Positions 1-64,000 of a stretch of 64,000 nucleotides of DNA are shown in pieces. This DNA comes from Dehalococcoidia bacterium (GTDB lineage Bacteria; Chloroflexota; Dehalococcoidia; SpSt-223): positions 62,001-126,000 of the forward strand of contig JANWZD010000012.1 in assembly GCA_025054935.1 (NCBI GenBank). Reading direction: 5' to 3'. Below the pieces are notes generated by a model, which ran no database searches, was not told the origin of the DNA, and saw only the letters and a program-made list of their open reading frames with translations. Each line of letters starts with the position of its first letter. The first letter of the stretch is position 1. A program made the translations under genes and the position numbers.

Positions 1-1
1 C

Positions 2-553
2 ACGATGGGCCTCGTTGCGGGGCTCGTCGGCGGGGTTGTCGAGGCAGTCGTGATGCGGGTTGTTGACGCGCTCGTGTCGGTGCCGTTCCTGATCGTTGCT
101 GTCGCCGTAATCGCGGTGTTCGGTCCGGGCCTGCAGCAGCTCATCATTCTGCTGACGATGTTTGTCTGGGGCCAGTTCGCTCGCCTTGTGCGCGGAGATG
201 TGCTCTCGGTCAAGGAGAAAGAGTATATCGAGGCGGCATTTGCGATCGGCGCATCACGGCTGCGGGTAGCGTGGCGGCATGTGCTGCCGAACGTCATCTC
301 GCCGGTAATCGTGCTTGCAACCTTCAGCGTCGCGCAGCTGATCGTCGCTGAAGGCGCTCTTTCCTTCCTCGGGCTGGGCGTGCCGCCGCCGACCCCGTCC
401 TGGGGCTCAATGCTGAGCGAAGGGCGCGGCTATATCGACAGCGCGTGGTGGCTGAGCGTTTTTCCGGGGCTGGCGATCACGCTCACGGTCGTTGGCGTCA
501 ACTTCCTCGGCGATGCCCTGCGCGATATCTTCGACCCGCGGCAGCATCTGTAA
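2..553 (+). CDS. Peptide-type ABC transporter permease, C-terminal part (DppC/OppC-like)
   Basis: The gene enters from the left edge, so its true start is not visible; the first ATG at 5 is probably internal. Family members are inner-membrane permeases of dipeptide/oligopeptide/nickel ABC importers of about 280-300 residues, and about 183 codons remain here. Visible are hydrophobic segments and the cytoplasmic EAA loop (EAAFAIGASRLRVAWRHVLP, residues 76-95 from the ATG) that docks on the ATPase. The C-terminus ends with the GDALRDIFDPR pattern typical of DppC. The partner ATPases and binding protein would lie outside the window on the left. Substrate cannot be assigned. Confidence 0.9.
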   Translation, partial: TMGLVAGLVGGVVEAVVMRVVDALVSVPFLIVAVAVIAVFGPGLQQLIILLTMFVWGQFARLVRGDVLSVKEKEYIEAAFAIGASRLRVAWRHVLPNVISPVIVLATFSVAQLIVAEGALSFLGLGVPPPTPSWGSMLSEGRGYIDSAWWLSVFPGLAITLTVVGVNFLGDALRDIFDPRQHL

Positions 554-697
554 TCCCCCTTTTTGACCACGGCGGAGAGGACGAAGTTAGGACTAGGAGC
601 GCTCTCTGCCGACGCCGCCCCACCGATAGACTGAAAACGTACGGAGGAAGCGCCCAGCGCGCGAAGCAATCATGCGGAGATCAGCTGCCACGCTGAC

Positions 698-2848
698 GTG
701 GCCGCGCCGACCCAATCGCCGGTGGCCGCGGTGGGACTAACGTTCGCCGCTCATCCACTCCCCTCGCTGATCGGCGCGATCCTGACGGGCGGTCTCGTCC
801 TCTTCGTCGCGATGCGCCGGCGCTCAAACGCGATAACCCCGATTTTCGCGCTACTCTGCGGCGCGGCAGCCGTCTGGTGCGCCGGCAACGCGCTCGAGTT
901 CAGCACCACTGCCCTGGAATGGCGTGTCCTCTGGGGCAAAACGCAGTATCTCGGCTCGCAGTCGGTGCCGGTCCTGTGGCTCCTGTTTGCGGTGATCTAC
1001 TCCGGCCACGGGGCGTGGCTGCGCTGGTGGAAGATCGCGCTTCTCTCGGTCGTGCCGGCGCTCACCGTTGCTGCTGTCGCCGCTTATCCCGCAAGTCAGC
1101 TCGTTTGGGTCTCCTTCGGCCTGCGCGAGGATGGCCAATTCGTTGAGTCGGCGACTGTTCGCGGGCCGCTGTTCTGGCTTGCGGCGGCATACGGCTACGC
1201 GCTCGTGCTGACCGGGATTGCGCTGATCGCGCTTGTGGCATTCCGCTCGCCCGCGCTCTACCGGCGGCAGGCGATGACGCTGTTGCTCGGCGCGGTCGTT
1301 CCGCTCCTTGCCAACATGACCTTCGTCTTCGGGATGCGGCCGCTGCGCATGGATACGACACCGTTCGCCTTCGCGTGCGCCTGTCTCATCTTCGCGCTCG
1401 GCTTGTTTCGCTACCGCCTCTTCGACCTTGCGCCGATCGCCCGCGAAGTCGTTCTCGATAATTTGAGCGACGCGGTCGTGGTGCTTGATAGCCGCGGGCG
1501 GATCGTCGACGCAAACCCAGCGGCGATCCGCCTCATCCGGGCGCCGCTGAGCGAACTGCTGGGCATGCCGGCGGCGGTTCGGCTGCCATTCTGGTCCGCC
1601 CTTTCCCGCTATCTCAGCGACCCCGCGCGAACGCCGGAGACGGTGGTCGACGAGCGGTACGGTCAGGTCTATGAACTGCGCGCGGCGCGCATTCTCGCTG
1701 CGGAGAATACCGTTGCCGGCCTCGTCGTTCTCCTCCGCAACGTCAGCGACCGCTGGCAGGCGGAGCAGGCGCTCCAGCGGGCGAATGCGGAGCTGGCAGA
1801 GCGCGTGCGCGAACTGGAGCGGCGCCACTCCGAGCTCTCGCTGCTTGCCCGCCTCGCCGAGCAGCTGCTGTCGGCGGCGGACCAGCAGGCGATCGTCGAC
1901 GCTGTCGCGGCGATTGCGCCTCAGCTTTTTGTCGGCGAGTCGGGGCTGGTTGCGCTGCGCGAGCACGATCGATTTCGGGTTGTCGCGGCGTGGGGCGATG
2001 GGGCGCGCGTCGGCGAGTCGCTCGCCGACGACTACAGCGGCAGGCCGTGGCTGCCGCTGCCTCCGCAAATTACGGCGCCGCTTCTCGATCAGGGAGAGCG
2101 GGTCGGGCTGTTCGTCGTGACCCAAACCTGCGCTCGTCGCGATCCCGAAGCGCTTCTCCAGTTGACGACGACTGCCGCCGACCTCATTGGCTTGGCGCTT
2201 GCCAACCTCCGCTTGCGGGATCGGCTGCGGGAGGAGTCGCTGCGGGATCCTCTCACGGGGCTGTTCAATCGCCGCTTCCTCGATGACGCGATCGCGCGGG
2301 AGATCCAGCGGGCGGACCGAACAGGAACCTCCCTCGCCCTCCTCATGCTCGACCTCGACCATTTCAAAGCGTTCAACGACCGCTACGGGCATGCGGCGGG
2401 CGACAGTGCGCTGCAAACGCTTGGTCGCTTCCTGACTGCGCGGCTGCGCGCGACGGACATTGCCTGCCGTTACGGCGGCGAGGAGTTCACGCTGCTCCTG
2501 CCTGCTACCTCCCGCGAGCAGGCGCTCCGCATCGCTGACCGGCTTCGCGAGCAGTTCGAGGCTGTGCCGATTGTCCATGCCGGCGCGCGCCTCTCCCCGC
2601 TCACCCTCTCAATCGGGGTTGCTCTCTATCCCGAAGACGGCTGCACGGCGCAGGGGCTGCTTGCAGCTGCCGACGGCGCGCTCTATATGGCGAAAGCGGC
2701 CGGCCGCAATCGGACGGCTGCCGGGGAGCCCTCGCAGCGAACCCCGCCCGCTGCCAACAGAGGCCAGCCGCTCCCCCGCCGCCCGCGGAGACTGCTCCTG
2801 CCGGACGGTCAGGAGGAGGGCGGCCAGACCCGAGCGCCGGCGCAGTAG
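698..2848 (+). CDS. Membrane-bound diguanylate cyclase with 7TM, PAS, GAF-like and GGDEF domains
   Basis: Probably synthesises c-di-GMP from GTP at the membrane. Residues 1 to about 230 hold roughly seven hydrophobic helices like the histidine-kinase N-terminal 7TM sensor. A PAS-like domain follows (about 240-345), then a coiled coil rich in Glu/Arg (about 350-385), a GAF-like segment (about 385-520) and a GGDEF domain (about 525-690). The active site reads YGGEEF at 592-597, an accepted variant of GGDEF, and RATD five residues before it fits the inhibitory I-site. Start is GTG; a GGAGA lies 17 nt upstream, which is a long spacing, so the start is moderately certain. The Pro/Arg-rich tail after about 690 looks disordered. 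No EAL domain is present. Confidence 0.9.
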   Translation: MAAPTQSPVAAVGLTFAAHPLPSLIGAILTGGLVLFVAMRRRSNAITPIFALLCGAAAVWCAGNALEFSTTALEWRVLWGKTQYLGSQSVPVLWLLFAVIYSGHGAWLRWWKIALLSVVPALTVAAVAAYPASQLVWVSFGLREDGQFVESATVRGPLFWLAAAYGYALVLTGIALIALVAFRSPALYRRQAMTLLLGAVVPLLANMTFVFGMRPLRMDTTPFAFACACLIFALGLFRYRLFDLAPIAREVVLDNLSDAVVVLDSRGRIVDANPAAIRLIRAPLSELLGMPAAVRLPFWSALSRYLSDPARTPETVVDERYGQVYELRAARILAAENTVAGLVVLLRNVSDRWQAEQALQRANAELAERVRELERRHSELSLLARLAEQLLSAADQQAIVDAVAAIAPQLFVGESGLVALREHDRFRVVAAWGDGARVGESLADDYSGRPWLPLPPQITAPLLDQGERVGLFVVTQTCARRDPEALLQLTTTAADLIGLALANLRLRDRLREESLRDPLTGLFNRRFLDDAIAREIQRADRTGTSLALLMLDLDHFKAFNDRYGHAAGDSALQTLGRFLTARLRATDIACRYGGEEFTLLLPATSREQALRIADRLREQFEAVPIVHAGARLSPLTLSIGVALYPEDGCTAQGLLAAADGALYMAKAAGRNRTAAGEPSQRTPPAANRGQPLPRRPRRLLLPDGQEEGGQTRAPAQ

Positions 2849-4248
2849 GTCTCGATCACGCGGATGGCGGCGAGCGCATCGGGCGGGGTCGTGAAGGGAT
2901 CGCGGTCAAGGACGATGAAATCCGCGGCCGCGCCGATGCGGAGCGCGCCGTCCTTCGACGCGGGGTCGAGCGCGGCGCGGCCGCCGACGCTGGCACGGAG
3001 CGCGGCGCGGAGCGGCAACGCTTCTGCCGGTGAGAGGAGCGTTCCATCGGCAGCGCGGCGCGTGACTGCTGTCGCGAGCGCCCCAATCGGGTCGGGCTCG
3101 CTCGCTGGCGCGTCGGAGCCGAACAGGATCGGAATGCCGGCGTCGAGAAAGCTCCGTCCGCGGTGGAGCCAGGGGAGGATCGCGGCGTCGACCTCGGCGA
3201 GATAGCGCGCTGCCCGCTCCCGAACCCAGCTTGGATGGACGACGACCGTAACACCGGCTGCGCGCGCCGGCGCGAACAGGTCGGGCGGCCATTCGGCGGC
3301 GTGCTCAATCCGCGCCGGGACGCCAGCTGCGCGCGCCGCTTCCACTGCGAGGCGCACCGCGGGATGAATGACGGCATGGATCGCGACCGGCCGGCCAATG
3401 GCGCTCAGCCGCGCGGCGAGGGCCTCGAGTGACGGGAGTTCGTCCGGCAGGTCGGGCAGCATCACCTTTGTCGGACCGACTGCAAGCAACGGCGTCGCGG
3501 GAAGCGCTGCCTCCGGTCCGAGAACGGTCGTCTCGCCGGGAAGGAAGAGCAATCGGAACGGCGGCGCCTGGTGAGCCCAGAGCGCCAGGCGCGCTGCGTC
3601 GTTCGTCGGGCTGGCGTCGTGGACCGCCGTGATGCCGCGGGCGAAGAGCGAAGCGGCGACCGATGCGAGCCCGCGGCGTATCTCCTCTGCGCTCAGGGGC
3701 GGCACGACCGCGCCCGAGAGCCAAGCGGCTGGTTCCCACAGGCGGCCGGTCGGCTCGCCATCCGCGCCATACTCGACATATCCAAGCTGCTGGCCGCGCT
3801 CCCACACTGCTGGCGGGATAGCGCGGAGGGCGGGCGAGTTCATCACGGCGAGATGCCCCGTGCGGTGCAGGAGGCGGACGGGCCGCGTGGTGGCGGCATC
3901 AAGGTCAGCGCGCGTCGGGTGGAGTGCGCCGAGGTCGTAGCCGGTGGCGCGCACCCAGCCAGTGCCCGGCGCGGCGGCAAGGCGGGCGAGCAGCGCTGGG
4001 AGCGAGGAGACGCCGCGGCAGTCGACGCCGACCGCGCGCTCAATCAGCGGAAAGAGATGGAGATGGGCGTCAGCGAAGGCCGGCAGCACGGCCGCGCCGG
4101 GCAGGCGGACCCGGGGGGCTTCAGCCGGCTCCTGAAAGCCGACGACCCTCCCCTCGCGGACGAGCATCGCCGAGCGCGGAGGGCCGGCGAGCGGCAGAAT
4201 CCGGGGGTGGACGAAGCAGGTGAGGACCGACCTGGTATGTTTAGCCAT
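2809..4248 (-). CDS. Metal-dependent amidohydrolase, YtcJ-like
   Basis: 479-residue member of the amidohydrolase superfamily, cytoplasmic (no signal peptide). The metal-binding HxH appears as DAHLHLF in the first quarter, and the late catalytic Asp sits in FGSDAPASEPDPIG, the YtcJ/exoenzyme-regulatory subfamily pattern. Such proteins hydrolyse amide or imide bonds of poorly defined small molecules; the substrate is not predictable. I chose ATG at 4248 because the open frame continues upstream without homology-like sequence. That start lies 13 bp from the start codon of the divergent molybdoenzyme gene. The 3' end overlaps the end of the convergent GGDEF gene by 40 bp. Confidence 0.85.
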   Translation of the reverse strand: MAKHTRSVLTCFVHPRILPLAGPPRSAMLVREGRVVGFQEPAEAPRVRLPGAAVLPAFADAHLHLFPLIERAVGVDCRGVSSLPALLARLAAAPGTGWVRATGYDLGALHPTRADLDAATTRPVRLLHRTGHLAVMNSPALRAIPPAVWERGQQLGYVEYGADGEPTGRLWEPAAWLSGAVVPPLSAEEIRRGLASVAASLFARGITAVHDASPTNDAARLALWAHQAPPFRLLFLPGETTVLGPEAALPATPLLAVGPTKVMLPDLPDELPSLEALAARLSAIGRPVAIHAVIHPAVRLAVEAARAAGVPARIEHAAEWPPDLFAPARAAGVTVVVHPSWVRERAARYLAEVDAAILPWLHRGRSFLDAGIPILFGSDAPASEPDPIGALATAVTRRAADGTLLSPAEALPLRAALRASVGGRAALDPASKDGALRIGAAADFIVLDRDPFTTPPDALAAIRVIETYCAGARVWPPSS

Positions 4249-4261
4249 GGCGGTGGCAACA

Positions 4262-5773
4262 ATGGGCGACGCGTCGCGGATTCGCGAGGGGATTGTCGCT
4301 GGCGCTTTCGGCGCGGCGCTAGCGGCTGCTGTCTCGATCGGGCTCGGTCTTCTCCTCGGCGTGCCCTCGCTGCCGGAGCTGCTCTCCGACTGGCTGCTTG
4401 AGCGCACTCCGGGGCCGCTCTTCTCGTTCGCGCTCGACTGGCTTCAAACTGCTGCCAAGCCGCTGTTCTACCTCGCGATTGTCCTCGCCCTCGTCGCTCT
4501 CGGCGCGGCGGTCGGCGGCTGGGTCAGCCGGCGCGCGCCCTCATCGCTCTTGGGCGGCGCGCTGCTGGCCGCGCTCGCGCTTTGGGGCGTGCAGGAGCTG
4601 GTTGTGCTGCCGCTGGTCGGGGCGGGAGTCTTTGGGCAGGCGCCGCGGTTCGCCGGGCCGCTCGGTCCGGCAGTGCGGCTTCTTGCGCTGCTCGTCTACG
4701 GCAGCGCGCTTGCTGGGGTGCTCGCGCTGCTCCGGCCCGAGAGCCGCTTCCTGCCGACGCGGCGAGCAGCGATGCGGGCCGGCATCCTTGGCGTGCTCGC
4801 TCTCGTCAGCGGCGGGGCGCTCGCGCGGGCGCTGGGCGGCGCGCGCGCGATGGGCGCGGGAACACGCGTCACGCCGCGGCGAGGGACCGGCCTCCCCGAG
4901 CCGATCACGCCGGTCGGGCAGTTCTACAGCATCTCGAAGAACTTCTTCGACCCCGTTGTCGACCGCGCGCGCTGGCGGCTAGAGATCACCGGCCTCGTTC
5001 AGCAGCCGTTGCGCTTCACTCTCGATCAACTGCGCGCTCTGCCGCAGTATGACCAGCTCCAGACCCTGATCTGCATCTCGAACGAGGTCGGCGGCGATCT
5101 CATCTCAAACGGGGCATGGCGGGGCGTTCGCCTCGGCGAGCTGCTCAGTCGCGCCGGCGTTGCCGACGGCGCGGTCGATGTGGTCTTCATCTGCGCCGAT
5201 GGCTATACCGACAGCATCCCGCTCGCGGTCGCGCTCGACCCGCGCACCCTGCTGGCGCTCGAGATGAACGGCCAGCCGCTGACCGACACCCATGGCGCGC
5301 CGCTGCGCTGCATTGTGCCGGATATCTACGGGATGAAACATGCCAAGTGGATCCGCACAATCGACGTTGTGGCGACGGACTACCACGGCTTCTGGCAGCG
5401 CCAGGGCTGGAGCGACCGGGCGGTCATTCACACGCTGTCGCGGATCGACTATCCCCGTGATGGAGCGCGCTTGCCGTTCGGCGAGATTGAGGTGGGGGGC
5501 ATTGCGTTCGCTGGCGCGCGCGGCATCCGAGCGGTCGAGCTGTCGTTCGACGACGGCGCGACGTGGCGGCCGGCGGCCCTGCGCGAGGAGTTTGGCCCCC
5601 TCAGCTGGCGGTTTTGGACGTCCCGGTGGCGGCCGGAGCGGCCGGGACCGCATGCGGTTCTCGTCCGCGCGACGGACGGGAGCGGCGCGCAGCAGACAGC
5701 AGTTCGCGCTGGGCCGTTTCCGGACGGGGCAACAGGCTATCACCGGGTAGTTCTCCATGTCCAGGATCGCTGA
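4262..5773 (+). CDS. Membrane-anchored sulfite-oxidase-family molybdopterin oxidoreductase
   Basis: 503 residues. The N-terminal about 195 residues carry four to five hydrophobic helices. The rest is a sulfite oxidase/YedY-type molybdopterin-binding domain (about 215-390) followed by a Mo-co dimerisation-like domain (about 400-500) with the ELSFDDGATW motif. The likely molybdenum ligand is Cys271 in ICISNEVGG. No Tat motif is seen, so the catalytic domain is probably held at the outer membrane face by the helices. ATG 4262 was chosen; ATG 4247 is also possible but overlaps the divergent gene start. A sigma/anti-sigma pair follows 90 bp downstream, and modABC lies elsewhere in the window. The physiological substrate is unknown. 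Confidence 0.87.
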   Translation: MGDASRIREGIVAGAFGAALAAAVSIGLGLLLGVPSLPELLSDWLLERTPGPLFSFALDWLQTAAKPLFYLAIVLALVALGAAVGGWVSRRAPSSLLGGALLAALALWGVQELVVLPLVGAGVFGQAPRFAGPLGPAVRLLALLVYGSALAGVLALLRPESRFLPTRRAAMRAGILGVLALVSGGALARALGGARAMGAGTRVTPRRGTGLPEPITPVGQFYSISKNFFDPVVDRARWRLEITGLVQQPLRFTLDQLRALPQYDQLQTLICISNEVGGDLISNGAWRGVRLGELLSRAGVADGAVDVVFICADGYTDSIPLAVALDPRTLLALEMNGQPLTDTHGAPLRCIVPDIYGMKHAKWIRTIDVVATDYHGFWQRQGWSDRAVIHTLSRIDYPRDGARLPFGEIEVGGIAFAGARGIRAVELSFDDGATWRPAALREEFGPLSWRFWTSRWRPERPGPHAVLVRATDGSGAQQTAVRAGPFPDGATGYHRVVLHVQDR

Positions 5774-5863
5774 GGAGATCCACGTGATGGGCAGGGCCGT
5801 ACACTTGGGAAAAGAGCTGGCCGACGCGCCATGCGGCGACCGTGACCGCCGGGCGGGCCGCCG

Positions 5864-6457
5864 ATGATCGACTATCAGGGAGCCGAGGACGAAGTGCTCG
5901 TTGCCCGTCTTGCCGCAAAAGATGCAGCCGCCCTCGAGGCGCTGTACGACCGGCATGCCCGTCCTGTCTTCTCGCTCGCCCTCAGGATGCTCGGCGACGT
6001 GACCGCCGCCGAAGAGATCGTCCAAGAGGTTTTCCTCAAGCTCTGGCGGAGCCCGGAACGCTTCGTCGCCAGCCGCGGCACGTTTCGATCGTGGATCCTC
6101 GGCGTCACGCATCACCGCGCGGTGGATGAACTGCGGTCGCGGCGCGCGGAGTCGCTGCGGCGCGTTGCTGGAGGAGAGGCAGAGGCGGAAACGCTCCGGG
6201 TCCCCGACACCGCTCCCGACCCTGCCGAAGCGGCGTGGCGAGGAGTGCAGCACCAGATCGTCCGCCGCGCGCTCGAGACCTTGCCAACGGAGCAGCGCGA
6301 GGTGATCGAACTCGCCTATTTCAAGGGGTTGACCCATTCTGAGATCGCGGCAACGCTCGGCGAGCCGCTCGGAACGGTCAAAACCCGGCTCCGCTTGGCC
6401 ATCCAAAAGCTTCGTGCCGCCCTTGCGGCGGAGCAGCTCTGGGTGGGAAAGCGATGA
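5864..6457 (+). CDS. ECF RNA polymerase sigma factor (SigK-like)
   Basis: 197-residue sigma-70 family protein. Region 2 (about 20-90, with QEVFLKLW and the -10 recognition helix near FRSWILGVTHHRAVDELR) and region 4 (about 135-185, helix-turn-helix HSEIAATLGEPLGTVKTRL) are both complete; regions 1 and 3 are absent, as in ECF factors. Its stop overlaps the ATG of the downstream anti-sigma factor by 4 nt (ATGA), indicating a bicistronic operon with translational coupling. A TACACT -10-like element lies near 5800. The adjacent molybdoenzyme may be a regulon member, by analogy with other sigma factors encoded next to their targets; this is inference. Confidence 0.93.
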   Translation: MIDYQGAEDEVLVARLAAKDAAALEALYDRHARPVFSLALRMLGDVTAAEEIVQEVFLKLWRSPERFVASRGTFRSWILGVTHHRAVDELRSRRAESLRRVAGGEAEAETLRVPDTAPDPAEAAWRGVQHQIVRRALETLPTEQREVIELAYFKGLTHSEIAATLGEPLGTVKTRLRLAIQKLRAALAAEQLWVGKR

Positions 6458-7230
6458 CCTGTGCTGACGTTCGCGACCTGTACGAGGCAGCGGCGGTGCG
6501 CGCTCTCGACCTGCCCGACTGGGAGACGCTCAAGCAGCATCTCGCCGACTGCGCTGCCTGTCGTCAAGCGCTGGAGGCCGCCGAGGAGATCGCGGTCGTC
6601 CTTGCCATGACCGTTCCGCAGGTGACACCGCCTGCCCGCCTGAAGGAGCGGATCCTCGCCGCCGCGCAGCAAGAAGCGCACCCGGCTCCGGCTGCGCAGA
6701 CGCCGAGACGCGTGCGACTGCCTGCGCCCTCGTTCGGCCGCCTCGGCATGCTTGCGACAGCAGCGAGCCTTCTCGCCGCGATCGGCTTTGCCCTGTTGGC
6801 CTTCACCCTCGCCAGCGAACTGGAAACCCAGCGGCAGTTGAACGCCAGCCTCACGCAGGGCCTGCAAGGCCAAGAGGACCTAGTTCAGCTCATCTCCTCG
6901 CAGCCGCAGCTGATGAGCTACCTCACCGGCACGCCGCAGTGGCCGACAGCGCGCGGCCGGATGTACGCTTCCGGTATCAACGATACCGCGCTTCTGCTCG
7001 TTGACGGCCTGAAGCCGTTGCCTCCAGACCGCGTCTATCAGGTGTGGCTGATGGAGGCCGGTCAGCCGCACAGCGGCGGCGTCTTTACGGTGGACACCAA
7101 TGGGCAGGGGCGCTGGGTCGTGCGCGCCGACAAGCCGATCCTCCGCTACCAAGCCATCATCGTCACCGAGGAGCCCGCCGGCGGCTCCCCCATGCCGACC
7201 TCGCCGCGCGTCCTCACCGGCTTGTTCTAG
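6454..7230 (+). CDS. Anti-sigma factor, RskA-like
   Basis: 258 residues. An N-terminal zinc-finger-type anti-sigma segment ([12 protein letters not shown], about 29-40) should bind the sigma factor encoded immediately upstream. One transmembrane helix follows (about 90-115, [18 protein letters not shown]). The extracytoplasmic C-terminal domain has the RskA pattern, including [20 protein letters not shown] and the closing [11 protein letters not shown]. Proteins of this type hold the sigma factor inactive until regulated proteolysis in the membrane. Position, overlap and domain order all fit a dedicated sigma/anti-sigma pair. Confidence 0.92.
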
Positions 7231-7261
7231 GCTCCGCGCTGACCTGCTATCCTCGCGGGCG

Positions 7262-7741
7262 GTGACAGCGTTGCCGCATGTGGTGCTCTATACCGACGGT
7301 GCCTGCCTCGGCAATCCCGGTCCGGGGGGGTATGGCGTTGTGCTCCTCTATGGCGACAAGCGCAAGGAGCTGTCCGGCGGCCGCCGGCGGACGACCAACA
7401 ACCGGATGGAACTGCTTGCTGCCATTGTCGGTCTTGCGGCGCTGAAGCGGTCCTGCCGTGTCGACCTCTACACCGACTCGCAGTATCTCTACAACGGCAT
7501 CGTGCGCGGCTGGGCGGCGCGATGGCAGCGCGCGGGATGGCGCAAGGCAGATAAAACCCCGGTCAAGAATGTCGATCTCTGGGAGCAGCTTCTGGCGGAG
7601 CTCGCTCGTCACGAGGTGACCTTCCATTGGGTGCGTGGTCATGCCGGCACTGCCGAAAACGAGCGCGCCGACCGGCTGTCGCTCGCGGCAGCAAAGCGGC
7701 CGGACCTTCCCCCCGACGTCGGCTTTGAGGCCGCGGGATGA
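7262..7741 (+). CDS. rnhA: Ribonuclease HI
   Basis: 159 residues, the usual length. It degrades the RNA strand of RNA-DNA hybrids (primers, R-loops). All catalytic positions are present: Asp12 (YTDGAC), Glu50 (NRMELLAAI), Asp72 ([10 protein letters not shown]), His127 and Asp137 ([14 protein letters not shown]). The basic handle region around [12 protein letters not shown] is also present, as in E. coli-type RNase HI. The start is GTG at 7262, giving the expected short N-terminus before the first beta strand; the frame is open further upstream but does not resemble the family. TATCCT at about 7248 could be a -10 element, leaving a very short or absent leader. Confidence 0.95.
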
Positions 7742-7742
7742 C

Positions 7743-8564
7743 CTACTTGATGCCGGAGCGCAGGAAGGCGTCGATGATCTGGCGCTGGAGGACAAGGTAG
7801 AGCAGGAAGATCGGCAGACTGGCGATCGCGGCGGCAGCCATCAAGGCGCCCCACTGATTGCCCTCCTGCGTGAGAAACATCTGCAAGCCCACTTGGACGA
7901 CGGTCTGCTCCGGCTTGTTGGTCACGAGCAGGGGCCAGAAGTATTCGTTCCAGCCGCCGATGAAGTAGAGAATGGCGAGCGCGGCAAGCGGCGCCCGCAG
8001 GTTCGGAACGACAATGCTCCAGAGCGTCCGCCAGCTGCCTGCGCCGTCGATCGCGGCGGCGTCGAACAGCTCGCGCGGGAACGCTTTCATCTGCTGCCGC
8101 AGCAGGATGATCCCGAAAGCGGTCGCCAGCTGCGGCACAACCAACCCCTGCAGCGTGTTCAGCCAGCCGAGCCGCGACAGCAAGACATAATTCGGGATCA
8201 TGATCACCTGGAACGGGATCAGCCACGTGCCGAGAAAGGCGAAGAAGAGGAGCCGGTCGCCGGGGAACTGCCAGCGGGCAAGCGCATAACCGGCCAAGAT
8301 GCAGATGAGCAGCTGCCCGATCGTGATCAGCGCTGCCATCAAGAACGTATTCAGCAGCATAGTGCCGATCGGAATGCTCCTCCAGACGAACAGATAGTTC
8401 TCAAGCGTGAGCGAGAGCGGAAGCGGGTTTGTCGAATAGAGCTCATTCTCTGGCCGAAAGGAGGAGAGGAACATCCAGTAGATCGGCCCGATCGAGAGGA
8501 AAGACAGCCCGATCAGCACAAGATGGCCGGAGATCGTACCAAGCGGGAGGCGATTACGTATCAT
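7743..8564 (-). CDS. Sugar-type ABC transporter permease, MalG/UgpE family
   Basis: 273-residue inner-membrane permease with six predicted helices. The EAA loop AAAIDGAGSWRTLWSIVVPN (about 165-185) is the docking site for the ATPase. It ends with LQRQIIDAFLRSGIK, typical of the carbohydrate-uptake CUT1 family. Its ATG lies inside the end of the upstream permease gene (11-nt overlap), so the two membrane subunits are translationally coupled. It is the last gene of the operon 12470 -> 7743. The stop lies one base from the stop of the convergent RNase HI gene. Confidence 0.93.
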   Translation of the reverse strand: MIRNRLPLGTISGHLVLIGLSFLSIGPIYWMFLSSFRPENELYSTNPLPLSLTLENYLFVWRSIPIGTMLLNTFLMAALITIGQLLICILAGYALARWQFPGDRLLFFAFLGTWLIPFQVIMIPNYVLLSRLGWLNTLQGLVVPQLATAFGIILLRQQMKAFPRELFDAAAIDGAGSWRTLWSIVVPNLRAPLAALAILYFIGGWNEYFWPLLVTNKPEQTVVQVGLQMFLTQEGNQWGALMAAAAIASLPIFLLYLVLQRQIIDAFLRSGIK

Positions 8565-9516
8565 AGATCGAAAACCGGTCGATCAGTCGGACAGCGAGAA
8601 AGGCGAGCACGCCGAAACCGGCAAAGAACAGCACTGCCGCTGCTGAACTCCAGCCGACATTGAAGGAGCGGAAGCCGAACTGCCAGAGGATGTAATACAC
8701 ATTCGTCGTCGCATCCTGCGGGCCGCCCTGCGTCAGCACATTGATGAGGGGGAATACCCACTGCGCGCCGAGCAGAACGGTCATCATCACCATGAAGGAG
8801 ATGGTCGGTGTCAGCAGCGGAACGGTAATGTAGCGCGCTACCTGCCAGCTTGAGGCGCCGTCGATCCGCGCGGCTTCGACATACTCGCGGGGGATATTCG
8901 TCAGCCCGGCGGTGAAGATGAGAAAGCTGAAGCCGAGCAGCCCCCAGCCCGTGATAAACACGATGACTGGGAGCGAGAGCATGCTGTCGCGGAACCAGTT
9001 GATCGTCGGCAGGCCGAGCGGCTGCTGGAGCGCGTGGTAGACGAGCCCCTGCGTCGGATGCAGGATCCAGCGCCAGACAACCGCCACCACGACCGGTGCC
9101 ATCAGCACGGGGGCGAAGATGACGGCACGGTATACCCCGCGAAGAGGGCCGCCGATGCCGGCGGTCACAATCGCGAACGCGAGCGGAAGGATGACCGAGA
9201 ACGGCAGCAGCCCGATGACATACAGCGCCGTGTTGCGCAGCGCGATCCCCATCTCCGGCAGGGTGAGCACTTGGAGGTAGTTGTCGAAGCCGACGGGCAC
9301 TTTCGGGCGCGTCGGCAGCAGGTTCCACCGGTAGAACGACAGCTCGACGGTTTGGATGAGCGGCCAGTACACCCAGACCCCGACGGCGAGCAGCGCCGGC
9401 AGCAGGTAGAGATACGGCTGGAGCTGGCGGAGCCGGCCGAGAAGCGCGCCCCTGCTGCGCACTCCGAGACGGGGCGAGGCAGGCGCGCGCTCGCGGAACG
9501 GCGTGTCGATCGCCAT
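8554..9516 (-). CDS. Sugar-type ABC transporter permease, MalF/UgpA family
   Basis: 320 residues with six helices after a cytoplasmic Arg/Pro-rich N-terminus of about 30 residues. The EAA loop reads EAARIDGASSWQVARYITVP (about 215-235). It pairs with the MalG-type permease to form the membrane channel of a CUT1 importer. The start ATG overlaps the stop of the upstream phosphodiesterase gene by one base (TGATG), so ribosomes probably reinitiate. The family imports di- and oligosaccharides, polyols and glycerol-3-phosphate; the neighbouring phosphatases suggest a phosphorylated substrate, which is inference. Confidence 0.93.
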   Translation of the reverse strand: MAIDTPFRERAPASPRLGVRSRGALLGRLRQLQPYLYLLPALLAVGVWVYWPLIQTVELSFYRWNLLPTRPKVPVGFDNYLQVLTLPEMGIALRNTALYVIGLLPFSVILPLAFAIVTAGIGGPLRGVYRAVIFAPVLMAPVVVAVVWRWILHPTQGLVYHALQQPLGLPTINWFRDSMLSLPVIVFITGWGLLGFSFLIFTAGLTNIPREYVEAARIDGASSWQVARYITVPLLTPTISFMVMMTVLLGAQWVFPLINVLTQGGPQDATTNVYYILWQFGFRSFNVGWSSAAAVLFFAGFGVLAFLAVRLIDRFSIYDT

Positions 9517-10379
9517 CAGTGCGCCCGCGACACGGCGAGGTCGGACATCCGGTAGGTGAAGAGAACGCGCTGGTCGCTCGGCAGCACGATGCTATTGACA
9601 ATGAGGGTGCCGTCGCGCACCGTGCACAGGTTGAAGCCCGCCCCATTGAGCATCCGGCCGCCGTCGCGCGTCGAGGGGTCGCCGAGAAAGGCGGTCGCGG
9701 TGCCGGTAAAGGCCGTGGTACCGGCGAACGACGCCGCGGTGACGACGTGGGTGTGGCCGGTCAGGATGCCGAGCACCGACCGGTGCGTGAGGATCCGAGC
9801 GAGTTCGGCGCGGTCGCGCAGGATCAGGTCGTCTTCGCCAACGCGGATGATGCCTCGGTGAACGACCGGATGATGGACGACGAGAATGTCGCCATCCTCT
9901 GCCGGGTTGGCCAACTCGCGGTCGAGCCAGGCGAGCTGTTCCTCTCCGAGCTCGCCGTAGGTCGCGCCCGGCACCATCGAGTCGAGGACGAGGACGCGCA
10001 CGCCGCCGAACCGCTGGCTGTAGTAGTACGGCGTTGCTTCGTCTATGCCGCGCTCGCCGAGGATCACGTCGCGGAAGGCGACGCGGTTGTCGTGATTGCC
10101 GAGGGAGAGGAGGACGGGCGCTCCGAGCGGCGCGAGTTCCTCCTCAATCAGAGAGCGCAGCTGCGCGTAGGCCGCCGGCGCGCCCGCATGCGCGAGGTCG
10201 CCGCTGATGACGATGAAGGCGGGCCGCAGGCCGGTCCGGCGGATTTCCGCCGCCACGGCGCGGAAGTTGGCCGCCGGGTCGACTTGCCCGAACAGCAGGT
10301 CCTCTGCCCCCCCCGTCAGGTGGGTATCGGTCAGGTGGAAGAAGATCAGCTCGTCCACGTCCATCCTCCAGCCGGTCAT
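9516..10379 (-). CDS. Calcineurin-like metallophosphoesterase (CpdA/GpdQ type)
   Basis: 287 residues. The dinuclear metal-site motifs are visible: HLTDTHLTG near residue 15, ISGDLAHAG (about 70), LGNHDNR (about 105), VHHPVVH and LTGHTHV in the second half. This is the class III phosphodiesterase pattern (cAMP or glycerophosphodiester hydrolases); no signal peptide is seen, so action in the cytoplasm is likely. It is embedded between the binding-protein gene (ATGA overlap) and the permease genes (TGATG overlap) of an ABC importer, so it probably processes what the importer brings in. ATG 10379 was chosen; ATG 10364 is an alternative. Confidence 0.9.
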   Translation of the reverse strand: MTGWRMDVDELIFFHLTDTHLTGGAEDLLFGQVDPAANFRAVAAEIRRTGLRPAFIVISGDLAHAGAPAAYAQLRSLIEEELAPLGAPVLLSLGNHDNRVAFRDVILGERGIDEATPYYYSQRFGGVRVLVLDSMVPGATYGELGEEQLAWLDRELANPAEDGDILVVHHPVVHRGIIRVGEDDLILRDRAELARILTHRSVLGILTGHTHVVTAASFAGTTAFTGTATAFLGDPSTRDGGRMLNGAGFNLCTVRDGTLIVNSIVLPSDQRVLFTYRMSDLAVSRAH

Positions 10380-11731
10380 CGCCGTGGCATCAGCTCCTGC
10401 GCGCGGGTCTGCGCCTCGCGCATGGTTCGTTCCGGGTCCGCTCCTTGGAGCAGCACCGCCTGCTTCGCCTTCAGGTAGATGTCGCGGATCTGGACATGGT
10501 TGTCGCCGGGATAGGAGGTGCTCGCTTCCATGCCGTCGAGCTGTTCGAGGTTCGGGAGGACGAGCGCGGTCTGGGCCCAGCTCTTGAGGTAGCGGTCGTC
10601 CCGGATGAGCGAGGGACGGAGCGGCAGATAGCCCATCTGAGCGGTGATGACGTTGTAGGCGCGTTCGCTGGTCAGGAACTTCACCAGTTCCCACGCTGCG
10701 CGCTGCTTGAGCGGGTCGCGCGACAGGATGCCGAGCCCCGCGCCGGAGTTGGTCGGCTTCACCGGCTTTGCCCCGAAGGCCGGCATGCCCGCTGCGCGCA
10801 GCTCCCACTTGTCCTTTGCCGCCGCGATCAGGCGCGCCTGGACCGCGCTGGTCTGGAGATACATCGCCATGTTGCCAGCGGAGAACGCGTCAAGCGCTTC
10901 TGCTCCTGTCAACTTGACGTGCACGCCCGAATTGACGAGATCCTGCCAGATCCGGAATGCCTCGATGGCGGGCGGCTCGCCGAAAGTGACCCGTGTCCGA
11001 TCGGGGCTGAGCACGCCGCCGCCGTTGCTCAGGAGGATCGCCTGCGAGCACCAGTCGAGCTCGATGCAGGCGATATACAGCCCCTGCTTGCCGGTCCGCT
11101 GGGTGATCTGCAGCCCCATCTGCTTGACCTCATCCCACGTCCGCGGCGGGCGGTTCGGGTCCAGCCCGGCCTGCCGAAAGAGGTCCGCGTTGTAGAACAG
11201 GGTCGGCGTGCTGAACACCCACGCTAGCCCGTGAAGGCGACCGTTGCGCCGCGTCAGGTCGATCGCCCGGGGATGGATCGGGAACTCGCCGCCAAGGTGC
11301 GCCTGCAGTTCGTCGGGCGGCACGATCTCGTCGAGGGGGATGGGCGCGATGTTTTCGACAACGAGGTCCCACTCCCGCAGCAGCAGCATCGACACATCCG
11401 GCGGATTGCCGGCCGCCAGTTGGGCGCGCACGCTCGGGATGATCTCTTGGTCTGGGGTCGCCTTCGTCTCGACCTTAATGTTCGGATGGAGCTTGGCGAA
11501 CTCTTCCAGAAGCAGGAGCTGCGCGTCCCGGTTCGGCCCTGCGGTTGCCAGCAGGTAGCTCTCAAACCGGATCGTCACCGTCTGGTCCTTGGGGATCGGC
11601 GGAGGATACGTCCGGGGCGCCGTCGGGTCGCTCGGGCTTGGGGCGGCTGTCGGGCCTGCCGTAACGCAGGCGGTGACCAGCAGCGCCGTCAGTCCGGTCC
11701 AGAGCAGGCGGGGAAATGGCTGGAGCGTCAT
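10376..11731 (-). CDS. Extracellular solute-binding lipoprotein of a sugar-type ABC importer
   Basis: 451-residue family-1 binding protein (MalE/UgpB type). The signal peptide ends in the lipobox LVTAC with Cys22, so the mature protein should be lipid-anchored on the outer face of the membrane. The core contains the family pattern LLLLEEFAKLHPNIKVETK and FSAGNMAMYLQTS. ATG 11731 is preceded by a strong AGGAGG only 3 nt away. It is the second gene of the operon, 16 bp after the phosphatase gene, and overlaps the phosphodiesterase start by 4 nt. The ligand cannot be read from sequence. Confidence 0.93.
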   Translation of the reverse strand: MTLQPFPRLLWTGLTALLVTACVTAGPTAAPSPSDPTAPRTYPPPIPKDQTVTIRFESYLLATAGPNRDAQLLLLEEFAKLHPNIKVETKATPDQEIIPSVRAQLAAGNPPDVSMLLLREWDLVVENIAPIPLDEIVPPDELQAHLGGEFPIHPRAIDLTRRNGRLHGLAWVFSTPTLFYNADLFRQAGLDPNRPPRTWDEVKQMGLQITQRTGKQGLYIACIELDWCSQAILLSNGGGVLSPDRTRVTFGEPPAIEAFRIWQDLVNSGVHVKLTGAEALDAFSAGNMAMYLQTSAVQARLIAAAKDKWELRAAGMPAFGAKPVKPTNSGAGLGILSRDPLKQRAAWELVKFLTSERAYNVITAQMGYLPLRPSLIRDDRYLKSWAQTALVLPNLEQLDGMEASTSYPGDNHVQIRDIYLKAKQAVLLQGADPERTMREAQTRAQELMPRR

Positions 11732-11747
11732 GCGCCTCCTTTCGTCC

Positions 11748-12470
11748 TCATTCGACAATGGCCTGGCGCAGCCGGTCGATCTCACGCCCGCTGAGGCCGG
11801 CGGAGCGCGCGTAGCGCTCCGCCCCGCCAAACTCGTGGCGGAGAAATCGCAGCGTCGCGAGCATCAGCTCCGGCGGGCAGATCAGAAGCTGCTGATAGTC
11901 TTCCCAGGCGATACCTGCTGCAGCCGCGCGTTGACGCGCTTCATCCCAATAGCTGTCGGTCTGGCACGCACGTGTCAGCGCATAGTCATGCGCGACAATT
12001 TCGTCCGGCACGCCCGCGAGCGACAGGACGAGCGCAATCACGATCCCCGTTCGGTCCTTGCCGGCAGTGCAATGGACAACGGCCGGCAGCGAGTCGATGA
12101 GCGTCCGCAGAACCGTCGCGAGGCGCGCTTGTCCCTCTACGAGGATCGTCCGATACACCTCGTCCAGCGAGCGCAGCGACCGCGCCGGCCCATCGTCGAG
12201 CAGCGGAATGGCGCGGCGGACCAAGCCGTCGCTGTCGAAGGCGTAGGGCGCGAGGGCAATCTCACTGGGACGCCGAAGATCGATCAGCGTGCGCACGCCG
12301 AGCGCGACGAGAGAGCGCCGCCCCGCCTCGGTCAGCCGATGCGGGCTGTCCGCTCGGTAGAGGGTCCGCCAGCGGGTCTGCCTGCCGTCACGCGTCGGGT
12401 AGCCGCCGATGTCGCGCAAGTTGCGGACGCCGGCGAGGTCGAGAGAGCGCGAAAGGGCGAGCGAATGCAT
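11748..12470 (-). CDS. Tyrosine/serine protein phosphatase family (Y_phosphatase3)
   Basis: 240 residues. The P-loop signature HCTAGKDRTG has nucleophile Cys134 and the invariant Arg140. The N-terminal LAGVRNLRDIGGYPTRDGR block is characteristic of the bacterial Y_phosphatase3 family, whose members dephosphorylate proteins, phosphoinositides or small phospho-compounds. ATG 12470 is preceded by GGAG 7 nt away. It leads the ABC importer operon and is divergent from the importer ATPase across the LacI-type operator region. Co-transcription with an uptake system argues for a small-molecule role rather than protein signalling, but this is inference. Confidence 0.88.
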   Translation of the reverse strand: MHSLALSRSLDLAGVRNLRDIGGYPTRDGRQTRWRTLYRADSPHRLTEAGRRSLVALGVRTLIDLRRPSEIALAPYAFDSDGLVRRAIPLLDDGPARSLRSLDEVYRTILVEGQARLATVLRTLIDSLPAVVHCTAGKDRTGIVIALVLSLAGVPDEIVAHDYALTRACQTDSYWDEARQRAAAAGIAWEDYQQLLICPPELMLATLRFLRHEFGGAERYARSAGLSGREIDRLRQAIVE

Positions 12471-12520
12471 GCAGCTCCTGGGAGGGGATCGTCCCTCCGT
12501 GGGAGGGTAGCGGGGCAGAG

Positions 12521-12577
12521 GTAAACCCACGGTTCGGGGAGGGTAAACGTTTGGCCAGATTCGTAAACGTTTACGAA
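12521..12577. promoter_or_regulatory. LacI-family operator cluster between divergent ABC importer transcripts
   Basis: A perfect 18-bp palindrome TTCGTAAACGTTTACGAA lies at 12560-12577. It contains the GTAAAC-GTTTAC core with central CG that is typical of LacI/CcpA-type operators. A second near-copy GTAAACGTTTGG is at 12543-12554, centred exactly 20 bp away, and a lone GTAAAC half-site is at 12521-12526. The spacing of about two helical turns places all three on one DNA face. The cluster sits between the divergent starts at 12470 and 12644, so one regulator could control both transcripts. No LacI-type gene occurs in the window. Confidence 0.8.
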
Positions 12578-12643
12578 ACGGCCGGTCCGCAGATTGATTG
12601 CGGCTATTGCTGCGCCTACGATTGCAGGAGGGAGACGCCCTCC

Positions 12644-13747
12644 ATGGCAACGGTCGAGTTCGAGCATATCGAGAAACGGTTCAAGACCAAACACGGGAGC
12701 GTGACCGCCGTGCATGACCTCACGCTCGAGGTGCGCGACGGCGAATTTCTGGTGCTCGTCGGCCCGTCGGGCTGCGGCAAGACCACCGCGCTCCGCCTCG
12801 TTGCCGGCCTCGAGGTGCCGACCGCCGGGCTGCTCCGCATCGGCGGCCGCGTCGTCAACGATGTGCCCCCCAAAGACCGTGACATCGCCATGGTCTTCCA
12901 AAACTACGCCCTCTATCCCCACATGAGCGTCTACGACAACCTCGCCTTCGGCCTCAAGATGCGCCGCCTGCCCAAGGCCGAGATCGACCGCCTCATCCGT
13001 GACGCGGCCGAGATGCTCGAAATCGGCGACCTGCTGAAGCGCAAGCCGAAGGAGCTGTCCGGCGGCCAGCGCCAGCGCGTTGCGCTCGGCCGCGCCATTG
13101 TCCGCCAGCCTCAGGTCTTCCTGATGGATGAGCCGCTGAGCAATCTCGATGCCAAGCTCCGGGTCCAGACGCGTGCCGAGCTGATCAAGCTGCATCGGCG
13201 GCTGGGGGTGACGACGATCTACGTCACCCACGACCAGACGGAGGCGATGACGATGGGGACGCGGATTGCGGTGATGAGCGGCGGAGTGCTGCAGCAGCTC
13301 GACACGCCGCAGCGGCTGTACGATGCGCCGGTCAACCGCTTCGTCGCCGGGTTCATCGGCTCCCCAAGCATGAGCTTCCTTGAGGGCGCGCGCCTCGATG
13401 ACGGTGCGCTCTGGGTGGAAGGGGTGTCGCTGCCGCTGCCAGCCGAGGCGGCGGCCCGGCTCGCGGGGTACCGCGGGCGGACGGTCGTGCTCGGGCTGCG
13501 GCCGGAGGCAGTACGGCCGCCGCGACCGGGCGAGGAGGGGGCGGCGCTCTCGCTCCCGGTCGAGGTGGTGGAGCCGCTCGGCAGCGACGTCTACGTCACC
13601 CTGCGCCTTGGGGGGCAGACGCTGCTGGGCCGCTTCGACCCCCGATTGGCGCTGCGGCCGGGCGCGAACACGCCGGTCGCGCTCGACCTAGCTGCTGCCC
13701 GGTTCTTTGACCCAGCGACTGGGCTGGCGATCGGCCGCGCCGCCTGA
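12644..13747 (+). CDS. ABC transporter ATP-binding protein, MalK/UgpC type
   Basis: 367 residues. Walker A GPSGCGKTT at 40-48, signature LSGGQRQRVALGR at about 138-150, Walker B VFLMDEP soon after, and the switch His in YVTHDQTEAM. A C-terminal OB/TOBE regulatory domain (about 240-365) is typical of CUT1 ATPases. GGAGG precedes ATG 12644. It is transcribed away from the permease operon (12470 -> 7743), which lacks its own ATPase, so it is the likely energising subunit; such ATPases can also serve several importers. The LacI-type palindrome lies 67 bp upstream of the start. Confidence 0.95.
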   Translation: MATVEFEHIEKRFKTKHGSVTAVHDLTLEVRDGEFLVLVGPSGCGKTTALRLVAGLEVPTAGLLRIGGRVVNDVPPKDRDIAMVFQNYALYPHMSVYDNLAFGLKMRRLPKAEIDRLIRDAAEMLEIGDLLKRKPKELSGGQRQRVALGRAIVRQPQVFLMDEPLSNLDAKLRVQTRAELIKLHRRLGVTTIYVTHDQTEAMTMGTRIAVMSGGVLQQLDTPQRLYDAPVNRFVAGFIGSPSMSFLEGARLDDGALWVEGVSLPLPAEAAARLAGYRGRTVVLGLRPEAVRPPRPGEEGAALSLPVEVVEPLGSDVYVTLRLGGQTLLGRFDPRLALRPGANTPVALDLAAARFFDPATGLAIGRAA

Positions 13748-13805
13748 GGAGTGCTACACTTCCTGCTCTAGCACGGGGCTTCCGTGGCGAGAACAGGAGC
13801 GCGCC

Positions 13806-14294
13806 ATGCCTCTTCCCTTGCTCGACGCCACGCGCGCGAACCATGCCCTCGAACACGCGACAATCACCATCCTCCTCGGGCGGCTGTCGCGCCCGGTCCG
13901 CATGGTCGGGCGCGCTACTCCCGGAGGGTTTTACCTCCACGGCGACGTGCCGACCGCGGAGCTGACCGCGGCGGTTGAGGAGGCGCTCGCCCGCCTGCAA
14001 GCCGGCGAGGCGCGTCTTGCCATCTCGCCCCTCTGCGGCACCAACCTTGCTGTCGCCGGCGTGCTCGCCGGGCTGTCCTCGGTGCTCGCCTTCAGCGCCG
14101 CCAACCGGCCCGACCGCTGGCTGCGCGCTATCCTCGCGGCGACCGGCGCGGTGCTGCTCGCCCAGCCGCTCGGCCAGCTCGTCCAGCGCCACGTGACGAC
14201 CTCGCCGAACCTGCGCGGAATGCGCATCAAACGCATTCTACGGACTGGCCGCGGGGCGTGGACCATTCACCGCGTCGAGACCGCCTGGTCGTAG
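13806..14294 (+). CDS. DUF6391-like conserved membrane-associated protein
   Basis: 162 residues, function unknown. The N-terminal ANHALEHATI motif resembles the DUF6391 family seen in Cyanobacteria and Chloroflexota (recollection, not a search). After a small alpha/beta region come two hydrophobic stretches (about 78-95 and 100-120), then a basic C-terminus. GGAG lies upstream of ATG 13806. Its 3' end overlaps the convergent solute-binding gene by 57 bp. The preceding gene is the importer ATPase, 58 bp away; a TACACT element near 13755 suggests it may have its own promoter. Confidence 0.75.
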   Translation: MPLPLLDATRANHALEHATITILLGRLSRPVRMVGRATPGGFYLHGDVPTAELTAAVEEALARLQAGEARLAISPLCGTNLAVAGVLAGLSSVLAFSAANRPDRWLRAILAATGAVLLAQPLGQLVQRHVTTSPNLRGMRIKRILRTGRGAWTIHRVETAWS

Positions 14295-15077
14295 CCACTT
14301 CGCTTCGATCCGATCGAGCGTTCCATCAGCGCGCATCGCGGCCAGCATCGCGTCGATCTCAACCAGCAGCCCCTCGTCGCCGCGCCGCGCCGCCACCACG
14401 AACGGCTCGAGCGTGAAGGGCGGACCGGCGATGACAACGCCGCTCGTTGGGCCGGCGGCCTCCACCGCCGACAACCGGTCGAGGATGCCCGCGCTCGCCT
14501 GGCCGTCGCGCACTGCCGCCACGACGGCCGCCGGCGAATCGCGGGTCAGCACCGCGATGTGGCCGCCGGCGGCCAGCCGTCGCCCTTCGATCTCGCCGGT
14601 GCTGCCAAGCTCAACGGCGATCGTGCCGCGCAGCGCCGCCGGACCGGGCGGCGGCGCCGTTCCAGCGCGGACAAGAATGACCTGCCCCGCGTTGAAATAG
14701 GGCGCGCTGTAGATCACGTCGCGGCGGTATTCCGGCAGCGGGGGGATGCCTGAGATGATGATGTCGAACCGGCGCTGAAGCAGGCCGTCGAACAGCGCCC
14801 CGATATCCATCCCGATGAAGTCCGGCCGCACGTTGAGGCGCCGCGCGAGTTCGACCGCGACATCGACGTCGAAGCCGGACAGGTTGCCCCGGCTGTCAAG
14901 CGAAGCGATCGGCGGGTAGCTCGGGTCTATCCCGATCTTGAGCACGCCCTGAAGACGCGCTTGGGCAGCCCGGGGGTTCGGCGGCGGAGCCGGCGGGCGG
15001 ACGCTCGCGCCGAGGAGCAATGCGCCCACCACACTTCCGAAGGCAACAACCCCGATCGCGCGCAGCAGCCGGTCCAT
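14238..15077 (-). CDS. Amino-acid-type ABC solute-binding protein (PBP2 fold)
   Basis: 279 residues with an N-terminal hydrophobic segment (about 5-25) that could be an uncleaved anchor or signal peptide; no lipobox Cys is present. The mature part follows the polar-amino-acid binding-protein family, with VLKIGIDPSYPPIASLD, GFDVDVAVELARRLN and MDIGALFDGLLQRRFDIIIS. No permease or ATPase of the amino-acid type is adjacent, so it is an orphan in this window. It is divergent from aspartate-semialdehyde dehydrogenase, with about 100 bp between starts. Ligand unknown. Confidence 0.85.
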   Translation of the reverse strand: MDRLLRAIGVVAFGSVVGALLLGASVRPPAPPPNPRAAQARLQGVLKIGIDPSYPPIASLDSRGNLSGFDVDVAVELARRLNVRPDFIGMDIGALFDGLLQRRFDIIISGIPPLPEYRRDVIYSAPYFNAGQVILVRAGTAPPPGPAALRGTIAVELGSTGEIEGRRLAAGGHIAVLTRDSPAAVVAAVRDGQASAGILDRLSAVEAAGPTSGVVIAGPPFTLEPFVVAARRGDEGLLVEIDAMLAAMRADGTLDRIEAKWLRPGGLDAVNGPRPAASP

Positions 15078-15181
15078 CGCCCCAATGCTAGCGGCTCGCG
15101 GCCGGACGAAGCCCGGGAAACCGTTACACTTCTTCCGGGGTCGATCCGTTCGTTCCCGACGAACCACTCTTGGAGATGGTG

Positions 15182-16261
15182 ATGGCACGCCTCCGCACGG
15201 CGGTGATCGGCGCGACCGGCGTCGTTGGTCAGCAGTTCCTCGTGGCGCTGCGCGGGCATCCGTGGTTTGCGGTTGAGGGGCTGGTCGCATCCTCGCGCTC
15301 GGCCGGAAAGCCGTACCGCGAGGCCATCCGCGACGGCGCGGGCGCGCTCCGCTGGTACGTCGCCGAGCCGCCGCCGCCCGAATTGCTCGACCTGCCGGTG
15401 AGTGCGCTCGAAGACTTCGACCCGGAGCGCTACGACCTGATCTTCTCGGCGGTCGAGTCGGATTTGGCCAAGGAGATCGAGCCGCGCTTCGGCGCCGTCC
15501 GTCCGGTCGTGACGACGGCCTCGGCGTTCCGCTACTTCGAGGACACGCCGCTCGTCATCCCCGGCGTCAACAACGACCATATTCAGCTGGTCCGTCGCCA
15601 GCAAGCGGCGCGCGGCTGGAAAGGGTTTGTCGTTCCTCAGCCGAACTGCACCACCACCGGTCTCGCGATCACGCTCAAACCGCTGCACGATCGCTTCGGC
15701 CTCCGGCTCGTTGTGATGACCTCGCTCCAAGCGCTCTCCGGCGCTGGCCGCTCGCCCGGGGTCGCCGGGCTCGACATCCTCGATAACGTCATCCCGTACA
15801 TCCCGAACGAGGAAGAGAAGGTGCAGCGCGAGACTCGGAAGATCCTCGGCACGCTGACGGACGACGGGATCGTGCCGGCGCGCTTCGCCGTCTCCTGCAC
15901 CTGCACCCGCGTCAATGTGCTCGACGGCCATACAGAGACGGTTTTCGTCTCGCTCGACCGGCCGGCGACGCTCGACGAGGTGAAAGCGGCGCTTCGGGAA
16001 TATGATGGGTTCGGCTCGCTGCGCTTGCCGTCGGCGCCGCCGGAGTACATCCTCGTTCACGATGACCCGTTCCGTCCTCAGCCCCGCCTCGACCGCGACA
16101 CGAACGAGGGCATGACGACGGTCGTCGGCCGCCTGCGCGCCGACCCGGCGCTTGAGAACGGCGTCAAGTACGTGCTTGTCTCGCACAATACCAAGATGGG
16201 CGCAGCGCGGGGCGCGGTGCTGACCGCCGAGCTGCTTGTCTGCGAGGGGCTGCTGGGGTGA
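15182..16261 (+). CDS. asd: Aspartate-semialdehyde dehydrogenase
   Basis: 359 residues. It reduces aspartyl phosphate to aspartate semialdehyde, feeding lysine, threonine and methionine synthesis. The NADP-binding loop is IGATGVVGQQ (9-18) and the catalytic Cys156 lies in QPNCTTTG, the archaeal/fungal-type variant pattern. Start choice: three ATGs follow closely (15170, 15176, 15182); 15182 has TGGAG at a good 6-nt spacing and gives the standard N-terminus. Aspartate kinase, the preceding enzyme, is encoded separately at 38.8-40.1 kb. The stop overlaps the GTG of the CoA-transferase gene. Confidence 0.93.
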   Translation: MARLRTAVIGATGVVGQQFLVALRGHPWFAVEGLVASSRSAGKPYREAIRDGAGALRWYVAEPPPPELLDLPVSALEDFDPERYDLIFSAVESDLAKEIEPRFGAVRPVVTTASAFRYFEDTPLVIPGVNNDHIQLVRRQQAARGWKGFVVPQPNCTTTGLAITLKPLHDRFGLRLVVMTSLQALSGAGRSPGVAGLDILDNVIPYIPNEEEKVQRETRKILGTLTDDGIVPARFAVSCTCTRVNVLDGHTETVFVSLDRPATLDEVKAALREYDGFGSLRLPSAPPEYILVHDDPFRPQPRLDRDTNEGMTTVVGRLRADPALENGVKYVLVSHNTKMGAARGAVLTAELLVCEGLLG

Positions 16262-18501
16262 GCCCGGGCGCCCTCGCCGGCGTGCGCGTCGTCGATGCAG
16301 CGACCGGCTGGGCTGCCCTCGCAGGACGGCTGCTCGCCGACCTCGGCGCTGCGGTGGTCAAACTGGAGCCGCTCGCCGGCGAACCGGGGCGCACGGCGCC
16401 GCCGCTCGTCGCCGGCGAAAGCTTGCCCTTCTGGCGGCGCAATCTTGGAAAGCGGGTTGTCCGCCTGGCGCCGGAAGACCCTCGTCTCGGCGCACTGCTG
16501 GCGTCGGCCGATGTCGTGATCGAGGGCGGGCCGGCACAGCCCTTCGACCTCGCGCCGCTCGTCGCGGAGCGTCCCGACCTGATTGTTGCTGCTCTCCGTC
16601 CGTTCGGCGCCGGTCCGCGAGCCGCTTGGCGGGCGACCGACCTTATTGCCCAGGCGGCTGGCGGGATGCTCGCCCTCAACGGCGCGCCCGACCGCGAGCC
16701 CTTGGCTGTCGCCGGCGAACCAGCCTATGCCCTCGCGGCGCACTATCTCGTCGGCGGTGTGCTTCTCGCGCTCCGCGCGCGGCGCACGGTCGGCGTTGGC
16801 CAGCGGGTTGAGGTGACGCTGCAGGAGGCGGTCGCCTCGGCGATCGAGCCGGTCGGCGCGCTCTACAACGCCGAGGGCCGGGTCGTTCGCCGCAGCGGCG
16901 ACCTCCATTGGGTGCGCGGCTACGCCATTGTCCCCTGCGCCGACGGAGATGTCGCCGTCGCCTGGAACCGCAATTTCCCGCATCTTGTCGCGCTGCTGGC
17001 GAGCGACGGCATGGCCGACGATCTCACCGATGAGCGCTATCTCGACCCGGCGGTTATCGACGCTGAGATCGATCATCTTCGCGCCGTGATCGGCCGTTGG
17101 GCGGCGACGCGGACACGCGCCGAGATTTTCCACCGCGCCCAAGAGCTGCGGCTGCAATGGGCGCCCGTCAACCGGCCGGCGGACGTGCTGGCCGACCCCC
17201 AGCTGGCGGCGCGCCGCTTCTTCACTTGGCTGCCCGGGCCGGGCGGGCGGCTGCCCGTCGCAGGAACGCCAGCGCAGCTTTCGCGGACGCCGTGGCGGCC
17301 TGGTCGGGCGGCGACACCGGCGTCCGCCGTCGCCCGGCAGGCGCTGCCGCGCCAAGCGCCCCCGCCCGGCGCACGGGGAGCGCTCGCCGGTATCCGCGTG
17401 CTCGACTTCACCTGGGTGCTTGCTGGGCCGTACGGGACGCGCATTCTTGCCGACCACGGCGCGGAGGTCATCAAAGTCCAGACCGACCGCAAGCTGGTCG
17501 GCTATGTCGGCGACGGCTACTTCGCGACGTGGAACCGCAACAAGCGCAGCATCACCCTCGACCTCGACTCCGCGGAGGCGCGCGCGCTGGCGCGGCGGCT
17601 GGTCGCGCTCTGTGATGTCGTCGCCGACAACTTTTCCGCGCGCGTGATGCGTCAGTGGGGGCTGGATGACGAGACGCTGCTCGCGATCAAGCCGGACCTG
17701 ATCATCGCGCATCTGACCGGCATGGGACGGAGCGGCCCCTATGAGCACTACGTGTCCTACGGGCCGACGGCGCAGGCGCTCTGCGGCATGAGCGCCCTCA
17801 CTGCCTACGGGCCGGGCGAGCGGCCGCTTGGTCTCGGCTTCTCGCTCTCCGACCATATCGCTGGGCTGGTGATGGCGAACGCGATCCTCGCTGCGCTCGA
17901 CCATCGCGACCGCACTGGCGAGGGCCAGGTGATCGACGTCTCCCAGTTCGAGGCGTCCGCCAGTTTCCTCGAGGAGGCGTATCTTGAGGCTGCTGCCGGC
18001 CTCCCCGTCGACCCGCGCGGGAATAGGGGCGACCGGGGCTCGGTTGGGCCGGTCGGGCTCTTCCGCTGTGCCGGCGACGACCGTTGGCTTGCCGTGGAGG
18101 TCGAGACGAGCGAGCAGCAGGCGGCGCTCGCGCGACTGCTCGGCGTGCCGGTCGCCGACCTCGCTGCAGCGCTCGCGGCCTGGGCAAGCGAGCAGGACGC
18201 CGATGCCGCGATGCGGCTGCTCCAAGGCATCGGCGTCGCGGCAAGCGTTGTCGCGACCGCCGTCGACCTAGTCGAGCGCGACGAAGGGCTGCGGGAACGG
18301 GGGTTTTGGTGGATGGCCGCGCATCCGACGCTCGGCCTCTTCCGCACCGACGGGTCGCCGATCCGGCTGGAGAGAACGCCGCCGCCGGCGCCCCGCCCGA
18401 GCCCGCTGCTTGGTCAACATAATAGTGAGGTCTTCGTCGACCTCCTCGGCCTCGCTCCGGAAGAGGTCGCGCGGCTGGCAGCGGCGGGGGTGATCCGCTG
18501 A
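16258..18501 (+). CDS. Tandem class III CoA-transferase (CaiB/BaiF), two fused domains
   Basis: 747 residues, about twice the normal length. Two homologous halves (about 1-355 and 375-747) each begin with the family pattern (LAGVRVVDAATGWAALAGRLL and LAGIRVLDFTWVLAGPYGTR, GA-like linkers removed). Class III enzymes move CoA between carboxylic acids through an aspartyl-CoA intermediate. At the position of formyl-CoA transferase Asp169 both halves appear to have Glu (VTLQEA and VSQFEA), as in some other CaiB-like enzymes. The second half is better conserved. GTG 16258 overlaps the asd stop (GTGA), so the two may be co-translated. Substrate unknown. Confidence 0.88.
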   Translation: MSPGALAGVRVVDAATGWAALAGRLLADLGAAVVKLEPLAGEPGRTAPPLVAGESLPFWRRNLGKRVVRLAPEDPRLGALLASADVVIEGGPAQPFDLAPLVAERPDLIVAALRPFGAGPRAAWRATDLIAQAAGGMLALNGAPDREPLAVAGEPAYALAAHYLVGGVLLALRARRTVGVGQRVEVTLQEAVASAIEPVGALYNAEGRVVRRSGDLHWVRGYAIVPCADGDVAVAWNRNFPHLVALLASDGMADDLTDERYLDPAVIDAEIDHLRAVIGRWAATRTRAEIFHRAQELRLQWAPVNRPADVLADPQLAARRFFTWLPGPGGRLPVAGTPAQLSRTPWRPGRAATPASAVARQALPRQAPPPGARGALAGIRVLDFTWVLAGPYGTRILADHGAEVIKVQTDRKLVGYVGDGYFATWNRNKRSITLDLDSAEARALARRLVALCDVVADNFSARVMRQWGLDDETLLAIKPDLIIAHLTGMGRSGPYEHYVSYGPTAQALCGMSALTAYGPGERPLGLGFSLSDHIAGLVMANAILAALDHRDRTGEGQVIDVSQFEASASFLEEAYLEAAAGLPVDPRGNRGDRGSVGPVGLFRCAGDDRWLAVEVETSEQQAALARLLGVPVADLAAALAAWASEQDADAAMRLLQGIGVAASVVATAVDLVERDEGLRERGFWWMAAHPTLGLFRTDGSPIRLERTPPPAPRPSPLLGQHNSEVFVDLLGLAPEEVARLAAAGVIR

Positions 18502-18508
18502 GGCGGCC

Positions 18509-18514
18509 TATAAT
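18509..18514 (+). promoter_or_regulatory. -10 element (TATAAT) upstream of lipoprotein and globin genes
   Basis: An exact TATAAT lies just after the CoA-transferase stop and 57 bp before the lipoprotein ATG. No convincing -35 hexamer is seen 16-18 bp upstream, so this is a moderate prediction. Confidence 0.4.
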
Positions 18515-18570
18515 CGTGGCCGGACGACCAGTACGATACGCTTGCCGGAGCGGTGCGGGGTGAGAGAGTG

Positions 18571-18837
18571 ATGACGACGAAGGCAACAGTGTGGGTGTGC
18601 GGCGGCGTGGTGGGCGTGATGCTGGCGCTTGCGGCGTGCCAAGGCCCAGCGGTGACGCCCGGCCGTGCCGACCTTCCGCCGACGGCCGCGGCGTTCGCCA
18701 CGGAGCTGAGCGCCGTCCAGACTCAGGTCGCGACCATGCTGCCCGGCATCCAAACCCAAGCGGCGACAGCGCTGCCCGCGCTGCAGACCCAAGCGGCGAA
18801 TGCCGCGGCGACCGCAACCGCCGCTGCCCGGCGCTGA
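18571..18837 (+). CDS. Small lipoprotein with 11-residue (hendecad) repeats
   Basis: 88 residues. A signal peptide ends in the lipobox LALAAC (Cys near residue 23), predicting a lipid-anchored surface protein. The mature part holds three consecutive 11-residue repeats: VQTQVATMLPG, IQTQAATALPA and LQTQAANAAAT, with a hydrophobic residue opening each unit and QTQ following. Such hendecads favour a right-handed coiled coil or amphipathic helix. The rest is Ala/Thr-rich. The truncated globin gene follows 12 bp downstream, so the two are probably co-transcribed. I do not recognise a family or function. Confidence 0.7.
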   Translation: MTTKATVWVCGGVVGVMLALAACQGPAVTPGRADLPPTAAAFATELSAVQTQVATMLPGIQTQAATALPALQTQAANAAATATAAARR

Positions 18838-18849
18838 GCGAGGCGTTCG

Positions 18850-19278
18850 ATGAGCAACCGACGCAGTATCTACGACCAGGTCGGCGGGGAGGCGACCTTT
18901 TTTGCCCTCGTCGACCGCTTCTACGCCGGGGTCGCGACCGACCCTATCTTGCGGCCGATGTATCCAGAAGGGGACCTCGCCGAAGCGCGGCGCAAGCTGG
19001 CGCTTTTCTTCATCCAGTATTTCGGCGGGCCGATGACCTATTCCGCGGAGCGCGGTCATCCGCGGCTGCGGATGCGGCACCTGCCCTTCCCGATCGACAA
19101 GGCCGCTCGCGACGCTTGGATGCGTCACATGCATCGCGCGCTCGATGAGACGCCGCTGCCGGAGGAGATCCGCGCAGAGATGCGCGCCTACTTCGAGCGG
19201 ACGGCGACCTTCCTGATCAACCGAGTGCCCGACGGCACGCTGCCGGTCCGCAGCGTTGTCGAGCCGTCGGAGCACTAA
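18850..19278 (+). CDS. Group II truncated hemoglobin
   Basis: 142 residues, the size of TrHbO proteins. It binds haem and typically handles O2, NO or peroxide in the cytoplasm. Family hallmarks: YDQVGGEATFFALVDRFY at the start, DPILRPMYP, the proximal (F8) His77 in LRMRHLPF, and Trp90 at the G8 position (DAWMRHM). The start ATG is preceded by a weak AGGCG. It follows the small lipoprotein gene by 12 bp. No obvious partner reductase is adjacent. Confidence 0.92.
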   Translation: MSNRRSIYDQVGGEATFFALVDRFYAGVATDPILRPMYPEGDLAEARRKLALFFIQYFGGPMTYSAERGHPRLRMRHLPFPIDKAARDAWMRHMHRALDETPLPEEIRAEMRAYFERTATFLINRVPDGTLPVRSVVEPSEH

Positions 19279-19610
19279 AAACTCAATAGAAGGGTCATTA
19301 TGCCCAGTTTTTCAGGAGCGCGGCCGCGCCGACGGACGAGAGCGCCCTGAGCGCAGCGCGCCGGCATCCGGGCAGCTCGTGCTGACTCGTCTTGGCGGCG
19401 CGCCGAGCGTGGAAGCCCGCGAACGCGCAGCGGAACCCGTCCCGCGCTAAGCGCTCGCGGGCGGCGCCTTTCAGCGCCGGAGCTCGGGATCGCTGTCCCC
19501 GCGCTCGGAGGGAGCGTTGCCTCACTCGGACGGCGCCTGCTCGCTGAAGCCGCACAGCTCCCCGCTCGGCGGACCGGCGATGGCGCGCCGCGGGGCAGGC
19601 GCGTGCATCG
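19279..19610. other. 332-bp intergenic region between convergent genes
   Basis: GC-rich spacer between the globin gene and the convergent pxpC. Short open frames on both strands have Arg/Ala-rich composition with no recognisable family. Small GC inverted repeats exist (for example CCCGCG and CGCGGG around 19440-19460), but none has the T-run of a clear terminator. I see no gene or RNA here. Confidence 0.6.
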
Positions 19611-20579
19611 TTACGTCAACTTCCCGGCTGAGCGTGCCAGCTCCCAGCCGAAATCGTCGCTCTCGACTGGAGGGAGAGACCGCGCAGCGCGCCGGGCCTC
19701 CTCGAGCGTGGTCAGCGCGAACCGGACTGGATCGCCCGGCGCGCGCTGGGCGAGGAGCGGCAGGTCGGCCCGAATGACGACTGCCAGCACGGGATAGCCG
19801 CCGGTCGGCTGGTGGTCGGCGAGCAGAACGATCGGCTGGCCGTCGCCGGGCACTTGGATCGCGCCAAGCGGCAGCCCAAGCGAGGGAACATCGGCGCGGC
19901 GCGGGGCGATGGCTGGTCCCTCCAGCCGGGCGCCCATCCGGTTCGACTCGGGCGCGAGCCGCCATTCCGCCCCGACGAGCCGGGCGAGCGCGTCCGGCGG
20001 GAACCGCCGTCGGTGGGGGCCCGGAACGACGCGCACGGCCTCTTCGAGCCCGAGGTCGTGCTCGGCGGCGCGGCCGGCGCGTGCGGGCGGGTCCGGAATG
20101 AGGAAGGCGGCGAGCGTGTCACCCGCCTGAAGCCCTCGCCCGCCCAGCCCGCCGAAGCCGCCGGCAAGGTCGGTGCTGCGCGAGCCGAGGACGACGGGAA
20201 CGTCGAGACCGCCGGCGACGGCGAGATAGGCACGCGCGCCGCGCCGGCGCTCGCCGAACGCGACCGTTGCGCCGCGCTGCGCTGCGACGCTCCACCCGGG
20301 CGAGACAGGACGCCCGTCGACCGTCATCCCGAGGTCGGCGCCGGCCAGCCCGAGGATGGCGGCACGGAGCAGGCGCAGCACAGGTCCCGCGAGGGTGATC
20401 TCCAGCAGCGCGGCCTCGTCGGCGTTGCCGGCGAGCCGGTTTGCCAGCGCCGCCGACCTAGCATCGAGCGCGCCACCGGCTGCGACGCCGAACTGGCCGA
20501 ACCGTGCCCGCGGCCGGATATCCTGCACTGTCGTCAGCAATCCGCCTGTCAGCACCTCGAAGACGGGGGCGCTTCTCAC
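19611..20579 (-). CDS. pxpC: 5-oxoprolinase subunit C (biotin-dependent carboxyltransferase family, KipA-like)
   Basis: 322 residues. With PxpA and PxpB it opens 5-oxoproline (pyroglutamate) to glutamate at the cost of ATP. The family start GGLLTTVQDIRPRARFGQFGVAAGG and the motifs LLADHQPTGGYPVLAVV and RAPGDPVRF are visible (read as separate blocks). Start is GTG, overlapping the stop of pxpB by 4 nt (GTGA), so B and C are co-translated. The third subunit gene, pxpA, is divergent immediately upstream of pxpB. Confidence 0.92.
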   Translation of the reverse strand: MRSAPVFEVLTGGLLTTVQDIRPRARFGQFGVAAGGALDARSAALANRLAGNADEAALLEITLAGPVLRLLRAAILGLAGADLGMTVDGRPVSPGWSVAAQRGATVAFGERRRGARAYLAVAGGLDVPVVLGSRSTDLAGGFGGLGGRGLQAGDTLAAFLIPDPPARAGRAAEHDLGLEEAVRVVPGPHRRRFPPDALARLVGAEWRLAPESNRMGARLEGPAIAPRRADVPSLGLPLGAIQVPGDGQPIVLLADHQPTGGYPVLAVVIRADLPLLAQRAPGDPVRFALTTLEEARRAARSLPPVESDDFGWELARSAGKLT

Positions 20580-21208
20580 GTCGCGATGAACCGCACCCGA
20601 TCGCCCGGCATCAGCCGCGCCGGGGGCACGGCTGCCGGGTCGAAGAGGGTGACCGCCGTGCGGCCGACGAGACGCCAGCCGCCGGGGGTCGCCCGCGGGT
20701 AGATCCCTGCCCAGCCATCGGCGAGCGCGACCGCCCCCGCCGGCACGCGCACGCGCGGCGTTGCCAAGCGCGGGACCGCAAGCCGGCGCGGCAGCCCGAT
20801 CAGATAGGGGAAACCGGGCGCGAAGCCGAGGAACGCAACTGTCAGCCGAGCGCGGACGAGCGCGTTGATCACGCCCTCGGGCGAGAGCCCGGCGAACTGA
20901 GCGACCTCGTCTAGATCTGGTCCGTCTGCGCCGCCGAACGCGACGGGAATGTGATGTTCGCGGCTCGCTGCCGCCGCCAGCGGCGCCGCCAGCGCTGCCC
21001 GCGCTGCGGCCGCGATCGTTTGCTCGTCAATGCTGTCCAGCTCGACGAGCACGCTCGTTGCGCCGGGAATAACGGCTGCAACGCCCGGCAGCCCATCGAG
21101 CGCGCAGCTAAGCTGGGCGACGCGGCGCGCCGCGGCAACGCTCGGCCGGCGCGCGATCTCGATCAGCAGCGCTCGCTCGCCGAAGGGACGCAGCCGCCAC
21201 TCGCTCAC
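20576..21208 (-). CDS. pxpB: 5-oxoprolinase subunit B (KipI-like)
   Basis: About 210 residues from GTG 21208. It has the KipI/PxpB pattern: RPFGERALLIE near the N-terminus, FLGFAPGFPYLIGLP and the PRLATPRVRVPAGAVALADG block that form the conserved core. The start is uncertain: GTG 21208 has GGAGG only 1 nt upstream, while TTG 21232 has no ribosome site; homologues begin close to the RPFG block, favouring 21208. It partners PxpC (overlapping downstream) and PxpA (divergent, start at 21253). In Bacillus the homologue also inhibits the KinA kinase, but the presence of all three subunits favours the enzymatic role. Confidence 0.9.
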   Translation of the reverse strand: MSEWRLRPFGERALLIEIARRPSVAAARRVAQLSCALDGLPGVAAVIPGATSVLVELDSIDEQTIAAAARAALAAPLAAAASREHHIPVAFGGADGPDLDEVAQFAGLSPEGVINALVRARLTVAFLGFAPGFPYLIGLPRRLAVPRLATPRVRVPAGAVALADGWAGIYPRATPGGWRLVGRTAVTLFDPAAVPPARLMPGDRVRFIAT

Positions 21209-21252
21209 GCCTCCATGGTATACCTTGCTCAAGACACGAGACAGCAGGGCCG

Positions 21253-22032
21253 ATGACGATGCGTTCTGTAGACTTCAACGCCGATCTTGGCGAGAGCTTT
21301 GGCCGCTGGACGCTCGGCGACGACACGGCGCTCCTCCCGTTGATCTCGAGCGCGAACGTCGCCTGCGGGTTCCACGCCGGCGACCCGGCGGTGATCGACG
21401 AGACCGTTGCCCGCTGCCGCGAGGCTGGCGTCGCCGTCGGCGCCCAGCCGAGCTATCCCGACCTTCAGGGGTTCGGGCGCCGGTCGATGGCACTCACCCC
21501 CCGGGAGATCGAGCAAATCGTTCTTTATCAGGTCGGTGCCGTTGCCGCCTTCTGCGCCGCTCACGGCGTTCCGCTGACGCATGTCAAGCCGCACGGCGCT
21601 CTCTACAACGATGCGGTGACCGATCCCGTTCGCGCGCGCGCCATCGCGCGCGGCGTCGCCCGGGCTTGGCCCGGCCTCCCGCTGGTCGGCTTGGCGGGGT
21701 CAGCGCCGTTCGAGGAGGCGGCGCGCCGCGAAGGGCTGCCGTTCGTGCCGGAAGCGTTTGCCGACCGCCGCTACCTGCCCGACGGGACGCTGCAGCCGCG
21801 CTCCGCTCCCGGCGCGCTCATCGTTGACCCTGACGAAGCGGCAGAGCAAGCGCTCATGATCGCGCGCGACGGCGCGGTGCGCTGCATCGATGGCAGCGTC
21901 ATGACGCTCCGGGCCGAGACGATCTGCTTTCACGGCGATACGCCCGGCGCGCCAGCCATCATCGCCGCGGCGCGCCAGCGGCTGGAACGTGCCGGGATCG
22001 AGGTCCGCTCCTTCGCGCTCAGAAGTCTGTGA
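21253..22032 (+). CDS. pxpA: 5-oxoprolinase subunit A (LamB/YcsF family)
   Basis: 259 residues, full length. Characteristic blocks: VDFNADLGESFGRWTLGDD, SANVACGFHAGDP, VGAQPSYPDLQGFGRR and HVKPHGALYND. It completes the ATP-dependent 5-oxoprolinase with the divergent pxpB-pxpC genes; the short gap means their promoters must overlap. ATG 21259 is an alternative start. The 3' end overlaps the convergent flavin-binding protein gene by 14 bp. Confidence 0.94.
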   Translation: MTMRSVDFNADLGESFGRWTLGDDTALLPLISSANVACGFHAGDPAVIDETVARCREAGVAVGAQPSYPDLQGFGRRSMALTPREIEQIVLYQVGAVAAFCAAHGVPLTHVKPHGALYNDAVTDPVRARAIARGVARAWPGLPLVGLAGSAPFEEAARREGLPFVPEAFADRRYLPDGTLQPRSAPGALIVDPDEAAEQALMIARDGAVRCIDGSVMTLRAETICFHGDTPGAPAIIAAARQRLERAGIEVRSFALRSL

Positions 22033-22492
22033 AGCGAAACCACTCTTCCCCGCCGAGCACACCTTGGATGCGCAGGCGCTGGGGCAGATAGCGATAGGTG
22101 GCGTGCGCGTCCGGCCCGGTGCGATCGAGCAGTTCCTGCATGCGCGGACCGCTCTTCGAGATACGCCGCGCCAGCAGCCGCAGCTTCTCCTCGCCTTCCA
22201 CCAGCTCGGCGATCGTGTCGAGCTGGATCAGCCAGCGCATCGGCTCGTGCTCGAGGTGGCTCCACGACCAGACGAAGGTCGCTCGCGGGTCGCGGGCGAG
22301 TTCGCGCGTTTTCAGGCTGCCTGCGCGCGTGAGCGTCTCGATCACCCAGCCCTGATTGAAATAGCCCATCAGCCGGATGCGCGGAAAGCCGCGCGCGGGA
22401 TAGGTGATCATTTGGACGTTCTTCATCCGGCTGATGTGGTCGAGCGCGATGGCGCGCGCCCGCGCCGCCAGGTCGGCCGGCTGCTCCCTCAT
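22019..22492 (-). CDS. Pyridoxamine 5'-phosphate oxidase-family FMN-binding protein
   Basis: 157 residues with the split-barrel pattern: short N-terminal helix, VQMITYPARGFPRIRLMGYF, ELARDPRATFVWSW and a C-terminal LPQRLRIQGVLGGEEWFRF. Such small proteins bind FMN or F420 and reduce or oxidise small molecules; the specific activity is not predictable. ATG 22492 is well supported by GGAGGGAT 6-8 nt upstream. Convergent with pxpA and divergent from the GMC oxidoreductase. Confidence 0.8.
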   Translation of the reverse strand: MREQPADLAARARAIALDHISRMKNVQMITYPARGFPRIRLMGYFNQGWVIETLTRAGSLKTRELARDPRATFVWSWSHLEHEPMRWLIQLDTIAELVEGEEKLRLLARRISKSGPRMQELLDRTGPDAHATYRYLPQRLRIQGVLGGEEWFRFTDF

Positions 22493-22526
22493 GAGATCCC
22501 TCCGCTCACGCAGTGTAGCCCATCGC

Positions 22527-22532
22527 TATAAT
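22527..22532 (+). promoter_or_regulatory. -10 element (TATAAT) upstream of the GMC oxidoreductase
   Basis: Exact TATAAT about 55 bp before ATG 22587, in the divergent spacer. No strong -35 hexamer at 16-18 bp. Confidence 0.4.
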
Positions 22533-22586
22533 CGCCGGAGCGGAGGCAGTCCTGCTGAGCGTCATCTTGCGGAATGGGCAGGCCTC

Positions 22587-24134
22587 ATGACTGAGCGCGC
22601 TGATACGGTGATCATCGGCGGGGGGACCGCCGGCTGCGTTCTTGCCAACCGTCTCTCGGTTCACCCTGACCACACTGTCGTGGTGCTGGAAGCGGGACCC
22701 GACTTTGGCCCGGTTGCCGAAGGCCGCTGGCCGCCCGAACTGGTCGGCGGGGCCTATGTCGAAACCGACTACGACTGGGGCTACGAGATCGTGGTCCACG
22801 GTCAGCGGCTGCGCTACACCCGCGGACGGGTGATCGGCGGCTCGTCGGCAGTCAACGCCACCGGCATCAGCTGGGGGCTGCGGCGCGACTACGACGCGTG
22901 GGCGGCGGCGGGCAATCCCGGCTGGAGCTTCGACGACCTCGTGCCATTCTTCAAGCGGGTTGAGCGCTTCGAGGGAGAAGGGCTGCCCGCCCGCGGACGT
23001 GACGGCATGCTGCCGGTCACAAAGGTCGAGAGCACCTCGCCCTTTCTGGAAGCGCTCAAAGAGTCGTTCGAGGCCGCTGGCCTGCCGCCGGCTGATATCG
23101 GCGGCCCCGACGCGATCGAGGGGTACGGCGTGACGACGCGCAATCAGCGGGACGGCCGTCGCATCCACGCGGCCGAGGCGTACCTCGACCCGGCGCGCGG
23201 CCGGCCAAACCTGACCATTATCGACGAAGCGGTCGTCGACCGGATCGAGTGGCGGGACGGCCGGGCGACGGCGGTCCGCTACCTGCGCCGCGGCGAGGAG
23301 CGCGTGATCGCGGCGGGACGCGTCGTCCTCGCGGCCGGTGCAATCGGCGACCCGCTCGTGCTTCAGCGGTCGGGCATCGGCCCGGAGGAGCGGCTGCGCC
23401 GCCTCCTGCCGCCGGGGCGCGCCATCCATCCCCTGCCCGGGGTCGGGCAGAACCTGCACGATCACTTTGGCACCCGCGCCTACTACCGGCCGTCGCTCCA
23501 GTTCTACCGGCTGCTGGCCGAGCGCGATCCTGCTTTGCCGCCGGATGGCCGCTTCAGCATCTCGGCGCGCGTCCGCAGCGACCGTCGGCTCGACGCGTAC
23601 GACCTGAACATCGGGATCGCCCATACTGCCCGGCCGCAGCGGCCGGCGAATCCGCTGGCGCCCCTGCCGGATGTCATCACCGCGATTGTCTTTCTCGTTC
23701 ACCTGAAGGGGACCGGGTCGGTCGCAATTTCAGGACCGGACCCCGCCGACCCGCCGGTCATCGACCCCGGCATCGGCGACAACGACGATATCGAAGCGGT
23801 CGCGCGCGGGGTCGAATGGGTACGCGCGCGCTTTGCGCACCGCTCGATGTGGGACTGGGTCGGCCTCGAAGAGCTGCCCGGTCCGGCGGTGAACGGTCCC
23901 TCGATCCGCGCTTGGGTGCGCAATCATCTCGCGCTCTATCACCACCCGACCGGAACCTGCAAGATGGGTCCGTCGAGCGACCCCCTCGCGGTCGTCGACC
24001 AGGCCGGCAAGGTCTACGGATTTGACAATCTCTACGTTGCCGACGCTGCCATCATGCCGAGCATTCCGCGGGGCATGATCATTCTCACCGTCTATGCGAT
24101 CGCGGAGAAGATCGCTGCGGGGCTCGCCGCCTAA
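22587..24134 (+). CDS. GMC-family FAD-dependent oxidoreductase (choline dehydrogenase-like)
   Basis: 515 residues. The FAD-binding loop VIIGGGTAGCVLANRLS lies at about 8-24, GMC signature 1 is around GRVIGGSSAVNATG, and the C-terminal YHHPTGTCKMG block carries the active-site His. The end NLYVADAAIMPSIPRGMIILTVYAIAEK (split blocks) is the conserved second FAD segment. Members oxidise primary alcohols (choline, glucose, aryl or polyethylene glycols); the substrate cannot be fixed here. No signal peptide. The stop overlaps the stop of the convergent subtilisin gene by 4 bp. Confidence 0.92.
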   Translation: MTERADTVIIGGGTAGCVLANRLSVHPDHTVVVLEAGPDFGPVAEGRWPPELVGGAYVETDYDWGYEIVVHGQRLRYTRGRVIGGSSAVNATGISWGLRRDYDAWAAAGNPGWSFDDLVPFFKRVERFEGEGLPARGRDGMLPVTKVESTSPFLEALKESFEAAGLPPADIGGPDAIEGYGVTTRNQRDGRRIHAAEAYLDPARGRPNLTIIDEAVVDRIEWRDGRATAVRYLRRGEERVIAAGRVVLAAGAIGDPLVLQRSGIGPEERLRRLLPPGRAIHPLPGVGQNLHDHFGTRAYYRPSLQFYRLLAERDPALPPDGRFSISARVRSDRRLDAYDLNIGIAHTARPQRPANPLAPLPDVITAIVFLVHLKGTGSVAISGPDPADPPVIDPGIGDNDDIEAVARGVEWVRARFAHRSMWDWVGLEELPGPAVNGPSIRAWVRNHLALYHHPTGTCKMGPSSDPLAVVDQAGKVYGFDNLYVADAAIMPSIPRGMIILTVYAIAEKIAAGLAA

Positions 24135-25477
24135 TAGCTTGCCAGCGGCACGAAGACGGAGAAGGCGGAGCGCGGGAGCGACCCGCTCGGCGCCTCCGGC
24201 GGCGCGGGGCGCGTCGGCGCAGGGGAGGCGGGAGTCGGTGTCGGCGTGGCGGTCGGGACGGGCGTTGGAGTGGAAGGGAGAGGCGTCGGCGTGGGGGTCG
24301 GATGGAGATTGCTGATCCGGCGCGCCCAGGCGGCAGCGTCAATCCGGCCCGCGCCATACTCGTCGTCGCGTCCCGGCGGGCCGAGATCGAGCGCCGTCTC
24401 AATGATCTGCTGGCGGACGTGGTCGGCGGTGAGCGAGGGCGTTCGCGACCAGATAAGCGCTGCCAGCCCGGCGACCATCGGCGAGGCCATCGACGTGCCC
24501 GAGAGGGAAAGATACCCGCCGCCGCGGTAGGTGCTGAGGATGCCGACGCCGGGAGCGGCGACGCCGACCGCGCTGCCTCGTGTGCTGAAGCTCGCTCGGC
24601 GGTCAGCGGCGTCGGTCGCGGCGACGGCGAGCACTCCTCGCGAGGCGCCAGGATAGACTGGGGTATTCCCGTTCGCGCCGGTGTTGCCGGCAGAGGCGAC
24701 GATCAGCATGCCGGCAGCAGTCGCCCGATCGATCGCGTCTTGGAGCGCGACCGAGTTTGTCGTCGTCCCGAGGCTGATATTGACAATCTTCACCCCTCGC
24801 TCGCGGGCATACTCCAGCGCTAGGATCAGGTCGGACCCGTAGCCCGCACCGCTCCCGTTCAGCACTTTCAGAGGCAGGATCGGCACTCCCCAAGCCAGGC
24901 CGGCCACCCCGATGCCGTTATTGCCGGCAGCAGCGATGATGCCGGCAACGTGGGTGCCGTGGCCGTAATCGTCGTTCGGGGAGTCGTTTTTGTCGACAAA
25001 GTTCCATCCTGGCAGGATGCGGCCAGCGAATTCAGGATGGGCAAGGTCGATGCCCGAGTCGATGACGGCGACGGTGATCGCGGCAGTGCCGGTGATGATG
25101 CTCCACGCGACCGGCGCGCCGATCTTCGGCAGTGCCCATTGCTCTGGGTAGCGGTTGTCGTTCGGTTCGAGCTGAGCGTAGATCGGGAAATCGCGCTCGA
25201 TGTGGCGGACGCGGGGGTCGCGCCGCAAAGCGGCAACGGTTGCCTCCTCGCTGCCGGGCGCGGGCGTGATGATTGCAACGTGCTCGGACTGCGCGAGGCG
25301 TGGTATCCCCGCGGGTCCCGGCGGCTGGGCGTCCCCCGTTACCGGCGCATAAAGCACGATCAGCCGCCCAGACGGGTTGTCTGGCTCGGCGGCTTGTCCG
25401 ATCTCCGGCGCCCGGACAATGAGGAACCCCGCGCCGCCCGCCAGGACGAAACAGAGGAAGAGCAAGCTGGGACGCAT
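24131..25477 (-). CDS. Secreted subtilisin-like serine protease (S8, thermitase-type)
   Basis: 448 residues. A signal peptide/anchor (about 4-22) is followed by an inhibitor-like propeptide (about 40-105) and the S8 catalytic domain (about 110-385). The catalytic triad is Asp140 (VIDSGID), His175 (GHGTHVAG) and Ser329 (GTSMASP), with oxyanion Asn265 (SAGNTG). After the domain comes a Thr/Pro repeat linker (about 390-430) and a short C-terminus ending SVFVPLASY. Propeptide and catalytic domain lengths match secreted thermitase relatives. The linker plus terminal hydrophobic motif suggests surface retention. ATG 25477. Confidence 0.93.
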   Translation of the reverse strand: MRPSLLFLCFVLAGGAGFLIVRAPEIGQAAEPDNPSGRLIVLYAPVTGDAQPPGPAGIPRLAQSEHVAIITPAPGSEEATVAALRRDPRVRHIERDFPIYAQLEPNDNRYPEQWALPKIGAPVAWSIITGTAAITVAVIDSGIDLAHPEFAGRILPGWNFVDKNDSPNDDYGHGTHVAGIIAAAGNNGIGVAGLAWGVPILPLKVLNGSGAGYGSDLILALEYARERGVKIVNISLGTTTNSVALQDAIDRATAAGMLIVASAGNTGANGNTPVYPGASRGVLAVAATDAADRRASFSTRGSAVGVAAPGVGILSTYRGGGYLSLSGTSMASPMVAGLAALIWSRTPSLTADHVRQQIIETALDLGPPGRDDEYGAGRIDAAAWARRISNLHPTPTPTPLPSTPTPVPTATPTPTPASPAPTRPAPPEAPSGSLPRSAFSVFVPLASY

Positions 25478-25657
25478 GCCGCCCGCGCGCTCGAGAAATT
25501 GCGCCGCTCGGCCGAGAACTCCGGCGTCGCTGGATGCGCGCTCCTAGGGCGTATTTCGGTCTGCAGCGCTTCATTCCGAAGAGGCTCGCGCGAGAACTGG
25601 GCAAGAAATCCCACGGCGCTCTCGGAAAGAGCGTCTTGCGGATGGATCCAAAAAGTC

Positions 25658-26452
25658 CTACCGCCGGTAGCTCCACTCGCTTGACCGGTAGAAAGCGATC
25701 AAGGCGGGGAGGCGCTCGCGCTCCGCTGCGGTCAGCGTTCCCCGGTCAAGCGGTCCGACCGTTGCCGCAAACCCCGCGACGATCGCCGCGCAGATCGCTG
25801 CAAGCGGAGGGAGCGGGAGCAGTTCCTCGAGCGCAGTCGCCTCGCGCTCGAGGCGCGCGACCAGCGCCTCCCGGTCGCTAACCGCGAGCCGCTCCGCGAG
25901 GGCCCGACGGTCGAGCGAAAGAGGGAGGCTGCCGTGCTGCAGCACTGCGCCGTCCCGACGGAGCTGGGCGCTTCCGACAAGCTTGCGCCCGCCGGCAGTC
26001 AGTTCATAGGCTGAGGGGATGTCGTAGCACGCCGGTCCGCTCGGCCGCGGCGCGCGCGGACGCGGCAGCGCAATCGCCAGCGCCGGCACGCCAAGCTGCG
26101 CCAGCCCAGCGGCGAGCGCGGCGGCGATCCGCTGCGCGGCAAGGGCAATTCCGCCGACGACGAGGGGGTCGTCCGCGCGCGCGATGACCGCGTAGGTGAT
26201 CTCGCGGTCGTGCAGCAGCGCTCGCCCGCCGGTTGGCCGTCGCACCCAAGCGCGGCCGGGCGTTCCCGGGGGGGCGGCGAGCGCTCGCTCCACCGCTTGG
26301 AACGCGCCGAGGGAGAGACAGGGCGGCGACCACTGATACAGCCGCAGAGTGGGCGGCGCCTGCCCAGCGGCGACCGCGTGGTGGATGGCGGTGTCGATCG
26401 CCATGTTGGTGGCGCCGTCAGCGGCGGGGTCAAGCAGGAGACGCCACGTCAC
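25658..26452 (-). CDS. lplA: Lipoate-protein ligase A family protein
   Basis: 264 residues of the biotin/lipoate ligase fold. The lipoyl-AMP pocket RRPTGGRALLHDREITYAV (about 71-89) and the lysine motif GRKLVGSAQLRRDGAVLQHG are present. It attaches lipoate or octanoate to E2/GcvH proteins, or transfers it between them; without the separate C-terminal domain it could be an octanoyltransferase (LipM/LipL type), so the exact activity is open. GTG start overlaps the meaB stop (GTGA), linking the two genes. Confidence 0.87.
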   Translation of the reverse strand: MTWRLLLDPAADGATNMAIDTAIHHAVAAGQAPPTLRLYQWSPPCLSLGAFQAVERALAAPPGTPGRAWVRRPTGGRALLHDREITYAVIARADDPLVVGGIALAAQRIAAALAAGLAQLGVPALAIALPRPRAPRPSGPACYDIPSAYELTAGGRKLVGSAQLRRDGAVLQHGSLPLSLDRRALAERLAVSDREALVARLEREATALEELLPLPPLAAICAAIVAGFAATVGPLDRGTLTAAERERLPALIAFYRSSEWSYRR

Positions 26453-27390
26453 TGCGTCGGTAGGATCGCTTCGATCAAGCGGTCGGCGGCGCTGTACGGG
26501 TCGAGCTTGCGCGCGGCCACCTCGGCGACCACCTCCTCGAAGAGAGTGCTGTCGCCGACCGCTCGGCTCAGGCGTGCCAGCAGTCTCGTCCGGGTCACTT
26601 CCAGCACGCGGCGCTCAGCTTGGCGCCGCGTCAGGCGGTCGAGCCGGCTGCTCGCCGCGAGATAGGCGAAGTGGGCGTCGATCTCTTCGCGCAGCCGGTC
26701 GACCCCCTCGCCCGTGGTCGCAACGGTAGGCACTATCGGCGGCGGTCGATCGAGCGGCGCGCCGAGCGCGATCATGGTGCGCAGCTGACGGACCACGGCA
26801 TCCGCGCCCTCGCGGTCTGCCTTGTTGACGACGAAGATGTCGGCGACCTCGAGCAGGCCGGCCTTCATCGCTTGGATATCGTCGCCCATCCCCGGCACGA
26901 GCACGACGATCGTCGTGTGCGCCTCGCGGACGATGTCGACTTCGGCTTGGCCGACACCGACGGTCTCCACGACAATAACATCGTTGCCGACTGCGTCGAG
27001 GATGGTGATGACATCGCCGGTCGTCTCGGCCAGTCCGCCGAGCGCTTCGCGCGCCGCCATCGACTTGATGAAGACGCCGGGGTCGCCCGCGAGGTCTTGC
27101 ATGCGGATGCGGTCGCCGAGCACTGCGCCGCCGCTCAGGGGGCTGCTCGGGTCGACCGGAACGATCGCCACGCGCTTCCCTTGCCGCCGCATGGCGAGCG
27201 CCAGCGCATTGACCAGTGTGCTCTTGCCAGAGCCGGGCGCGCCAGTGATCCCGACGACGTGGGCGTGTCCTGAGCGCGGATAGAGGGCGCGGAGGGCAGC
27301 GCGCCCGTCGGGAGTTCCGTCTTCGACGCGCCGCAACAGCTGTCCGAGCGCCCGGCGGTCTCCCGCAAGGGCGCGATCAACGAGGTTCAT
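26449..27390 (-). CDS. meaB: Methylmalonyl-CoA mutase-associated GTPase MeaB
   Basis: 313 residues, full length. G1/Walker A GAPGSGKST (about 51-59), the dimer/base-recognition NKADREGAD (about 193), and the family-specific VDPSSPLSGGAVLGDRIRM block are present. MeaB loads and protects adenosylcobalamin on methylmalonyl-CoA mutase or the related isobutyryl-CoA/ethylmalonyl-CoA mutases. The mutase itself is not in the window. It heads a two-gene unit with the lipoate ligase gene and is divergent from the large membrane protein gene. Confidence 0.93.
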   Translation of the reverse strand: MNLVDRALAGDRRALGQLLRRVEDGTPDGRAALRALYPRSGHAHVVGITGAPGSGKSTLVNALALAMRRQGKRVAIVPVDPSSPLSGGAVLGDRIRMQDLAGDPGVFIKSMAAREALGGLAETTGDVITILDAVGNDVIVVETVGVGQAEVDIVREAHTTIVVLVPGMGDDIQAMKAGLLEVADIFVVNKADREGADAVVRQLRTMIALGAPLDRPPPIVPTVATTGEGVDRLREEIDAHFAYLAASSRLDRLTRRQAERRVLEVTRTRLLARLSRAVGDSTLFEEVVAEVAARKLDPYSAADRLIEAILPTQ

Positions 27391-27442
27391 CGCTGCTCCT
27401 ATCTCGAAGCAATTGTCGCGGATCGGCGCGCGGCGCGACCTC

Positions 27443-27448
27443 TACACT
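27443..27448 (+). promoter_or_regulatory. -10-like TACACT placed for a leaderless transcript
   Basis: TACACT ends 7 bp before ATG 27456, so transcription would begin at or next to the start codon. No Shine-Dalgarno precedes that ATG. The -35 region is weak. Confidence 0.4.
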
Positions 27449-27455
27449 TTCTACC

Positions 27456-30305
27456 ATGCCGAGCGCGGGCTCTCTCCTGACCGGTTCTTTCACCGCTCGG
27501 GTGGCGAAGACGCGGCTGACGCCCGGGCTGTCGCTCGTCGTGCTGGGCGGCGCTCTCGCGCTCGTTCTCTGGCCGCTCTTCGCCGTTTCGCTTCCGGTCA
27601 CCCATGACGGGCTCAACCATCTGCAGCGCCTCGTCGCGTTCGACGCGCTGCTGCGGAGCGGCCTTCTCTATCCGCGCTGGTATCCGATGTTCGCCTCGGG
27701 CTATGGCTATCCCCTCGGCAATTTCTATCCGCCGCTCGCGCTGTATGTCGCGGAGCTGCCGCTGCTGGCGGGCGCCGGGCCGACGCTCGCGCTGAAGCTG
27801 GCGTTCGCCCTCGCCCTTGGCGGGGCGGCGGCGGGCGCCGCGCTCTTCATCGGGCGGGTGACGGGCGCTGCTCCCGCAGGGGTGCTGGGCGGGGTCGCCT
27901 TTCTTGCCGCGCCGTATTTCGTTGCGACGGTGTATGACCGCGGAGCTCTGCCGGAAGCGCTCGCGCTCGCGCTGCTGCCGTGGTCGCTCTGGGCGATCGA
28001 TCGCTGGGGTGGCGGCCGAGCTGGCCTGCCGCTGCTCGCCGCTCTCCTTGCTGCTCTCGTGATGACGCACCTCGTCGTCGCTGCGGCTGGCTGGGCCCTT
28101 GCTGCGCTCTGGTGGGGCGCTGCCTCGCGGAGGCCGCTCTGGCGGCTGCCGCTGCCGTTCCTGATCGCGGCCGGCTTGTCGGCCTTCGTCTGGCTCCCCG
28201 CGGCACTCGAAGCGCCGGCGGTCTCGCTTGACAACTTTGCGCGGAGCACGAGCGCGGCGGCGAACGCGCTTCCGCTCCGCGATCTCGTCGATCGAGCGCT
28301 GATCTCCGAAGTGGGGACATTCCCCTACCGTTTGGGGCTGATTCAAGTTGTCCTTGCGGGGATCGGGTTCCTTGCCGCGCTGCCTGTCCGCGGCGCCCGG
28401 CGCGCGGCCGTGATTGCGCTTCTCCTCTTCGCAGGATGCGCTCTTGCGGCCACGACGCTCGCCGCCTCCCTCTGGGCCCAGCCGGCGCTCCAAGCAGTCC
28501 AATTTCCTTGGCGGCTGCTCGGCCCGGCGTCGCTCTTTGCGGCTCTGCTCATCGGATTCCTCGCCAGGGGCCGGTTGGGGTGGGGAATTGCGCTTGCCGG
28601 CGCGGCGCTGCTGCTCCTCGGGGGGGTGGGCGGACTGCGTCCGGCCGACCGCGAGGTTGACGACCGCACGCTCTCGGTCGGCGGGGCCGCCCGACGGGAG
28701 TGGACAGAGGGGACGATCGGCACCACCACCGCTGCCGAGTATCTGCCGGCCGCGGCGCGTGCGGCCTACGCGCCGGGCCCGCTGCCCGCAGCGATCACGG
28801 CTGACGCGCCGCCGCTCCGCTCGGCTCGCCTCGAGTCGTGGACCCCGCTCGGCTGGCGGCTGGCCGTCGTCGCGGACGAGCCGACCGTGCTTCGTCTCCA
28901 TCAGTTTGCGTTCCCCGGCTGGTCGGCATGGGTCGACGGGGCGCCGACGCCGGTTCGCGCCGACGGGCCGCTTGGACTGGCCACCGTCGCGCTTCCCCCC
29001 GGGGAGCACACCGTTGACGTTCGCTTCACGACAACGCCCCCGCGGATGGCAGGAGCGCTGCTGAGCGGGCTGACAGCGGTTGGGCTGGGATGGCTGATCG
29101 CGCCGGCGGCGGCCGCCGGCGCTGCTGCCGGGATGCTCGCGCTGGGGATCGCGCTGGCGCTGCTGCCGCTGCCGCGCAGTTCGACGCTGACCCCGGCCGA
29201 TCTCGGCGGCATCTGGCTGACCGGGGGCACCGCGGAGGCCGGGCATGACCGCGTGACGACGACGCTCATCTGGCTCGCGGCTCAGCCCGGGGGTGAGCGG
29301 CTGACAGTTCGACTCCGCGACGAGAGCGGAAGGCTGCTCGCCGAGGCGGTTGGGTATCCCCTGTGGAACACCGCGACCCGCTGGTCGGCAAACGAACTGA
29401 TCTCCGACCAGCGGGCGCTGGCGATCCCGGCCGGCCCGGCGCGGCAGGCAACAATCGAGGTCGAGGCGGCGGGACGAACGGCTGTTGTCGGCAGCATCGC
29501 GCTGCCCGCGAGGACAGAGCGAGCGACCCCCCTTGCCAACCGGCTCGAAGCGCGTTTTGGGGAGCAGGTGGCCCTCACGGGCTGGGAGGTGACCGGCGTC
29601 GGCCCTGACCGGTCGCTCCAGCCGGGCGGCGCGGTCGACCTGACGCTCGAGTGGACGGCGCTCCGCAGCGTTGACGAGGACTATACGGTCTTCGTCCATC
29701 TAATCGGCCCGGATGGCCGCCGCTACGGCCAGTCCGACAGTCAGCCGGCAGCCGGGCTGGCGCCGACAACCCTTCTGCTGCCCAGCGCGCCGCTGCGCGA
29801 GCGGCGGCGGGTGCCGGTCGCGGCCGACGCGCCGCCGGGACGGTATCAGCTCGAGGTCGGCCTCTATCGGCTGGCAGGCGGCGACCGGCTGCCGCTGGCT
29901 GGCGGAGGCACAGCGGTCACGCTCGGGCCGTTCAAGATCGCGAGCCGGCCTGCTTCCCTGCCGGCAGTGGATCCGATCGAAGCGCAGTTCGGGCCGATTG
30001 CGCTTGCCGGCGGTCGTGCCGAACCGGAGGCGCTCACCCTCCTCTGGCGCGCTGTCGAGCCGCCGACCCGTGACCTGAGCGTTGCCGTGCACCTGCTGGA
30101 CCCATCCGGGCGGCTGGTTGCCCAAGCTGACGGCCCGCCCGATGCCGGCCGCTACCCGACGAGCCTATGGTCGCGGGGGGAGCTGATCCTCGACCGCCGC
30201 CCGCTCCCCCGCGTCGCTGCCGACCGCGTCGCTGTCTGGCTGTATGACCCAGCGAGCGGAGCGCGGTTCGGGGAGCCGGCACTCCTCCCGCTCCTGCCGC
30301 GCTAG
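27456..30305 (+). CDS. Large multi-pass membrane protein, GT-C/6-PTPS-related family with lectin-like C-terminal repeats
   Basis: 949 residues. The first about 400 carry around ten hydrophobic helices with THDGLNHLQRLVAFDALL and YGYPLGNFYPPLALY near the start, the pattern of 6-pyruvoyl-tetrahydropterin-synthase-related and YfhO-like GT-C glycosyltransferases of Chloroflexota. A further helix pair is at about 530-570. The extracytoplasmic C-terminal half holds at least two related beta-rich repeats, seen in FVHLIGPDGRRYGQSDSQPA and VAVHLLDPSGRLVAQADGPP. It may build or handle cell-surface glycans; the exact reaction is unknown. Start ATG 27456 is supported by a nearby -10 element rather than a ribosome site. 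Confidence 0.82.
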   Translation: MPSAGSLLTGSFTARVAKTRLTPGLSLVVLGGALALVLWPLFAVSLPVTHDGLNHLQRLVAFDALLRSGLLYPRWYPMFASGYGYPLGNFYPPLALYVAELPLLAGAGPTLALKLAFALALGGAAAGAALFIGRVTGAAPAGVLGGVAFLAAPYFVATVYDRGALPEALALALLPWSLWAIDRWGGGRAGLPLLAALLAALVMTHLVVAAAGWALAALWWGAASRRPLWRLPLPFLIAAGLSAFVWLPAALEAPAVSLDNFARSTSAAANALPLRDLVDRALISEVGTFPYRLGLIQVVLAGIGFLAALPVRGARRAAVIALLLFAGCALAATTLAASLWAQPALQAVQFPWRLLGPASLFAALLIGFLARGRLGWGIALAGAALLLLGGVGGLRPADREVDDRTLSVGGAARREWTEGTIGTTTAAEYLPAAARAAYAPGPLPAAITADAPPLRSARLESWTPLGWRLAVVADEPTVLRLHQFAFPGWSAWVDGAPTPVRADGPLGLATVALPPGEHTVDVRFTTTPPRMAGALLSGLTAVGLGWLIAPAAAAGAAAGMLALGIALALLPLPRSSTLTPADLGGIWLTGGTAEAGHDRVTTTLIWLAAQPGGERLTVRLRDESGRLLAEAVGYPLWNTATRWSANELISDQRALAIPAGPARQATIEVEAAGRTAVVGSIALPARTERATPLANRLEARFGEQVALTGWEVTGVGPDRSLQPGGAVDLTLEWTALRSVDEDYTVFVHLIGPDGRRYGQSDSQPAAGLAPTTLLLPSAPLRERRRVPVAADAPPGRYQLEVGLYRLAGGDRLPLAGGGTAVTLGPFKIASRPASLPAVDPIEAQFGPIALAGGRAEPEALTLLWRAVEPPTRDLSVAVHLLDPSGRLVAQADGPPDAGRYPTSLWSRGELILDRRPLPRVAADRVAVWLYDPASGARFGEPALLPLLPR

Positions 30306-30373
30306 CTGCATCGCGCCCCCAGCAGCCTGCAGATGGCCGCCGACGCCATCGCTGGGAGCGGCAGGGGCAGATG

Positions 30374-30401
30374 TTGACTAACTTGACCTACAAGGTAGAT
30401 A
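30374..30401 (+). promoter_or_regulatory. Candidate promoter for cysO-cysM
   Basis: TTGACT (30374-30379) and TAGATA (30396-30401) separated by 16 bp, 55 bp before the cysO start. The -35 matches 5 of 6 consensus bases; the -10 is weaker. Confidence 0.4.
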
Positions 30402-30455
30402 CTGCCTTCATCACAGGTCGTCGCGACAAGCGCGTCAGGGTGGAGTGAGGAGAGA

Positions 30456-30749
30456 ATGTCAGTGCAGGTTCGGCTTCCGGGCCCGCTCGAGTCGCTGACC
30501 GGCGGCAAGCGCGTGCTCGAAGCAGAAGGAACAACGGTGAGCGAGGTGCTTCGCCACCTGAGCGAGGTGTATCCCGGTCTGCGGGAGCGGGTCGTTGCCG
30601 AGAACGGCGAGATCCATCGGTTTGTCAACATCTACCTCAATGATGAGGACATACGGTTCATCGGCGGGATCGAGACCCCCGTCAAGGATGGCGATACGCT
30701 GGCGATCTTGCCGGCGCTCGCCGGCGGCGCCGACGATGAAGGTCGCTAA
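30456..30749 (+). CDS. cysO: Ubiquitin-like sulfur-carrier protein, CysO/MoaD/ThiS family
   Basis: 97 residues with a beta-grasp fold pattern: MSVQVRLPGPL, the VSEVLRHLSEVYPGLRERV helix, FVNIYLNDEDIRF and VKDGDTLAILPALAGG. As a thiocarboxylate at the terminal Gly-Gly, CysO donates sulfur to the neighbouring CysM in mycobacteria. Here Gly90-Gly91 is not terminal: six more residues (ADDEGR) follow, encoded in and next to the overlap with cysM, so the tail would need removal before activation. The ORF overlaps the cysM start by 14 nt. No JAMM-type protease or MoeB/E1-like activator is in the window. Confidence 0.85.
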   Translation: MSVQVRLPGPLESLTGGKRVLEAEGTTVSEVLRHLSEVYPGLRERVVAENGEIHRFVNIYLNDEDIRFIGGIETPVKDGDTLAILPALAGGADDEGR

Positions 30750-31674
30750 TATCATCGAGGCGGTCGGCCGAACGCCGCTTGTCGAGCTCTCTACCCTCTC
30801 GCCGAAACCGGGGGTCCGGCTGTTTGCCAAGCTGGAGGGGGTGAACCCCGCCGGTTCGGTGAAGGACCGCGTCGCGCGGGCGATGATCCTTGAGGCAGAG
30901 GCGAGCGGGGCGCTCACGAAGGACAAGATCATCCTCGAGCCGACGAGCGGAAACACCGGGCTTGCCCTTGCTCTCCTCGGTCGACGGCTCGGCTACCGCG
31001 TGGCAGTCGTGCTGCCAGACAACGTCGGCCCCGAACGGCAGCAGGCGCTGCGCGCGTTCGGGGCCGAGATCATCTTTTCCGATGGGCGCTACGGCTCGAA
31101 TGGCGCGATCCTCAAGGCGCAGGAGATCGCTACTCGCGATGCGCGCTATTTCATGCCGTTCCAATATGCCAATCCAGCGAACCCGCGGGCGCACTATGAG
31201 ACGACCGGGCCGGAGATCCTTGCCGACCTCGAGGGCGAGGTCGATGTCTTTGTCGCCGGGCTCGGCACCGGCGGCACCTTGATGGGCGTCGGGCGCCGGC
31301 TGCGCGAAGTGAACCCGAAGGTGAAAGTCGTCGCGGTCGAGCCGCATCCCGGCGAGCAGGTCCAGGGGCTTCGCTCGCTCGCCGACGGCTATATCCCCCC
31401 CATCCTCGACCTCGCCCAGCTCGACGCGAAGTTCGTCGTCCGCTCGGCCGACGCCTTCGCCGGCGCGCGTCTCCTCTTGGAGCGGGAAGGGATCTTCTCT
31501 GGTGTCTCCGGCGGCGCGGTGATCCAGGGCGCGCTCCGCGCCGCGAGCCGCATCGAGCGGGGAAATGTCGTCGCGCTGCTCGCAGATGCGGGCTGGAAGT
31601 ATCTCTCCGCAGGGTTCTGGACGGCGCCGCGCGACCAGTTTGAGCAGATGAGCGGCGACCAGCTCTGGTGGTGA
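30736..31674 (+). CDS. cysM: Cysteine synthase, CysM type (CysO-linked)
   Basis: 312-residue PLP enzyme. Lys in NPAGSVKDRVA (about residue 39) forms the Schiff base; EPTSGNTG binds the substrate carboxylate, and GLGTGGTLMG the PLP phosphate. It makes cysteine from an activated serine and a sulfur donor. The C-terminus runs on to KYLSAGFWTAPRDQFEQM, as in CysM proteins that use CysO thiocarboxylate. The start ATG lies inside the cysO gene, so the two are translationally coupled, supporting a CysO-dependent sulfur route. Confidence 0.92.
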   Translation: MKVANIIEAVGRTPLVELSTLSPKPGVRLFAKLEGVNPAGSVKDRVARAMILEAEASGALTKDKIILEPTSGNTGLALALLGRRLGYRVAVVLPDNVGPERQQALRAFGAEIIFSDGRYGSNGAILKAQEIATRDARYFMPFQYANPANPRAHYETTGPEILADLEGEVDVFVAGLGTGGTLMGVGRRLREVNPKVKVVAVEPHPGEQVQGLRSLADGYIPPILDLAQLDAKFVVRSADAFAGARLLLEREGIFSGVSGGAVIQGALRAASRIERGNVVALLADAGWKYLSAGFWTAPRDQFEQMSGDQLWW

Positions 31675-32237
31675 CCGGCGCCTCGACAACCGGTCCTGCC
31701 GGAGCGGCTGCTCGCCGGCGCCTCGCGGAGACGGCGCTCCCTCCGGCCGCGGAGGAGCTGCGCGCAGTGCGGTCTCCCCTGTCGATCCCGCGGTCGGCCC
31801 GGCGGCGGGCCATTCGCCGGCACGCATCCGCTCTCCCAGTCCGGCTGCGCGCCGACGGTCTGGGGGCGTCCTTTCGGACGAGGAGCAGCGAGGCGCAGCG
31901 TCTTCCGGGAGAGCGGAACCGTTTTCGCGGTCCTCGCGCCGCCGCGGCCTCCTGCTCGGCGTTCGGCCGATGACCGCCGCGGTGGCCTGCGCTGTCGTGC
32001 TCACGGCGTCAGAGAGCGTGGCGGTGAGCGCCCCAGTGGTGCACAACCCTCTCGCCAGAACTCGGCGGCCCGCCATCCCGGAGCGGCACGTTGCCGAGCT
32101 CTGGCTGCCGCCGGCGGCGAGCATGGGCAGAGAAACGCTCGTCTGCGCTGGCGGACGTCCCTTCCAGCGGGGGCGGCGCGCGCCGCGCCGTGTTGTGCGA
32201 AGTTCGGCCGGTTGGCTGGCCGCTCTATACTTCCTGC
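31675..32237. other. 563-bp intergenic region with no recognised gene
   Basis: GC-rich stretch between cysM and the acetyltransferase gene. Open frames on both strands are short, Arg-rich and lack family motifs. No T-run terminator, tRNA or strong repeat is seen. The right end contains a TATACT promoter element (32226). It could be a decayed gene; I could not recognise one. Confidence 0.55.
32226..32231 (+). promoter_or_regulatory. -10-like TATACT for a leaderless transcript
   Basis: TATACT ends 6 bp before ATG 32238, with TTCGGC 17 bp upstream as a weak -35. Initiation at the A of the ATG is expected; no Shine-Dalgarno is present. Confidence 0.45.
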
Positions 32238-32783
32238 ATGACGGTCGCAACGATCTTCCGCATCGTCCGCTTCAGCAAGAGCGACCTTGAGCACGAACGC
32301 AAGAAGCTGATCGCAACCTACTTCTCGGCCTATCGCCGTTTCCCGGAATATGCCTACCGCGATCCGGGCGAGGTCGAGGAGTACCTCAACTGGCTGTTTC
32401 GCGGGGACAAGAAGGGGTTTTTCGTCGCCCGGGCGGGGCGGGAGATAGTCGGCTGGATGTCGGTCCATGATTCATGGCGCGGCTGGCGAAGCGAGCAGCG
32501 GGAGGCGCAGGGCGAACTGCAGGAACTCGTTGTCGCTTCCGAATTTCAGGGGCAGGGGCTCGGGCGGCGGCTGCTCGCGCTCGCCATTCGTCACGTTGCG
32601 CACGCCAAGCGGCGCAGCATCGGCCTCTATGTTGGGGAGCGGAACGAGCCGGCGAAGCGCCTGTACGAGCGCTATGGCTTTACGGTCGAGTCACGCTGGA
32701 GTATTTGGCTCCGCATGCGCCGGCCAATCGACCCAGTCGTCGATGAGATGCTTGAGCGTATCCCGGACGACCCCAAGGTCTGA
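32238..32783 (+). CDS. GNAT-family N-acetyltransferase
   Basis: 181 residues. The acetyl-CoA loop appears as VASEFQGQGLGRRLLALAI (about 95-113), followed by the GLYVGERNEPAKRLYERYGF pattern of motif B. It transfers an acetyl group to an amine of an unknown substrate; the resemblance is to RimI-like and small-molecule GNATs alike. No ribosome-binding site is seen, consistent with a leaderless message. The last 93 bp overlap the end of the convergent peptidase gene. Confidence 0.88.
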   Translation: MTVATIFRIVRFSKSDLEHERKKLIATYFSAYRRFPEYAYRDPGEVEEYLNWLFRGDKKGFFVARAGREIVGWMSVHDSWRGWRSEQREAQGELQELVVASEFQGQGLGRRLLALAIRHVAHAKRRSIGLYVGERNEPAKRLYERYGFTVESRWSIWLRMRRPIDPVVDEMLERIPDDPKV

Positions 32784-33773
32784 CAGCCGCACGGTCTCGC
32801 GGTCGCTGTGCGCTGTGCCGAGCTCGCCGGCGCCGAACACCACCGCGGGGATCCCTTTCAGCACGAGGTTCTGCGCGTCGGTCCAGCTGGCCATCCCGCC
32901 GAGGCGTGGCGTCCTGCCGGCGCGCGCGACGGCTGCAGCAAGCCGGCGGACGATTTCCGTTTCGCTGTCCAACTCGAACCCGGGCGACTCGTCGAGGATA
33001 GTGAGCGTGCCCCCAAATTGGGCCACGACCTCGGCGACGGCCGCACGCGCCTCGGCGAGGTCGATGTGGGGCCAGATCCCGAGGTCGAAGCGGATGGTGC
33101 AGAACGGCGGCACCACGCCGACTTCGTAGCCGCCGGCGATGGTGCCGAGGGTGGTCCAGGGCGGGCCGAGAAGCGGATGGTCGGTGGTGAAGTAGGGAAG
33201 GGCGCAGATAGCGCGGTAGCAGTCGACAGCAGCGAGGATGGCATTGTGCCCGTACTGGGGCTGTGTCCCGTGCGCCGGCCGTCCCGGCATCCGCACCTCG
33301 CACTCGAGGAAGCCGCCTTGCGCCGGGCAGATCGCGAGGTCGGTCGGTTCGAGCACAACCGCCATCGCCGCTCGCGGCGCGAGCGCGAGCGAGCCGCGGC
33401 CCAGCCGCTCTTCATCAGCGGTGATTGCGACCTCACAGGGGCCGCGGCTCGCTTCGAGCGCGGCGAGCAGGGCGGCAATCTGCCCTTTGGTGTCGTTCAC
33501 TGCTCGGCCGATGAGCAGGTCGCCTTCGCGCCGCAGCGTGAAGGGGTCAGGGTGGTCGTAGGGAGGGAAGGTATCGGCGTGGCTGCAGAGCAAAGGGCCG
33601 CCCTCGCCGCGCGTCGCGACGACATTGAATCGCCCCGGGAGGACCTCCTGCAGCTCGACCCGAAGCCCGAGCCGGTCAAGCGCTCGCGCAATGAAGCGTT
33701 GAACCTCAGTTTCGCTCTCGTGGGAAGGGAAGGCGATCAGCTCGGCGGTCAAGGCCGCCAGGTCGAGGCTCAT
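32691..33773 (-). CDS. M20-family metallopeptidase (ArgE/DapE/ACY1-like)
   Basis: 360 residues. The metal site is visible in LLCSHADTFPPYD (His near 63, Asp after), the bridging Asp in AVNDTKGQIAALLAAL, and the catalytic Glu-Glu in ITADEERLGRGSLAL. The dimerisation domain follows at about 165-270. It probably removes an N-acyl group or a peptide bond from an amino-acid derivative. The start ATG overlaps the stop of yvcK (ATGA), making it third in the glmS-yvcK operon. Its 3' end overlaps the GNAT gene by 93 bp, which is unusually long. Confidence 0.88.
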   Translation of the reverse strand: MSLDLAALTAELIAFPSHESETEVQRFIARALDRLGLRVELQEVLPGRFNVVATRGEGGPLLCSHADTFPPYDHPDPFTLRREGDLLIGRAVNDTKGQIAALLAALEASRGPCEVAITADEERLGRGSLALAPRAAMAVVLEPTDLAICPAQGGFLECEVRMPGRPAHGTQPQYGHNAILAAVDCYRAICALPYFTTDHPLLGPPWTTLGTIAGGYEVGVVPPFCTIRFDLGIWPHIDLAEARAAVAEVVAQFGGTLTILDESPGFELDSETEIVRRLAAAVARAGRTPRLGGMASWTDAQNLVLKGIPAVVFGAGELGTAHSDRETVRLSDLGVVRDTLKHLIDDWVDWPAHAEPNTPA

Positions 33774-34972
33774 CGCGCCGCGGCGAGCCGCCACGCTTCC
33801 GAGTTGAGGAGCTCGCTCACGGCGGCTCCCAGCTTGTCCGGGTCGTGACGGATGACCGTCAAGCTTTTATGGACGTCTCGCCCTTCCCGGTCGATGAACA
33901 GCTCTTCGCGCATGTCGGTCATGAGGTCTGCCTCGATGAGGAAGGCGCCTTCGATCAGCGTGAACTTGTCGGCGGTGTTCGCGAATGTCACCCGGCTGAG
34001 CATGGCCACGTTCGGATCGAAGACGACTTGCGACTGCTTCTTCTCGCGGTAGGCGGCGAGCAGCTTGTCGTTGGGCGGCCGCTTGTTCACCAGAATGTAG
34101 TCGATCTGGATCTTCGCCAGCGAGTGGATGGCGCGCACGTGATCGGCGACGGTGAACCCGTTGGTCTTGCCGGCCTGGGTCATGATGTTGCACACGAAGA
34201 TCGTCTTTGCCGAACTGCGCCGAACGGCCTCGGCGATGTCGGGCACGAGCAGCGGCGGGATGACAGAGGCGAACAGGTCGCCCGGCCCGATGACGATAAC
34301 TTCGGCCTTTTCGATCACCTCGAGGGCATCCGGGTTCGCCTCCGGCACGCCGCCGCCGACGCGCTGAACGCTGACGTGAGCGATCGGCTCGCCGCTCGTG
34401 CGTTGGAGGATCGCCGTTTCGCTCTCGAGGTGCGCGCCGTCGCGCGTGGTCGCCGTCACGATCACCTCATCGTTGCTGGCGCGCAGCACGCGGTCGCGCA
34501 GCAGGCCGAGCTCCGAGCGGGTGCGCGCTGGACCGCGGCCGAGAGTAATTCCCCACAGGTTTGCGGTCACGTTCTTCAGACCTCGGAGCGCGATCGAGAG
34601 CCCGGGCCCGCCGCCGATGCAGACGATGACCGGCGCGTTTCGCAGCGCCTTCTCGCGGTAGAGGATATCCACCAGCCGCTCGTCGCCGGTGGTCGCGAGG
34701 AACGGCTGAAGGAGGGAGCGGTTGAGGCGGATAATGGCGAAGGCAGTGAGGGCGACCCCCGCGCTGATAAAGAGCACGCCGCGGATCCACCGGTCGATGA
34801 ACTGGAGCGTCAGCCAGTAGAACACCTCCGGCAAGGGGGCCTGGCGATAGATCGTCACCAGCAGGTAGCCGATCCCGAGGCTGATCATGGCAATGCCGAC
34901 GAGGAGGGCGAGCACCCACCGCTTCACCCCCATCCCGACAATGAACCAGCGCAGGTCCGGACGCACGGCCAT
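33770..34972 (-). CDS. YvcK/CofD-like UDP-GlcNAc-binding protein with N-terminal membrane anchor
   Basis: 400 residues. The N-terminal about 85 residues hold two transmembrane helices (about 14-37 and 58-82). The YvcK domain begins at VIVCIGGGPGLSIALRGLKN, with further blocks VIGPGDLFASVIPPLLV, FVCNIMTQAGKTNGFTVADH and YILVNKRPP. Soluble YvcK in Bacillus senses UDP-GlcNAc and links carbon flux to cell-wall synthesis. Here the gene sits 5 bp after glmS, whose product starts UDP-GlcNAc synthesis, which supports that role. The normal GGGTG motif reads GGGPG. No rapZ or whiA neighbours are present. Confidence 0.88.
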   Translation of the reverse strand: MAVRPDLRWFIVGMGVKRWVLALLVGIAMISLGIGYLLVTIYRQAPLPEVFYWLTLQFIDRWIRGVLFISAGVALTAFAIIRLNRSLLQPFLATTGDERLVDILYREKALRNAPVIVCIGGGPGLSIALRGLKNVTANLWGITLGRGPARTRSELGLLRDRVLRASNDEVIVTATTRDGAHLESETAILQRTSGEPIAHVSVQRVGGGVPEANPDALEVIEKAEVIVIGPGDLFASVIPPLLVPDIAEAVRRSSAKTIFVCNIMTQAGKTNGFTVADHVRAIHSLAKIQIDYILVNKRPPNDKLLAAYREKKQSQVVFDPNVAMLSRVTFANTADKFTLIEGAFLIEADLMTDMREELFIDREGRDVHKSLTVIRHDPDKLGAAVSELLNSEAWRLAAAR

Positions 34973-34977
34973 CGGCG

Positions 34978-36828
34978 CTATTCGACCGTCACGCTCTTCG
35001 CGAGGTTGCGCGGCTGATCGATGTCGCACCCGCGCGCAACACCACAATAGTAGGCGAGAAGCTGGAGCGCGACGACATTTGGGATCGGCGCGAGCAGGTC
35101 GTTGACGCGGGGAACGACGAGACAGTCGGTCAGCAGGGCGCGCAGTTCGGTATCGTCATCGGCAATGAGGCCGGCGACCCAAGCTTTGCGCGCCAGCACT
35201 TCTTGCACGTTCGAGACCATCTTCTCGTAGATCTCGCTCTGGGTCGCAATGGCGATCACGGGCGTTCCCGGTGCAAGCAGCGCCAAGGCACCGTGCTTCA
35301 GTTCGCCGGCGGCATACGCTTCCGAGTGGATGTAGCTGATCTCCTTCAGCTTGAGGCTGCCTTCGCGCGCGATCGGCTCGTCGAGATTGCGGCCGATAAA
35401 GTAGACGTCGTTGTGCTGGGCGAGGCGGTCGGCGAAGGCTTTGATCTGGTCGGCGTGAGCGAGCACGCGCTCAACGACCCCGTCGAGCGTCCGCAGCTCT
35501 TGGCTGAGGTGAGCGAGCAGTTTCTCGTGGTGATGGGGGCGGAACTGCGCGAGGTACATCAGCAGCAGATGCAGCGCGACAATTTGTGCGGTGAAGGCCT
35601 TGGTCGATGCAACCGCGATTTCCGGTCCGGCGCGCGTGAGCAGCACGTGGTCGGCGATCCGGCTGAGGGTGCTGCCGATGACGTTCGTGATGGCGATGAC
35701 GCTCGCGCCCCGCTCCTGAACCCCGCGCACGGCGCTGACCGTATCGGCCGTTTCACCGGATTGCGAGATCGCGATCACGAGGTCGGGGGGGCCGCCGCCC
35801 GGCGGGCGGGAGCGGGGCGCCCCCGCGAGCGCCACCAGGACCGGCACGCCCAGCCTGGGCGCGCACCCATAATAACCGACCACACCGGCGTGAAAGGCGG
35901 TACCGCAGCCGAGAAAGAGCACGCGCCGCGCTCGGCGGATTACGCTTGGCGGGAGCAGGAACTCCTCGAGCATTACGCGGCCGTCGGCGAGCAGGCGGTC
36001 GCGCAGCGTATCGCGAATGGCGCGCGGCTGTTCCTCGATCTCCTTCAGCATAAAGTGGGGATAGCCGCCCCGCTCGGCGATGTCGGCGGGCCAGTCGACG
36101 CTCAAGACACGCTCGCTGGCAGGCCGGCGGCGCCCCACCACCGGCTCGGCGCGGAACAGGTCGACATGGACAGTGGTCGGCGTCAGGATGGCCATCTCGC
36201 CGTCTTCGAGGATCACCACCCGCTTCGTGAACCGCAGCAGCGAGGAGATATCGGACGCGACGAACAGCTCGCCGGCGCCGATCCCAATCACAAGCGGGGG
36301 GGTGTCGAGCTTGGCAGCGATCAGCGTGCCGGGGTGGAGACGCGAGGCGACGACCAGCGCAAACGACCCCGTCACCTGCCCGAGCGCCGCTTTGACCGCG
36401 GCTTCGAAGTTTCCGTCGTAGTGCAGGGCAACGAGGTGGGCGAACAATTCGGTGTCGGTCTGCGACCGGATGACGCACCCGCGCGCGCGCAAGCGCTCGC
36501 GCAGGTCGTTGGAATTCTCGAAAATGCCGTTATGGACGACGGCGAAATCGCCGGCGCTGTCGGTGTGCGGATGGGCGTTGACATCGCTCGGCTCGCCGTG
36601 GGTCGCCCAGCGGGTGTGGCCGATGCCCGTCGTGCCGGAGAGGGTGAGGCCGGCGAGCCGCGCGGCGAGGTCGCTGACTTTCCCGGCGCACTTGACTACC
36701 TGCAGCGCGCTCCCGTCGACGACAGCGACCCCTGCCGAGTCATAGCCGCGGTAGGTGAGATGGGTCAGCCCTGCCATGAGGACCGGCAAAGCTTGGTTGC
36801 TTCCGACGTAGCCGATTATGCCGCACAC
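34978..36828 (-). CDS. glmS: Glutamine-fructose-6-phosphate aminotransferase (isomerizing)
   Basis: 616 residues, full length. It makes glucosamine-6-phosphate from fructose-6-phosphate and glutamine. Glutaminase domain: nucleophile Cys2 (MCGIIGYVG), HTRWATHG and HNGIFEN. Isomerase domain: two SIS repeats with SQSGETADT, EGSLKLKEISYIHSEAYAAGELKHG and the invariant C-terminus PRNLAKSVTVE. One oddity: the usual ASEFR segment reads AGAPR (335-339), in a G/C-run-rich stretch followed by PPGGGPP. First gene of the glmS-yvcK-peptidase operon. No glmS ribozyme could be recognised upstream. Confidence 0.94.
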   Translation of the reverse strand: MCGIIGYVGSNQALPVLMAGLTHLTYRGYDSAGVAVVDGSALQVVKCAGKVSDLAARLAGLTLSGTTGIGHTRWATHGEPSDVNAHPHTDSAGDFAVVHNGIFENSNDLRERLRARGCVIRSQTDTELFAHLVALHYDGNFEAAVKAALGQVTGSFALVVASRLHPGTLIAAKLDTPPLVIGIGAGELFVASDISSLLRFTKRVVILEDGEMAILTPTTVHVDLFRAEPVVGRRRPASERVLSVDWPADIAERGGYPHFMLKEIEEQPRAIRDTLRDRLLADGRVMLEEFLLPPSVIRRARRVLFLGCGTAFHAGVVGYYGCAPRLGVPVLVALAGAPRSRPPGGGPPDLVIAISQSGETADTVSAVRGVQERGASVIAITNVIGSTLSRIADHVLLTRAGPEIAVASTKAFTAQIVALHLLLMYLAQFRPHHHEKLLAHLSQELRTLDGVVERVLAHADQIKAFADRLAQHNDVYFIGRNLDEPIAREGSLKLKEISYIHSEAYAAGELKHGALALLAPGTPVIAIATQSEIYEKMVSNVQEVLARKAWVAGLIADDDTELRALLTDCLVVPRVNDLLAPIPNVVALQLLAYYCGVARGCDIDQPRNLAKSVTVE

Positions 36829-37003
36829 GGGCGCTCCTCACGCCGTGCGCCTCCGCGGGCGCAGGGCACGAAGACGGGGGGCAGCGCATCGCCGCGGCGC
36901 TCCAGGAGGCACACCTGAACAACGGCGGCGGCGGGGACAAGGTTCCGCGCGCCGCCAGCGGCAGAGCAGAGCGGCTGGGTCGAATGGGGCGCGGTCATCC
37001 GGA

Positions 37004-38356
37004 TTACGAGCCGAGCACGCCGGCTGCTACTAGGCCGTTCGGGTCGTGCAGAACCCGCGGTCGGCCGCGCCCGATCCCGTAATAGATGAACCCCTCACGC
37101 CGCATCTCGCGCGGGTCATAGATATTCCGTCCATCGATAATAACGGGCCGCTCCATCACCCCCTTCAGCTGGCGAAGGTCGAGCTGTTTGAACTCGTTCC
37201 ATTCGGTGACAACCACGAGGGCGTCGGCGCCCGTTGCCGCATCGTAGGGGTCACGCGCAAAGACGGTCTCCGGCGGCAGGTGCGGCCGCGCCTGCTCCAT
37301 CGAGAGCGGATCGAAGACTCGCAATTTCGCGCCTTCGAGATGAAGGAGGTGGGCGATCTCCAGGGCCGGCGCTTCTCGCGTGTCGTCGGTCTGCGGCTTG
37401 AACGAGAGGCCGAGCAGCGCGATCGTCTTCCCGTCGAGCGAGCCCAAGATGTCGCGGAGGCGCAGCACCACAAGGCGGCGCTGCGAGCGGTTGATCTCCA
37501 TCACCGCGTACAGAAGCTGGGGATGGCGCCCGTGGATTGCGGCCATGTGGGCGAGTGCCTGCACATCTTTCGGGAAGCAGGAGCCGCCATAGCCGACGCC
37601 CGCTTCAAGGAAGGCAGGACCGATCCGCTTGTCGAGCCCCATGCCGCGCGCGACTTCTTTAACATCTGCCCCCAGCTCGTCGCAGATGACGGCGATCTCA
37701 TTGATGAAGCTGATGCGCGTCGCGAGGAAGGCGTTTGAGGCGTACTTGATCATCTCGGCGGTGCGCGTATCGGTGATGATCACCGGGGCGGCGAGCGGCT
37801 TGTGCAGTTCGGCGACCCGCTGCGCGGCTTCGTGATCTTCCGCTCCGAGGACGACGCGGTCAGGGTTCATGAAGTCGGAGATAGCGCTGCCCTCGCGCAG
37901 GAACTCAGGATTGGAGACGACGGCGAACTGGGCATTCGGATTGATCCGCCGGATGATCGTCGTGACGAGGTCGCCGGTGCCGATGGGCACGGTGCTCTTG
38001 TTGATGATGATCGTTGGTCCGCGCAGGCTCCGCGCGATCTGCTCGGCGGCGGCGCGCACATAGCGCAGGTCGGCTTCGCCGTCGACCCCAGAAGGGGTGC
38101 CGACGGCGATGAAGACAAACTCCGATTGGCCCACCGCGCGGTCGTAGTCGGTAGTGAAGTGGAGGCGCCCCGCTGCCATGTTGCGCCGGACCATTTCTTC
38201 TAGCCCGGGCTCGTAGATGGGCAGCTTCCCTTGGAGCAGGCCATTGACCTTGCGCTCGTCGATATCGACACCAATGACGCTGTTGCCGAGGTCGGCAAAG
38301 CACGTCGCTGTAGTCAGCCCGACGTAGCCAAGCCCAATGACGCTGATCTGCTTCAC
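37004..38356 (-). CDS. ugd: UDP-glucose 6-dehydrogenase
   Basis: 450 residues. Oxidises UDP-glucose to UDP-glucuronate with two NAD. Rossmann loop [12 protein letters not shown] (about 6-17), [22 protein letters not shown], and the catalytic Cys260 in [17 protein letters not shown] start with GGGAGA a few bases upstream. It stands alone, divergent from none and followed by a 175-bp gap before glmS. The product feeds uronic acid/pentose branches of surface polysaccharides, consistent with the nearby glmS and sugar-nucleotide genes. Confidence 0.95.
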
Positions 38357-38475
38357 TCTCCCGTCCCTCCTTGGGTAGCTGGCGCTTCAGCGGCCGGACT
38401 GTCGCGCAGTATAGCGCCGCCTCTCTGCTCAGAACAACCGCCACTTACAGCGCCAGTGCGCAACAGCGCTTCGAG

Positions 38476-38835
38476 TTATCCTCCGGCGAGGAGCGCAACA
38501 AGGTTCACCAAGACCAGCGGATTGGTGACGAGCGCAATCGCGATCCCGAGAGCGTATCCCCACCCGAGCGAGAGCGAGGTGAGCCGACTGACAAGAAGGA
38601 CACAGAGGCCGATCGTAATGAACGCGGTCGCAACTTGCGAGGCGATGATGAGGGGAGCCTCGCCGGGCCCATGGGGCGCCTGGGTGAAAGCGAGGGCATA
38701 GAGCACCGAGCCGAGCAAGAAGTTGAGCGGTCCGGCGAAAGCAGCGGTCACCGTCATCACCACGAGCCCGCGCCAATTCGGGGGTGCCGGGGGCGTCGCG
38801 GGGTGCTCTCGCGCTCGCTTTCGTTTCTTCGCCAC
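38476..38835 (-). CDS. Small three-helix membrane protein of unknown function
   Basis: 119 residues. A basic N-terminus (MAKKRKRAREH) is followed by three hydrophobic segments (about 22-48, 60-82 and 88-116). No family recognised. The start is 6 bp downstream of the aspartate kinase stop on the same strand, so it is probably co-transcribed with it. The basic head should stay in the cytoplasm. Confidence 0.65.
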   Translation of the reverse strand: MAKKRKRAREHPATPPAPPNWRGLVVMTVTAAFAGPLNFLLGSVLYALAFTQAPHGPGEAPLIIASQVATAFITIGLCVLLVSRLTSLSLGWGYALGIAIALVTNPLVLVNLVALLAGG

Positions 38836-38841
38836 GGGCGG

Positions 38842-40077
38842 CTAGGGGTTATCCCGCGTTTCGAGTTCGAACGCGGCATGAAGCGCCCGCACCGCATCCA
38901 CGACCCGGTCAGCGGCAATAATGCAGGTGATCCGGATCTCGGAGGTCGTGATCATCTCGATGTTGATCCCGGCGCGGTACAGCGCGTCGAACATCCGCGC
39001 GGCGTAGCCGGGAGCGCTCTGCATCCCGCTCCCCACGATGCTCACCTTGCCGAGATCGCTGGTGGTGGTGACGGCCTCGGCGCCGATCGCTTTCGCCACC
39101 TCCTGCGTCAGCGCTGCCGCTTTCGGCAGGTCTGCCTTGGCGACCGAGTAGGACAGGTCGGTCTTCCCGTGATGCCCGGTGTTCTGGACGATGACATCGA
39201 CCGAAATGCCGGCCTCGGCGAGCGGACCGAAAACCTGCGCGGCGATCCCGGGGCGGTCGGGCACGCCGATGATCGTTACCTTGCCGACGTTGAGATCGTG
39301 GGCGATTCCGCGCACTTTGTTGCCTTTCTCCATCGAAACTCCTCGGTGAATGAGGGTGCCCGGCCGGTCGTTGAAGCTGGAAGCGACGAGGATCGGCTGG
39401 TCAAACAGTTCCCCCAGTTCGACCGCGCGCGCTGCCATCACCTTTGCGCCCTGACTGGCCAGTTCCAGCATCTCTTCGTAGGAGATATCGTCAAGCTTCC
39501 GCGCCTCAGGGACGATGCGAGGGTCGGCCGTGAAGATCCCGTCAACGTCGGTGTAGATTTCGCAGGCCGCTGCCTCGAGCGCCGCCGCCAATGCCACGGC
39601 AGTGGTGTCGGAGCCGCCTCGGCCGAGCGTCGTGATGTCAAATTCCTCGGTAAAGCCTTGGAAGCCGGCGACGATCACGATCCGGCCGCGGTCCAATTCG
39701 CGGCGGATCCGCACGGGGTCGACATCGAGGATTCGTGCGGCGCCGTAGCGCGCTTCGGTGCGGATGCCGGCCTGGTAGCCGGTCAGGCTGATCGCCTCGT
39801 GGCCGAGGTCGCGCAGCGCCATCGCGAGCAGCGCAATCGAGACAATCTCCCCGGTCGAGAGCAAGAGGTCGAGCTCCCGCGGGTCGGGATTGGGGGTGAT
39901 CTGGTGCGCCAGTTCGATCAGTTGGTCAGTCGTCTTCCCCATGGCGGAGACGACGACGACCACGCGCCGCGAGCGCTGCTGGTAGGTCGCGCTGACGCGG
40001 CGTGCGACATTGCGAATGCGCTCGGGGTCCGCGACAGAGCTGCCGCCATACTTCTGAACGATGATATCGGTTCGCAC
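38842..40077 (-). CDS. lysC: Aspartate kinase
   Basis: 411 residues. Phosphorylates aspartate, the first step toward lysine, threonine and methionine. N-terminal kinase domain with [15 protein letters not shown] and [19 protein letters not shown]; two C-terminal ACT domains (about 265-340 and 345-405, with [19 protein letters not shown]) that would bind inhibitory amino acids. GTG 40077 is chosen because GGAGA sits 8 nt upstream and it yields the canonical N-terminus. The next enzyme, asd, is encoded elsewhere (15.2 kb). Confidence 0.95.
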
Positions 40078-40237
40078 ACTTCGTCTCCTCGCAAGAATTG
40101 TAGCGGCCGGTTGACGGGCCAAGGTCAACCCCTCACAATCTGTCAGGGCTGACACACCGCACTAAGTTTCCGCGCTGCGCGACAATCAATCGGCGGCGTG
40201 TCTCCTCCCGTCTCACTTCGCTGTTCGGAGACCAGCA

Positions 40238-40693
40238 GTGTTCGACGCTCTTGTCGCGCTTCACAACGTTTTGCGCTGGGTTGTCGTGGCAGCAGCCGTC
40301 ATCGCGCTCGTCAACGCGTTTGCCGGCTGGTTCGGCAATCGCCCTTGGACTGCGCGCGACCGCCGTCTGGGCGCATTCTTCGCTATCTCAATGGATGTCC
40401 AAGTCGCGCTTGGGCTGATCCTCTGGGTTCGCTTCGTTCTCACCCTTCCCGGCGGATTCGAGGCGGCGATGGGGGAGGGAGCGCTGCGCTTCTTCGCCCT
40501 CGAGCATCTGGTGGGAATGATCGTGGCCCTCGTCCTCATCCATGCTGGCCAGATCCTCGGGCGGCGCGCAGCAAGCGACCGCGGGCAATTCCGCCTGAAC
40601 GCGCTCTTCTTTCTGGTCGCCACCCTCGTCATCCTCGCCGCAATCCCGTGGCCGGGGCTGCGCTACGGACGAAGCCTCTGGCCCGTGCTCTAG
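40238..40693 (+). CDS. Four-helix membrane protein with conserved histidines
   Basis: 151 residues with four hydrophobic helices (about 12-32, 45-65, 85-108, 118-138). His residues sit at helix starts or inside (LHNVLRW, LEHLVGM, LIHAGQ), reminiscent of small cytochrome-b-like proteins, but haem binding is only a guess. The C-terminus GLRYGRSLWPVL is distinctive. GTG start with GGAG 7-8 nt upstream. Stop overlaps the stop of the convergent methyltransferase gene by 4 bp. No clear family assignment. Confidence 0.65.
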   Translation: MFDALVALHNVLRWVVVAAAVIALVNAFAGWFGNRPWTARDRRLGAFFAISMDVQVALGLILWVRFVLTLPGGFEAAMGEGALRFFALEHLVGMIVALVLIHAGQILGRRAASDRGQFRLNALFFLVATLVILAAIPWPGLRYGRSLWPVL

Positions 40694-41424
40694 CGTCGGG
40701 CAACCCAGAGGCGGCAGGGCGCGCTGAATGCCACGACCGCGGCCGGCTCGTCGACGAGGTCTGGCCGCCAGTGATCTTCAACCCAGCGGAGCCCCGCCTC
40801 AGCCAAGCACGCGAGCACTTCGGCGCGGTCGGGAATGTGGAGAAAGGTCTCGGCGCCTTCGTGCTCGAAGAGCAGTCCCCCGAATTCCGGAAGGCGCGGG
40901 TCGCGCTTTCCCTTCCGCCAACGACGCGCCTCGGCGCGCCAGAACCCCGGCTCGGGCTCGAAGCGCTCCCGGTCATGGGTTGTGAACAGGAAGACGCCGT
41001 CCGGCCGGAGCACTCGTCGCGTCTCCGCCAGCGCCCGGATGCGGCGATCGCGGCCAGGGATCTGCATCAGGCCGTTGAACGAGAAGATCGCGCCGTCGAA
41101 CGACTCGTCGGGGAAGGGCAGGTCGAGCGCATCGGCGACGGTAAACCGGAGCGGGTATCCTGCCGCTGCGGCGAGCTGCCGGGCCGCCGCGATAAGCCGA
41201 GGCGAGAGATCGACCCCCTCGACCCGGCGATAGCCGAGCCGCGCCAGGCCGATCGTTGTCCGGCCGGCGCCGCAGCCGAGGTCGAGGATCCGGTCGGAGG
41301 GGCGGAGCCACCGCTCGATGAGGAGCTGCTCCGAGCGCCACAGCCCAACCGCGACGGCGCGGACGGCGAAGCGGACGGGGCCATCCTCTTCGTAGGAGCG
41401 GCGAACGAAGGCGGTATCGAGCAT
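40690..41424 (-). CDS. SAM-dependent methyltransferase (class I)
   Basis: 244 residues. SAM motif I is ILDLGCGAGRTTIGLARLG (about 47-65), motif II acidic residue in VEGVDLSP, and DALDLPFPDESFDGAIFSF matches the Methyltransf_11 pattern. Substrate unknown. It is transcribed away from the tRNA cluster; its start lies close to the tRNA promoter, so the two transcription units are divergent. Confidence 0.85.
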   Translation of the reverse strand: MLDTAFVRRSYEEDGPVRFAVRAVAVGLWRSEQLLIERWLRPSDRILDLGCGAGRTTIGLARLGYRRVEGVDLSPRLIAAARQLAAAAGYPLRFTVADALDLPFPDESFDGAIFSFNGLMQIPGRDRRIRALAETRRVLRPDGVFLFTTHDRERFEPEPGFWRAEARRWRKGKRDPRLPEFGGLLFEHEGAETFLHIPDRAEVLACLAEAGLRWVEDHWRPDLVDEPAAVVAFSAPCRLWVARR

Positions 41425-41435
41425 CTCCTCCCTGG

Positions 41436-41465
41436 TTGAAGCGTGGCAGAGCAGCTTGATATACT
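41436..41465 (+). promoter_or_regulatory. Promoter of the tRNA cluster
   Basis: TTGAAG (41436-41441) and TATACT (41460-41465) with an 18-bp spacer; transcription would start about 10 bp before tRNA-Trp. Confidence 0.6.
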
Positions 41466-41481
41466 TGTGCGCACGAGCTAA

Positions 41482-41554
41482 ACGAGTGTAGCTCAGTTGG
41501 TAGAGCAGCGGTCTCCAAAACCGCCGGTCGGGGGTTCGAGTCCCTCCACTCGTG
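41482..41554 (+). tRNA. tRNA-Trp (CCA)
   Basis: Complete cloverleaf: acceptor ACGAGTG pairs with CACTCGT, anticodon stem GCGGT/ACCGC with loop CTCCAAA giving anticodon CCA (41515-41517), T-loop GTTCGAG. Discriminator G; the 3' CCA is not encoded. Confidence 0.96.
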
Positions 41555-41574
41555 CCAGCCGGTCCGGCTGTGAT

Positions 41575-41656
41575 GCCCAGGTGGTGGAATAGGCAGACAC
41601 GCCGTCTTGAGGGGGCGGTGCCGAAAGGCGTATGAGTTCAAATCTCATCCTGGGCA
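41575..41656 (+). tRNA. tRNA-Leu (GAG)
   Basis: Class II tRNA of 82 nt. Acceptor GCCCAGG pairs with CCTGGGC; anticodon stem CCGTC/GGCGG with loop TTGAGGG gives GAG; the long variable arm is TGCCGAAAGGCG. T-loop GTTCAAAT. Discriminator A. It lies 20 bp after tRNA-Trp. Confidence 0.95.
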
Positions 41657-41672
41657 CCGACGGGAGATCGCA

Positions 41673-41702
41673 AGGGCGGGAGAAAGCGCTCCCGCCCTTT
41701 TT
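41673..41702 (+). terminator. Rho-independent terminator after tRNA-Leu (GAG)
   Basis: A perfect 10-bp stem, AGGGCGGGAG and CTCCCGCCCT, with a 6-nt loop (AAAGCG), followed directly by a run of T. Confidence 0.92.
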
Positions 41703-41783
41703 CGTCGGCCGAGGGCAGGCGTCTAGCGAGGCGGGGGGGCGGTGTGGTACGATGCGTGCAGAGCGTGGGCATGCCCAGTCGCT

Positions 41784-41855
41784 GGCGACGTAGCCAAGTG
41801 GTAAGGCAGCGGTCTGCAAAACCGCGATTCACCGGTTCGAATCCGGTCGTCGCCT
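41784..41855 (+). tRNA. tRNA-Cys (GCA)
   Basis: Acceptor GGCGACG pairs with CGTCGCC; anticodon stem GCGGT/ACCGC with loop CTGCAAA gives GCA. T-loop GTTCGAA; discriminator T as usual for Cys. It follows the terminator, so it should have its own promoter. Confidence 0.96.
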
Positions 41856-41878
41856 CCTGATCCGGTCTTTTCTTGCCT

Positions 41879-41959
41879 GGGACAGTGGTGGAATGGCAGA
41901 CACAGCGGGCTTAAACCCCGCAGCCGCAAGGCGTGCGAGTTCGAGTCTCGCCTGTCCCA
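41879..41959 (+). tRNA. tRNA-Leu (UAA)
   Basis: Class II tRNA. Acceptor GGGACAG pairs with CTGTCCC; anticodon stem GCGGG/CCCGC with loop CTTAAAC gives TAA; variable arm AGCCGCAAGGCGT. T-loop GTTCGAG; discriminator A. Probably co-transcribed with tRNA-Cys 23 bp upstream. Confidence 0.95.
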
Positions 41960-42017
41960 CCTGCTGGTGCAGCCCCTCCCCCCCTTCTCGACCCGCCTTC
42001 TTCTTCCCTCACCGGCA

Positions 42018-42920
42018 TCATGCTGTCGGCTGAGCCGGCGGCGCGGCGAGACGGGACTGCAGCTTTCCCTCGAGCTGGTACAGCTTCACCGCATTGTCGC
42101 GCAGGAACTTGCGCTTCGGCTCTGGACGGAGCCCGAGCTGGTCGATCTCGGCGCGAGCGCGCTCTGGGTCGATGACCGGGAAATCGGTGCCGAACAGCAC
42201 TTTCTCTTGCCCCCAGCTATCGATGTAGCGCACCAAGGCCGGGTCCCAGTGTTTGGGCGCATACGCATCCGACCCGATGTAGACGTTCGGATGCTTATAG
42301 GCCATCGCGATCATCTCCTCCGTCCACGGCCAGCCGATGTGGATGCCGACGATCTTCAGCTCCGGGAAGTCGCACGCGACGGCGTCGAGCGTGATCGGGC
42401 GGCCGACACTCCGCAGCGGACGGTCGGCGCTATAGCGCAGGCAGTTGCCGACTTGGATCTGGATCGGCACATTCAGTTCGCAGCACTTAGCGTAGAATGG
42501 GTAATAGCGTGCGTGGTCCGGGGGCAGCTCGAACCAGTGCGGATAGAGATGCGCCCCGACGAAGCCGAGCTCCTTCACGGCCCATTCGAGCTGGCGGACG
42601 CCGGTCATCCCTTCGGTCGGGTCGATCCCGGCCAGTCCCGAAAATCGGTCCGGATATCGGGCGACAAGCTCGGCGACTTTCTCGTAGGGGAGGCGGAAGC
42701 TCGTTGGATGCCACGCTGGCCCCGCTTTCGTCGCCACGAGCAGGGCGTGCGCGATCCCGGCGCGGTCCATCTTCTCGAGAAAGGCGTCAATGCTGATCCC
42801 GGCGAGGGTGGTGGCGCTCACGCCGATCTTCTCGCCGAAGAAGCTGCGGCTCCAGCTTGGCCGAAGGGCGACAATCTCCGGCGTGTAGGGGTTCACCACG
42901 ATATCAATTGCGTCGTCCAT
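42018..42920 (-). CDS. Amidohydrolase-2 family protein (ACMSD-like TIM barrel)
   Basis: 300 residues, amidohydrolase_2 pattern: DAFLEKMDRAGIAHALLVATK, the metal-binding His of VGIHIGWPW, and LFGTDFPVIDPERA with the late metal Asp, plus KFLRDNAVKLYQL at the end. The usual N-terminal HxH is replaced by VVNPYTP, so the metal site may be altered. Such enzymes decarboxylate or hydrolyse small acids. ATG 42920 is preceded by AGGAGA. Divergent from the aminotransferase gene. Confidence 0.82.
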   Translation of the reverse strand: MDDAIDIVVNPYTPEIVALRPSWSRSFFGEKIGVSATTLAGISIDAFLEKMDRAGIAHALLVATKAGPAWHPTSFRLPYEKVAELVARYPDRFSGLAGIDPTEGMTGVRQLEWAVKELGFVGAHLYPHWFELPPDHARYYPFYAKCCELNVPIQIQVGNCLRYSADRPLRSVGRPITLDAVACDFPELKIVGIHIGWPWTEEMIAMAYKHPNVYIGSDAYAPKHWDPALVRYIDSWGQEKVLFGTDFPVIDPERARAEIDQLGLRPEPKRKFLRDNAVKLYQLEGKLQSRLAAPPAQPTA

Positions 42921-43005
42921 CTCATTCTCCTGCTGGCCAGAATGATGGCCGGTTGGCCATGCTGCTGCCCACGTTCTACACTCTGAGCCGCACTTCGGAG
43001 CGCCC

Positions 43006-44112
43006 ATGATTCTCTGCGCGAACCCGAAAGCGCAGTATCTTGCGCACCGGGACGAGATCGATACGGCGATCCGCCTAGCGCTCGAAAGCGGCCGCTATAT
43101 CCTCGGTGAACAGGTGGCCGCATTCGAGGCAGAATTTGCCGCCTATCTCGGCGCGGCCTATGCGGTCGGCTGCGGCAGCGGCACGGAGGCGCTGCGGCTC
43201 GCCCTCGGCGCGCTCGGGATCGGCCCTGGCGATGAGGTCATTACGGTCTCCCATACTGCGGTCGCCACCGTCGCCGCGATCGAGCTGGCGGGCGCAACGC
43301 CCGTGCTCGTCGATATTGACCCCCAGTTCTATACGCTTGACCCGGCGCGGCTGGAGGCGGCGATCACGCCGCGAACGAAAGCGATCATGCCGGTGCATCT
43401 CTACGGCCAGCCGGCCGACATGACCGCCATCGCCGCGGTCGCGCGCCGCTATGGCTTGCGGGTCATCGAAGACTGTGCCCAAGCCCATGGCGCCTGCTGG
43501 GGAGGCCGTCGGGTGGGAGGGCTCGGCGACGCCGCCTGCTTCAGCTTCTATCCGACCAAAAACCTCGGCGCGCTCGGCGATGGCGGCATGCTCGTGACCA
43601 ACGACGAGGAGATCGCGAAGGAAGCGCGGCTGTTGCGCGAATACGGGTGGGCCGACCGGTATGTCTCGCACCGCGCGGGGTGGAACAGCCGCCTCGACGA
43701 ACTGCAGGCGGCGATCCTCCGCGTCAAGCTGCGCTACCTCGACGCCGATAACCTCCGCCGCCGCGCCATCGCCGACCGCTACGACCGTGAGCTGGCCGAC
43801 CTCGGCGTCGCGCTCCCGGCTCGGCGCCCCGGCGCCGCTCACGTCTTTCATCTCTATGTCATTCGTCACCCGGAGCGGGATCGCCTGCTCGAGTTCTGCC
43901 GTCGTCACGGCATCGCGCCGGGCGTCCATTATCCGGTGCCGGTGCATCTCCAGCCGGCGTACCGCGGGCGTCTCCCCGGCGCGGATCAACTGCCGGAGAC
44001 GGAGCGCGCCGCCCGGGAAGTACTCTCTCTGCCGATGTACCCGGAACTGACGGAGGACGAAGTGGCGAGCGTAATCGCGACGGTGCGCGCCTTCGCCGCA
44101 GAGCTGCGATGA
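43006..44112 (+). CDS. DegT/DnrJ/EryC1-family sugar aminotransferase
   Basis: 368-residue PLP enzyme that adds an amino group to a nucleotide-linked keto-sugar. The PLP lysine is Lys185 in [26 protein letters not shown] binds the cofactor phosphate, and the C-terminal [12 protein letters not shown] motif is typical. It overlaps the epimerase gene by 4 nt (ATGA). A TACACT at 42977 could be the -10. Together the pair suggests a deoxy-amino sugar for glycosylation or polysaccharide. Confidence 0.92.
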
Positions 44113-45089
44113 CTTTCGCGGGCAAGCGCGTTCTGATCACGGGGGGGCTCGGCTTCATCGGCGCCAACCTCGCTATGCGGCTCGTCGAGCTTGGCGCCGA
44201 GGTGACCGCGGTCGACTCGCTTATTCCGCAGTACGGCGGCAATCTGTTCAACGTCGACCCGATTAAAGACCGGATCCGAGTGAACATCTCGGACGTTCGC
44301 GATGAATACAGCATGGCCTATTTGGTCCAGGGCCAGCACTACCTGTTTAACCTCGCCGGCCAGACCAGTCACCTCGACTCGATGCTCGACCCCTACACCG
44401 ACCTAGAGATCAACTGTCGCGCGCAGCTCTCCATCCTCGAGGCGTGCCGCAAGCACAATCCCGAGGTTAAGATCGTGTTCGCCAGCACGCGCCAGATTTA
44501 CGGGAAGCCGGAGTATCTCCCCGTCGACGAGCGCCATCCGCTCCGTCCGGTCGATGTCAACGGCATCAACAAGATGGCCGGCGAGTGGTATCACATCCTC
44601 TACAACAATGTCTACGGTCTCCGCGCTACCTCGCTGCGGCTGACCAACACCTACGGCCCGCGCATGCGGATCAAAGACGCGCGCCAGACCTTTCTCGGGA
44701 TTTGGATCCGGCGCCTGATCGAGGGCCAGCCGATCGAGGTGTTTGGGGACGGCGAACAGCTCCGTGACTTCAATTATGTCGACGATGTGGTCGACGCACT
44801 CCTCTTGGCGGCCGAGCGTGAGGAAGCGAACGGCGGGGTCTTCAATCTCGGCGCTGGCGATTGGCTCTCGCTGAAAGCGCTCGCCGCGCTGCTCATTCGG
44901 CTCAATGGCGCCGGCGAGTATCGCATCGTTCCCTTCCCTGAAGACCGGAAGGTGATCGATATCGGCGATTACTACGCTGACTTTCGCCGCGTCAAGCAGG
45001 CGCTCGGCTGGTCGCCGAAGGTGCCGCTTGAAGAGGGGCTGCGGCGCACTCTCGCCTATTATCATCAGCACTGGCGGCATTACGTCTAA
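44109..45089 (+). CDS. Extended SDR: NAD-dependent sugar epimerase/dehydratase with non-canonical active site
   Basis: 326 residues. The NAD loop GGLGFIG is at 12-18; [10 protein letters not shown] carries the catalytic Ser/Thr, and [11 protein letters not shown] and [16 protein letters not shown] are standard extended-SDR blocks. The catalytic YxxxK reads N151-GIN-K155: Lys is kept but Tyr is Asn. I recall homologues with the same NGINK, so this looks like a subfamily trait rather than an error. It probably acts on a nucleotide sugar with the upstream aminotransferase. Confidence 0.88.
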
Positions 45090-45106
45090 TCACGCGGAGC
45101 AGAGTG

Positions 45107-45970
45107 ATGCGGCTGCTTGCCGGTTGCGCGCTTCTCCTGCTGCTCTTCGCCGGCAGTGCGGCAGCGCAGGAGCGTCTTGTGCCGCCGATGCCCAGCCGCC
45201 ATGACGAGGAGCTTGCCCTCCTCCTCTCCTCCCTCATTCGCGACGAACCGGCGGTCTATGGCATCGCGGTCAAGCATCTGCTCACGGGGCAGCGCGCTGC
45301 AGTAAACGGCGACCGCGTGTTCGAGGCGGCCAGCCTCTACAAGCTGGCGGTCATGGTCGAGCTCTATGCGCAGAATGCCGAAGGCGAGGTCGACCTCGAT
45401 GCGGAATTGCCGGCGTGGACTATCGTCGGCTATGACGCAGCCGGCGCCCCCATCTATGGTGAGCCGACAACGTACAGCGCTCGTGAAGCGATGATCGACA
45501 TGATCACGCTGAGCGACAATGAGGCGGCACACTTTCTGCTTTTCCGGCTCGGCCCAAGCCGCATCAATCAGCGCATGGCGGCGCTCGGCTTTCCAAATAC
45601 GACCGTCGATTGGGATACCGCGACGACGCCGAATGAGATCCTCGCGATGCTCGAGCAGATGGCGACCGGCCAGCTCGTCAGCCGCGAGGCGAGCGCTGAG
45701 ATGATCGACGTTCTGCTCGGGCAGCGCGTGAACGACCGCATTCCGATCGGGCTGCCGCCGAATGTCCCCGTTGCGCATAAGACGGGCAATCTGCCGGGGA
45801 TGGCGCACGATGCGGGCATTATCTATGCCCCCAGCGGCCCATTCGTCCTCGTCATCATGACCGATGACCTGTGGGACACCGCTCGCGGATATGCGGTTAT
45901 CCACGAGCTGACCCGGCAGGTATATCGCTATTTCGAGCACCGCCCGGCGCCGATCAGCAGAACACCCTAA
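45107..45970 (+). CDS. Secreted class A beta-lactamase-like serine hydrolase
   Basis: 287 residues with a signal peptide (MRLLAGCALLLLLFAGSAAA, cleavage before QE). The penicillin-recognising motifs are present: SxxK as ASLYKLA, SDN as LSDNEAA and KTG as AHKTGNLPG. No clear omega-loop ExxLN is seen, so it may be a DD-peptidase or esterase-like relative rather than an efficient beta-lactamase. ATG 45107 has GGAG 7 nt upstream; GTG 45104 is adjacent. It follows the epimerase gene by 17 bp. Confidence 0.85.
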   Translation: MRLLAGCALLLLLFAGSAAAQERLVPPMPSRHDEELALLLSSLIRDEPAVYGIAVKHLLTGQRAAVNGDRVFEAASLYKLAVMVELYAQNAEGEVDLDAELPAWTIVGYDAAGAPIYGEPTTYSAREAMIDMITLSDNEAAHFLLFRLGPSRINQRMAALGFPNTTVDWDTATTPNEILAMLEQMATGQLVSREASAEMIDVLLGQRVNDRIPIGLPPNVPVAHKTGNLPGMAHDAGIIYAPSGPFVLVIMTDDLWDTARGYAVIHELTRQVYRYFEHRPAPISRTP

Positions 45971-46019
45971 TGCGCTCTCAGCAAAAGGCGCTTCGCGCGA
46001 ATAAGGGGAGCGGCGCCGG

Positions 46020-46898
46020 CTACGCGTCGTGCTGCGCGAAAAGCAGGATGCTCTCGCGCACCAGCTTGGCGGCGGCGACTGCGGCAATGCCGGCGGGGTC
46101 GATGGCGGGGAGCACCTCGACGACGTCGAGGGCGACAACCGTGAGGCCGCGAAGCGAGAGCAGAAAGCGGTGCAGCTCGCGGAAGGAGGGGCCGCCGGGC
46201 TCCGGGCAGCCCGTGCCGGGGGCGGCCGAGGGGTCGAGCACGTCAATGTCGATCGTGAGGTAGATTGGAACCCGCTCGAGCACACCGCGCGCTCCCGCGG
46301 GCAGGCTCAGCTCGGGCGAGGCGTGGAGCAACTCCTGCGCGTAGCGCCACTCGGGGGCCGTGCCCGACCGTCCCCCGACCTGCGCGACTCGCCGCGGGCC
46401 GATTTCGTCGCAGATGCGGCGCAGAACAGTTGCGTGGCAGACGCTCTCCCCAGCGTAGCGGTCGATCAGGTCGAGATGAGCGTCGACGGCAAGAAGATGC
46501 AGGTCGGGATAGCGGGGGAGCAGGCCGCGCACTGCCCCGAGCGTCAGCGTGTGCTCGCCGCCGAGCAGCACCGGCAGCGCCCCGGCGGCGGCGATCGTGC
46601 CGACCTGCTCCGCGATTGCGGCGAGGGCGGCATCCATCCCGAGGCCATCGAGCGGGAGGTCGCCTAGGTCGGCAAGAGCGAGCGCGTCGAGATCGCGGTC
46701 GAGGGCCGGGCTGTAGGTCTCGAGGCTGTCCGAAATGGCGCGGATGGCGGCAGGACCGGCAGCGGTGCCGGGTCGGTACGACTCGGTCAGGTCCAGCGGA
46801 ACGCCGAGGATCGCCACATCCGGCCGTGTCCAGCCGGGACGGCTAGCGAGAAACGGTCGCGGTGCGGGGGAGGAGGCCGACAGCATCATCCTGGTCAC
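46020..46898 (-). CDS. speB: Agmatinase/arginase-family ureohydrolase (probable aminopropylagmatinase)
   Basis: 292 residues. Manganese-binding motifs: LLGGEHTLTLG, VDAHLDLIDRY, and TIDIDVLDPSAAPG. The family removes urea from agmatine, arginine or aminopropylagmatine. In this operon, after spermidine synthase and with arginine decarboxylase, the thermophile route suggests N1-aminopropylagmatine -> spermidine + urea; plain agmatine hydrolysis is the alternative. GTG 46898 is listed, but ATG 46889 or 46886 also fits family length. The start lies inside speE (about 50 bp overlap). Last gene of the polyamine operon. Confidence 0.9.
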   Translation of the reverse strand: MTRMMLSASSPAPRPFLASRPGWTRPDVAILGVPLDLTESYRPGTAAGPAAIRAISDSLETYSPALDRDLDALALADLGDLPLDGLGMDAALAAIAEQVGTIAAAGALPVLLGGEHTLTLGAVRGLLPRYPDLHLLAVDAHLDLIDRYAGESVCHATVLRRICDEIGPRRVAQVGGRSGTAPEWRYAQELLHASPELSLPAGARGVLERVPIYLTIDIDVLDPSAAPGTGCPEPGGPSFRELHRFLLSLRGLTVVALDVVEVLPAIDPAGIAAVAAAKLVRESILLFAQHDA

Positions 46899-47772
46899 TG
46901 GCGAGACTGCGGGCGAGGTCTGCGGGCAGGGCGAACGCCGCCAGGTGGATTTCCGGGGTGTAGTAGCGCGTGGGGATACTTTCCAGCCGGCGGGCGATCT
47001 GAGCGCGTGACACCGAGGCGAGGTCGAAGCCGTTTGTCGCGGCGAGGAAGCTCCAGATCACGCCGGGGTAGGACGGAATGCTCGCCAAGTACGGCGCGAC
47101 GACGGGAAAAACGCGGCGCAGCTGGCGCGCCGCGCTGCCCAGCTCTGCCCCCATTAGGAGCGGTGAGCCGCTCTGCGTAACGAACACGCCGCCTGCCGCA
47201 AGCGCCCGGAAGACGGAGCGGTAGAACGCCTCGCTGAAAAGCGCTTCTGCCGGACCGACCGGGTCGGTGGAGTCGACAAGGATGGCATCGAACTGCTCCT
47301 CGGTCTCGGCAAGATAGCGCGCGCCGTCCCCGATGATCAGCTCGGCGCGCGGGTCGTCGAAGGCGCCGGCTGCGATCTCGGGCAGGTATCGCCGGCAGAC
47401 CTCCACCACTGCCGCATCCAGCTCGACTTGGATAGCGCGCTCGACGGTCGGGTGCTCGAGGACACGCCGAAGCGCGCCGCCGTCGCCGCCGCCGATGATC
47501 AGCACCCGCCGCGGCGCCGGCAGGGCGCAGAGGGCCGGATGGACGAGCATCTCGTGGTAGATGTGCTCATCGACAGTCGAGGTCTGGATCGCCCCCTCGA
47601 GGATGAGGGTCGTTCCGAGAAGCTCCGTTTCGATCACCTGGATCGATTGGTGCGGCGACCGGCCGCGGTAGATCTCGCGGCGGACGCGGTAGCCCTGCCG
47701 ATAGCCGTGGAGCGGCGCTTCAGCGAACCAGTGTTCCCGCGGGAACACGGGCTCGGGTGTCGACAATTCCAC
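46843..47772 (-). CDS. speE: Spermidine synthase-family aminopropyltransferase
   Basis: 309 residues. N-terminal beta hairpin with SPHQSIQVIETELLGTTLILEG, then the decarboxylated-SAM site VLIIGGGDGGALRRVLEH and the catalytic Asp region LVDSTDPVGPA. It moves aminopropyl groups from decarboxylated SAM to putrescine or agmatine. With pdaD upstream and no putrescine-forming decarboxylase nearby, agmatine is the likely acceptor (inference). GTG 47772 has GGAG 8 nt upstream and lies 53 bp inside speD, so the genes are tightly coupled. Confidence 0.93.
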   Translation of the reverse strand: MELSTPEPVFPREHWFAEAPLHGYRQGYRVRREIYRGRSPHQSIQVIETELLGTTLILEGAIQTSTVDEHIYHEMLVHPALCALPAPRRVLIIGGGDGGALRRVLEHPTVERAIQVELDAAVVEVCRRYLPEIAAGAFDDPRAELIIGDGARYLAETEEQFDAILVDSTDPVGPAEALFSEAFYRSVFRALAAGGVFVTQSGSPLLMGAELGSAARQLRRVFPVVAPYLASIPSYPGVIWSFLAATNGFDLASVSRAQIARRLESIPTRYYTPEIHLAAFALPADLARSLASDQDDAVGLLPRTATVSR

Positions 47773-48103
47773 GCTTCATCTCCATGACTTGAACGTGCCC
47801 GGGCGCGAAATAGCGCTGGAGCACTGGCGCCACTTCTTCTGGGCGCACTTTTTTGCCGCAAGTGAAGACATCCACCGCCGCATAGCCCAATTCGGGCCAG
47901 GTGTGGATCAAGATGTGCGACTCCGAGATCACCGCAACGCCGGTAACCCCTTGCGGCGTGAAGGGATGAATGAACAACTCGAGCAGCGTCGCGCCGCATG
48001 CCTCGGTTGCTTCAATGAGCGCGCACCGCACGGCCTCGACCGAGTCGAGGTTCTCGTTACAGCCCCACATCTCCATGATGAGGTGGCGACCAACACTTTC
48101 CAT
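47720..48103 (-). CDS. speD: S-adenosylmethionine decarboxylase proenzyme (prokaryotic class 1B)
   Basis: 127 residues. Self-cleaves between Glu61 and Ser62 in VISESHILIHTWPE, converting Ser62 to the pyruvoyl group. His67 and Cys82 (FTCG) match the conserved processing and catalytic residues. It supplies decarboxylated SAM for both SpeE and BpsA. ATG 48103 is preceded by AAGGGGGG. It follows pdaD by 11 bp and overlaps speE by 53 bp. Confidence 0.95.
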   Translation of the reverse strand: MESVGRHLIMEMWGCNENLDSVEAVRCALIEATEACGATLLELFIHPFTPQGVTGVAVISESHILIHTWPELGYAAVDVFTCGKKVRPEEVAPVLQRYFAPGHVQVMEMKRGIVDTRARVPAGTLVR

Positions 48104-48114
48104 CGGTACCCCCC

Positions 48115-48576
48115 TTACCAGAGCATGACGGCTGCAACCGTGCAGCCATGCCGTTCCACGCGATGCTCGCACGACTCTAGGATGAGCTCGTGCAAATCCA
48201 GCCCGCGGCGCGCGAACGCCTCTTCGACCTGCTGCCGGACGATCCGCTCAGCCTCAGCCGCTGTCATCGCGCCGGCATGCTCGAAGATGACGCCGTACTG
48301 GTCCTTCGACCGCCCGATCCCGACGCAGCTTGCGATCACTTGGCCCGGAGTGGCGCTTTCTGCGACCGAATAGACCACGGGGGCGAGGGTCCCTTCGACC
48401 AGATGGCTCGGCCGCTCATACATCCGCTGCGCGCCTTTCGGCAAGATGCTGCTCACTCGGATCAGGTTCAGGTTGCCCATTCCTGCTGCGAGGAGCGCAT
48501 TGTCGAAGGCGTTCAGTTCGGTGCCGCCCTCAGCGGCGCCGGAGGTGACCCAGTACCGCTCAGGAACTTGCCACAT
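48115..48576 (-). CDS. pdaD: Pyruvoyl-dependent arginine decarboxylase
   Basis: 153 residues, the archaeal-type enzyme that makes agmatine from arginine. The proenzyme cleavage site is Ser42-Ser43 in LIRVSSILPKGA. The catalytic region IFEHAGAMTAAEAERIV with its conserved Glu matches the family. The start (MWQVPERYWVTSG) overlaps the end of bpsA by 17 nt. PdaD is frequent in archaea and scattered in bacteria. Confidence 0.94.
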   Translation of the reverse strand: MWQVPERYWVTSGAAEGGTELNAFDNALLAAGMGNLNLIRVSSILPKGAQRMYERPSHLVEGTLAPVVYSVAESATPGQVIASCVGIGRSKDQYGVIFEHAGAMTAAEAERIVRQQVEEAFARRGLDLHELILESCEHRVERHGCTVAAVMLW

Positions 48577-49642
48577 CGGAATCCCTCTTGGTGTGGAGTA
48601 GGCTCTCCGCGCCGACGTAGAGGGTCGCCTCATCGACCGGCGCGGCGGCGAGGACCGAGTCCTCGAATGTTTCGATCCGGTAGAGCGACGACCGGTACCA
48701 GTGCGTGAGCGGCGGCCGACGGAGCGGCGGCAGGTCGTCGCGCACGCTGCCCACGAGATAGTCCCAGTTCTCGTAGGTGCTGAAGTCGCGAACGATGTCG
48801 GTGATCGCAACCCGGTAATAGCCGGTCAGCCGCGCCTGAAGGGCGCGCCAATTGCGGAACGACGACTCAATGACCGTCATCCCGAAGTAGCCGGCACAGC
48901 CGGCACCGCGCAGCGACTCTAGGCCGCGACCAATGAACAGTTCGAGGCCGGCGAGCGTATCGGGCGGGTCGGTGAAAAAGGTATGGAAGGCGCCCGCGAG
49001 CGAAGATGGAAGAGGGTCGCGCAGGTCAACGGTGAGAACGTCGAGGGCCAAGCGCTCAGCCGCTGCCACCTGCCGGATGAACTCATTCAGCCGCTCATCG
49101 ATCTCGACGACCACCACGCGGTTCGGCAGGCCGGTCAGCGCGGCTGCGATCCCGATCAGGTCGTCGTCGCCGAGGACGATCAGGTCGCGCCCGGCGAGAT
49201 CCCCGCGGTCGGCAAAGGCGGCGAGGCGCGCAAAGACGGTGTCTGTCGTGACGTAGGCTTGGTCGTAGACGGCAATGGGACGGGGACGTCCCTCCGCGAT
49301 AGCGTCAAAGCGGCGGCGCGCCTCGGCAAGCTGCTCGTCGCTGACGCCGCGCCCAGCGCAGGCGGCGCAGCGCAGCGAGGGCGGCGGAACCGCGTTCCGC
49401 TCGGCGGCAAGCGCTCGTCCTCGTTCAGTGAGCGCGATCGACGTCTCTCCGACGTCGGCGAGCCCGTCGGCAGCGAGCACCCGCACCGTCTCGACAACTT
49501 GGTTGAACGGACACTTCGCGAGATCCACCGCCTGCCAGATGTCGGCCGCAGCCGGGAGGGCGGCCAGGATCCGCTCGATATCCCGTTCTGTCGTCGGGAT
49601 CGCGGTTCGTTCGCTGACAAGGGCAGCTAGCCGGGCATACAA
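48560..49642 (-). CDS. bpsA: Branched-chain polyamine synthase BpsA (N4-bis(aminopropyl)spermidine synthase)
   Basis: 360 residues. An N-terminal winged-helix-like region (about 1-85), a CxxC pair (Cys92, Cys95), then the BpsA C-terminal domain (about 120-345). Key motifs are GDDD (158-161, in IVLGDDDLIGIAAAL) and DPPD (225-228, in FFTDPPDTLAG), as in Thermococcus BpsA, which adds two aminopropyl groups to spermidine from decarboxylated SAM. Start is TTG 49642, supported by GGGGGAGA 5 nt upstream; the nearby ATG is out of frame. First gene of the operon bpsA-pdaD-speD-speE-speB, behind a leader of about 210 nt. Confidence 0.92.
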   Translation of the reverse strand: MYARLAALVSERTAIPTTERDIERILAALPAAADIWQAVDLAKCPFNQVVETVRVLAADGLADVGETSIALTERGRALAAERNAVPPPSLRCAACAGRGVSDEQLAEARRRFDAIAEGRPRPIAVYDQAYVTTDTVFARLAAFADRGDLAGRDLIVLGDDDLIGIAAALTGLPNRVVVVEIDERLNEFIRQVAAAERLALDVLTVDLRDPLPSSLAGAFHTFFTDPPDTLAGLELFIGRGLESLRGAGCAGYFGMTVIESSFRNWRALQARLTGYYRVAITDIVRDFSTYENWDYLVGSVRDDLPPLRRPPLTHWYRSSLYRIETFEDSVLAAAPVDEATLYVGAESLLHTKRDSDVASS

Positions 49643-49858
49643 TCGTTCTCCCCCTCAGGAGGCCGGAGCTCCTCACCCCTAACCCGCACCGAGGCGCGCG
49701 GCGTCATCGGTTCACCCCGACGGCGCCGGAAAGGGCCTGTTTGGGTTGGTACGCCCTTTGCGGGCGCATCCCCGACACGACAAAACCCCCGGCTCACTGG
49801 ACGAAGCTGGCGGAACAGCCGCGCCCGGCCAACCGAGGGCCTTGAGGTCAGGACCACC

Positions 49859-49887
49859 ATTATATAGCGAGCCCGGCGCGTTCGCAA
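49859..49887 (-). promoter_or_regulatory. Promoter of the polyamine operon
   Basis: On the minus strand, TTGCGA (49887-49882) and an exact TATAAT (49864-49859) with a 17-bp spacer. Predicted start near 49852, leaving about 210 nt before the bpsA TTG codon. Confidence 0.6.
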
Positions 49888-50344
49888 ATCGGGCGACGGC
49901 AAGGCGTGGCGGCGCCGGCAGACGAGGAGCGCTCCGAGCGGAGGGAAGCGCGCTCGCCTGCCCCCGAGCGGCGAACTGGTGACCGGTGCGGCGGAGGCGC
50001 CTCCTCAGCTCCGGCGCAGATCGCGATCGCGCGGCAGCGAAGCGTCGCATGCCAAGCTGCGAGCAGAGGCGCTGCATCGCCGGCTGGTGCGCGCGCCGCA
50101 GTCAGGAGCGGTCGGCAAGTGCGCTCACTCGCGGAATGCGAAGGCCGAAGGGCAGCGCCGCAAGAAGGTGTTCCGCTTTTCGCGCGGCCGTCGGGCCGGC
50201 TGGTGCATCCTCGCCGGCCGCGCGGCGCGAGGAGAGCGCACCCTCCCGCCCTTCGACGCCGGCGGCCAGCGGGAGGCCCTTGCCGCCGGCGTGCTCCTTA
50301 ATCTGCGTTCCGAAGCGCAGCGGCCTGCGGTGCTGGCGCGCGCA

Positions 50345-50433
50345 CTTCCGGCCAGGGGCGCGTGGGCATGCGGCGATGTGCCGCGCCGGCCCGAGGACCC
50401 GGTTCCTTCCGGCCAGGGGCGCGTGGGCATGCG
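50345..50433. repeat. Pair of perfect 28-bp direct repeats
   Basis: Identical 28-bp copies at 50345-50372 and 50406-50433, 33 bp apart, beginning CTTCCGGCCAGG and ending GGGCATGCG. Flanks diverge immediately. Only two copies, so not an array. Confidence 0.9.
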
Positions 50434-50481
50434 CCTCACCCCCCTTCTGGCGCTTGGCGTTGGACAAGGCCGGCGCCGAAG

Positions 50482-50514
50482 AAAAAGGGACGGCGCCGGC
50501 TCCGGCACCGCCCC
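50482..50514 (-). terminator. Rho-independent terminator of the methyltransferase gene
   Basis: On the minus strand a GC stem of up to 13 bp (arms 50502-50514 and 50487-50499, two G-T pairs) is followed by TTTTT, 52 nt after the stop codon. Confidence 0.85.
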
Positions 50515-50565
50515 GCTCTCCTGCCGGAAGAAGCCGATTTGCGGACTGTTGCGCTCAGCCGTCCC

Positions 50566-51531
50566 TTACGGCTTCATGCCGGTGATCACCATGCAGTCCC
50601 ACGGGCCACCCGGATAGCCGGGCGCAATCTGCTGCCAGCCGTTGATCCGGTTGATATTGACGAAGCCCATGGCCCGCAGGTGCTGCTCGAGGTTCAGCTT
50701 CATGTACTCGCCGAGGAACGGCTCTGGCCCTTTCGCGCGCTCAACACGCGCTCGGCGCGCCTCTTCCGTCTCGTCGTAGATGACATCAATGCACGAGAAC
50801 CGCCCGCCGGGCCGCAGCAGCCGCTTCATCTCGGCAACGATCTTCTGCGCTTCCGGCTGCGGCTGCTCGTGGAGGACGTAGCTCTCGTTGACGATGTCGA
50901 ACGAATTGTCCGGGAAGCTCGTCGCGCCGGCATGCTGGGCGTAGAAGAAGGCGTTCTTGACCCCACGCCGCGCTGCCCAGCCGCGAGCGAAGCGGATGAA
51001 GTGCGAGCCGAGGTCGATCCCGATCACCTCCGCATCGGGGAACAGCTCAGCGAGCGCGATCGTCGAGGGGCCGACGCCGCAGCCCATGTCGAGGATGCGC
51101 TTCGGGCGCTCATGGGCGTAGATCCGCTCGAACAGCGGCTTGACCCGCTCCGGCTGGGTGAACGTGAAGTAGTTGTTGCCGACGTAGTAGGTGCGCACCC
51201 ATTTCGGGTCCCAGAGCGGGGTGTAGTGGATCGGCGTCTTCAGCCAGTGCATGGGGCGCTCGAAGGGCGGCGCGCCGGGCGGCAGGACGTCCGAGTCATC
51301 GGCAGGGCCGTCGAACGCCGGCATGCTGTTCACCCACTCCATCAAGATCGGGATCGCCCGCCGCGCGTCCGTCCACACCAACCGCATCAGCCACTGCTCG
51401 TAGGGCGTCTCCTCGTCGTAGACATTTTCCATGGTGATGACCGGCTTCTCTGGCGGGTGCTCGAGGTCGACTGCCGCCATGCGGGCGCGCCCGGCTTCTT
51501 CCTGAGGACCGCGAAATTCTGTTGTGGCCAT
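50566..51531 (-). CDS. SAM-dependent methyltransferase
   Basis: 321 residues. After an N-terminal region rich in aromatic residues (about 30-130, including HWLKTPIHYTPLWDPKW) comes a class I SAM fold: ILDMGCGVGPSTIALAEL (motif I), EVIGIDLGSHFIRFA, and SFDIVNESYVLHEQP. The long N-terminal extension is not in generic methyltransferases and probably forms a substrate domain; the target is unknown. ATG 51531 has AAGGAGGGG directly upstream. The gene has its own promoter with a large palindrome and its own terminator, so it is monocistronic. Confidence 0.85.
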   Translation of the reverse strand: MATTEFRGPQEEAGRARMAAVDLEHPPEKPVITMENVYDEETPYEQWLMRLVWTDARRAIPILMEWVNSMPAFDGPADDSDVLPPGAPPFERPMHWLKTPIHYTPLWDPKWVRTYYVGNNYFTFTQPERVKPLFERIYAHERPKRILDMGCGVGPSTIALAELFPDAEVIGIDLGSHFIRFARGWAARRGVKNAFFYAQHAGATSFPDNSFDIVNESYVLHEQPQPEAQKIVAEMKRLLRPGGRFSCIDVIYDETEEARRARVERAKGPEPFLGEYMKLNLEQHLRAMGFVNINRINGWQQIAPGYPGGPWDCMVITGMKP

Positions 51532-51536
51532 GTCCC

Positions 51537-51569
51537 CTCCTTGTCGATCGGTCGGTGATCGACAAGGAG
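51537..51569 (-). promoter_or_regulatory. 13-bp perfect inverted repeat at the methyltransferase start (operator or 5' hairpin)
   Basis: Arms CTCCTTGTCGATC (51537-51549) and GATCGACAAGGAG (51557-51569) flank a 7-nt loop. On the minus strand it lies directly downstream of a TATAAT -10 and runs into the Shine-Dalgarno. A further TGTCGATCG copy is at 51588-51596 near the -35. Confidence 0.85.
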
Positions 51570-51571
51570 AG

Positions 51572-51577
51572 ATTATA
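51572..51577 (-). promoter_or_regulatory. -10 element (TATAAT) of the methyltransferase gene
   Basis: Exact TATAAT on the minus strand, 41 bp before ATG 51531; start of transcription expected near 51565, inside the inverted repeat. The -35 region is weak but overlaps the extra half-site. Confidence 0.6.
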
Positions 51578-51665
51578 GAAAATATCCTGTCGATCGCCAG
51601 TGCGGCCTCTTTCGCCGCAGCGGGGACGAACCGCGGCGCAAACTGCGATCCCGGGTCGCCGGCCG

Positions 51666-52064
51666 TCAGCGAATGGTTGTTGTCGGCCGCGGCGTCGGGA
51701 AGAGCAGCGCGCCAAGAGCTGCTTGGAGCGCGCCGCCAACCACAAGGGCGATCAGAACGGCGACCGCCCACTGTCTCGTCACGGCGAACGTGGCGGCCAA
51801 GAGAGCAAGCGCAATCGGCGGAAAGAGCGCGTAGAACAGGAAGCGGCGGAAGGTGGGCGTCTCGATGAGGTGATATGCCGCGTCGGCGACGAGGTAGGCG
51901 GCGAGCGCGAACGCAAAGAACGCGATCTCAGCGATCGGCACCACACTCTGGACGAGAAACCCGGCGAGGAGCCCGACCACAATGCCACCGATCACGAAGT
52001 AGCGCTGGCGCGGAGCGCGCCGCCGCGGTATCGCCGGGGAAGGGACGTCGGGCCTGCGAGACAT
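51666..52064 (-). CDS. Small membrane protein of unknown function
   Basis: 132 residues. A basic, Pro/Arg-rich N-terminus (about 1-20) is followed by four hydrophobic segments (about 22-42, 45-65, 78-95, 98-120). No family recognised. It begins 9 bp after the stop of the coiled-coil protein gene on the same strand, so they are likely co-transcribed. Confidence 0.65.
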   Translation of the reverse strand: MSRRPDVPSPAIPRRRAPRQRYFVIGGIVVGLLAGFLVQSVVPIAEIAFFAFALAAYLVADAAYHLIETPTFRRFLFYALFPPIALALLAATFAVTRQWAVAVLIALVVGGALQAALGALLFPTPRPTTTIR

Positions 52065-52073
52065 CGTTCCCTC

Positions 52074-52427
52074 CTACTCGTTGGCAGCTGACGGCGGGGT
52101 CGCGGGCGGCGGACTGAGTGCTTCGGGGCGGACGACGATCTCGCGATGCTCCGGCTGCGGGGACGAAGCCGCCGCGGGGCGCCCGGACGCGAGCGCGGCG
52201 AGCGCCGCTTCAATCTCCCGCAGCGCGCGCTCGATTGCCGGCTTGGCTGCCTCCCAGCGGCCATTGACCTCGTCCCGGAGCGCGGCTATCCGCCGCCGAG
52301 CATCCTCGACCCTCGCGTGAAGCCCGGGTTCGCGCTCCTCGAGAGCGGCCCGCGCTTGCGCTACCAGCCGATCGATCGCAGCGCCAAGCTGCCGCAGCTG
52401 CTCCTCGAACGGTCCCGATTGCTCCAT
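52074..52427 (-). CDS. Small coiled-coil protein of unknown function
   Basis: 117 residues. Residues 1-80 are charged and helical with heptad-like spacing (LGAAIDRLVAQARAALEER, ARRRIAALRDEV, ALREIEAALAAL), predicting a coiled coil. The last about 35 residues are Pro/Ala-rich and disordered. No signal peptide or membrane helix. First of a probable two-gene unit with the membrane protein gene. Confidence 0.65.
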   Translation of the reverse strand: MEQSGPFEEQLRQLGAAIDRLVAQARAALEEREPGLHARVEDARRRIAALRDEVNGRWEAAKPAIERALREIEAALAALASGRPAAASSPQPEHREIVVRPEALSPPPATPPSAANE

Positions 52428-52560
52428 CGTGCCTCTCCGGGGGACGGTATCTCCGGAAGTACTTTTATCTCTTCTCCGTCAAAAACGCCTCTGCCGATCG
52501 GCCTCTTCTTGCGAGCCGTTCGTCCCGCGCCTGGTCGAGCGCTCCTCAGGCGAGGGAAGA

Positions 52561-53559
52561 TCAGCCGCGGCCGAGGGCGCGCAGGGCACGGGCCGGCTGG
52601 ATTGCGCCAACCGGCGCGCCGTCTCGATCGTACAAACGGTGGAGGGGGCCGAAGGCTGCGAGGCTGGGCGGCAGCGCCCCGGCGTCGAGCACGCCAAGCG
52701 CGATCAGGGCTCCCATTGTCGCGGGACCGACAGCGCGTCCGGCGGGGTCGCCGTCGCGCACCTTCAGGGCGAGCCCCGTCCCATCGGCAAGGCCGAGCGC
52801 GAAAAATCCTTCCGCGCCGCGCTTCGCGACCAGCCCAGGAACCGCAGCCATCAGCGCGCTGTCGAGGAAGCCGCGGCTGCCGCCCACAAGCTCGGGATGG
52901 CAGCGCATCGCCGCGCCGATCCGCGCCAGCGCCTCTGCGAACGGTCCGGTCGGCCGGGCGAGCTGGCCGAACGCTCGCGCCACTGTCTCGACCGGCAGGG
53001 CGTAGGCAGGCGCGTTGCAGCCGTCTGTCGCGACCCCGCGGATGGCATCGGCGCCGAACATCTCCTCGAGTGCCCGCCGAATCGCGCGCTGCGCAGGATG
53101 CTGCGGGTGCAGGTAGCCGTCGAGCGGCGCGCCGAGAAGGCGGGCAAGGGCGAGCATCCCGGCATGCTTGCCCGAGCAGGTGTGGGCGAGCGCGCGTGGC
53201 GGCTGGTCGCTCGGCGGCGCGCCCGGCAGCCGGTTCGGCCGGGCGGTGCCGCAGCCCAGCGCTTCGGGCGGCGCGCCGATCTTCTCGAGGATGCCGGCGA
53301 CAGCGGCGAGGTGGCGCTCTTCACCGGCGTGGCTGGCGCAGATGACGGCGAGCTCTTCCTCGGTCAGCCCGAAGCGCTCGCTGCCCCCTGCGGCGACGAG
53401 CGCCAGCGCCTGAAACGGCTTCAGCGATGACCGCGGGAAGGTGACGAGCCGCCGCTCGCCCGCCGAGCAGACTGTTCCCTCGGGGCGGCTGACAACGACG
53501 ACGCCGGCGTGAACACTCTCAACGATGCCCCCGCGCGTTACCTCGACAAGACGGGCCAT
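52561..53559 (-). CDS. Asparaginase family protein (type of Rhizobium AnsA, PF06089)
   Basis: 332 residues. It begins VEVTRGGIVESVHAG and contains FPRSSLKPFQALAL, ICASHAGEERHLAAV, HTCSGKHAGML and GVATDGCNAPAYALPV, the conserved blocks of the thermolabile asparaginase family unrelated to E. coli AnsB. These hydrolyse asparagine to aspartate. It lies 12 bp downstream of the tandem monooxygenase-like gene on the same strand. Confidence 0.9.
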   Translation of the reverse strand: MARLVEVTRGGIVESVHAGVVVVSRPEGTVCSAGERRLVTFPRSSLKPFQALALVAAGGSERFGLTEEELAVICASHAGEERHLAAVAGILEKIGAPPEALGCGTARPNRLPGAPPSDQPPRALAHTCSGKHAGMLALARLLGAPLDGYLHPQHPAQRAIRRALEEMFGADAIRGVATDGCNAPAYALPVETVARAFGQLARPTGPFAEALARIGAAMRCHPELVGGSRGFLDSALMAAVPGLVAKRGAEGFFALGLADGTGLALKVRDGDPAGRAVGPATMGALIALGVLDAGALPPSLAAFGPLHRLYDRDGAPVGAIQPARALRALGRG

Positions 53560-53571
53560 TGCGCGCTTCGC

Positions 53572-54192
53572 TCATCCGAACGGGCGGGAGGGGTAGTCAC
53601 TCAGCAGCCGAACGGCGCCGCTGAAAGCGCTCCGTTTCAGGCCTTGAATGGCCGGCGGCACGTCAGCGGTGATGCGGGAGTTGCCCACCGCGGTGACGGC
53701 GGCGGTATCGCGGTATTCGCTGACCAGCAGAAAGGTCGTATCGTCTGTCCGAAGCAGCCGGGAGGCGACAGTTCCATCCTGCGCCATGAAGCGGTCTTGG
53801 ATGGTCTTGGCGACGCTCACGAACATCTCGACAAGCGTCGCGGGAACCTCCCAGCGGACGATGCTGACAAAGCCGCTTTCGTAGGTGAAGTTGTCGATGT
53901 CGCGGAGCGCCTCGGCCCAGGCACGGGTCAGGGTGCCGGGAAGGATGGGGCGGGCAAGCTCCTGCTGAACCTCCTTCGGAACAGCAGCCATCAGCCGAGT
54001 AAACTCAGCCCGGTCACGGTAGCGGATGAGCGTGAGGACATGATCCGGGTCATCCTGAGCGACAGCCAGCCGAAAGAACATCACCCGATCGCGATAGGGC
54101 GCTAGGCTGCGCCACGCGCGGTCGGCAGCGGCAAGGAACGCTGCCCCAGCACCGGGCTGCACGCGCCGCGTTTCGATGAGATAGAGGCTCAT
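53572..54192 (-). CDS. Dimeric alpha/beta-barrel protein, probably two ABM-like domains
   Basis: 206 residues. Two ferredoxin-like halves (about 1-95 and 105-195) resemble antibiotic-biosynthesis monooxygenase domains: YLIETRRVQPGAGAAFLAA with LTLIRYRDRAEF, and FVSIVRWEVPATLVEMFVS with FLLVSEYRDTAAVTAV. Members act as cofactor-free oxygenases or haem-degrading enzymes, or are structural only. No catalytic assignment possible. Upstream of the asparaginase gene, 12 bp apart. Confidence 0.65.
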   Translation of the reverse strand: MSLYLIETRRVQPGAGAAFLAAADRAWRSLAPYRDRVMFFRLAVAQDDPDHVLTLIRYRDRAEFTRLMAAVPKEVQQELARPILPGTLTRAWAEALRDIDNFTYESGFVSIVRWEVPATLVEMFVSVAKTIQDRFMAQDGTVASRLLRTDDTTFLLVSEYRDTAAVTAVGNSRITADVPPAIQGLKRSAFSGAVRLLSDYPSRPFG

Positions 54193-54307
54193 CGCCAGTC
54201 GCTCGCCTCGTTGTGGAGCGCGGTCAGGATGGATGCATAGTAGCGGATGCGCTGCCGCGTTGCCTGCGGGTTCGGCGCTCGCTGGCGCTTATATCGCAAT
54301 GGGACTG

Positions 54308-55096
54308 CTACCGCGCGGGAGACGACTCTTCTGGGGTGAGCGAGGCAGCAAGGTCGAGCGCCGGCCCGACCGGCGTGTCCGTCAGCGCGACCCGAACGAC
54401 GCGCTGCAGCTGCGCGATCTGCCAGGAGGCCTCAAACAGGGCTTCGATCGCCGGCTGGACGATCGTCGGCTCGACCCCGTGGGCGTGCGCCAATTCGAGC
54501 GCTGCGGTCGCCACGGCAAAGGCGTTGTTGACGGAGTCGGCCACCTGACGCGCTGTCGCCATCACCCCTTCGAGCCGCGCTTGGGAGACGAGCAGCCGTT
54601 CCCGGGCGCAGGCCGCTTCCTGCTGCTCCGTAACATCGAGCGCGTAGCCAAAAATCTCGACGACCTTCCCCTCGCGGTCGTACTGCCGATGGGTGATCCA
54701 ATTCAGCCAGCGGTATGACCCGTCGCGGTGACGAAAGCGGAAGATACGGTTGGTCGACGGCACGCGCTGCGCGGTCGCCGCTCGCGTTGCGTCGAGCACT
54801 GCGGGCGCTTCCTCCGGATGCAGATGCTCCTGCCAGAAATTCGGCCGGCCGACAATCTCCTCCGGCGAATAGCCGATCAGCCGCTCGACGTTCGGGCTCA
54901 CCGCCGTGATCACGCCGACGCGTCCGCGGAAGAAGACGAGCGGACTCTCGGCAAGGATATCCACTGCGAGCCAGTTGGGAAGGAGCGCGCCATCGCCAGC
55001 CATCTCGTTTGCCTGCCATACCGTGATGTCGGACCGTCCCGGCACTAGTCGGAGGATCTCAACCTCATTATGTGGCTTATCAACAGAACGAAGCAC
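54308..55096 (-). CDS. PAS-domain protein with degenerate dimerisation domain, no kinase domain
   Basis: 262 residues. A PAS/PAC domain spans about 45-160 (VITAVSPNVERLIGYSPEEIVG, then RHRDGSYRWLNWITHRQYD). A helical segment (about 165-230) looks like a histidine-kinase dimerisation helix (LEGVMATARQVADSVNNAFAV), but the phospho-acceptor His is missing and there is no ATPase domain. It may be a sensor adaptor. GTG 55096 is a provisional start; an internal ATG (MAGDGALLPN) is possible. Confidence 0.75.
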   Translation of the reverse strand: MLRSVDKPHNEVEILRLVPGRSDITVWQANEMAGDGALLPNWLAVDILAESPLVFFRGRVGVITAVSPNVERLIGYSPEEIVGRPNFWQEHLHPEEAPAVLDATRAATAQRVPSTNRIFRFRHRDGSYRWLNWITHRQYDREGKVVEIFGYALDVTEQQEAACARERLLVSQARLEGVMATARQVADSVNNAFAVATAALELAHAHGVEPTIVQPAIEALFEASWQIAQLQRVVRVALTDTPVGPALDLAASLTPEESSPAR

Positions 55097-55254
55097 TGCG
55101 CTGCATTTGGTGCAGACCCGTGCCGGCTGCCTCCGGCTGTCCGTCGCGCTGCCGACGGTCTCCTCGCCCTCCGTCTCGCCGGAATTGATCTGCCCGTCGC
55201 AACGAGAGGGTCATACGAGGGTCCATGATTTTGCGCAAGCAGTTCTGCGCAGAG

Positions 55255-56400
55255 TTACCACAGGGCGCGGCTGGCGAGCGCCGCTCCGTCCCGCAGCGCT
55301 CGGAACTTCGCCCACGCGACCGAGGGGACAACCGGCGCGCCCGCTGCCCCGGTCGAAAAGCCGCAGTCCGCTCCGGCGATAACGTTCTCGCGGCCCACCA
55401 GCCGCGCAAAGCGGAGGATGCGCTCGGCGACAAGCTCGGGGTGCTCGACGAAATTGGTCGTGGAGTCAAGCACGCCGGGGATCAGCACCTTGCCCTCCGG
55501 CAGGCGCACCTCCTCCCAGAGACGCCACTCGTGTTCGTGGCGCGGATTTGCCGCCTCAAAGGAGATGAAATTCGGCCGCGCTGCCAGCACGATGTCGATG
55601 ATGTCGCGCAAGGGAATGTCCTTGTGGTGCGGCCCCTCGTAGTTTCCCCAGCAGAGGTGCATGCGCAGGTGGTCCGGCGGGATGTCGGCGAGCGCCCAGT
55701 TCATCGCTTCGACATGCATCGCCGCGATCCGCCGGAACTCTTCCAGCGGGATCGTCGGAAATTGGAGGTTGCGGCCAAGCGCGAGGTCAGGGCAGTCGAT
55801 CTGAAGGGTGATGCCTGCCCGATGGATAGCAGCGTATTCTTCCTTCATTGCGGCAGCGAGCGCCCAGATATAGTCCTCGTGGCTGGGGTAGTACTGGTTC
55901 GGCAGGAAGACGGCGATGACGCCCGGCGCGGCTGCGGTCATGAACGAATCGACCGCGCCCGAGCCTGGCAGCGCGGCGAGGAAGTTGTCGATGTCGCGCT
56001 GAAGGTCGGCGTGCCCGCGGTAGGCGATCGGTCCGGCGCAGGCCGGCCGCGGCGCCGCCGGCGTCGCTAGCGCGTGGCGGCGCAGGTTTTCGGTGTACTC
56101 CGGGAAGTCGGCGAGGTCGGCCGCGACGCCGATTGTCCCGGTGCCCGTGAAGCCGGTGAGGCGGTCCTTGGCGTAGCCGACGTAGGACGGCTTGCTCATT
56201 TCGCCGTCCGAGACGATATCGATCCCGTTCGCTACTTGGGTCCGAACGATGTCGTGAACGGCCTGCCGCACAAGGGTCTCGAAGCGCGCTTCGTCGATCG
56301 GCGCGCCGCGGTCCTTCTCGAGGATGAGCGGGATCAGTTCGGCTGGTCGCGGAAGGCTGCCGGTGTGGGTGGTCAGAATGCGCTCGGTGCTGCGCTGCAT
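55255..56400 (-). CDS. MetE-like cobalamin-independent methyltransferase (C-terminal-domain family)
   Basis: 381 residues, matching the short relatives of the MetE C-terminal barrel. The start THTGSLPRP and the zinc-site region (IDCPDLAL, then HLCWGNYEGPHHKDI, and a late Cys in ADCGFSTG) fit this family; the corresponding Zn ligands His/Cys/Glu/Cys are plausible but unproven. Such proteins transfer methyl groups to thiols or act on other small molecules; true methionine synthase activity is not certain. ATG 56400 is preceded by GGAGG at ideal spacing, inside a 14-bp hairpin. Downstream of the hydrolase gene by 51 bp. Confidence 0.87.
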   Translation of the reverse strand: MQRSTERILTTHTGSLPRPAELIPLILEKDRGAPIDEARFETLVRQAVHDIVRTQVANGIDIVSDGEMSKPSYVGYAKDRLTGFTGTGTIGVAADLADFPEYTENLRRHALATPAAPRPACAGPIAYRGHADLQRDIDNFLAALPGSGAVDSFMTAAAPGVIAVFLPNQYYPSHEDYIWALAAAMKEEYAAIHRAGITLQIDCPDLALGRNLQFPTIPLEEFRRIAAMHVEAMNWALADIPPDHLRMHLCWGNYEGPHHKDIPLRDIIDIVLAARPNFISFEAANPRHEHEWRLWEEVRLPEGKVLIPGVLDSTTNFVEHPELVAERILRFARLVGRENVIAGADCGFSTGAAGAPVVPSVAWAKFRALRDGAALASRALW

Positions 56401-56435
56401 TGCGTCCTCCGCCGTGATCGGCGGGAGGCTACGCA
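56401..56435 (-). promoter_or_regulatory. Hairpin sequestering the ribosome-binding site of the MetE-like gene
   Basis: In the mRNA, UGCGU pairs with ACGCA, CCUCC with GGAGG and GCCG with CGGC, with small bulges and a 4-nt loop. GGAGG is the Shine-Dalgarno, and the hairpin ends at the base before AUG. Confidence 0.8.
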
Positions 56436-56451
56436 CCGCCCGCCGGCGCTG

Positions 56452-57309
56452 TCAAGGACGCGGCAGCCCGTCCAGCCAGGCGATGACTGCATCGCTCACC
56501 TTCGCTGCCGAGCCGGGCCGGGTGAAAAAGTGGTCGACGTCCTCGAGGACGACGTGACGGTGGAGCGGGTGCGGTGCCAGCCGCTGAAGGTCCTCGAACT
56601 GGCCGGCCATATGGTACGCCATCAGCCCGTCATCCAGCCCGCAGTCGATCCGCAGCACGGGAACGCGAATGCCCTGCGCCCACTGAGCGAGGTTGTAGCG
56701 TTCGCCGCCGTACTTGTCGAGCCAGCTCGCGGCGGCGAAGGGCTGCGCGGTTGGGAAGGCGGCCTCGAACAGGTCGTTCGGACGTCCGGCGGCGACCAGC
56801 GCCTCTGCCTGACGCTTCGTCGCGCGGTACTGCTCGGCCCACGGAGATGCCTCGTACCGCGAGGCGGAGAAGCGCGGCCCGGCGAGCGCAATCACCGCCG
56901 CGAGCGCCGGATGGGGGTCGTGCGCGGCGTAGTAGGTCGCCTTCGTGCAGCCGAGACTGTGGCCGTAGAGCGCAATCCGCTGGGAGCCGCGGTCGACAAG
57001 ATGCTGGAGTGCAGCGGTGAAGTCATAGCGGCAGTCGTCGAGGATCTCATAAGCGGCGCCCAGCAGTCCGTTCCGTCCGCGGAAGGCGAGGTCGTGGCCG
57101 CGCGTGCTGATGGTGAGCGCGGGGTAGCCCGCCGCCGCGAGCGCTTGGGCGACGTCCGTGAGCGTCGGATGCCAGAAGTTCGTGCCGGTGCCGCCGTTCA
57201 GGATGACGGCGTCGATCGCCGCCCCCCGCTTCTCTCCCGTCGGCGCAAAGAAGCCAACCGGCAGGGAGATGCCGTCCTCCGTTGTGATCAGCTGCAGGTC
57301 GATGAGCAT
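56452..57309 (-). CDS. Alpha/beta hydrolase
   Basis: 285 residues. Nucleophile elbow GHSLGCTKA (Ser near 120), Asp in LRIDCGLDDGLMAY and His in LEDVDHFF complete a triad; the oxyanion region is VILNGGTGTN, with Gly-Gly in place of the common HG. The region between about 145 and 215 forms a lid. It is probably an esterase of unknown substrate. It heads a unit with the MetE-like gene. Its start faces the probable selenoprotein gene 152 bp away. Confidence 0.85.
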   Translation of the reverse strand: MLIDLQLITTEDGISLPVGFFAPTGEKRGAAIDAVILNGGTGTNFWHPTLTDVAQALAAAGYPALTISTRGHDLAFRGRNGLLGAAYEILDDCRYDFTAALQHLVDRGSQRIALYGHSLGCTKATYYAAHDPHPALAAVIALAGPRFSASRYEASPWAEQYRATKRQAEALVAAGRPNDLFEAAFPTAQPFAAASWLDKYGGERYNLAQWAQGIRVPVLRIDCGLDDGLMAYHMAGQFEDLQRLAPHPLHRHVVLEDVDHFFTRPGSAAKVSDAVIAWLDGLPRP

Positions 57310-57460
57310 CGCGCTCCTCCGTGCTGGTCTGCGCTGCGCATCGTACCTCGCTCCCGCCTCGCCGGCCATCGCCAGTTGCGCCCGCGAGGTTGTCCTCTCT
57401 GGAAACGGCAGCTGTCGCCGCGCGGCGCGCTCGCGCCGCAGCGCGGTATGCTTCGGTCCG

Positions 57461-57838
57461 ATGGACGAGCGGGACTGGCTGCTGATCGACGGCGGCTGAG
57501 GCTTCTGACGCCGCGCTGCTGCCTGGGTGCAGCGGCAGGACCGCCGTGGGCGGTTCCGGATTGTTCCCTATCAAGACGCGCCGTCACCCCCCATGACGCC
57601 GGCGCTCCGCGCTGCCTGCGCGCGGGCAGTGCACGTTGTCACTGCCGACGGCCGAACGCTCCGCGCTGGCCGTGCCACGCTCTATGTTCTCGCCGCGATC
57701 GGCTTTCGCCGTCTTGCCTCGCTGCTCTCGCTGCCGCCGCTCCTTCCCGTCGTCGAGCTCGCCTATCGGATTGTCGCGAATAACCGGCCGCTCTTTGGCC
57801 GTCTCTTGTTCACCAAAGAGACGCCGCTCGAGCGGTGA
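57461..57838 (+). CDS. Probable UxxU selenoprotein: DCC-family thiol-disulfide oxidoreductase
   Basis: Reading from ATG 57461 through two in-frame TGA codons gives a 125-residue protein that matches the DCC family over its whole length: LLIDGG-TGA-GF-TGA-RR at the site of the DGxCxxC redox motif, RFRIVPYQDAP, AVHVVTADGRTL, and LPPLLPVVELAYRIVANNR. The two TGAs (57497-57499 and 57506-57508) fall exactly on the two cysteines, giving Sec13 and Sec16. A stem-loop follows (57515-57536). TGA is an ordinary stop elsewhere in the window. A pseudogene would need both stops to hit the two active-site cysteines and nothing else. No selenocysteine machinery is in the window. DCC proteins are redox proteins of unclear partner. 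Confidence 0.75.
57515..57536 (+). promoter_or_regulatory. SECIS-like stem-loop for UGA recoding
   Basis: An 8-bp stem, GCTGCTGC with GCAGCGGC (one G-U pair), closes a 6-nt loop CTGGGT containing GGU, as the E. coli fdhF loop does. The loop begins 24 nt after the first TGA and 15 nt after the second. Confidence 0.6.
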
Positions 57839-57894
57839 CCGGCTTGCGCGCGAACTGCGCCGCTTGCCGCGGGGGGCAGGGCGCGCGCTCGCTG

Positions 57895-59016
57895 TCACGG
57901 CGACTGTCCGTCCGGTCTCACCGGCAGGATCTGCACTGCCGCGGCGGGGATCGTGAACGCGATCGTCTCTCCCAGTCGCTTTGCCGCGCGCTCCCAGCTG
58001 ATCCGAGGCACTTCGATTTCGAGGTCGTAGTCGCGCTCGGGCGTCAGCCGCGGGCCGGCGAGCCGCACGGAGAGCACAACGGCGTTCCGCTCGACGACGG
58101 CATCGACGATCGTCCCCTCCGCCGCGGTGCTGTGCTCGTCCGCTGCCGGCGGGTCTACCGCGATCGCGTCGCTGCGAACGCACACCCACACCGGCGCGCC
58201 CGGTGCCGGCCCCGGCTCGGCAGTCCGGGCGATCACGCGCCGCTCGCCGACGCACGCGCAGACAGCCGCGCCCTCAACCCGCTCGACCTGCCCGCGCCAG
58301 ATATTGCGGACGCCGGTCAGTTCGGCGACGCGGACATCGCGGAAGCGCCGCAGCAGTTCCTCAGGCGCGCCCACCTGCAGAACCTGTCCGGCGTCGATTA
58401 CGGCGACCCGGTCGCCGAGAACGAGGGCCTCGGAAAGGTCGTGCGTGACGAAGAGGGTCGGCACCGCGAAGCGCCGCTGCAGGCTCCGCAGGGCCCGCCG
58501 CAGCTCGATCCGGGTCGGGGCGTCGAGTGCCGAGAGCGGCTCGTCGAGCAGCAGCGCCTCGGGACGGATGGCGAGCGCGCGCGCCAAGGCGACGCGCTGC
58601 TGCTGGCCGCCGGACAGCTGGGAGGGGCGGCGGCTGGCGAGCTCTGTCAGGCCGGTCAGTTCGAGCAGCTCATCGACCCGGCGGCGGAGCTCCGCTCGGG
58701 GCACGCCGCGCAGTCCGAAGGCGACGTTCTCGACGACCGTGAGATGCGGGAAGAGGGCGTAGTTTTGGGGCACATAGCCGACGCGGCGCGCTTGCGGCGG
58801 GAGGAAAATCCCCGCCCTGCTGTCGTAGACAACCCGGCCGTTGAGGACGATGCGTCCGTCCGTCGGCCGCAGCAGCCCGGCGACGGCCCGCAGCGTCATC
58901 GACTTGCCGGCGCCTGATCGCCCAAGGAGGACGAGCACCTCGCGGTCGGCGGACAGAGCGATGTCGAGCTGAAACCCCGCCAGCTGGTGGCGGATGCTCA
59001 CCTCCAGCGCGGTCAT
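57895..59016 (-). CDS. modC: Molybdate ABC transporter ATP-binding protein
   Basis: 373 residues. Walker A LGRSGAGKS (about 31-39), signature LSGGQQQRVALARAL, Walker B LLLDEPLSALD, switch His FVTHDLSEAL. The C-terminal region (about 235-370) contains the MOP/TOBE-type regulatory domains expected of ModC-like ATPases. Start overlaps the modB stop by 4 nt. Together with modA and modB it imports molybdate or tungstate. Convergent with the probable selenoprotein gene. Confidence 0.93.
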   Translation of the reverse strand: MTALEVSIRHQLAGFQLDIALSADREVLVLLGRSGAGKSMTLRAVAGLLRPTDGRIVLNGRVVYDSRAGIFLPPQARRVGYVPQNYALFPHLTVVENVAFGLRGVPRAELRRRVDELLELTGLTELASRRPSQLSGGQQQRVALARALAIRPEALLLDEPLSALDAPTRIELRRALRSLQRRFAVPTLFVTHDLSEALVLGDRVAVIDAGQVLQVGAPEELLRRFRDVRVAELTGVRNIWRGQVERVEGAAVCACVGERRVIARTAEPGPAPGAPVWVCVRSDAIAVDPPAADEHSTAAEGTIVDAVVERNAVVLSVRLAGPRLTPERDYDLEIEVPRISWERAAKRLGETIAFTIPAAAVQILPVRPDGQSP

Positions 59017-59687
59017 GGCGGCGACGCGACCAGCTTGCGCGAGACGGTCTGGACGGCGGCGAGGAGCGCGATCGAGAAGACCGACAGGATGGCGACGAGG
59101 AGGGCGGCGAGCTCAAGGTCGTTCGCCTGCACCGCGTCGTAGATCGCGATCGAGAGGGTTTGGGTCTTGCCGGGGATGTTGCCGGCGACCATCAGGGTGG
59201 CGCCGAAATCGCCGATGGCGCGGGCGAAGGCGAGCAGCGTCCCCCCCACAATGCCCTGCCAAGCGAGCGGAAAGGTCACCAGCCAGAACACCTCCCATTC
59301 CGACCGGCCGAGCGTGCGGGCGACCTGCTCGAGGCTGACATCGACCGCTTCGAACGCCGCGCGGCTGGCTTGGGCAACAAACGGAAAGGAGGCGATGGCT
59401 GAGGCGATCACCGCGCCCCGCCAGCTGAAGACGAGCGGGATCCCGAGCGCCTCGAAGATCGAGCCGATGACGGTGCCGCGGCCGAGGAGAACGAGCAGAT
59501 AATAGCCGAGCACCGTCGGGGGCAGGATGAGCGGCGCGGCGACGAGAGCGCTCAGCACCTCGCGCCCGGGGATGCGCCGCCGCGCCAAGCACCAGCCGAC
59601 CGCGACGCCGGCCACGAAGTTGAGCAGCGTCGCCAGCAGCGACACCTGGATTGAGAGAAGCAGCGGGAACCAATCGATCGCGCGCAT
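59013..59687 (-). CDS. modB: Molybdate ABC transporter permease
   Basis: 224 residues with about five helices. Family blocks LILPPTVLGYYLLVLLGR and the EAA-type loop EQVARTLGRSEWEVFWLVTFP are clear, followed by GTLLAFARAIGDFGATLMVAGNIPG (read as parts). ATG 59687 overlaps the modA stop by one base. Length matches ModB. Confidence 0.94.
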   Translation of the reverse strand: MRAIDWFPLLLSIQVSLLATLLNFVAGVAVGWCLARRRIPGREVLSALVAAPLILPPTVLGYYLLVLLGRGTVIGSIFEALGIPLVFSWRGAVIASAIASFPFVAQASRAAFEAVDVSLEQVARTLGRSEWEVFWLVTFPLAWQGIVGGTLLAFARAIGDFGATLMVAGNIPGKTQTLSIAIYDAVQANDLELAALLVAILSVFSIALLAAVQTVSRKLVASPP

Positions 59688-60481
59688 CAGGGGCTCGCCG
59701 GCGGCTCGAAGCCGTAGCGCCCGAGGAGCGCTTGGCCCTCGGGGCTCATCACGAGGCTGACGAAGGCGCGTGCGTCTGCCTCGCTGCGCGTCCGCCGCAG
59801 GATCGCGAGCGCCTGATCGAGCGGGCGGTGGAGCTCCTGCGGTACCAGCGTCCAGCGGAGCTGGGTCGGAATGACCAGCGCAACGGCAACAATGCCCGCG
59901 TCCGCTTGGCCGGTCTGGACATACTGCATCGCCTGCTGGACATTCTCTCCGTACACCAGCCGCGGCCGAAGCGTGCCCCACAGCCCGAGCGCCTCGAGTG
60001 CGTCTTGGGCGGCAACGCCGTAGGGCGCATGCTCAGGGTTCGCGATCGCGATGTAGCGGATCGAGGGAGCGGTCAGGTCGCTCAGGGCGCTGACCGGCAG
60101 GTTCAGGGCTGGGCTGGTGACCAGCGCTAGCCGTCCGCGGGCGTAGCGCTGCTCTGTTCCCGCCACGGTGTGGCCGCCGCGCTTCAGCCGCTCGATGAAC
60201 GCCTCGTTCGCAGCGAGGAAGACGTCGAACGGCGCGCCCTGCTCGATCTGCTGCGTCAGCTGCCCGGTCGACCCGAAGGTGAGGGTCGCTGCCTGCCCGG
60301 TCTGCTCCTGGTAGAGGCGCGCGATCTCGGCCAGCGCCGGCCGCAGGTCGGCCGCTGCCGCCACCTGGAGCGCCCGCTCACGCTGCGCCTGCTGCTGCAC
60401 TGTCGCGGCGAAGGTGAGGGCGAGGGTCGCGATCACAACGCCAAGCGCCATCCCGCCGGCGATCAGCATCCGCCGCTCCAT
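59687..60481 (-). CDS. modA: Molybdate-binding protein
   Basis: 264 residues. An N-terminal hydrophobic segment (about 5-27) acts as signal or anchor; there is no lipobox Cys. The mature part begins LQVAAAADLRPALAEIA and has FGSTGQLTQQIEQGAPFDVF and the later DAGIVAVALV motif, matching ModA. It binds molybdate (or tungstate) outside the membrane and delivers it to ModB. First gene of modABC. Confidence 0.93.
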   Translation of the reverse strand: MERRMLIAGGMALGVVIATLALTFAATVQQQAQRERALQVAAAADLRPALAEIARLYQEQTGQAATLTFGSTGQLTQQIEQGAPFDVFLAANEAFIERLKRGGHTVAGTEQRYARGRLALVTSPALNLPVSALSDLTAPSIRYIAIANPEHAPYGVAAQDALEALGLWGTLRPRLVYGENVQQAMQYVQTGQADAGIVAVALVIPTQLRWTLVPQELHRPLDQALAILRRTRSEADARAFVSLVMSPEGQALLGRYGFEPPASP

Positions 60482-60583
60482 CTCACGGTCTCCCGGGGCC
60501 GCCCTGAAACGCGTCTCGACTGCTGCGCCCGCGGTGAGCGGGCGAGCGCGCCTCTCTCCGCAGAGGGGCCGGCGGACGCGCGG

Positions 60584-61711
60584 TCACGGGCGGCCGTTCG
60601 CCGGCCCTGCCACCTCGGCGAGCAGGGTGCCGAGCTGATCGACCTCGTAGCCGGGCAGGGCGCGCAGTTCCTCCCGCAGTGGGCCGCTCTGCAGAAGGTC
60701 GAGCAGGAGCGCGATAGCGGGGTGGTCGAGATGGTCGCGCGGGATCGTCAGGTCGAACTGGGCTTCGGCCAGCGGCACAAACTCGAGGCCGAACGCGTCT
60801 GCCGTGGCCCGCAGGGCGATCCCGGCGTCGGCGCTTCCCGCTGCCACTGCCCGCGCCACGTCAAGGTGGCTTGAGACGACGCGCTCATAGCCGAGCACCG
60901 CTGTCGCCGGCGCGCCGAGCGCGGCGAGCCGATCGTCCAGCAGCGCCCGACTGCCCGAGCCTGCTTCTCGATTGACAATCCGGACGCCCGTTCCCACCAG
61001 GTCGGCGACCGCGCGCAGTCCCTTGGGATTGCCCGGCGCGACCACCAGCCCCAGTTCCCAGCGGGCGTAGCGCACGACGATGCCGCCGGTCGCGGCGAGA
61101 GCGCGCTCGGCGTGCGGCAGATTGAACGCTCCGGCAGCGGGATCCCACAGGTGCGAGCCCGCAACGTGGGCTTCTCCGGCGGCAACCGCTGCGAGCGCTG
61201 CCTCGCTCGGAGCCGGGAACCAGAGCAGCCGACGGTCGGCATGGTTGCGGGCAGCGTGGGCGCAGACGATCGAGAGGCTCGGGTCGCAGCCGACGAGGAC
61301 GGCCGTCCGCTCAAGCTGCGCGCGGGGCGCGAGCAGGCGGATGCGCGCGGAGTGGCCGCCGGGCGCAAGGAGACCGTCGGCGGGGGCGAACCCGTCGAGC
61401 ACGTCGCGGCCGGCCGCAAGCGAGTAGCCGACCCACTGCTCGCGCACCCGGGCCACCGCAAGACGGCTTCCTCGCCCTGGCGCGACTGCGGAGAGGCGCA
61501 GTCGGCCTACCTCGCTCAGCTCAGGCTCGGCGAAGAGATCTTCCACTCGGCAGCGAAGCACCTGGGCAAGCCGCAGCGCGACAGCGGTGTTCGGCACCGC
61601 GCGGCCCGTCTCGATCGCGTTCATCGCTTGGCGCGACAGCCCAACGCGCTCGGCGAGCGCCTGCTGCGACAAGCCGGCCTGCAGCCGCGCCGCGCGCACT
61701 CGGTTTTCCAA
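60584..61711 (-). CDS. HTH regulator fused to a PBP-like domain (molybdate-responsive candidate)
   Basis: 375 residues. An XRE-type helix-turn-helix (about 1-55, LSQQALAERVGLSRQAMNAIETGR) is followed by a short linker and a periplasmic-binding-protein-like domain (about 90-360, PF12727-like: GSHLWDPAAGAFNLP, GLRAVADLVGTGVRIVNREAGSGSRALLD in parts). Related proteins near mod genes sense oxyanions and replace ModE. Start is TTG 61711; GTG 61699 is an alternative. It is upstream of modA on the same strand (102 bp), so may autoregulate and control modABC. Confidence 0.88.
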   Translation of the reverse strand: MENRVRAARLQAGLSQQALAERVGLSRQAMNAIETGRAVPNTAVALRLAQVLRCRVEDLFAEPELSEVGRLRLSAVAPGRGSRLAVARVREQWVGYSLAAGRDVLDGFAPADGLLAPGGHSARIRLLAPRAQLERTAVLVGCDPSLSIVCAHAARNHADRRLLWFPAPSEAALAAVAAGEAHVAGSHLWDPAAGAFNLPHAERALAATGGIVVRYARWELGLVVAPGNPKGLRAVADLVGTGVRIVNREAGSGSRALLDDRLAALGAPATAVLGYERVVSSHLDVARAVAAGSADAGIALRATADAFGLEFVPLAEAQFDLTIPRDHLDHPAIALLLDLLQSGPLREELRALPGYEVDQLGTLLAEVAGPANGRP

Positions 61712-61755
61712 GCTGCTCGAATTCCGCCGTCCGATCGCCGCCTCCTCGCTGCACG

Positions 61756-61784
61756 ATTGTCGTTTATTACAGTCAAAGCGTCAA
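61756..61784 (-). promoter_or_regulatory. Promoter of the HTH-PBP regulator with overlapping inverted repeat
   Basis: On the minus strand TTGACG (61784-61779) and GACAAT (61761-61756), 17 bp apart. CGTCA (61779-61783) and TGACG (61792-61796), 8 bp apart, form an inverted repeat over the -35, a possible operator. Confidence 0.5.
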
Positions 61785-61832
61785 GTTTGCCTGACGTCAT
61801 CGCGCTGATCCTCACCGCTCGGCACAAGCTTG

Positions 61833-61838
61833 TATACT
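61833..61838 (+). promoter_or_regulatory. -10 element (TATACT) of the crotonase gene cluster
   Basis: TATACT 27 bp before the start at 61865; AGGGGG precedes the start codon. The -35 is weak. Confidence 0.45.
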
Positions 61839-61864
61839 GACCGCATCACCGTCGAGGGGGCGCC

Positions 61865-62695
61865 GTGGAATTTGAGACACTGCGCTACGAGAAGCGCGAT
61901 CACATCGCGACGATCACGCTCAATCGTCCCGAGCGAGGCAACGCCCTGAACGGTCAGCTGCACCGCGAGCTCTGGGCTGTTTGGAACGACTTTCGCTTCG
62001 ATGGCGACAGCTGGGTCGCCATTCTCACCGGGGCGGGCGACAGTTTCTGCGTCGGCGAGGATGTCGACGAGATCGCCGAGGCACTGCGCCGCGATGACGT
62101 GCCGGAGCGCTACCGCGAGCCGCGCGACGGCCGCCGGTGGGGCTTCCGGTATGAGCATTATCGGCGGCGCAAGCTGAATGTCTGGAAGCCGGTCATCGTC
62201 GCGGTCAACGGCCCCTGCCGGGGGACGGGGCTCGTTCTGGTCGGCCAGGGCGATGTCATTCTCGCTTCTGAGACGGCGACCTTTTCGCTGCCCGAGGTGT
62301 CGCTCGGTCTCGTCCCGGTCGAGGGGGCGCTCTACCTCGCCGACCGGATGCCCCTCGGGGCAGTGCTGCGGCTGGCGCTGCTCGGCGAGGCGGAGGAGCT
62401 TTCCGCTGCCCGGGCGCACGAGCTCGGGCTGGTGAGCGAAGTGCTGCCCGCCGCGGCGCTGCTTGAGCGCGCGCGGACGGTTGCAGCCACCATCAACGAC
62501 CAAGCGGGCGACGCTGTCCGAGCGATGACGACGACGATGCACGCCCGGCGCGATTTCGGCTACGACGACGCGCTGGTGCTCGGCTACGAATATCATGAGC
62601 GCTTTGAGAACGTCGAGAACATGCTCGAAGGCCCCCGCGCCTTCACCGAGAAGCGCAAGCCGGCATGGACGATCCGGCCGCCGAGGATGGGATGA
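61865..62695 (+). CDS. Enoyl-CoA hydratase/isomerase family protein
   Basis: 276 residues, crotonase fold. LNRPERGNALNGQLHREL starts the family block; the first oxyanion segment is GAGDSFCVGEDVDEI, the second NGPCRGTGLVLVGQGDVIL. Of the two catalytic Glu of rat enoyl-CoA hydratase, the first (144) aligns with Val and the second (164) is kept in FSLPEVSLG. It may therefore be an isomerase, hydrolase or a hydratase with altered chemistry. First of three crotonase genes in a row. Confidence 0.88.
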   Translation: MEFETLRYEKRDHIATITLNRPERGNALNGQLHRELWAVWNDFRFDGDSWVAILTGAGDSFCVGEDVDEIAEALRRDDVPERYREPRDGRRWGFRYEHYRRRKLNVWKPVIVAVNGPCRGTGLVLVGQGDVILASETATFSLPEVSLGLVPVEGALYLADRMPLGAVLRLALLGEAEELSAARAHELGLVSEVLPAAALLERARTVAATINDQAGDAVRAMTTTMHARRDFGYDDALVLGYEYHERFENVENMLEGPRAFTEKRKPAWTIRPPRMG

Positions 62696-63474
62696 TGCCG
62701 CAGTTCCAAACGCTGCTCTATGAAGAGCAGGACGGGATCGCGATCCTGACGCTCAACCGGCCCGAGCGGCTGAACGCGCTCGACAGCGTCCTCCATCGCG
62801 AGCTGTACCAAGCGTGGGAGCACATCCTGAAGGACGATTCGCTCCGGGTTGCCGTTCTGACCGGCGCCGGGCGGGCGTTCTGCTCCGGCGCGGACTTGCG
62901 TGAGCGCGGAGAGGCGCGCCAGCGCGGCGAAGTGATCGAGCGCGAAAAACGTCAGCCGAATCTGCTTCCAGTTCGGCTGGAGTTGACCGGCTCTTTCCCC
63001 GACAACAACATGTGGCTCGAGTTCGACAAGCCGATAGTTGCAGCGGTCAATGGGCTGGTCGTCGGCGCAGGCACGATGCTGCTCGGCGCGGTCGATGTGC
63101 TCGTCGCCTCGGAAAAAGCGTACGTCGCCGATGCCCATGTCACCTACGCCGGCTGGCCGGGCACCGGCGAGGCGCTCGACATCACTGACAAGATGCCGTG
63201 GGGCGAAGTGTTCCGCATTGCCACCGAGGGGATCTCTTTCCGCATTCAGGGACCGCGCGCCTACCGGCTCGGCTTCTACTGCGAGATGGTGCCTGACGAC
63301 CAAGTGCTGCCGCGCGCGCTTGAGATCGCCCGTCTGATTGCGCGTCAGCCGCCAGAGGTCGTGCGGGCGCTCCGCCGGGTCGCCCAGCGCAGCCGCGATC
63401 TCGGCCTGCGCGACGCGCTGGTGTACGGCCGGCTAGAAGCGCGGCGGCTGCGCGAATTGGCGGAGGAGGCGTAA
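62692..63474 (+). CDS. Enoyl-CoA hydratase/isomerase family protein, lacking both canonical Glu
   Basis: 260 residues from ATG 62692, which overlaps the upstream stop (ATGA) and has GAGGA a few bases before. Family blocks: LNRPERLNALDSVLHREL, GAGRAFCSGADLRERGEARQ and NGLVVGAGTMLLGAVDVLV. The two catalytic Glu positions appear as Met and His (YVADAHVTY), so hydratase chemistry is doubtful. Second of three tandem crotonases. Confidence 0.85.
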   Translation: MMPQFQTLLYEEQDGIAILTLNRPERLNALDSVLHRELYQAWEHILKDDSLRVAVLTGAGRAFCSGADLRERGEARQRGEVIEREKRQPNLLPVRLELTGSFPDNNMWLEFDKPIVAAVNGLVVGAGTMLLGAVDVLVASEKAYVADAHVTYAGWPGTGEALDITDKMPWGEVFRIATEGISFRIQGPRAYRLGFYCEMVPDDQVLPRALEIARLIARQPPEVVRALRRVAQRSRDLGLRDALVYGRLEARRLRELAEEA

Positions 63475-64000
63475 TGCTCGACGTGCAGATCGACGGCGCG
63501 ATCGCGACCCTGACCCTGCGGGGCCCGAACGGCAACCGCCTCGACGTTGAGACGGCTCACGCGCTCGCCGCCGCCTGGCGGCAGGTCGGGGCGGATGCGA
63601 CAGTGCGCTGCATCATCCTCACCGGCGCCGGCGATGCCTTCTGCGCCGGCAGCGACGGCGACGTGCCCCTCTCCCTCGACCCGGCCGACTACGACGTGTG
63701 GACGCCAGTCGTGGTTGCGGTTAATGGGCGCTGCGCTGGGGCGGGACTGCGCTTCGTCGGCCAGGGCGACATCATTCTCGCCGCCGAAAGCGCAGTCTTC
63801 GCCGGCGCGCCGCTCGCTGCGGGCCTGCCCGTCGAAGACTTCCTTTATCAGCGCCGGCGCTTGCCGCTGCCGCTCGCTGAACTGCTCATTCTCGCTGGCG
63901 GCGCGTGGACGATCGACGCGGCGCGCGCCTACGAGGTCGGCTGGGTGTCGGAGGTGGTGCCGGCTGAGCAGCTGCTGCCGCGCGCGCGCCAACTCGCTGA
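63474..64000 (+). CDS. Enoyl-CoA hydratase/isomerase family protein, partial (3' end outside window)
   Basis: ATG 63474 overlaps the stop of the previous gene by one base (TAATG). 175 codons are visible with no stop. Blocks: TLRGPNGNRLDVETAHALA, GAGDAFCAGSDGDVPLS and NGRCAGAGLRFVGQGDIIL. The protein is shortened between the oxyanion segments compared with its two neighbours. The canonical Glu positions read Arg and Pro, so catalysis may differ. The three genes form a tightly spaced operon. Confidence 0.87.
   Translation, partial: MLDVQIDGAIATLTLRGPNGNRLDVETAHALAAAWRQVGADATVRCIILTGAGDAFCAGSDGDVPLSLDPADYDVWTPVVVAVNGRCAGAGLRFVGQGDIILAAESAVFAGAPLAAGLPVEDFLYQRRRLPLPLAELLILAGGAWTIDAARAYEVGWVSEVVPAEQLLPRARQLA

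Follow-up and report, generated by a model that had tools for sequence, protein, structure and literature searches.

The window analyzed here, a stretch of 64,000 nucleotides from a Chloroflexota MAG of the class Dehalococcoidia, harbors on its plus strand a DCC1-like gene (PF04134) of 125 codons, which extends from an ATG at 57461 to a terminal TGA stop at 57836-57838 and contains two internal TGA codons as candidate selenocysteine (Sec) codons. As claimed in the original prediction, the frame is continuous and interrupted only by TGA codons at 57497-57499 and 57506-57508, the putative Sec13 and Sec16. Both are part of the redox motif DGGUGFU (57488-57508, plus strand), which aligns with the DGxCxxC motif of 10 relatives in such a way that U replaces both C, the first and the second catalytic Cys, respectively; a relative from the same genus (G003) carries TGC at both codons. 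The DG and the motif positions are invariant among the aligned family members. With Sec read as Cys, the window protein matches PF04134 with 63.1 bits (cut-off 27.8, E = 7e-17), which is its sole Pfam match, and its length agrees with that of the family. Family match and alignment thus confirm the predicted placement of the TGAs exactly on both Cys of the motif. The DCC family ends at the terminal TGA, and G003 also has a TGA at about this position. A mechanical ORF list reports a GTG-initiated frame of 103 aa (57527-57838) that lacks the active site, so that automatic annotation would indeed truncate the gene as expected.

The source assembly comprises 3.57 Mb in 93 contigs with an estimated completeness of 96.8%. 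A complete set of genes for Sec synthesis and insertion, the presence of which had been proposed as a check, was found in this genome: selA (559 bits), selB (329 bits, above the cut-off), selD (397 bits) and a tRNA-Sec (68 bits), which is also called as tRNA-SeC with a UCA anticodon by ARAGORN. The selD frame (L131) has a single in-frame TGA, which occupies the catalytic position (GAGUACK) and is followed by two hairpins with loops 14 and 33 nt from the UGA. Because selD itself contains a UGA, the Sec machinery is most likely in use, and judged by its sequence selD is a classical selenoprotein gene, giving the genome at least one of this kind. The two-hairpin layout of selD resembles the two hairpins after the second UGA of the window DCC gene. 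A formate dehydrogenase-like match in the source genome has no in-frame stop. TGA is the ordinary stop in 8 of the 13 picked ORFs of at least 200 aa around the locus, which argues against a genome-wide reassignment of UGA.

The relative G003, whose sequence corresponds to the public MAG Dehalococcoidia bacterium KatS3mg060 (L048), contains a CxxC-type DCC gene with 81% identity that starts from the same ATG and is located in the same place, between genes for an alpha/beta hydrolase and an ABC ATPase. A comparison of both genes revealed conservation before and after the TGAs without indels, with a dN of 0.13 and a dS of 1.0 over the whole gene (dN/dS about 0.13). Codons 1-12 alone show about 6.5 synonymous versus 2.5 nonsynonymous differences, and the other two frames have the opposite bias. 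In a tree of 90 DCC proteins the end branch of the window protein (0.058) is shorter than that of its G003 sister (0.16), which is unlike a decaying gene. Taken at the level of sequence, the window DCC gene is a constrained protein-coding gene under purifying selection on both sides of the TGAs. A third genome of the order, from the same genus (G044), has a DCC homologue (L029) with 46% identity, the match of which does not include the N-terminal part with the motif.

No conserved gene-neighborhood partner of the DCC genes was found; the alpha/beta hydrolase and the ABC ATPase recur next to the DCC gene of the same-genus relative only, and the neighbors of the other UxxU DCC genes are varied. 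In one case (L106) the gene directly after the UxxU DCC gene, at 3350-4030 on the plus strand, encodes a TMEM164-family membrane protein (PF14808, E = 3e-48). In the window, the region at 57895-61711 on the minus strand appears to encode a molybdate/tungstate ABC transporter, consisting of an ATPase (matching ABC_tran), a permease and a binding protein, and after it a helix-turn-helix regulator that contains a binding-protein-like domain. Further away, three adjacent genes at 47720-49642 (minus strand) form a possible polyamine cluster, as their translations resemble S-adenosylmethionine decarboxylase, pyruvoyl-dependent arginine decarboxylase and a branched-polyamine (aminopropyl) synthase, and four tRNA genes (Trp, Leu(GAG), Cys and Leu(UAA)) are clustered at 41482-41961 on the plus strand.

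Our survey of DCC genes covered Chloroflexota and combined a search for PF04134 in 400 Chloroflexota genomes with a search that used the window protein as query in 393 genomes of its class and with a search of one further class. TGA-containing DCC genes are common in these data: 27 of the 90 compared genes, i.e., the window gene and 26 others, carry TGA in at least one of the two motif codons, and the motif states are distributed over 17 UxxU, 5 UxxC, 5 CxxU and 63 CxxC genes. These states were read from the motif codons, as raw TGA counts sometimes include the terminal stop (L118, L104 and L105). Within the core, defined as 6 codons before to 84 codons after the first motif codon, all 44 in-frame stops of the 90 genes are TGA and all are located at the two motif codons, with the reservation that the pattern used to choose the CxxC control set rules out TAA as well as TAG and that one of these stops is present in a small number of weak or partial PF04134 matches from the raw searches. 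Unrelated stops or frameshifts, which had been named as evidence against the original prediction, were thus not observed in the compared relatives. Three genomes (G793, G787 and G789) each have a DCC match with one TGA and one TAG, which may stem from the end of a shorter gene or from a copy in decay, and no DCC relative was found in viral contigs.

The subfamily of the window protein (YQxAPSPPMTP) includes two more UxxU genes from the Chloroflexota genomes G479 and G680 (L116 and L117). The tree of these 90 proteins requires 12 motif-state changes, and its well-supported branches force at least six changes between CxxC and Sec states; it is a quick tree based on few columns, in which L125 and L129 form long or compositionally odd branches. 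Among the tested genomes with Sec-type DCC genes, selA was found in all except G477 (95% complete) and G680 (77% complete). As a contrast, an association of selA with Sec-type DCC genes is uninformative, since most tested Chloroflexota with CxxC forms also have selA.

Directly downstream of the motif, the RNA of the window gene can form a putative bSECIS hairpin (57515-57536, plus strand) with an 8-bp stem (57515-57522 paired with 57529-57536) and the loop CUGGGU (57523-57528). The predicted 8-bp stem with a GGU-containing loop is therefore present, whereas the stated 24 nt after the first TGA refers to the distance to the loop and not to the stem: 23 nt lie between the first TGA and the loop, and 14 nt between the second TGA and the loop. 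The published bSECIS model demands a loop of 3-9 nt with a G in the first two loop bases, a stem of 4-16 bp, 16-37 nt between UGA and loop and an MFE of at most -7.5 kcal/mol (PMC13188914). In the MFE fold of the window the distance to the second UGA is below this range and the loop opens with C and U. For the first UGA, a fold with an extra C-G pair and the loop UGG at 24 nt conforms to all rules (-12.0 kcal/mol); this loop stands 15 nt from the second UGA. An alternative fold (57516-57538, plus strand) with the loop GGUG at 57526-57529, 26 nt from the first and 17 nt from the second UGA, agrees with the model in all respects. It is less stable than the MFE fold (-11.5 versus -13.3 kcal/mol, a difference of 1.8 by direct evaluation) and does not lie within 3 kcal/mol of the MFE once dangling ends are counted. 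The rules for the second UGA also fit a second hairpin (57538-57556, plus strand; loop GUG at 57546-57548) at a distance of 37 nt. We set this hairpin aside as a dedicated SECIS for the second UGA, since the CxxC relative has the same hairpin, and from the sequence it probably arises as a side effect of the conserved codons for DRRGRF.

Compared with dinucleotide shuffles, the folding energy in the window is unremarkable (z about -0.9). Shuffles give no signal because the region is G+C-rich, and we used random synonymous recodings at matched third-position composition as a control instead. Relative to such recodings of the same peptide, the window folds more strongly (z -2.32, p = 0.022), whereas the CxxC sister G003, which lacks the SECIS-candidate hairpin of the window, does not (z +0.14). 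The same difference was found across the family, with the tests treating related sequences as independent: 25 of 27 Sec genes have a hairpin that conforms to the bSECIS rules with respect to both UGA positions at once, compared with 11 of 62 Cys genes (Fisher, 2e-11), and the mean z against synonymous recodings is -1.94 for Sec (n = 26) and -0.31 for Cys genes (n = 62; Mann-Whitney, 7e-8), i.e., the Sec genes have the stronger folds. Most UxxU genes carry one qualifying hairpin, whose distance is 16-28 nt to one UGA and 9 nt more to the other. The UxxU gene L034 has no rule-conforming hairpin, and the UxxC gene L125 has one only for its single UGA position. The clearest SECIS forms were observed in the CxxU genes (GCGCUG-GGUC-CAGCGC with 17 nt between UGA and loop), including the divergent L129.

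In an AlphaFold model of the window protein, computed with Cys instead of Sec (pLDDT 83.3, pTM 0.76), residues 13 and 16 are located after the first strand at the start of the first long helix (14-26). This predicted arrangement would correspond to that of thioredoxin-like oxidoreductases, to which a fold search lends weak support: the best PDB match is mycoredoxin-1, followed by GSTs, with E values of 0.06 or worse and TM scores under 0.5. No solved structure that matches the window protein by sequence was found.

Could the two TGAs be explained without Sec? A pseudogene or an assembly error would mean that two TGC-to-TGA changes disabled the gene or arose in the assembly, and the source genome is a MAG in 93 contigs. 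Two random in-frame TGAs, however, would land exactly on both Cys codons of 125 with a chance of 1.3e-4, and the gene has no other stop or frameshift. The strong purifying selection and the short end branch also speak against decay, and a misread TGC would have to be reconciled with the same TGAs in many other, independent genomes, which makes this explanation very improbable. Expression only as the 103-aa downstream ORF from the GTG at 57527, with the TGAs ending an upstream leader and no Sec involved, is exactly what the mechanical ORF caller reports. Such a protein would lose the first strand and the whole catalytic motif, although the aligned family members do not vary at the DG and the motif positions and the first 12 codons are conserved with the relative mainly by synonymous differences, and we give this possibility very little weight.

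Read-through of UGA as Cys or Trp is known from other systems, and a near-cognate or suppressor tRNA could in principle act in this way here instead of tRNA-Sec. The usual role of TGA as a stop in the neighboring genes and the complete Sec system in the genome argue against it, as do the restriction of the TGAs to the catalytic Cys codons and the finding that hairpins go with the TGA forms and not with the Cys forms, so that decoding as Cys or Trp seems highly unlikely as well. By contrast, the original prediction of a double-selenocysteine DCC protein is supported by the Sec machinery, the motif-codon TGAs in relatives and the enrichment of hairpins. We consider it highly likely on these genomic grounds that the locus is a functional gene for a UxxU-type, DCC1-like predicted thiol-disulfide oxidoreductase in which both UGAs specify Sec; its product very probably contains two selenocysteines.

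The mechanism that we infer, from actual Sec insertion to physiological function, would be as follows. Translation would start at the ATG at 57461, and the hairpin that closely follows the motif would recruit SelB with Sec-tRNA-Sec. The UGAs at 57497 and 57506 might then both be decoded as Sec from this one hairpin, before translation would end at the TGA at 57836. By analogy with known UxxU proteins, the selenols of Sec13 and Sec16 may cycle through a reversible diselenide, and it seems feasible that the enzyme reduces a disulfide or peroxide-type substrate. Beyond the single locus, we lean, with some reserve, towards the view that the DCC1-like proteins are an overlooked selenoprotein family of Chloroflexota with repeated replacement among UxxU, UxxC, CxxU and CxxC and, in the UxxU forms, a single SECIS for two UGAs 9 nt apart and a diselenide enzyme as product.

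An inventory from May 2026 lists 119 prokaryotic selenoprotein families or subfamilies, none of them under PF04134, DCC or DUF393, and UxxU is found there in Prx-like PF00578, in metal-binding NF041115 and in FmdB proteins (PMC13188914). A search of the full-text open-access literature for DUF393 or COG3011 together with selenoprotein terms gave nothing relevant. A Sec form of the DCC family therefore appears to be undescribed in that inventory and in the open-access literature; the suggested novelty of a UxxU DCC protein holds against the inventory, while the UxxU motif itself is already known in other families. The DCC1-like proteins would thus constitute a new family of selenoproteins, while the type of motif and the insertion system are known. 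They probably extend the set of selenoprotein families by one whose genes are cut short or overlooked in standard annotation. All four motif states are represented among close homologues, which provides a natural series for comparing a second selenium with a selenenylsulfide or a disulfide. Furthermore, the UxxU forms can probe whether one SECIS serves two UGAs, as most of them carry one qualifying hairpin.

Compared with known systems, the candidate SECIS of the window resembles the E. coli fdhF type in that its apical loop contains GGU and lies 14-17 nt from the second UGA, and the CxxU relatives do so with a GGUC loop at 17 nt. It differs from this type in the six-base loop CUGGGU of the MFE fold and in the two UGAs, 9 nt apart, that precede one hairpin. 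With the DCC1-like family PF04134 (DUF393) the window gene shares the sequence family, the place of DGxCxxC and the length, but both catalytic Cys codons are TGA. The Prx-like UxxC/UxxU selenoproteins (PF00578) likewise have a UxxU redox motif in a predicted thioredoxin-like oxidoreductase, but they are a different family, to which the window protein has no match. The same holds for the metal-binding (mercuric reductase-like) NF041115 and the FmdB (TIGR02605) proteins, which also have UxxU with two Sec (PMC13188914, Table 1) but consist of unrelated domains, and neither of these NCBIfam models matches the window protein. A precedent for a diselenide motif is given by SelL (Shchedrina 2007, as cited in PMC2398784), which again belongs to a different family from the window protein.
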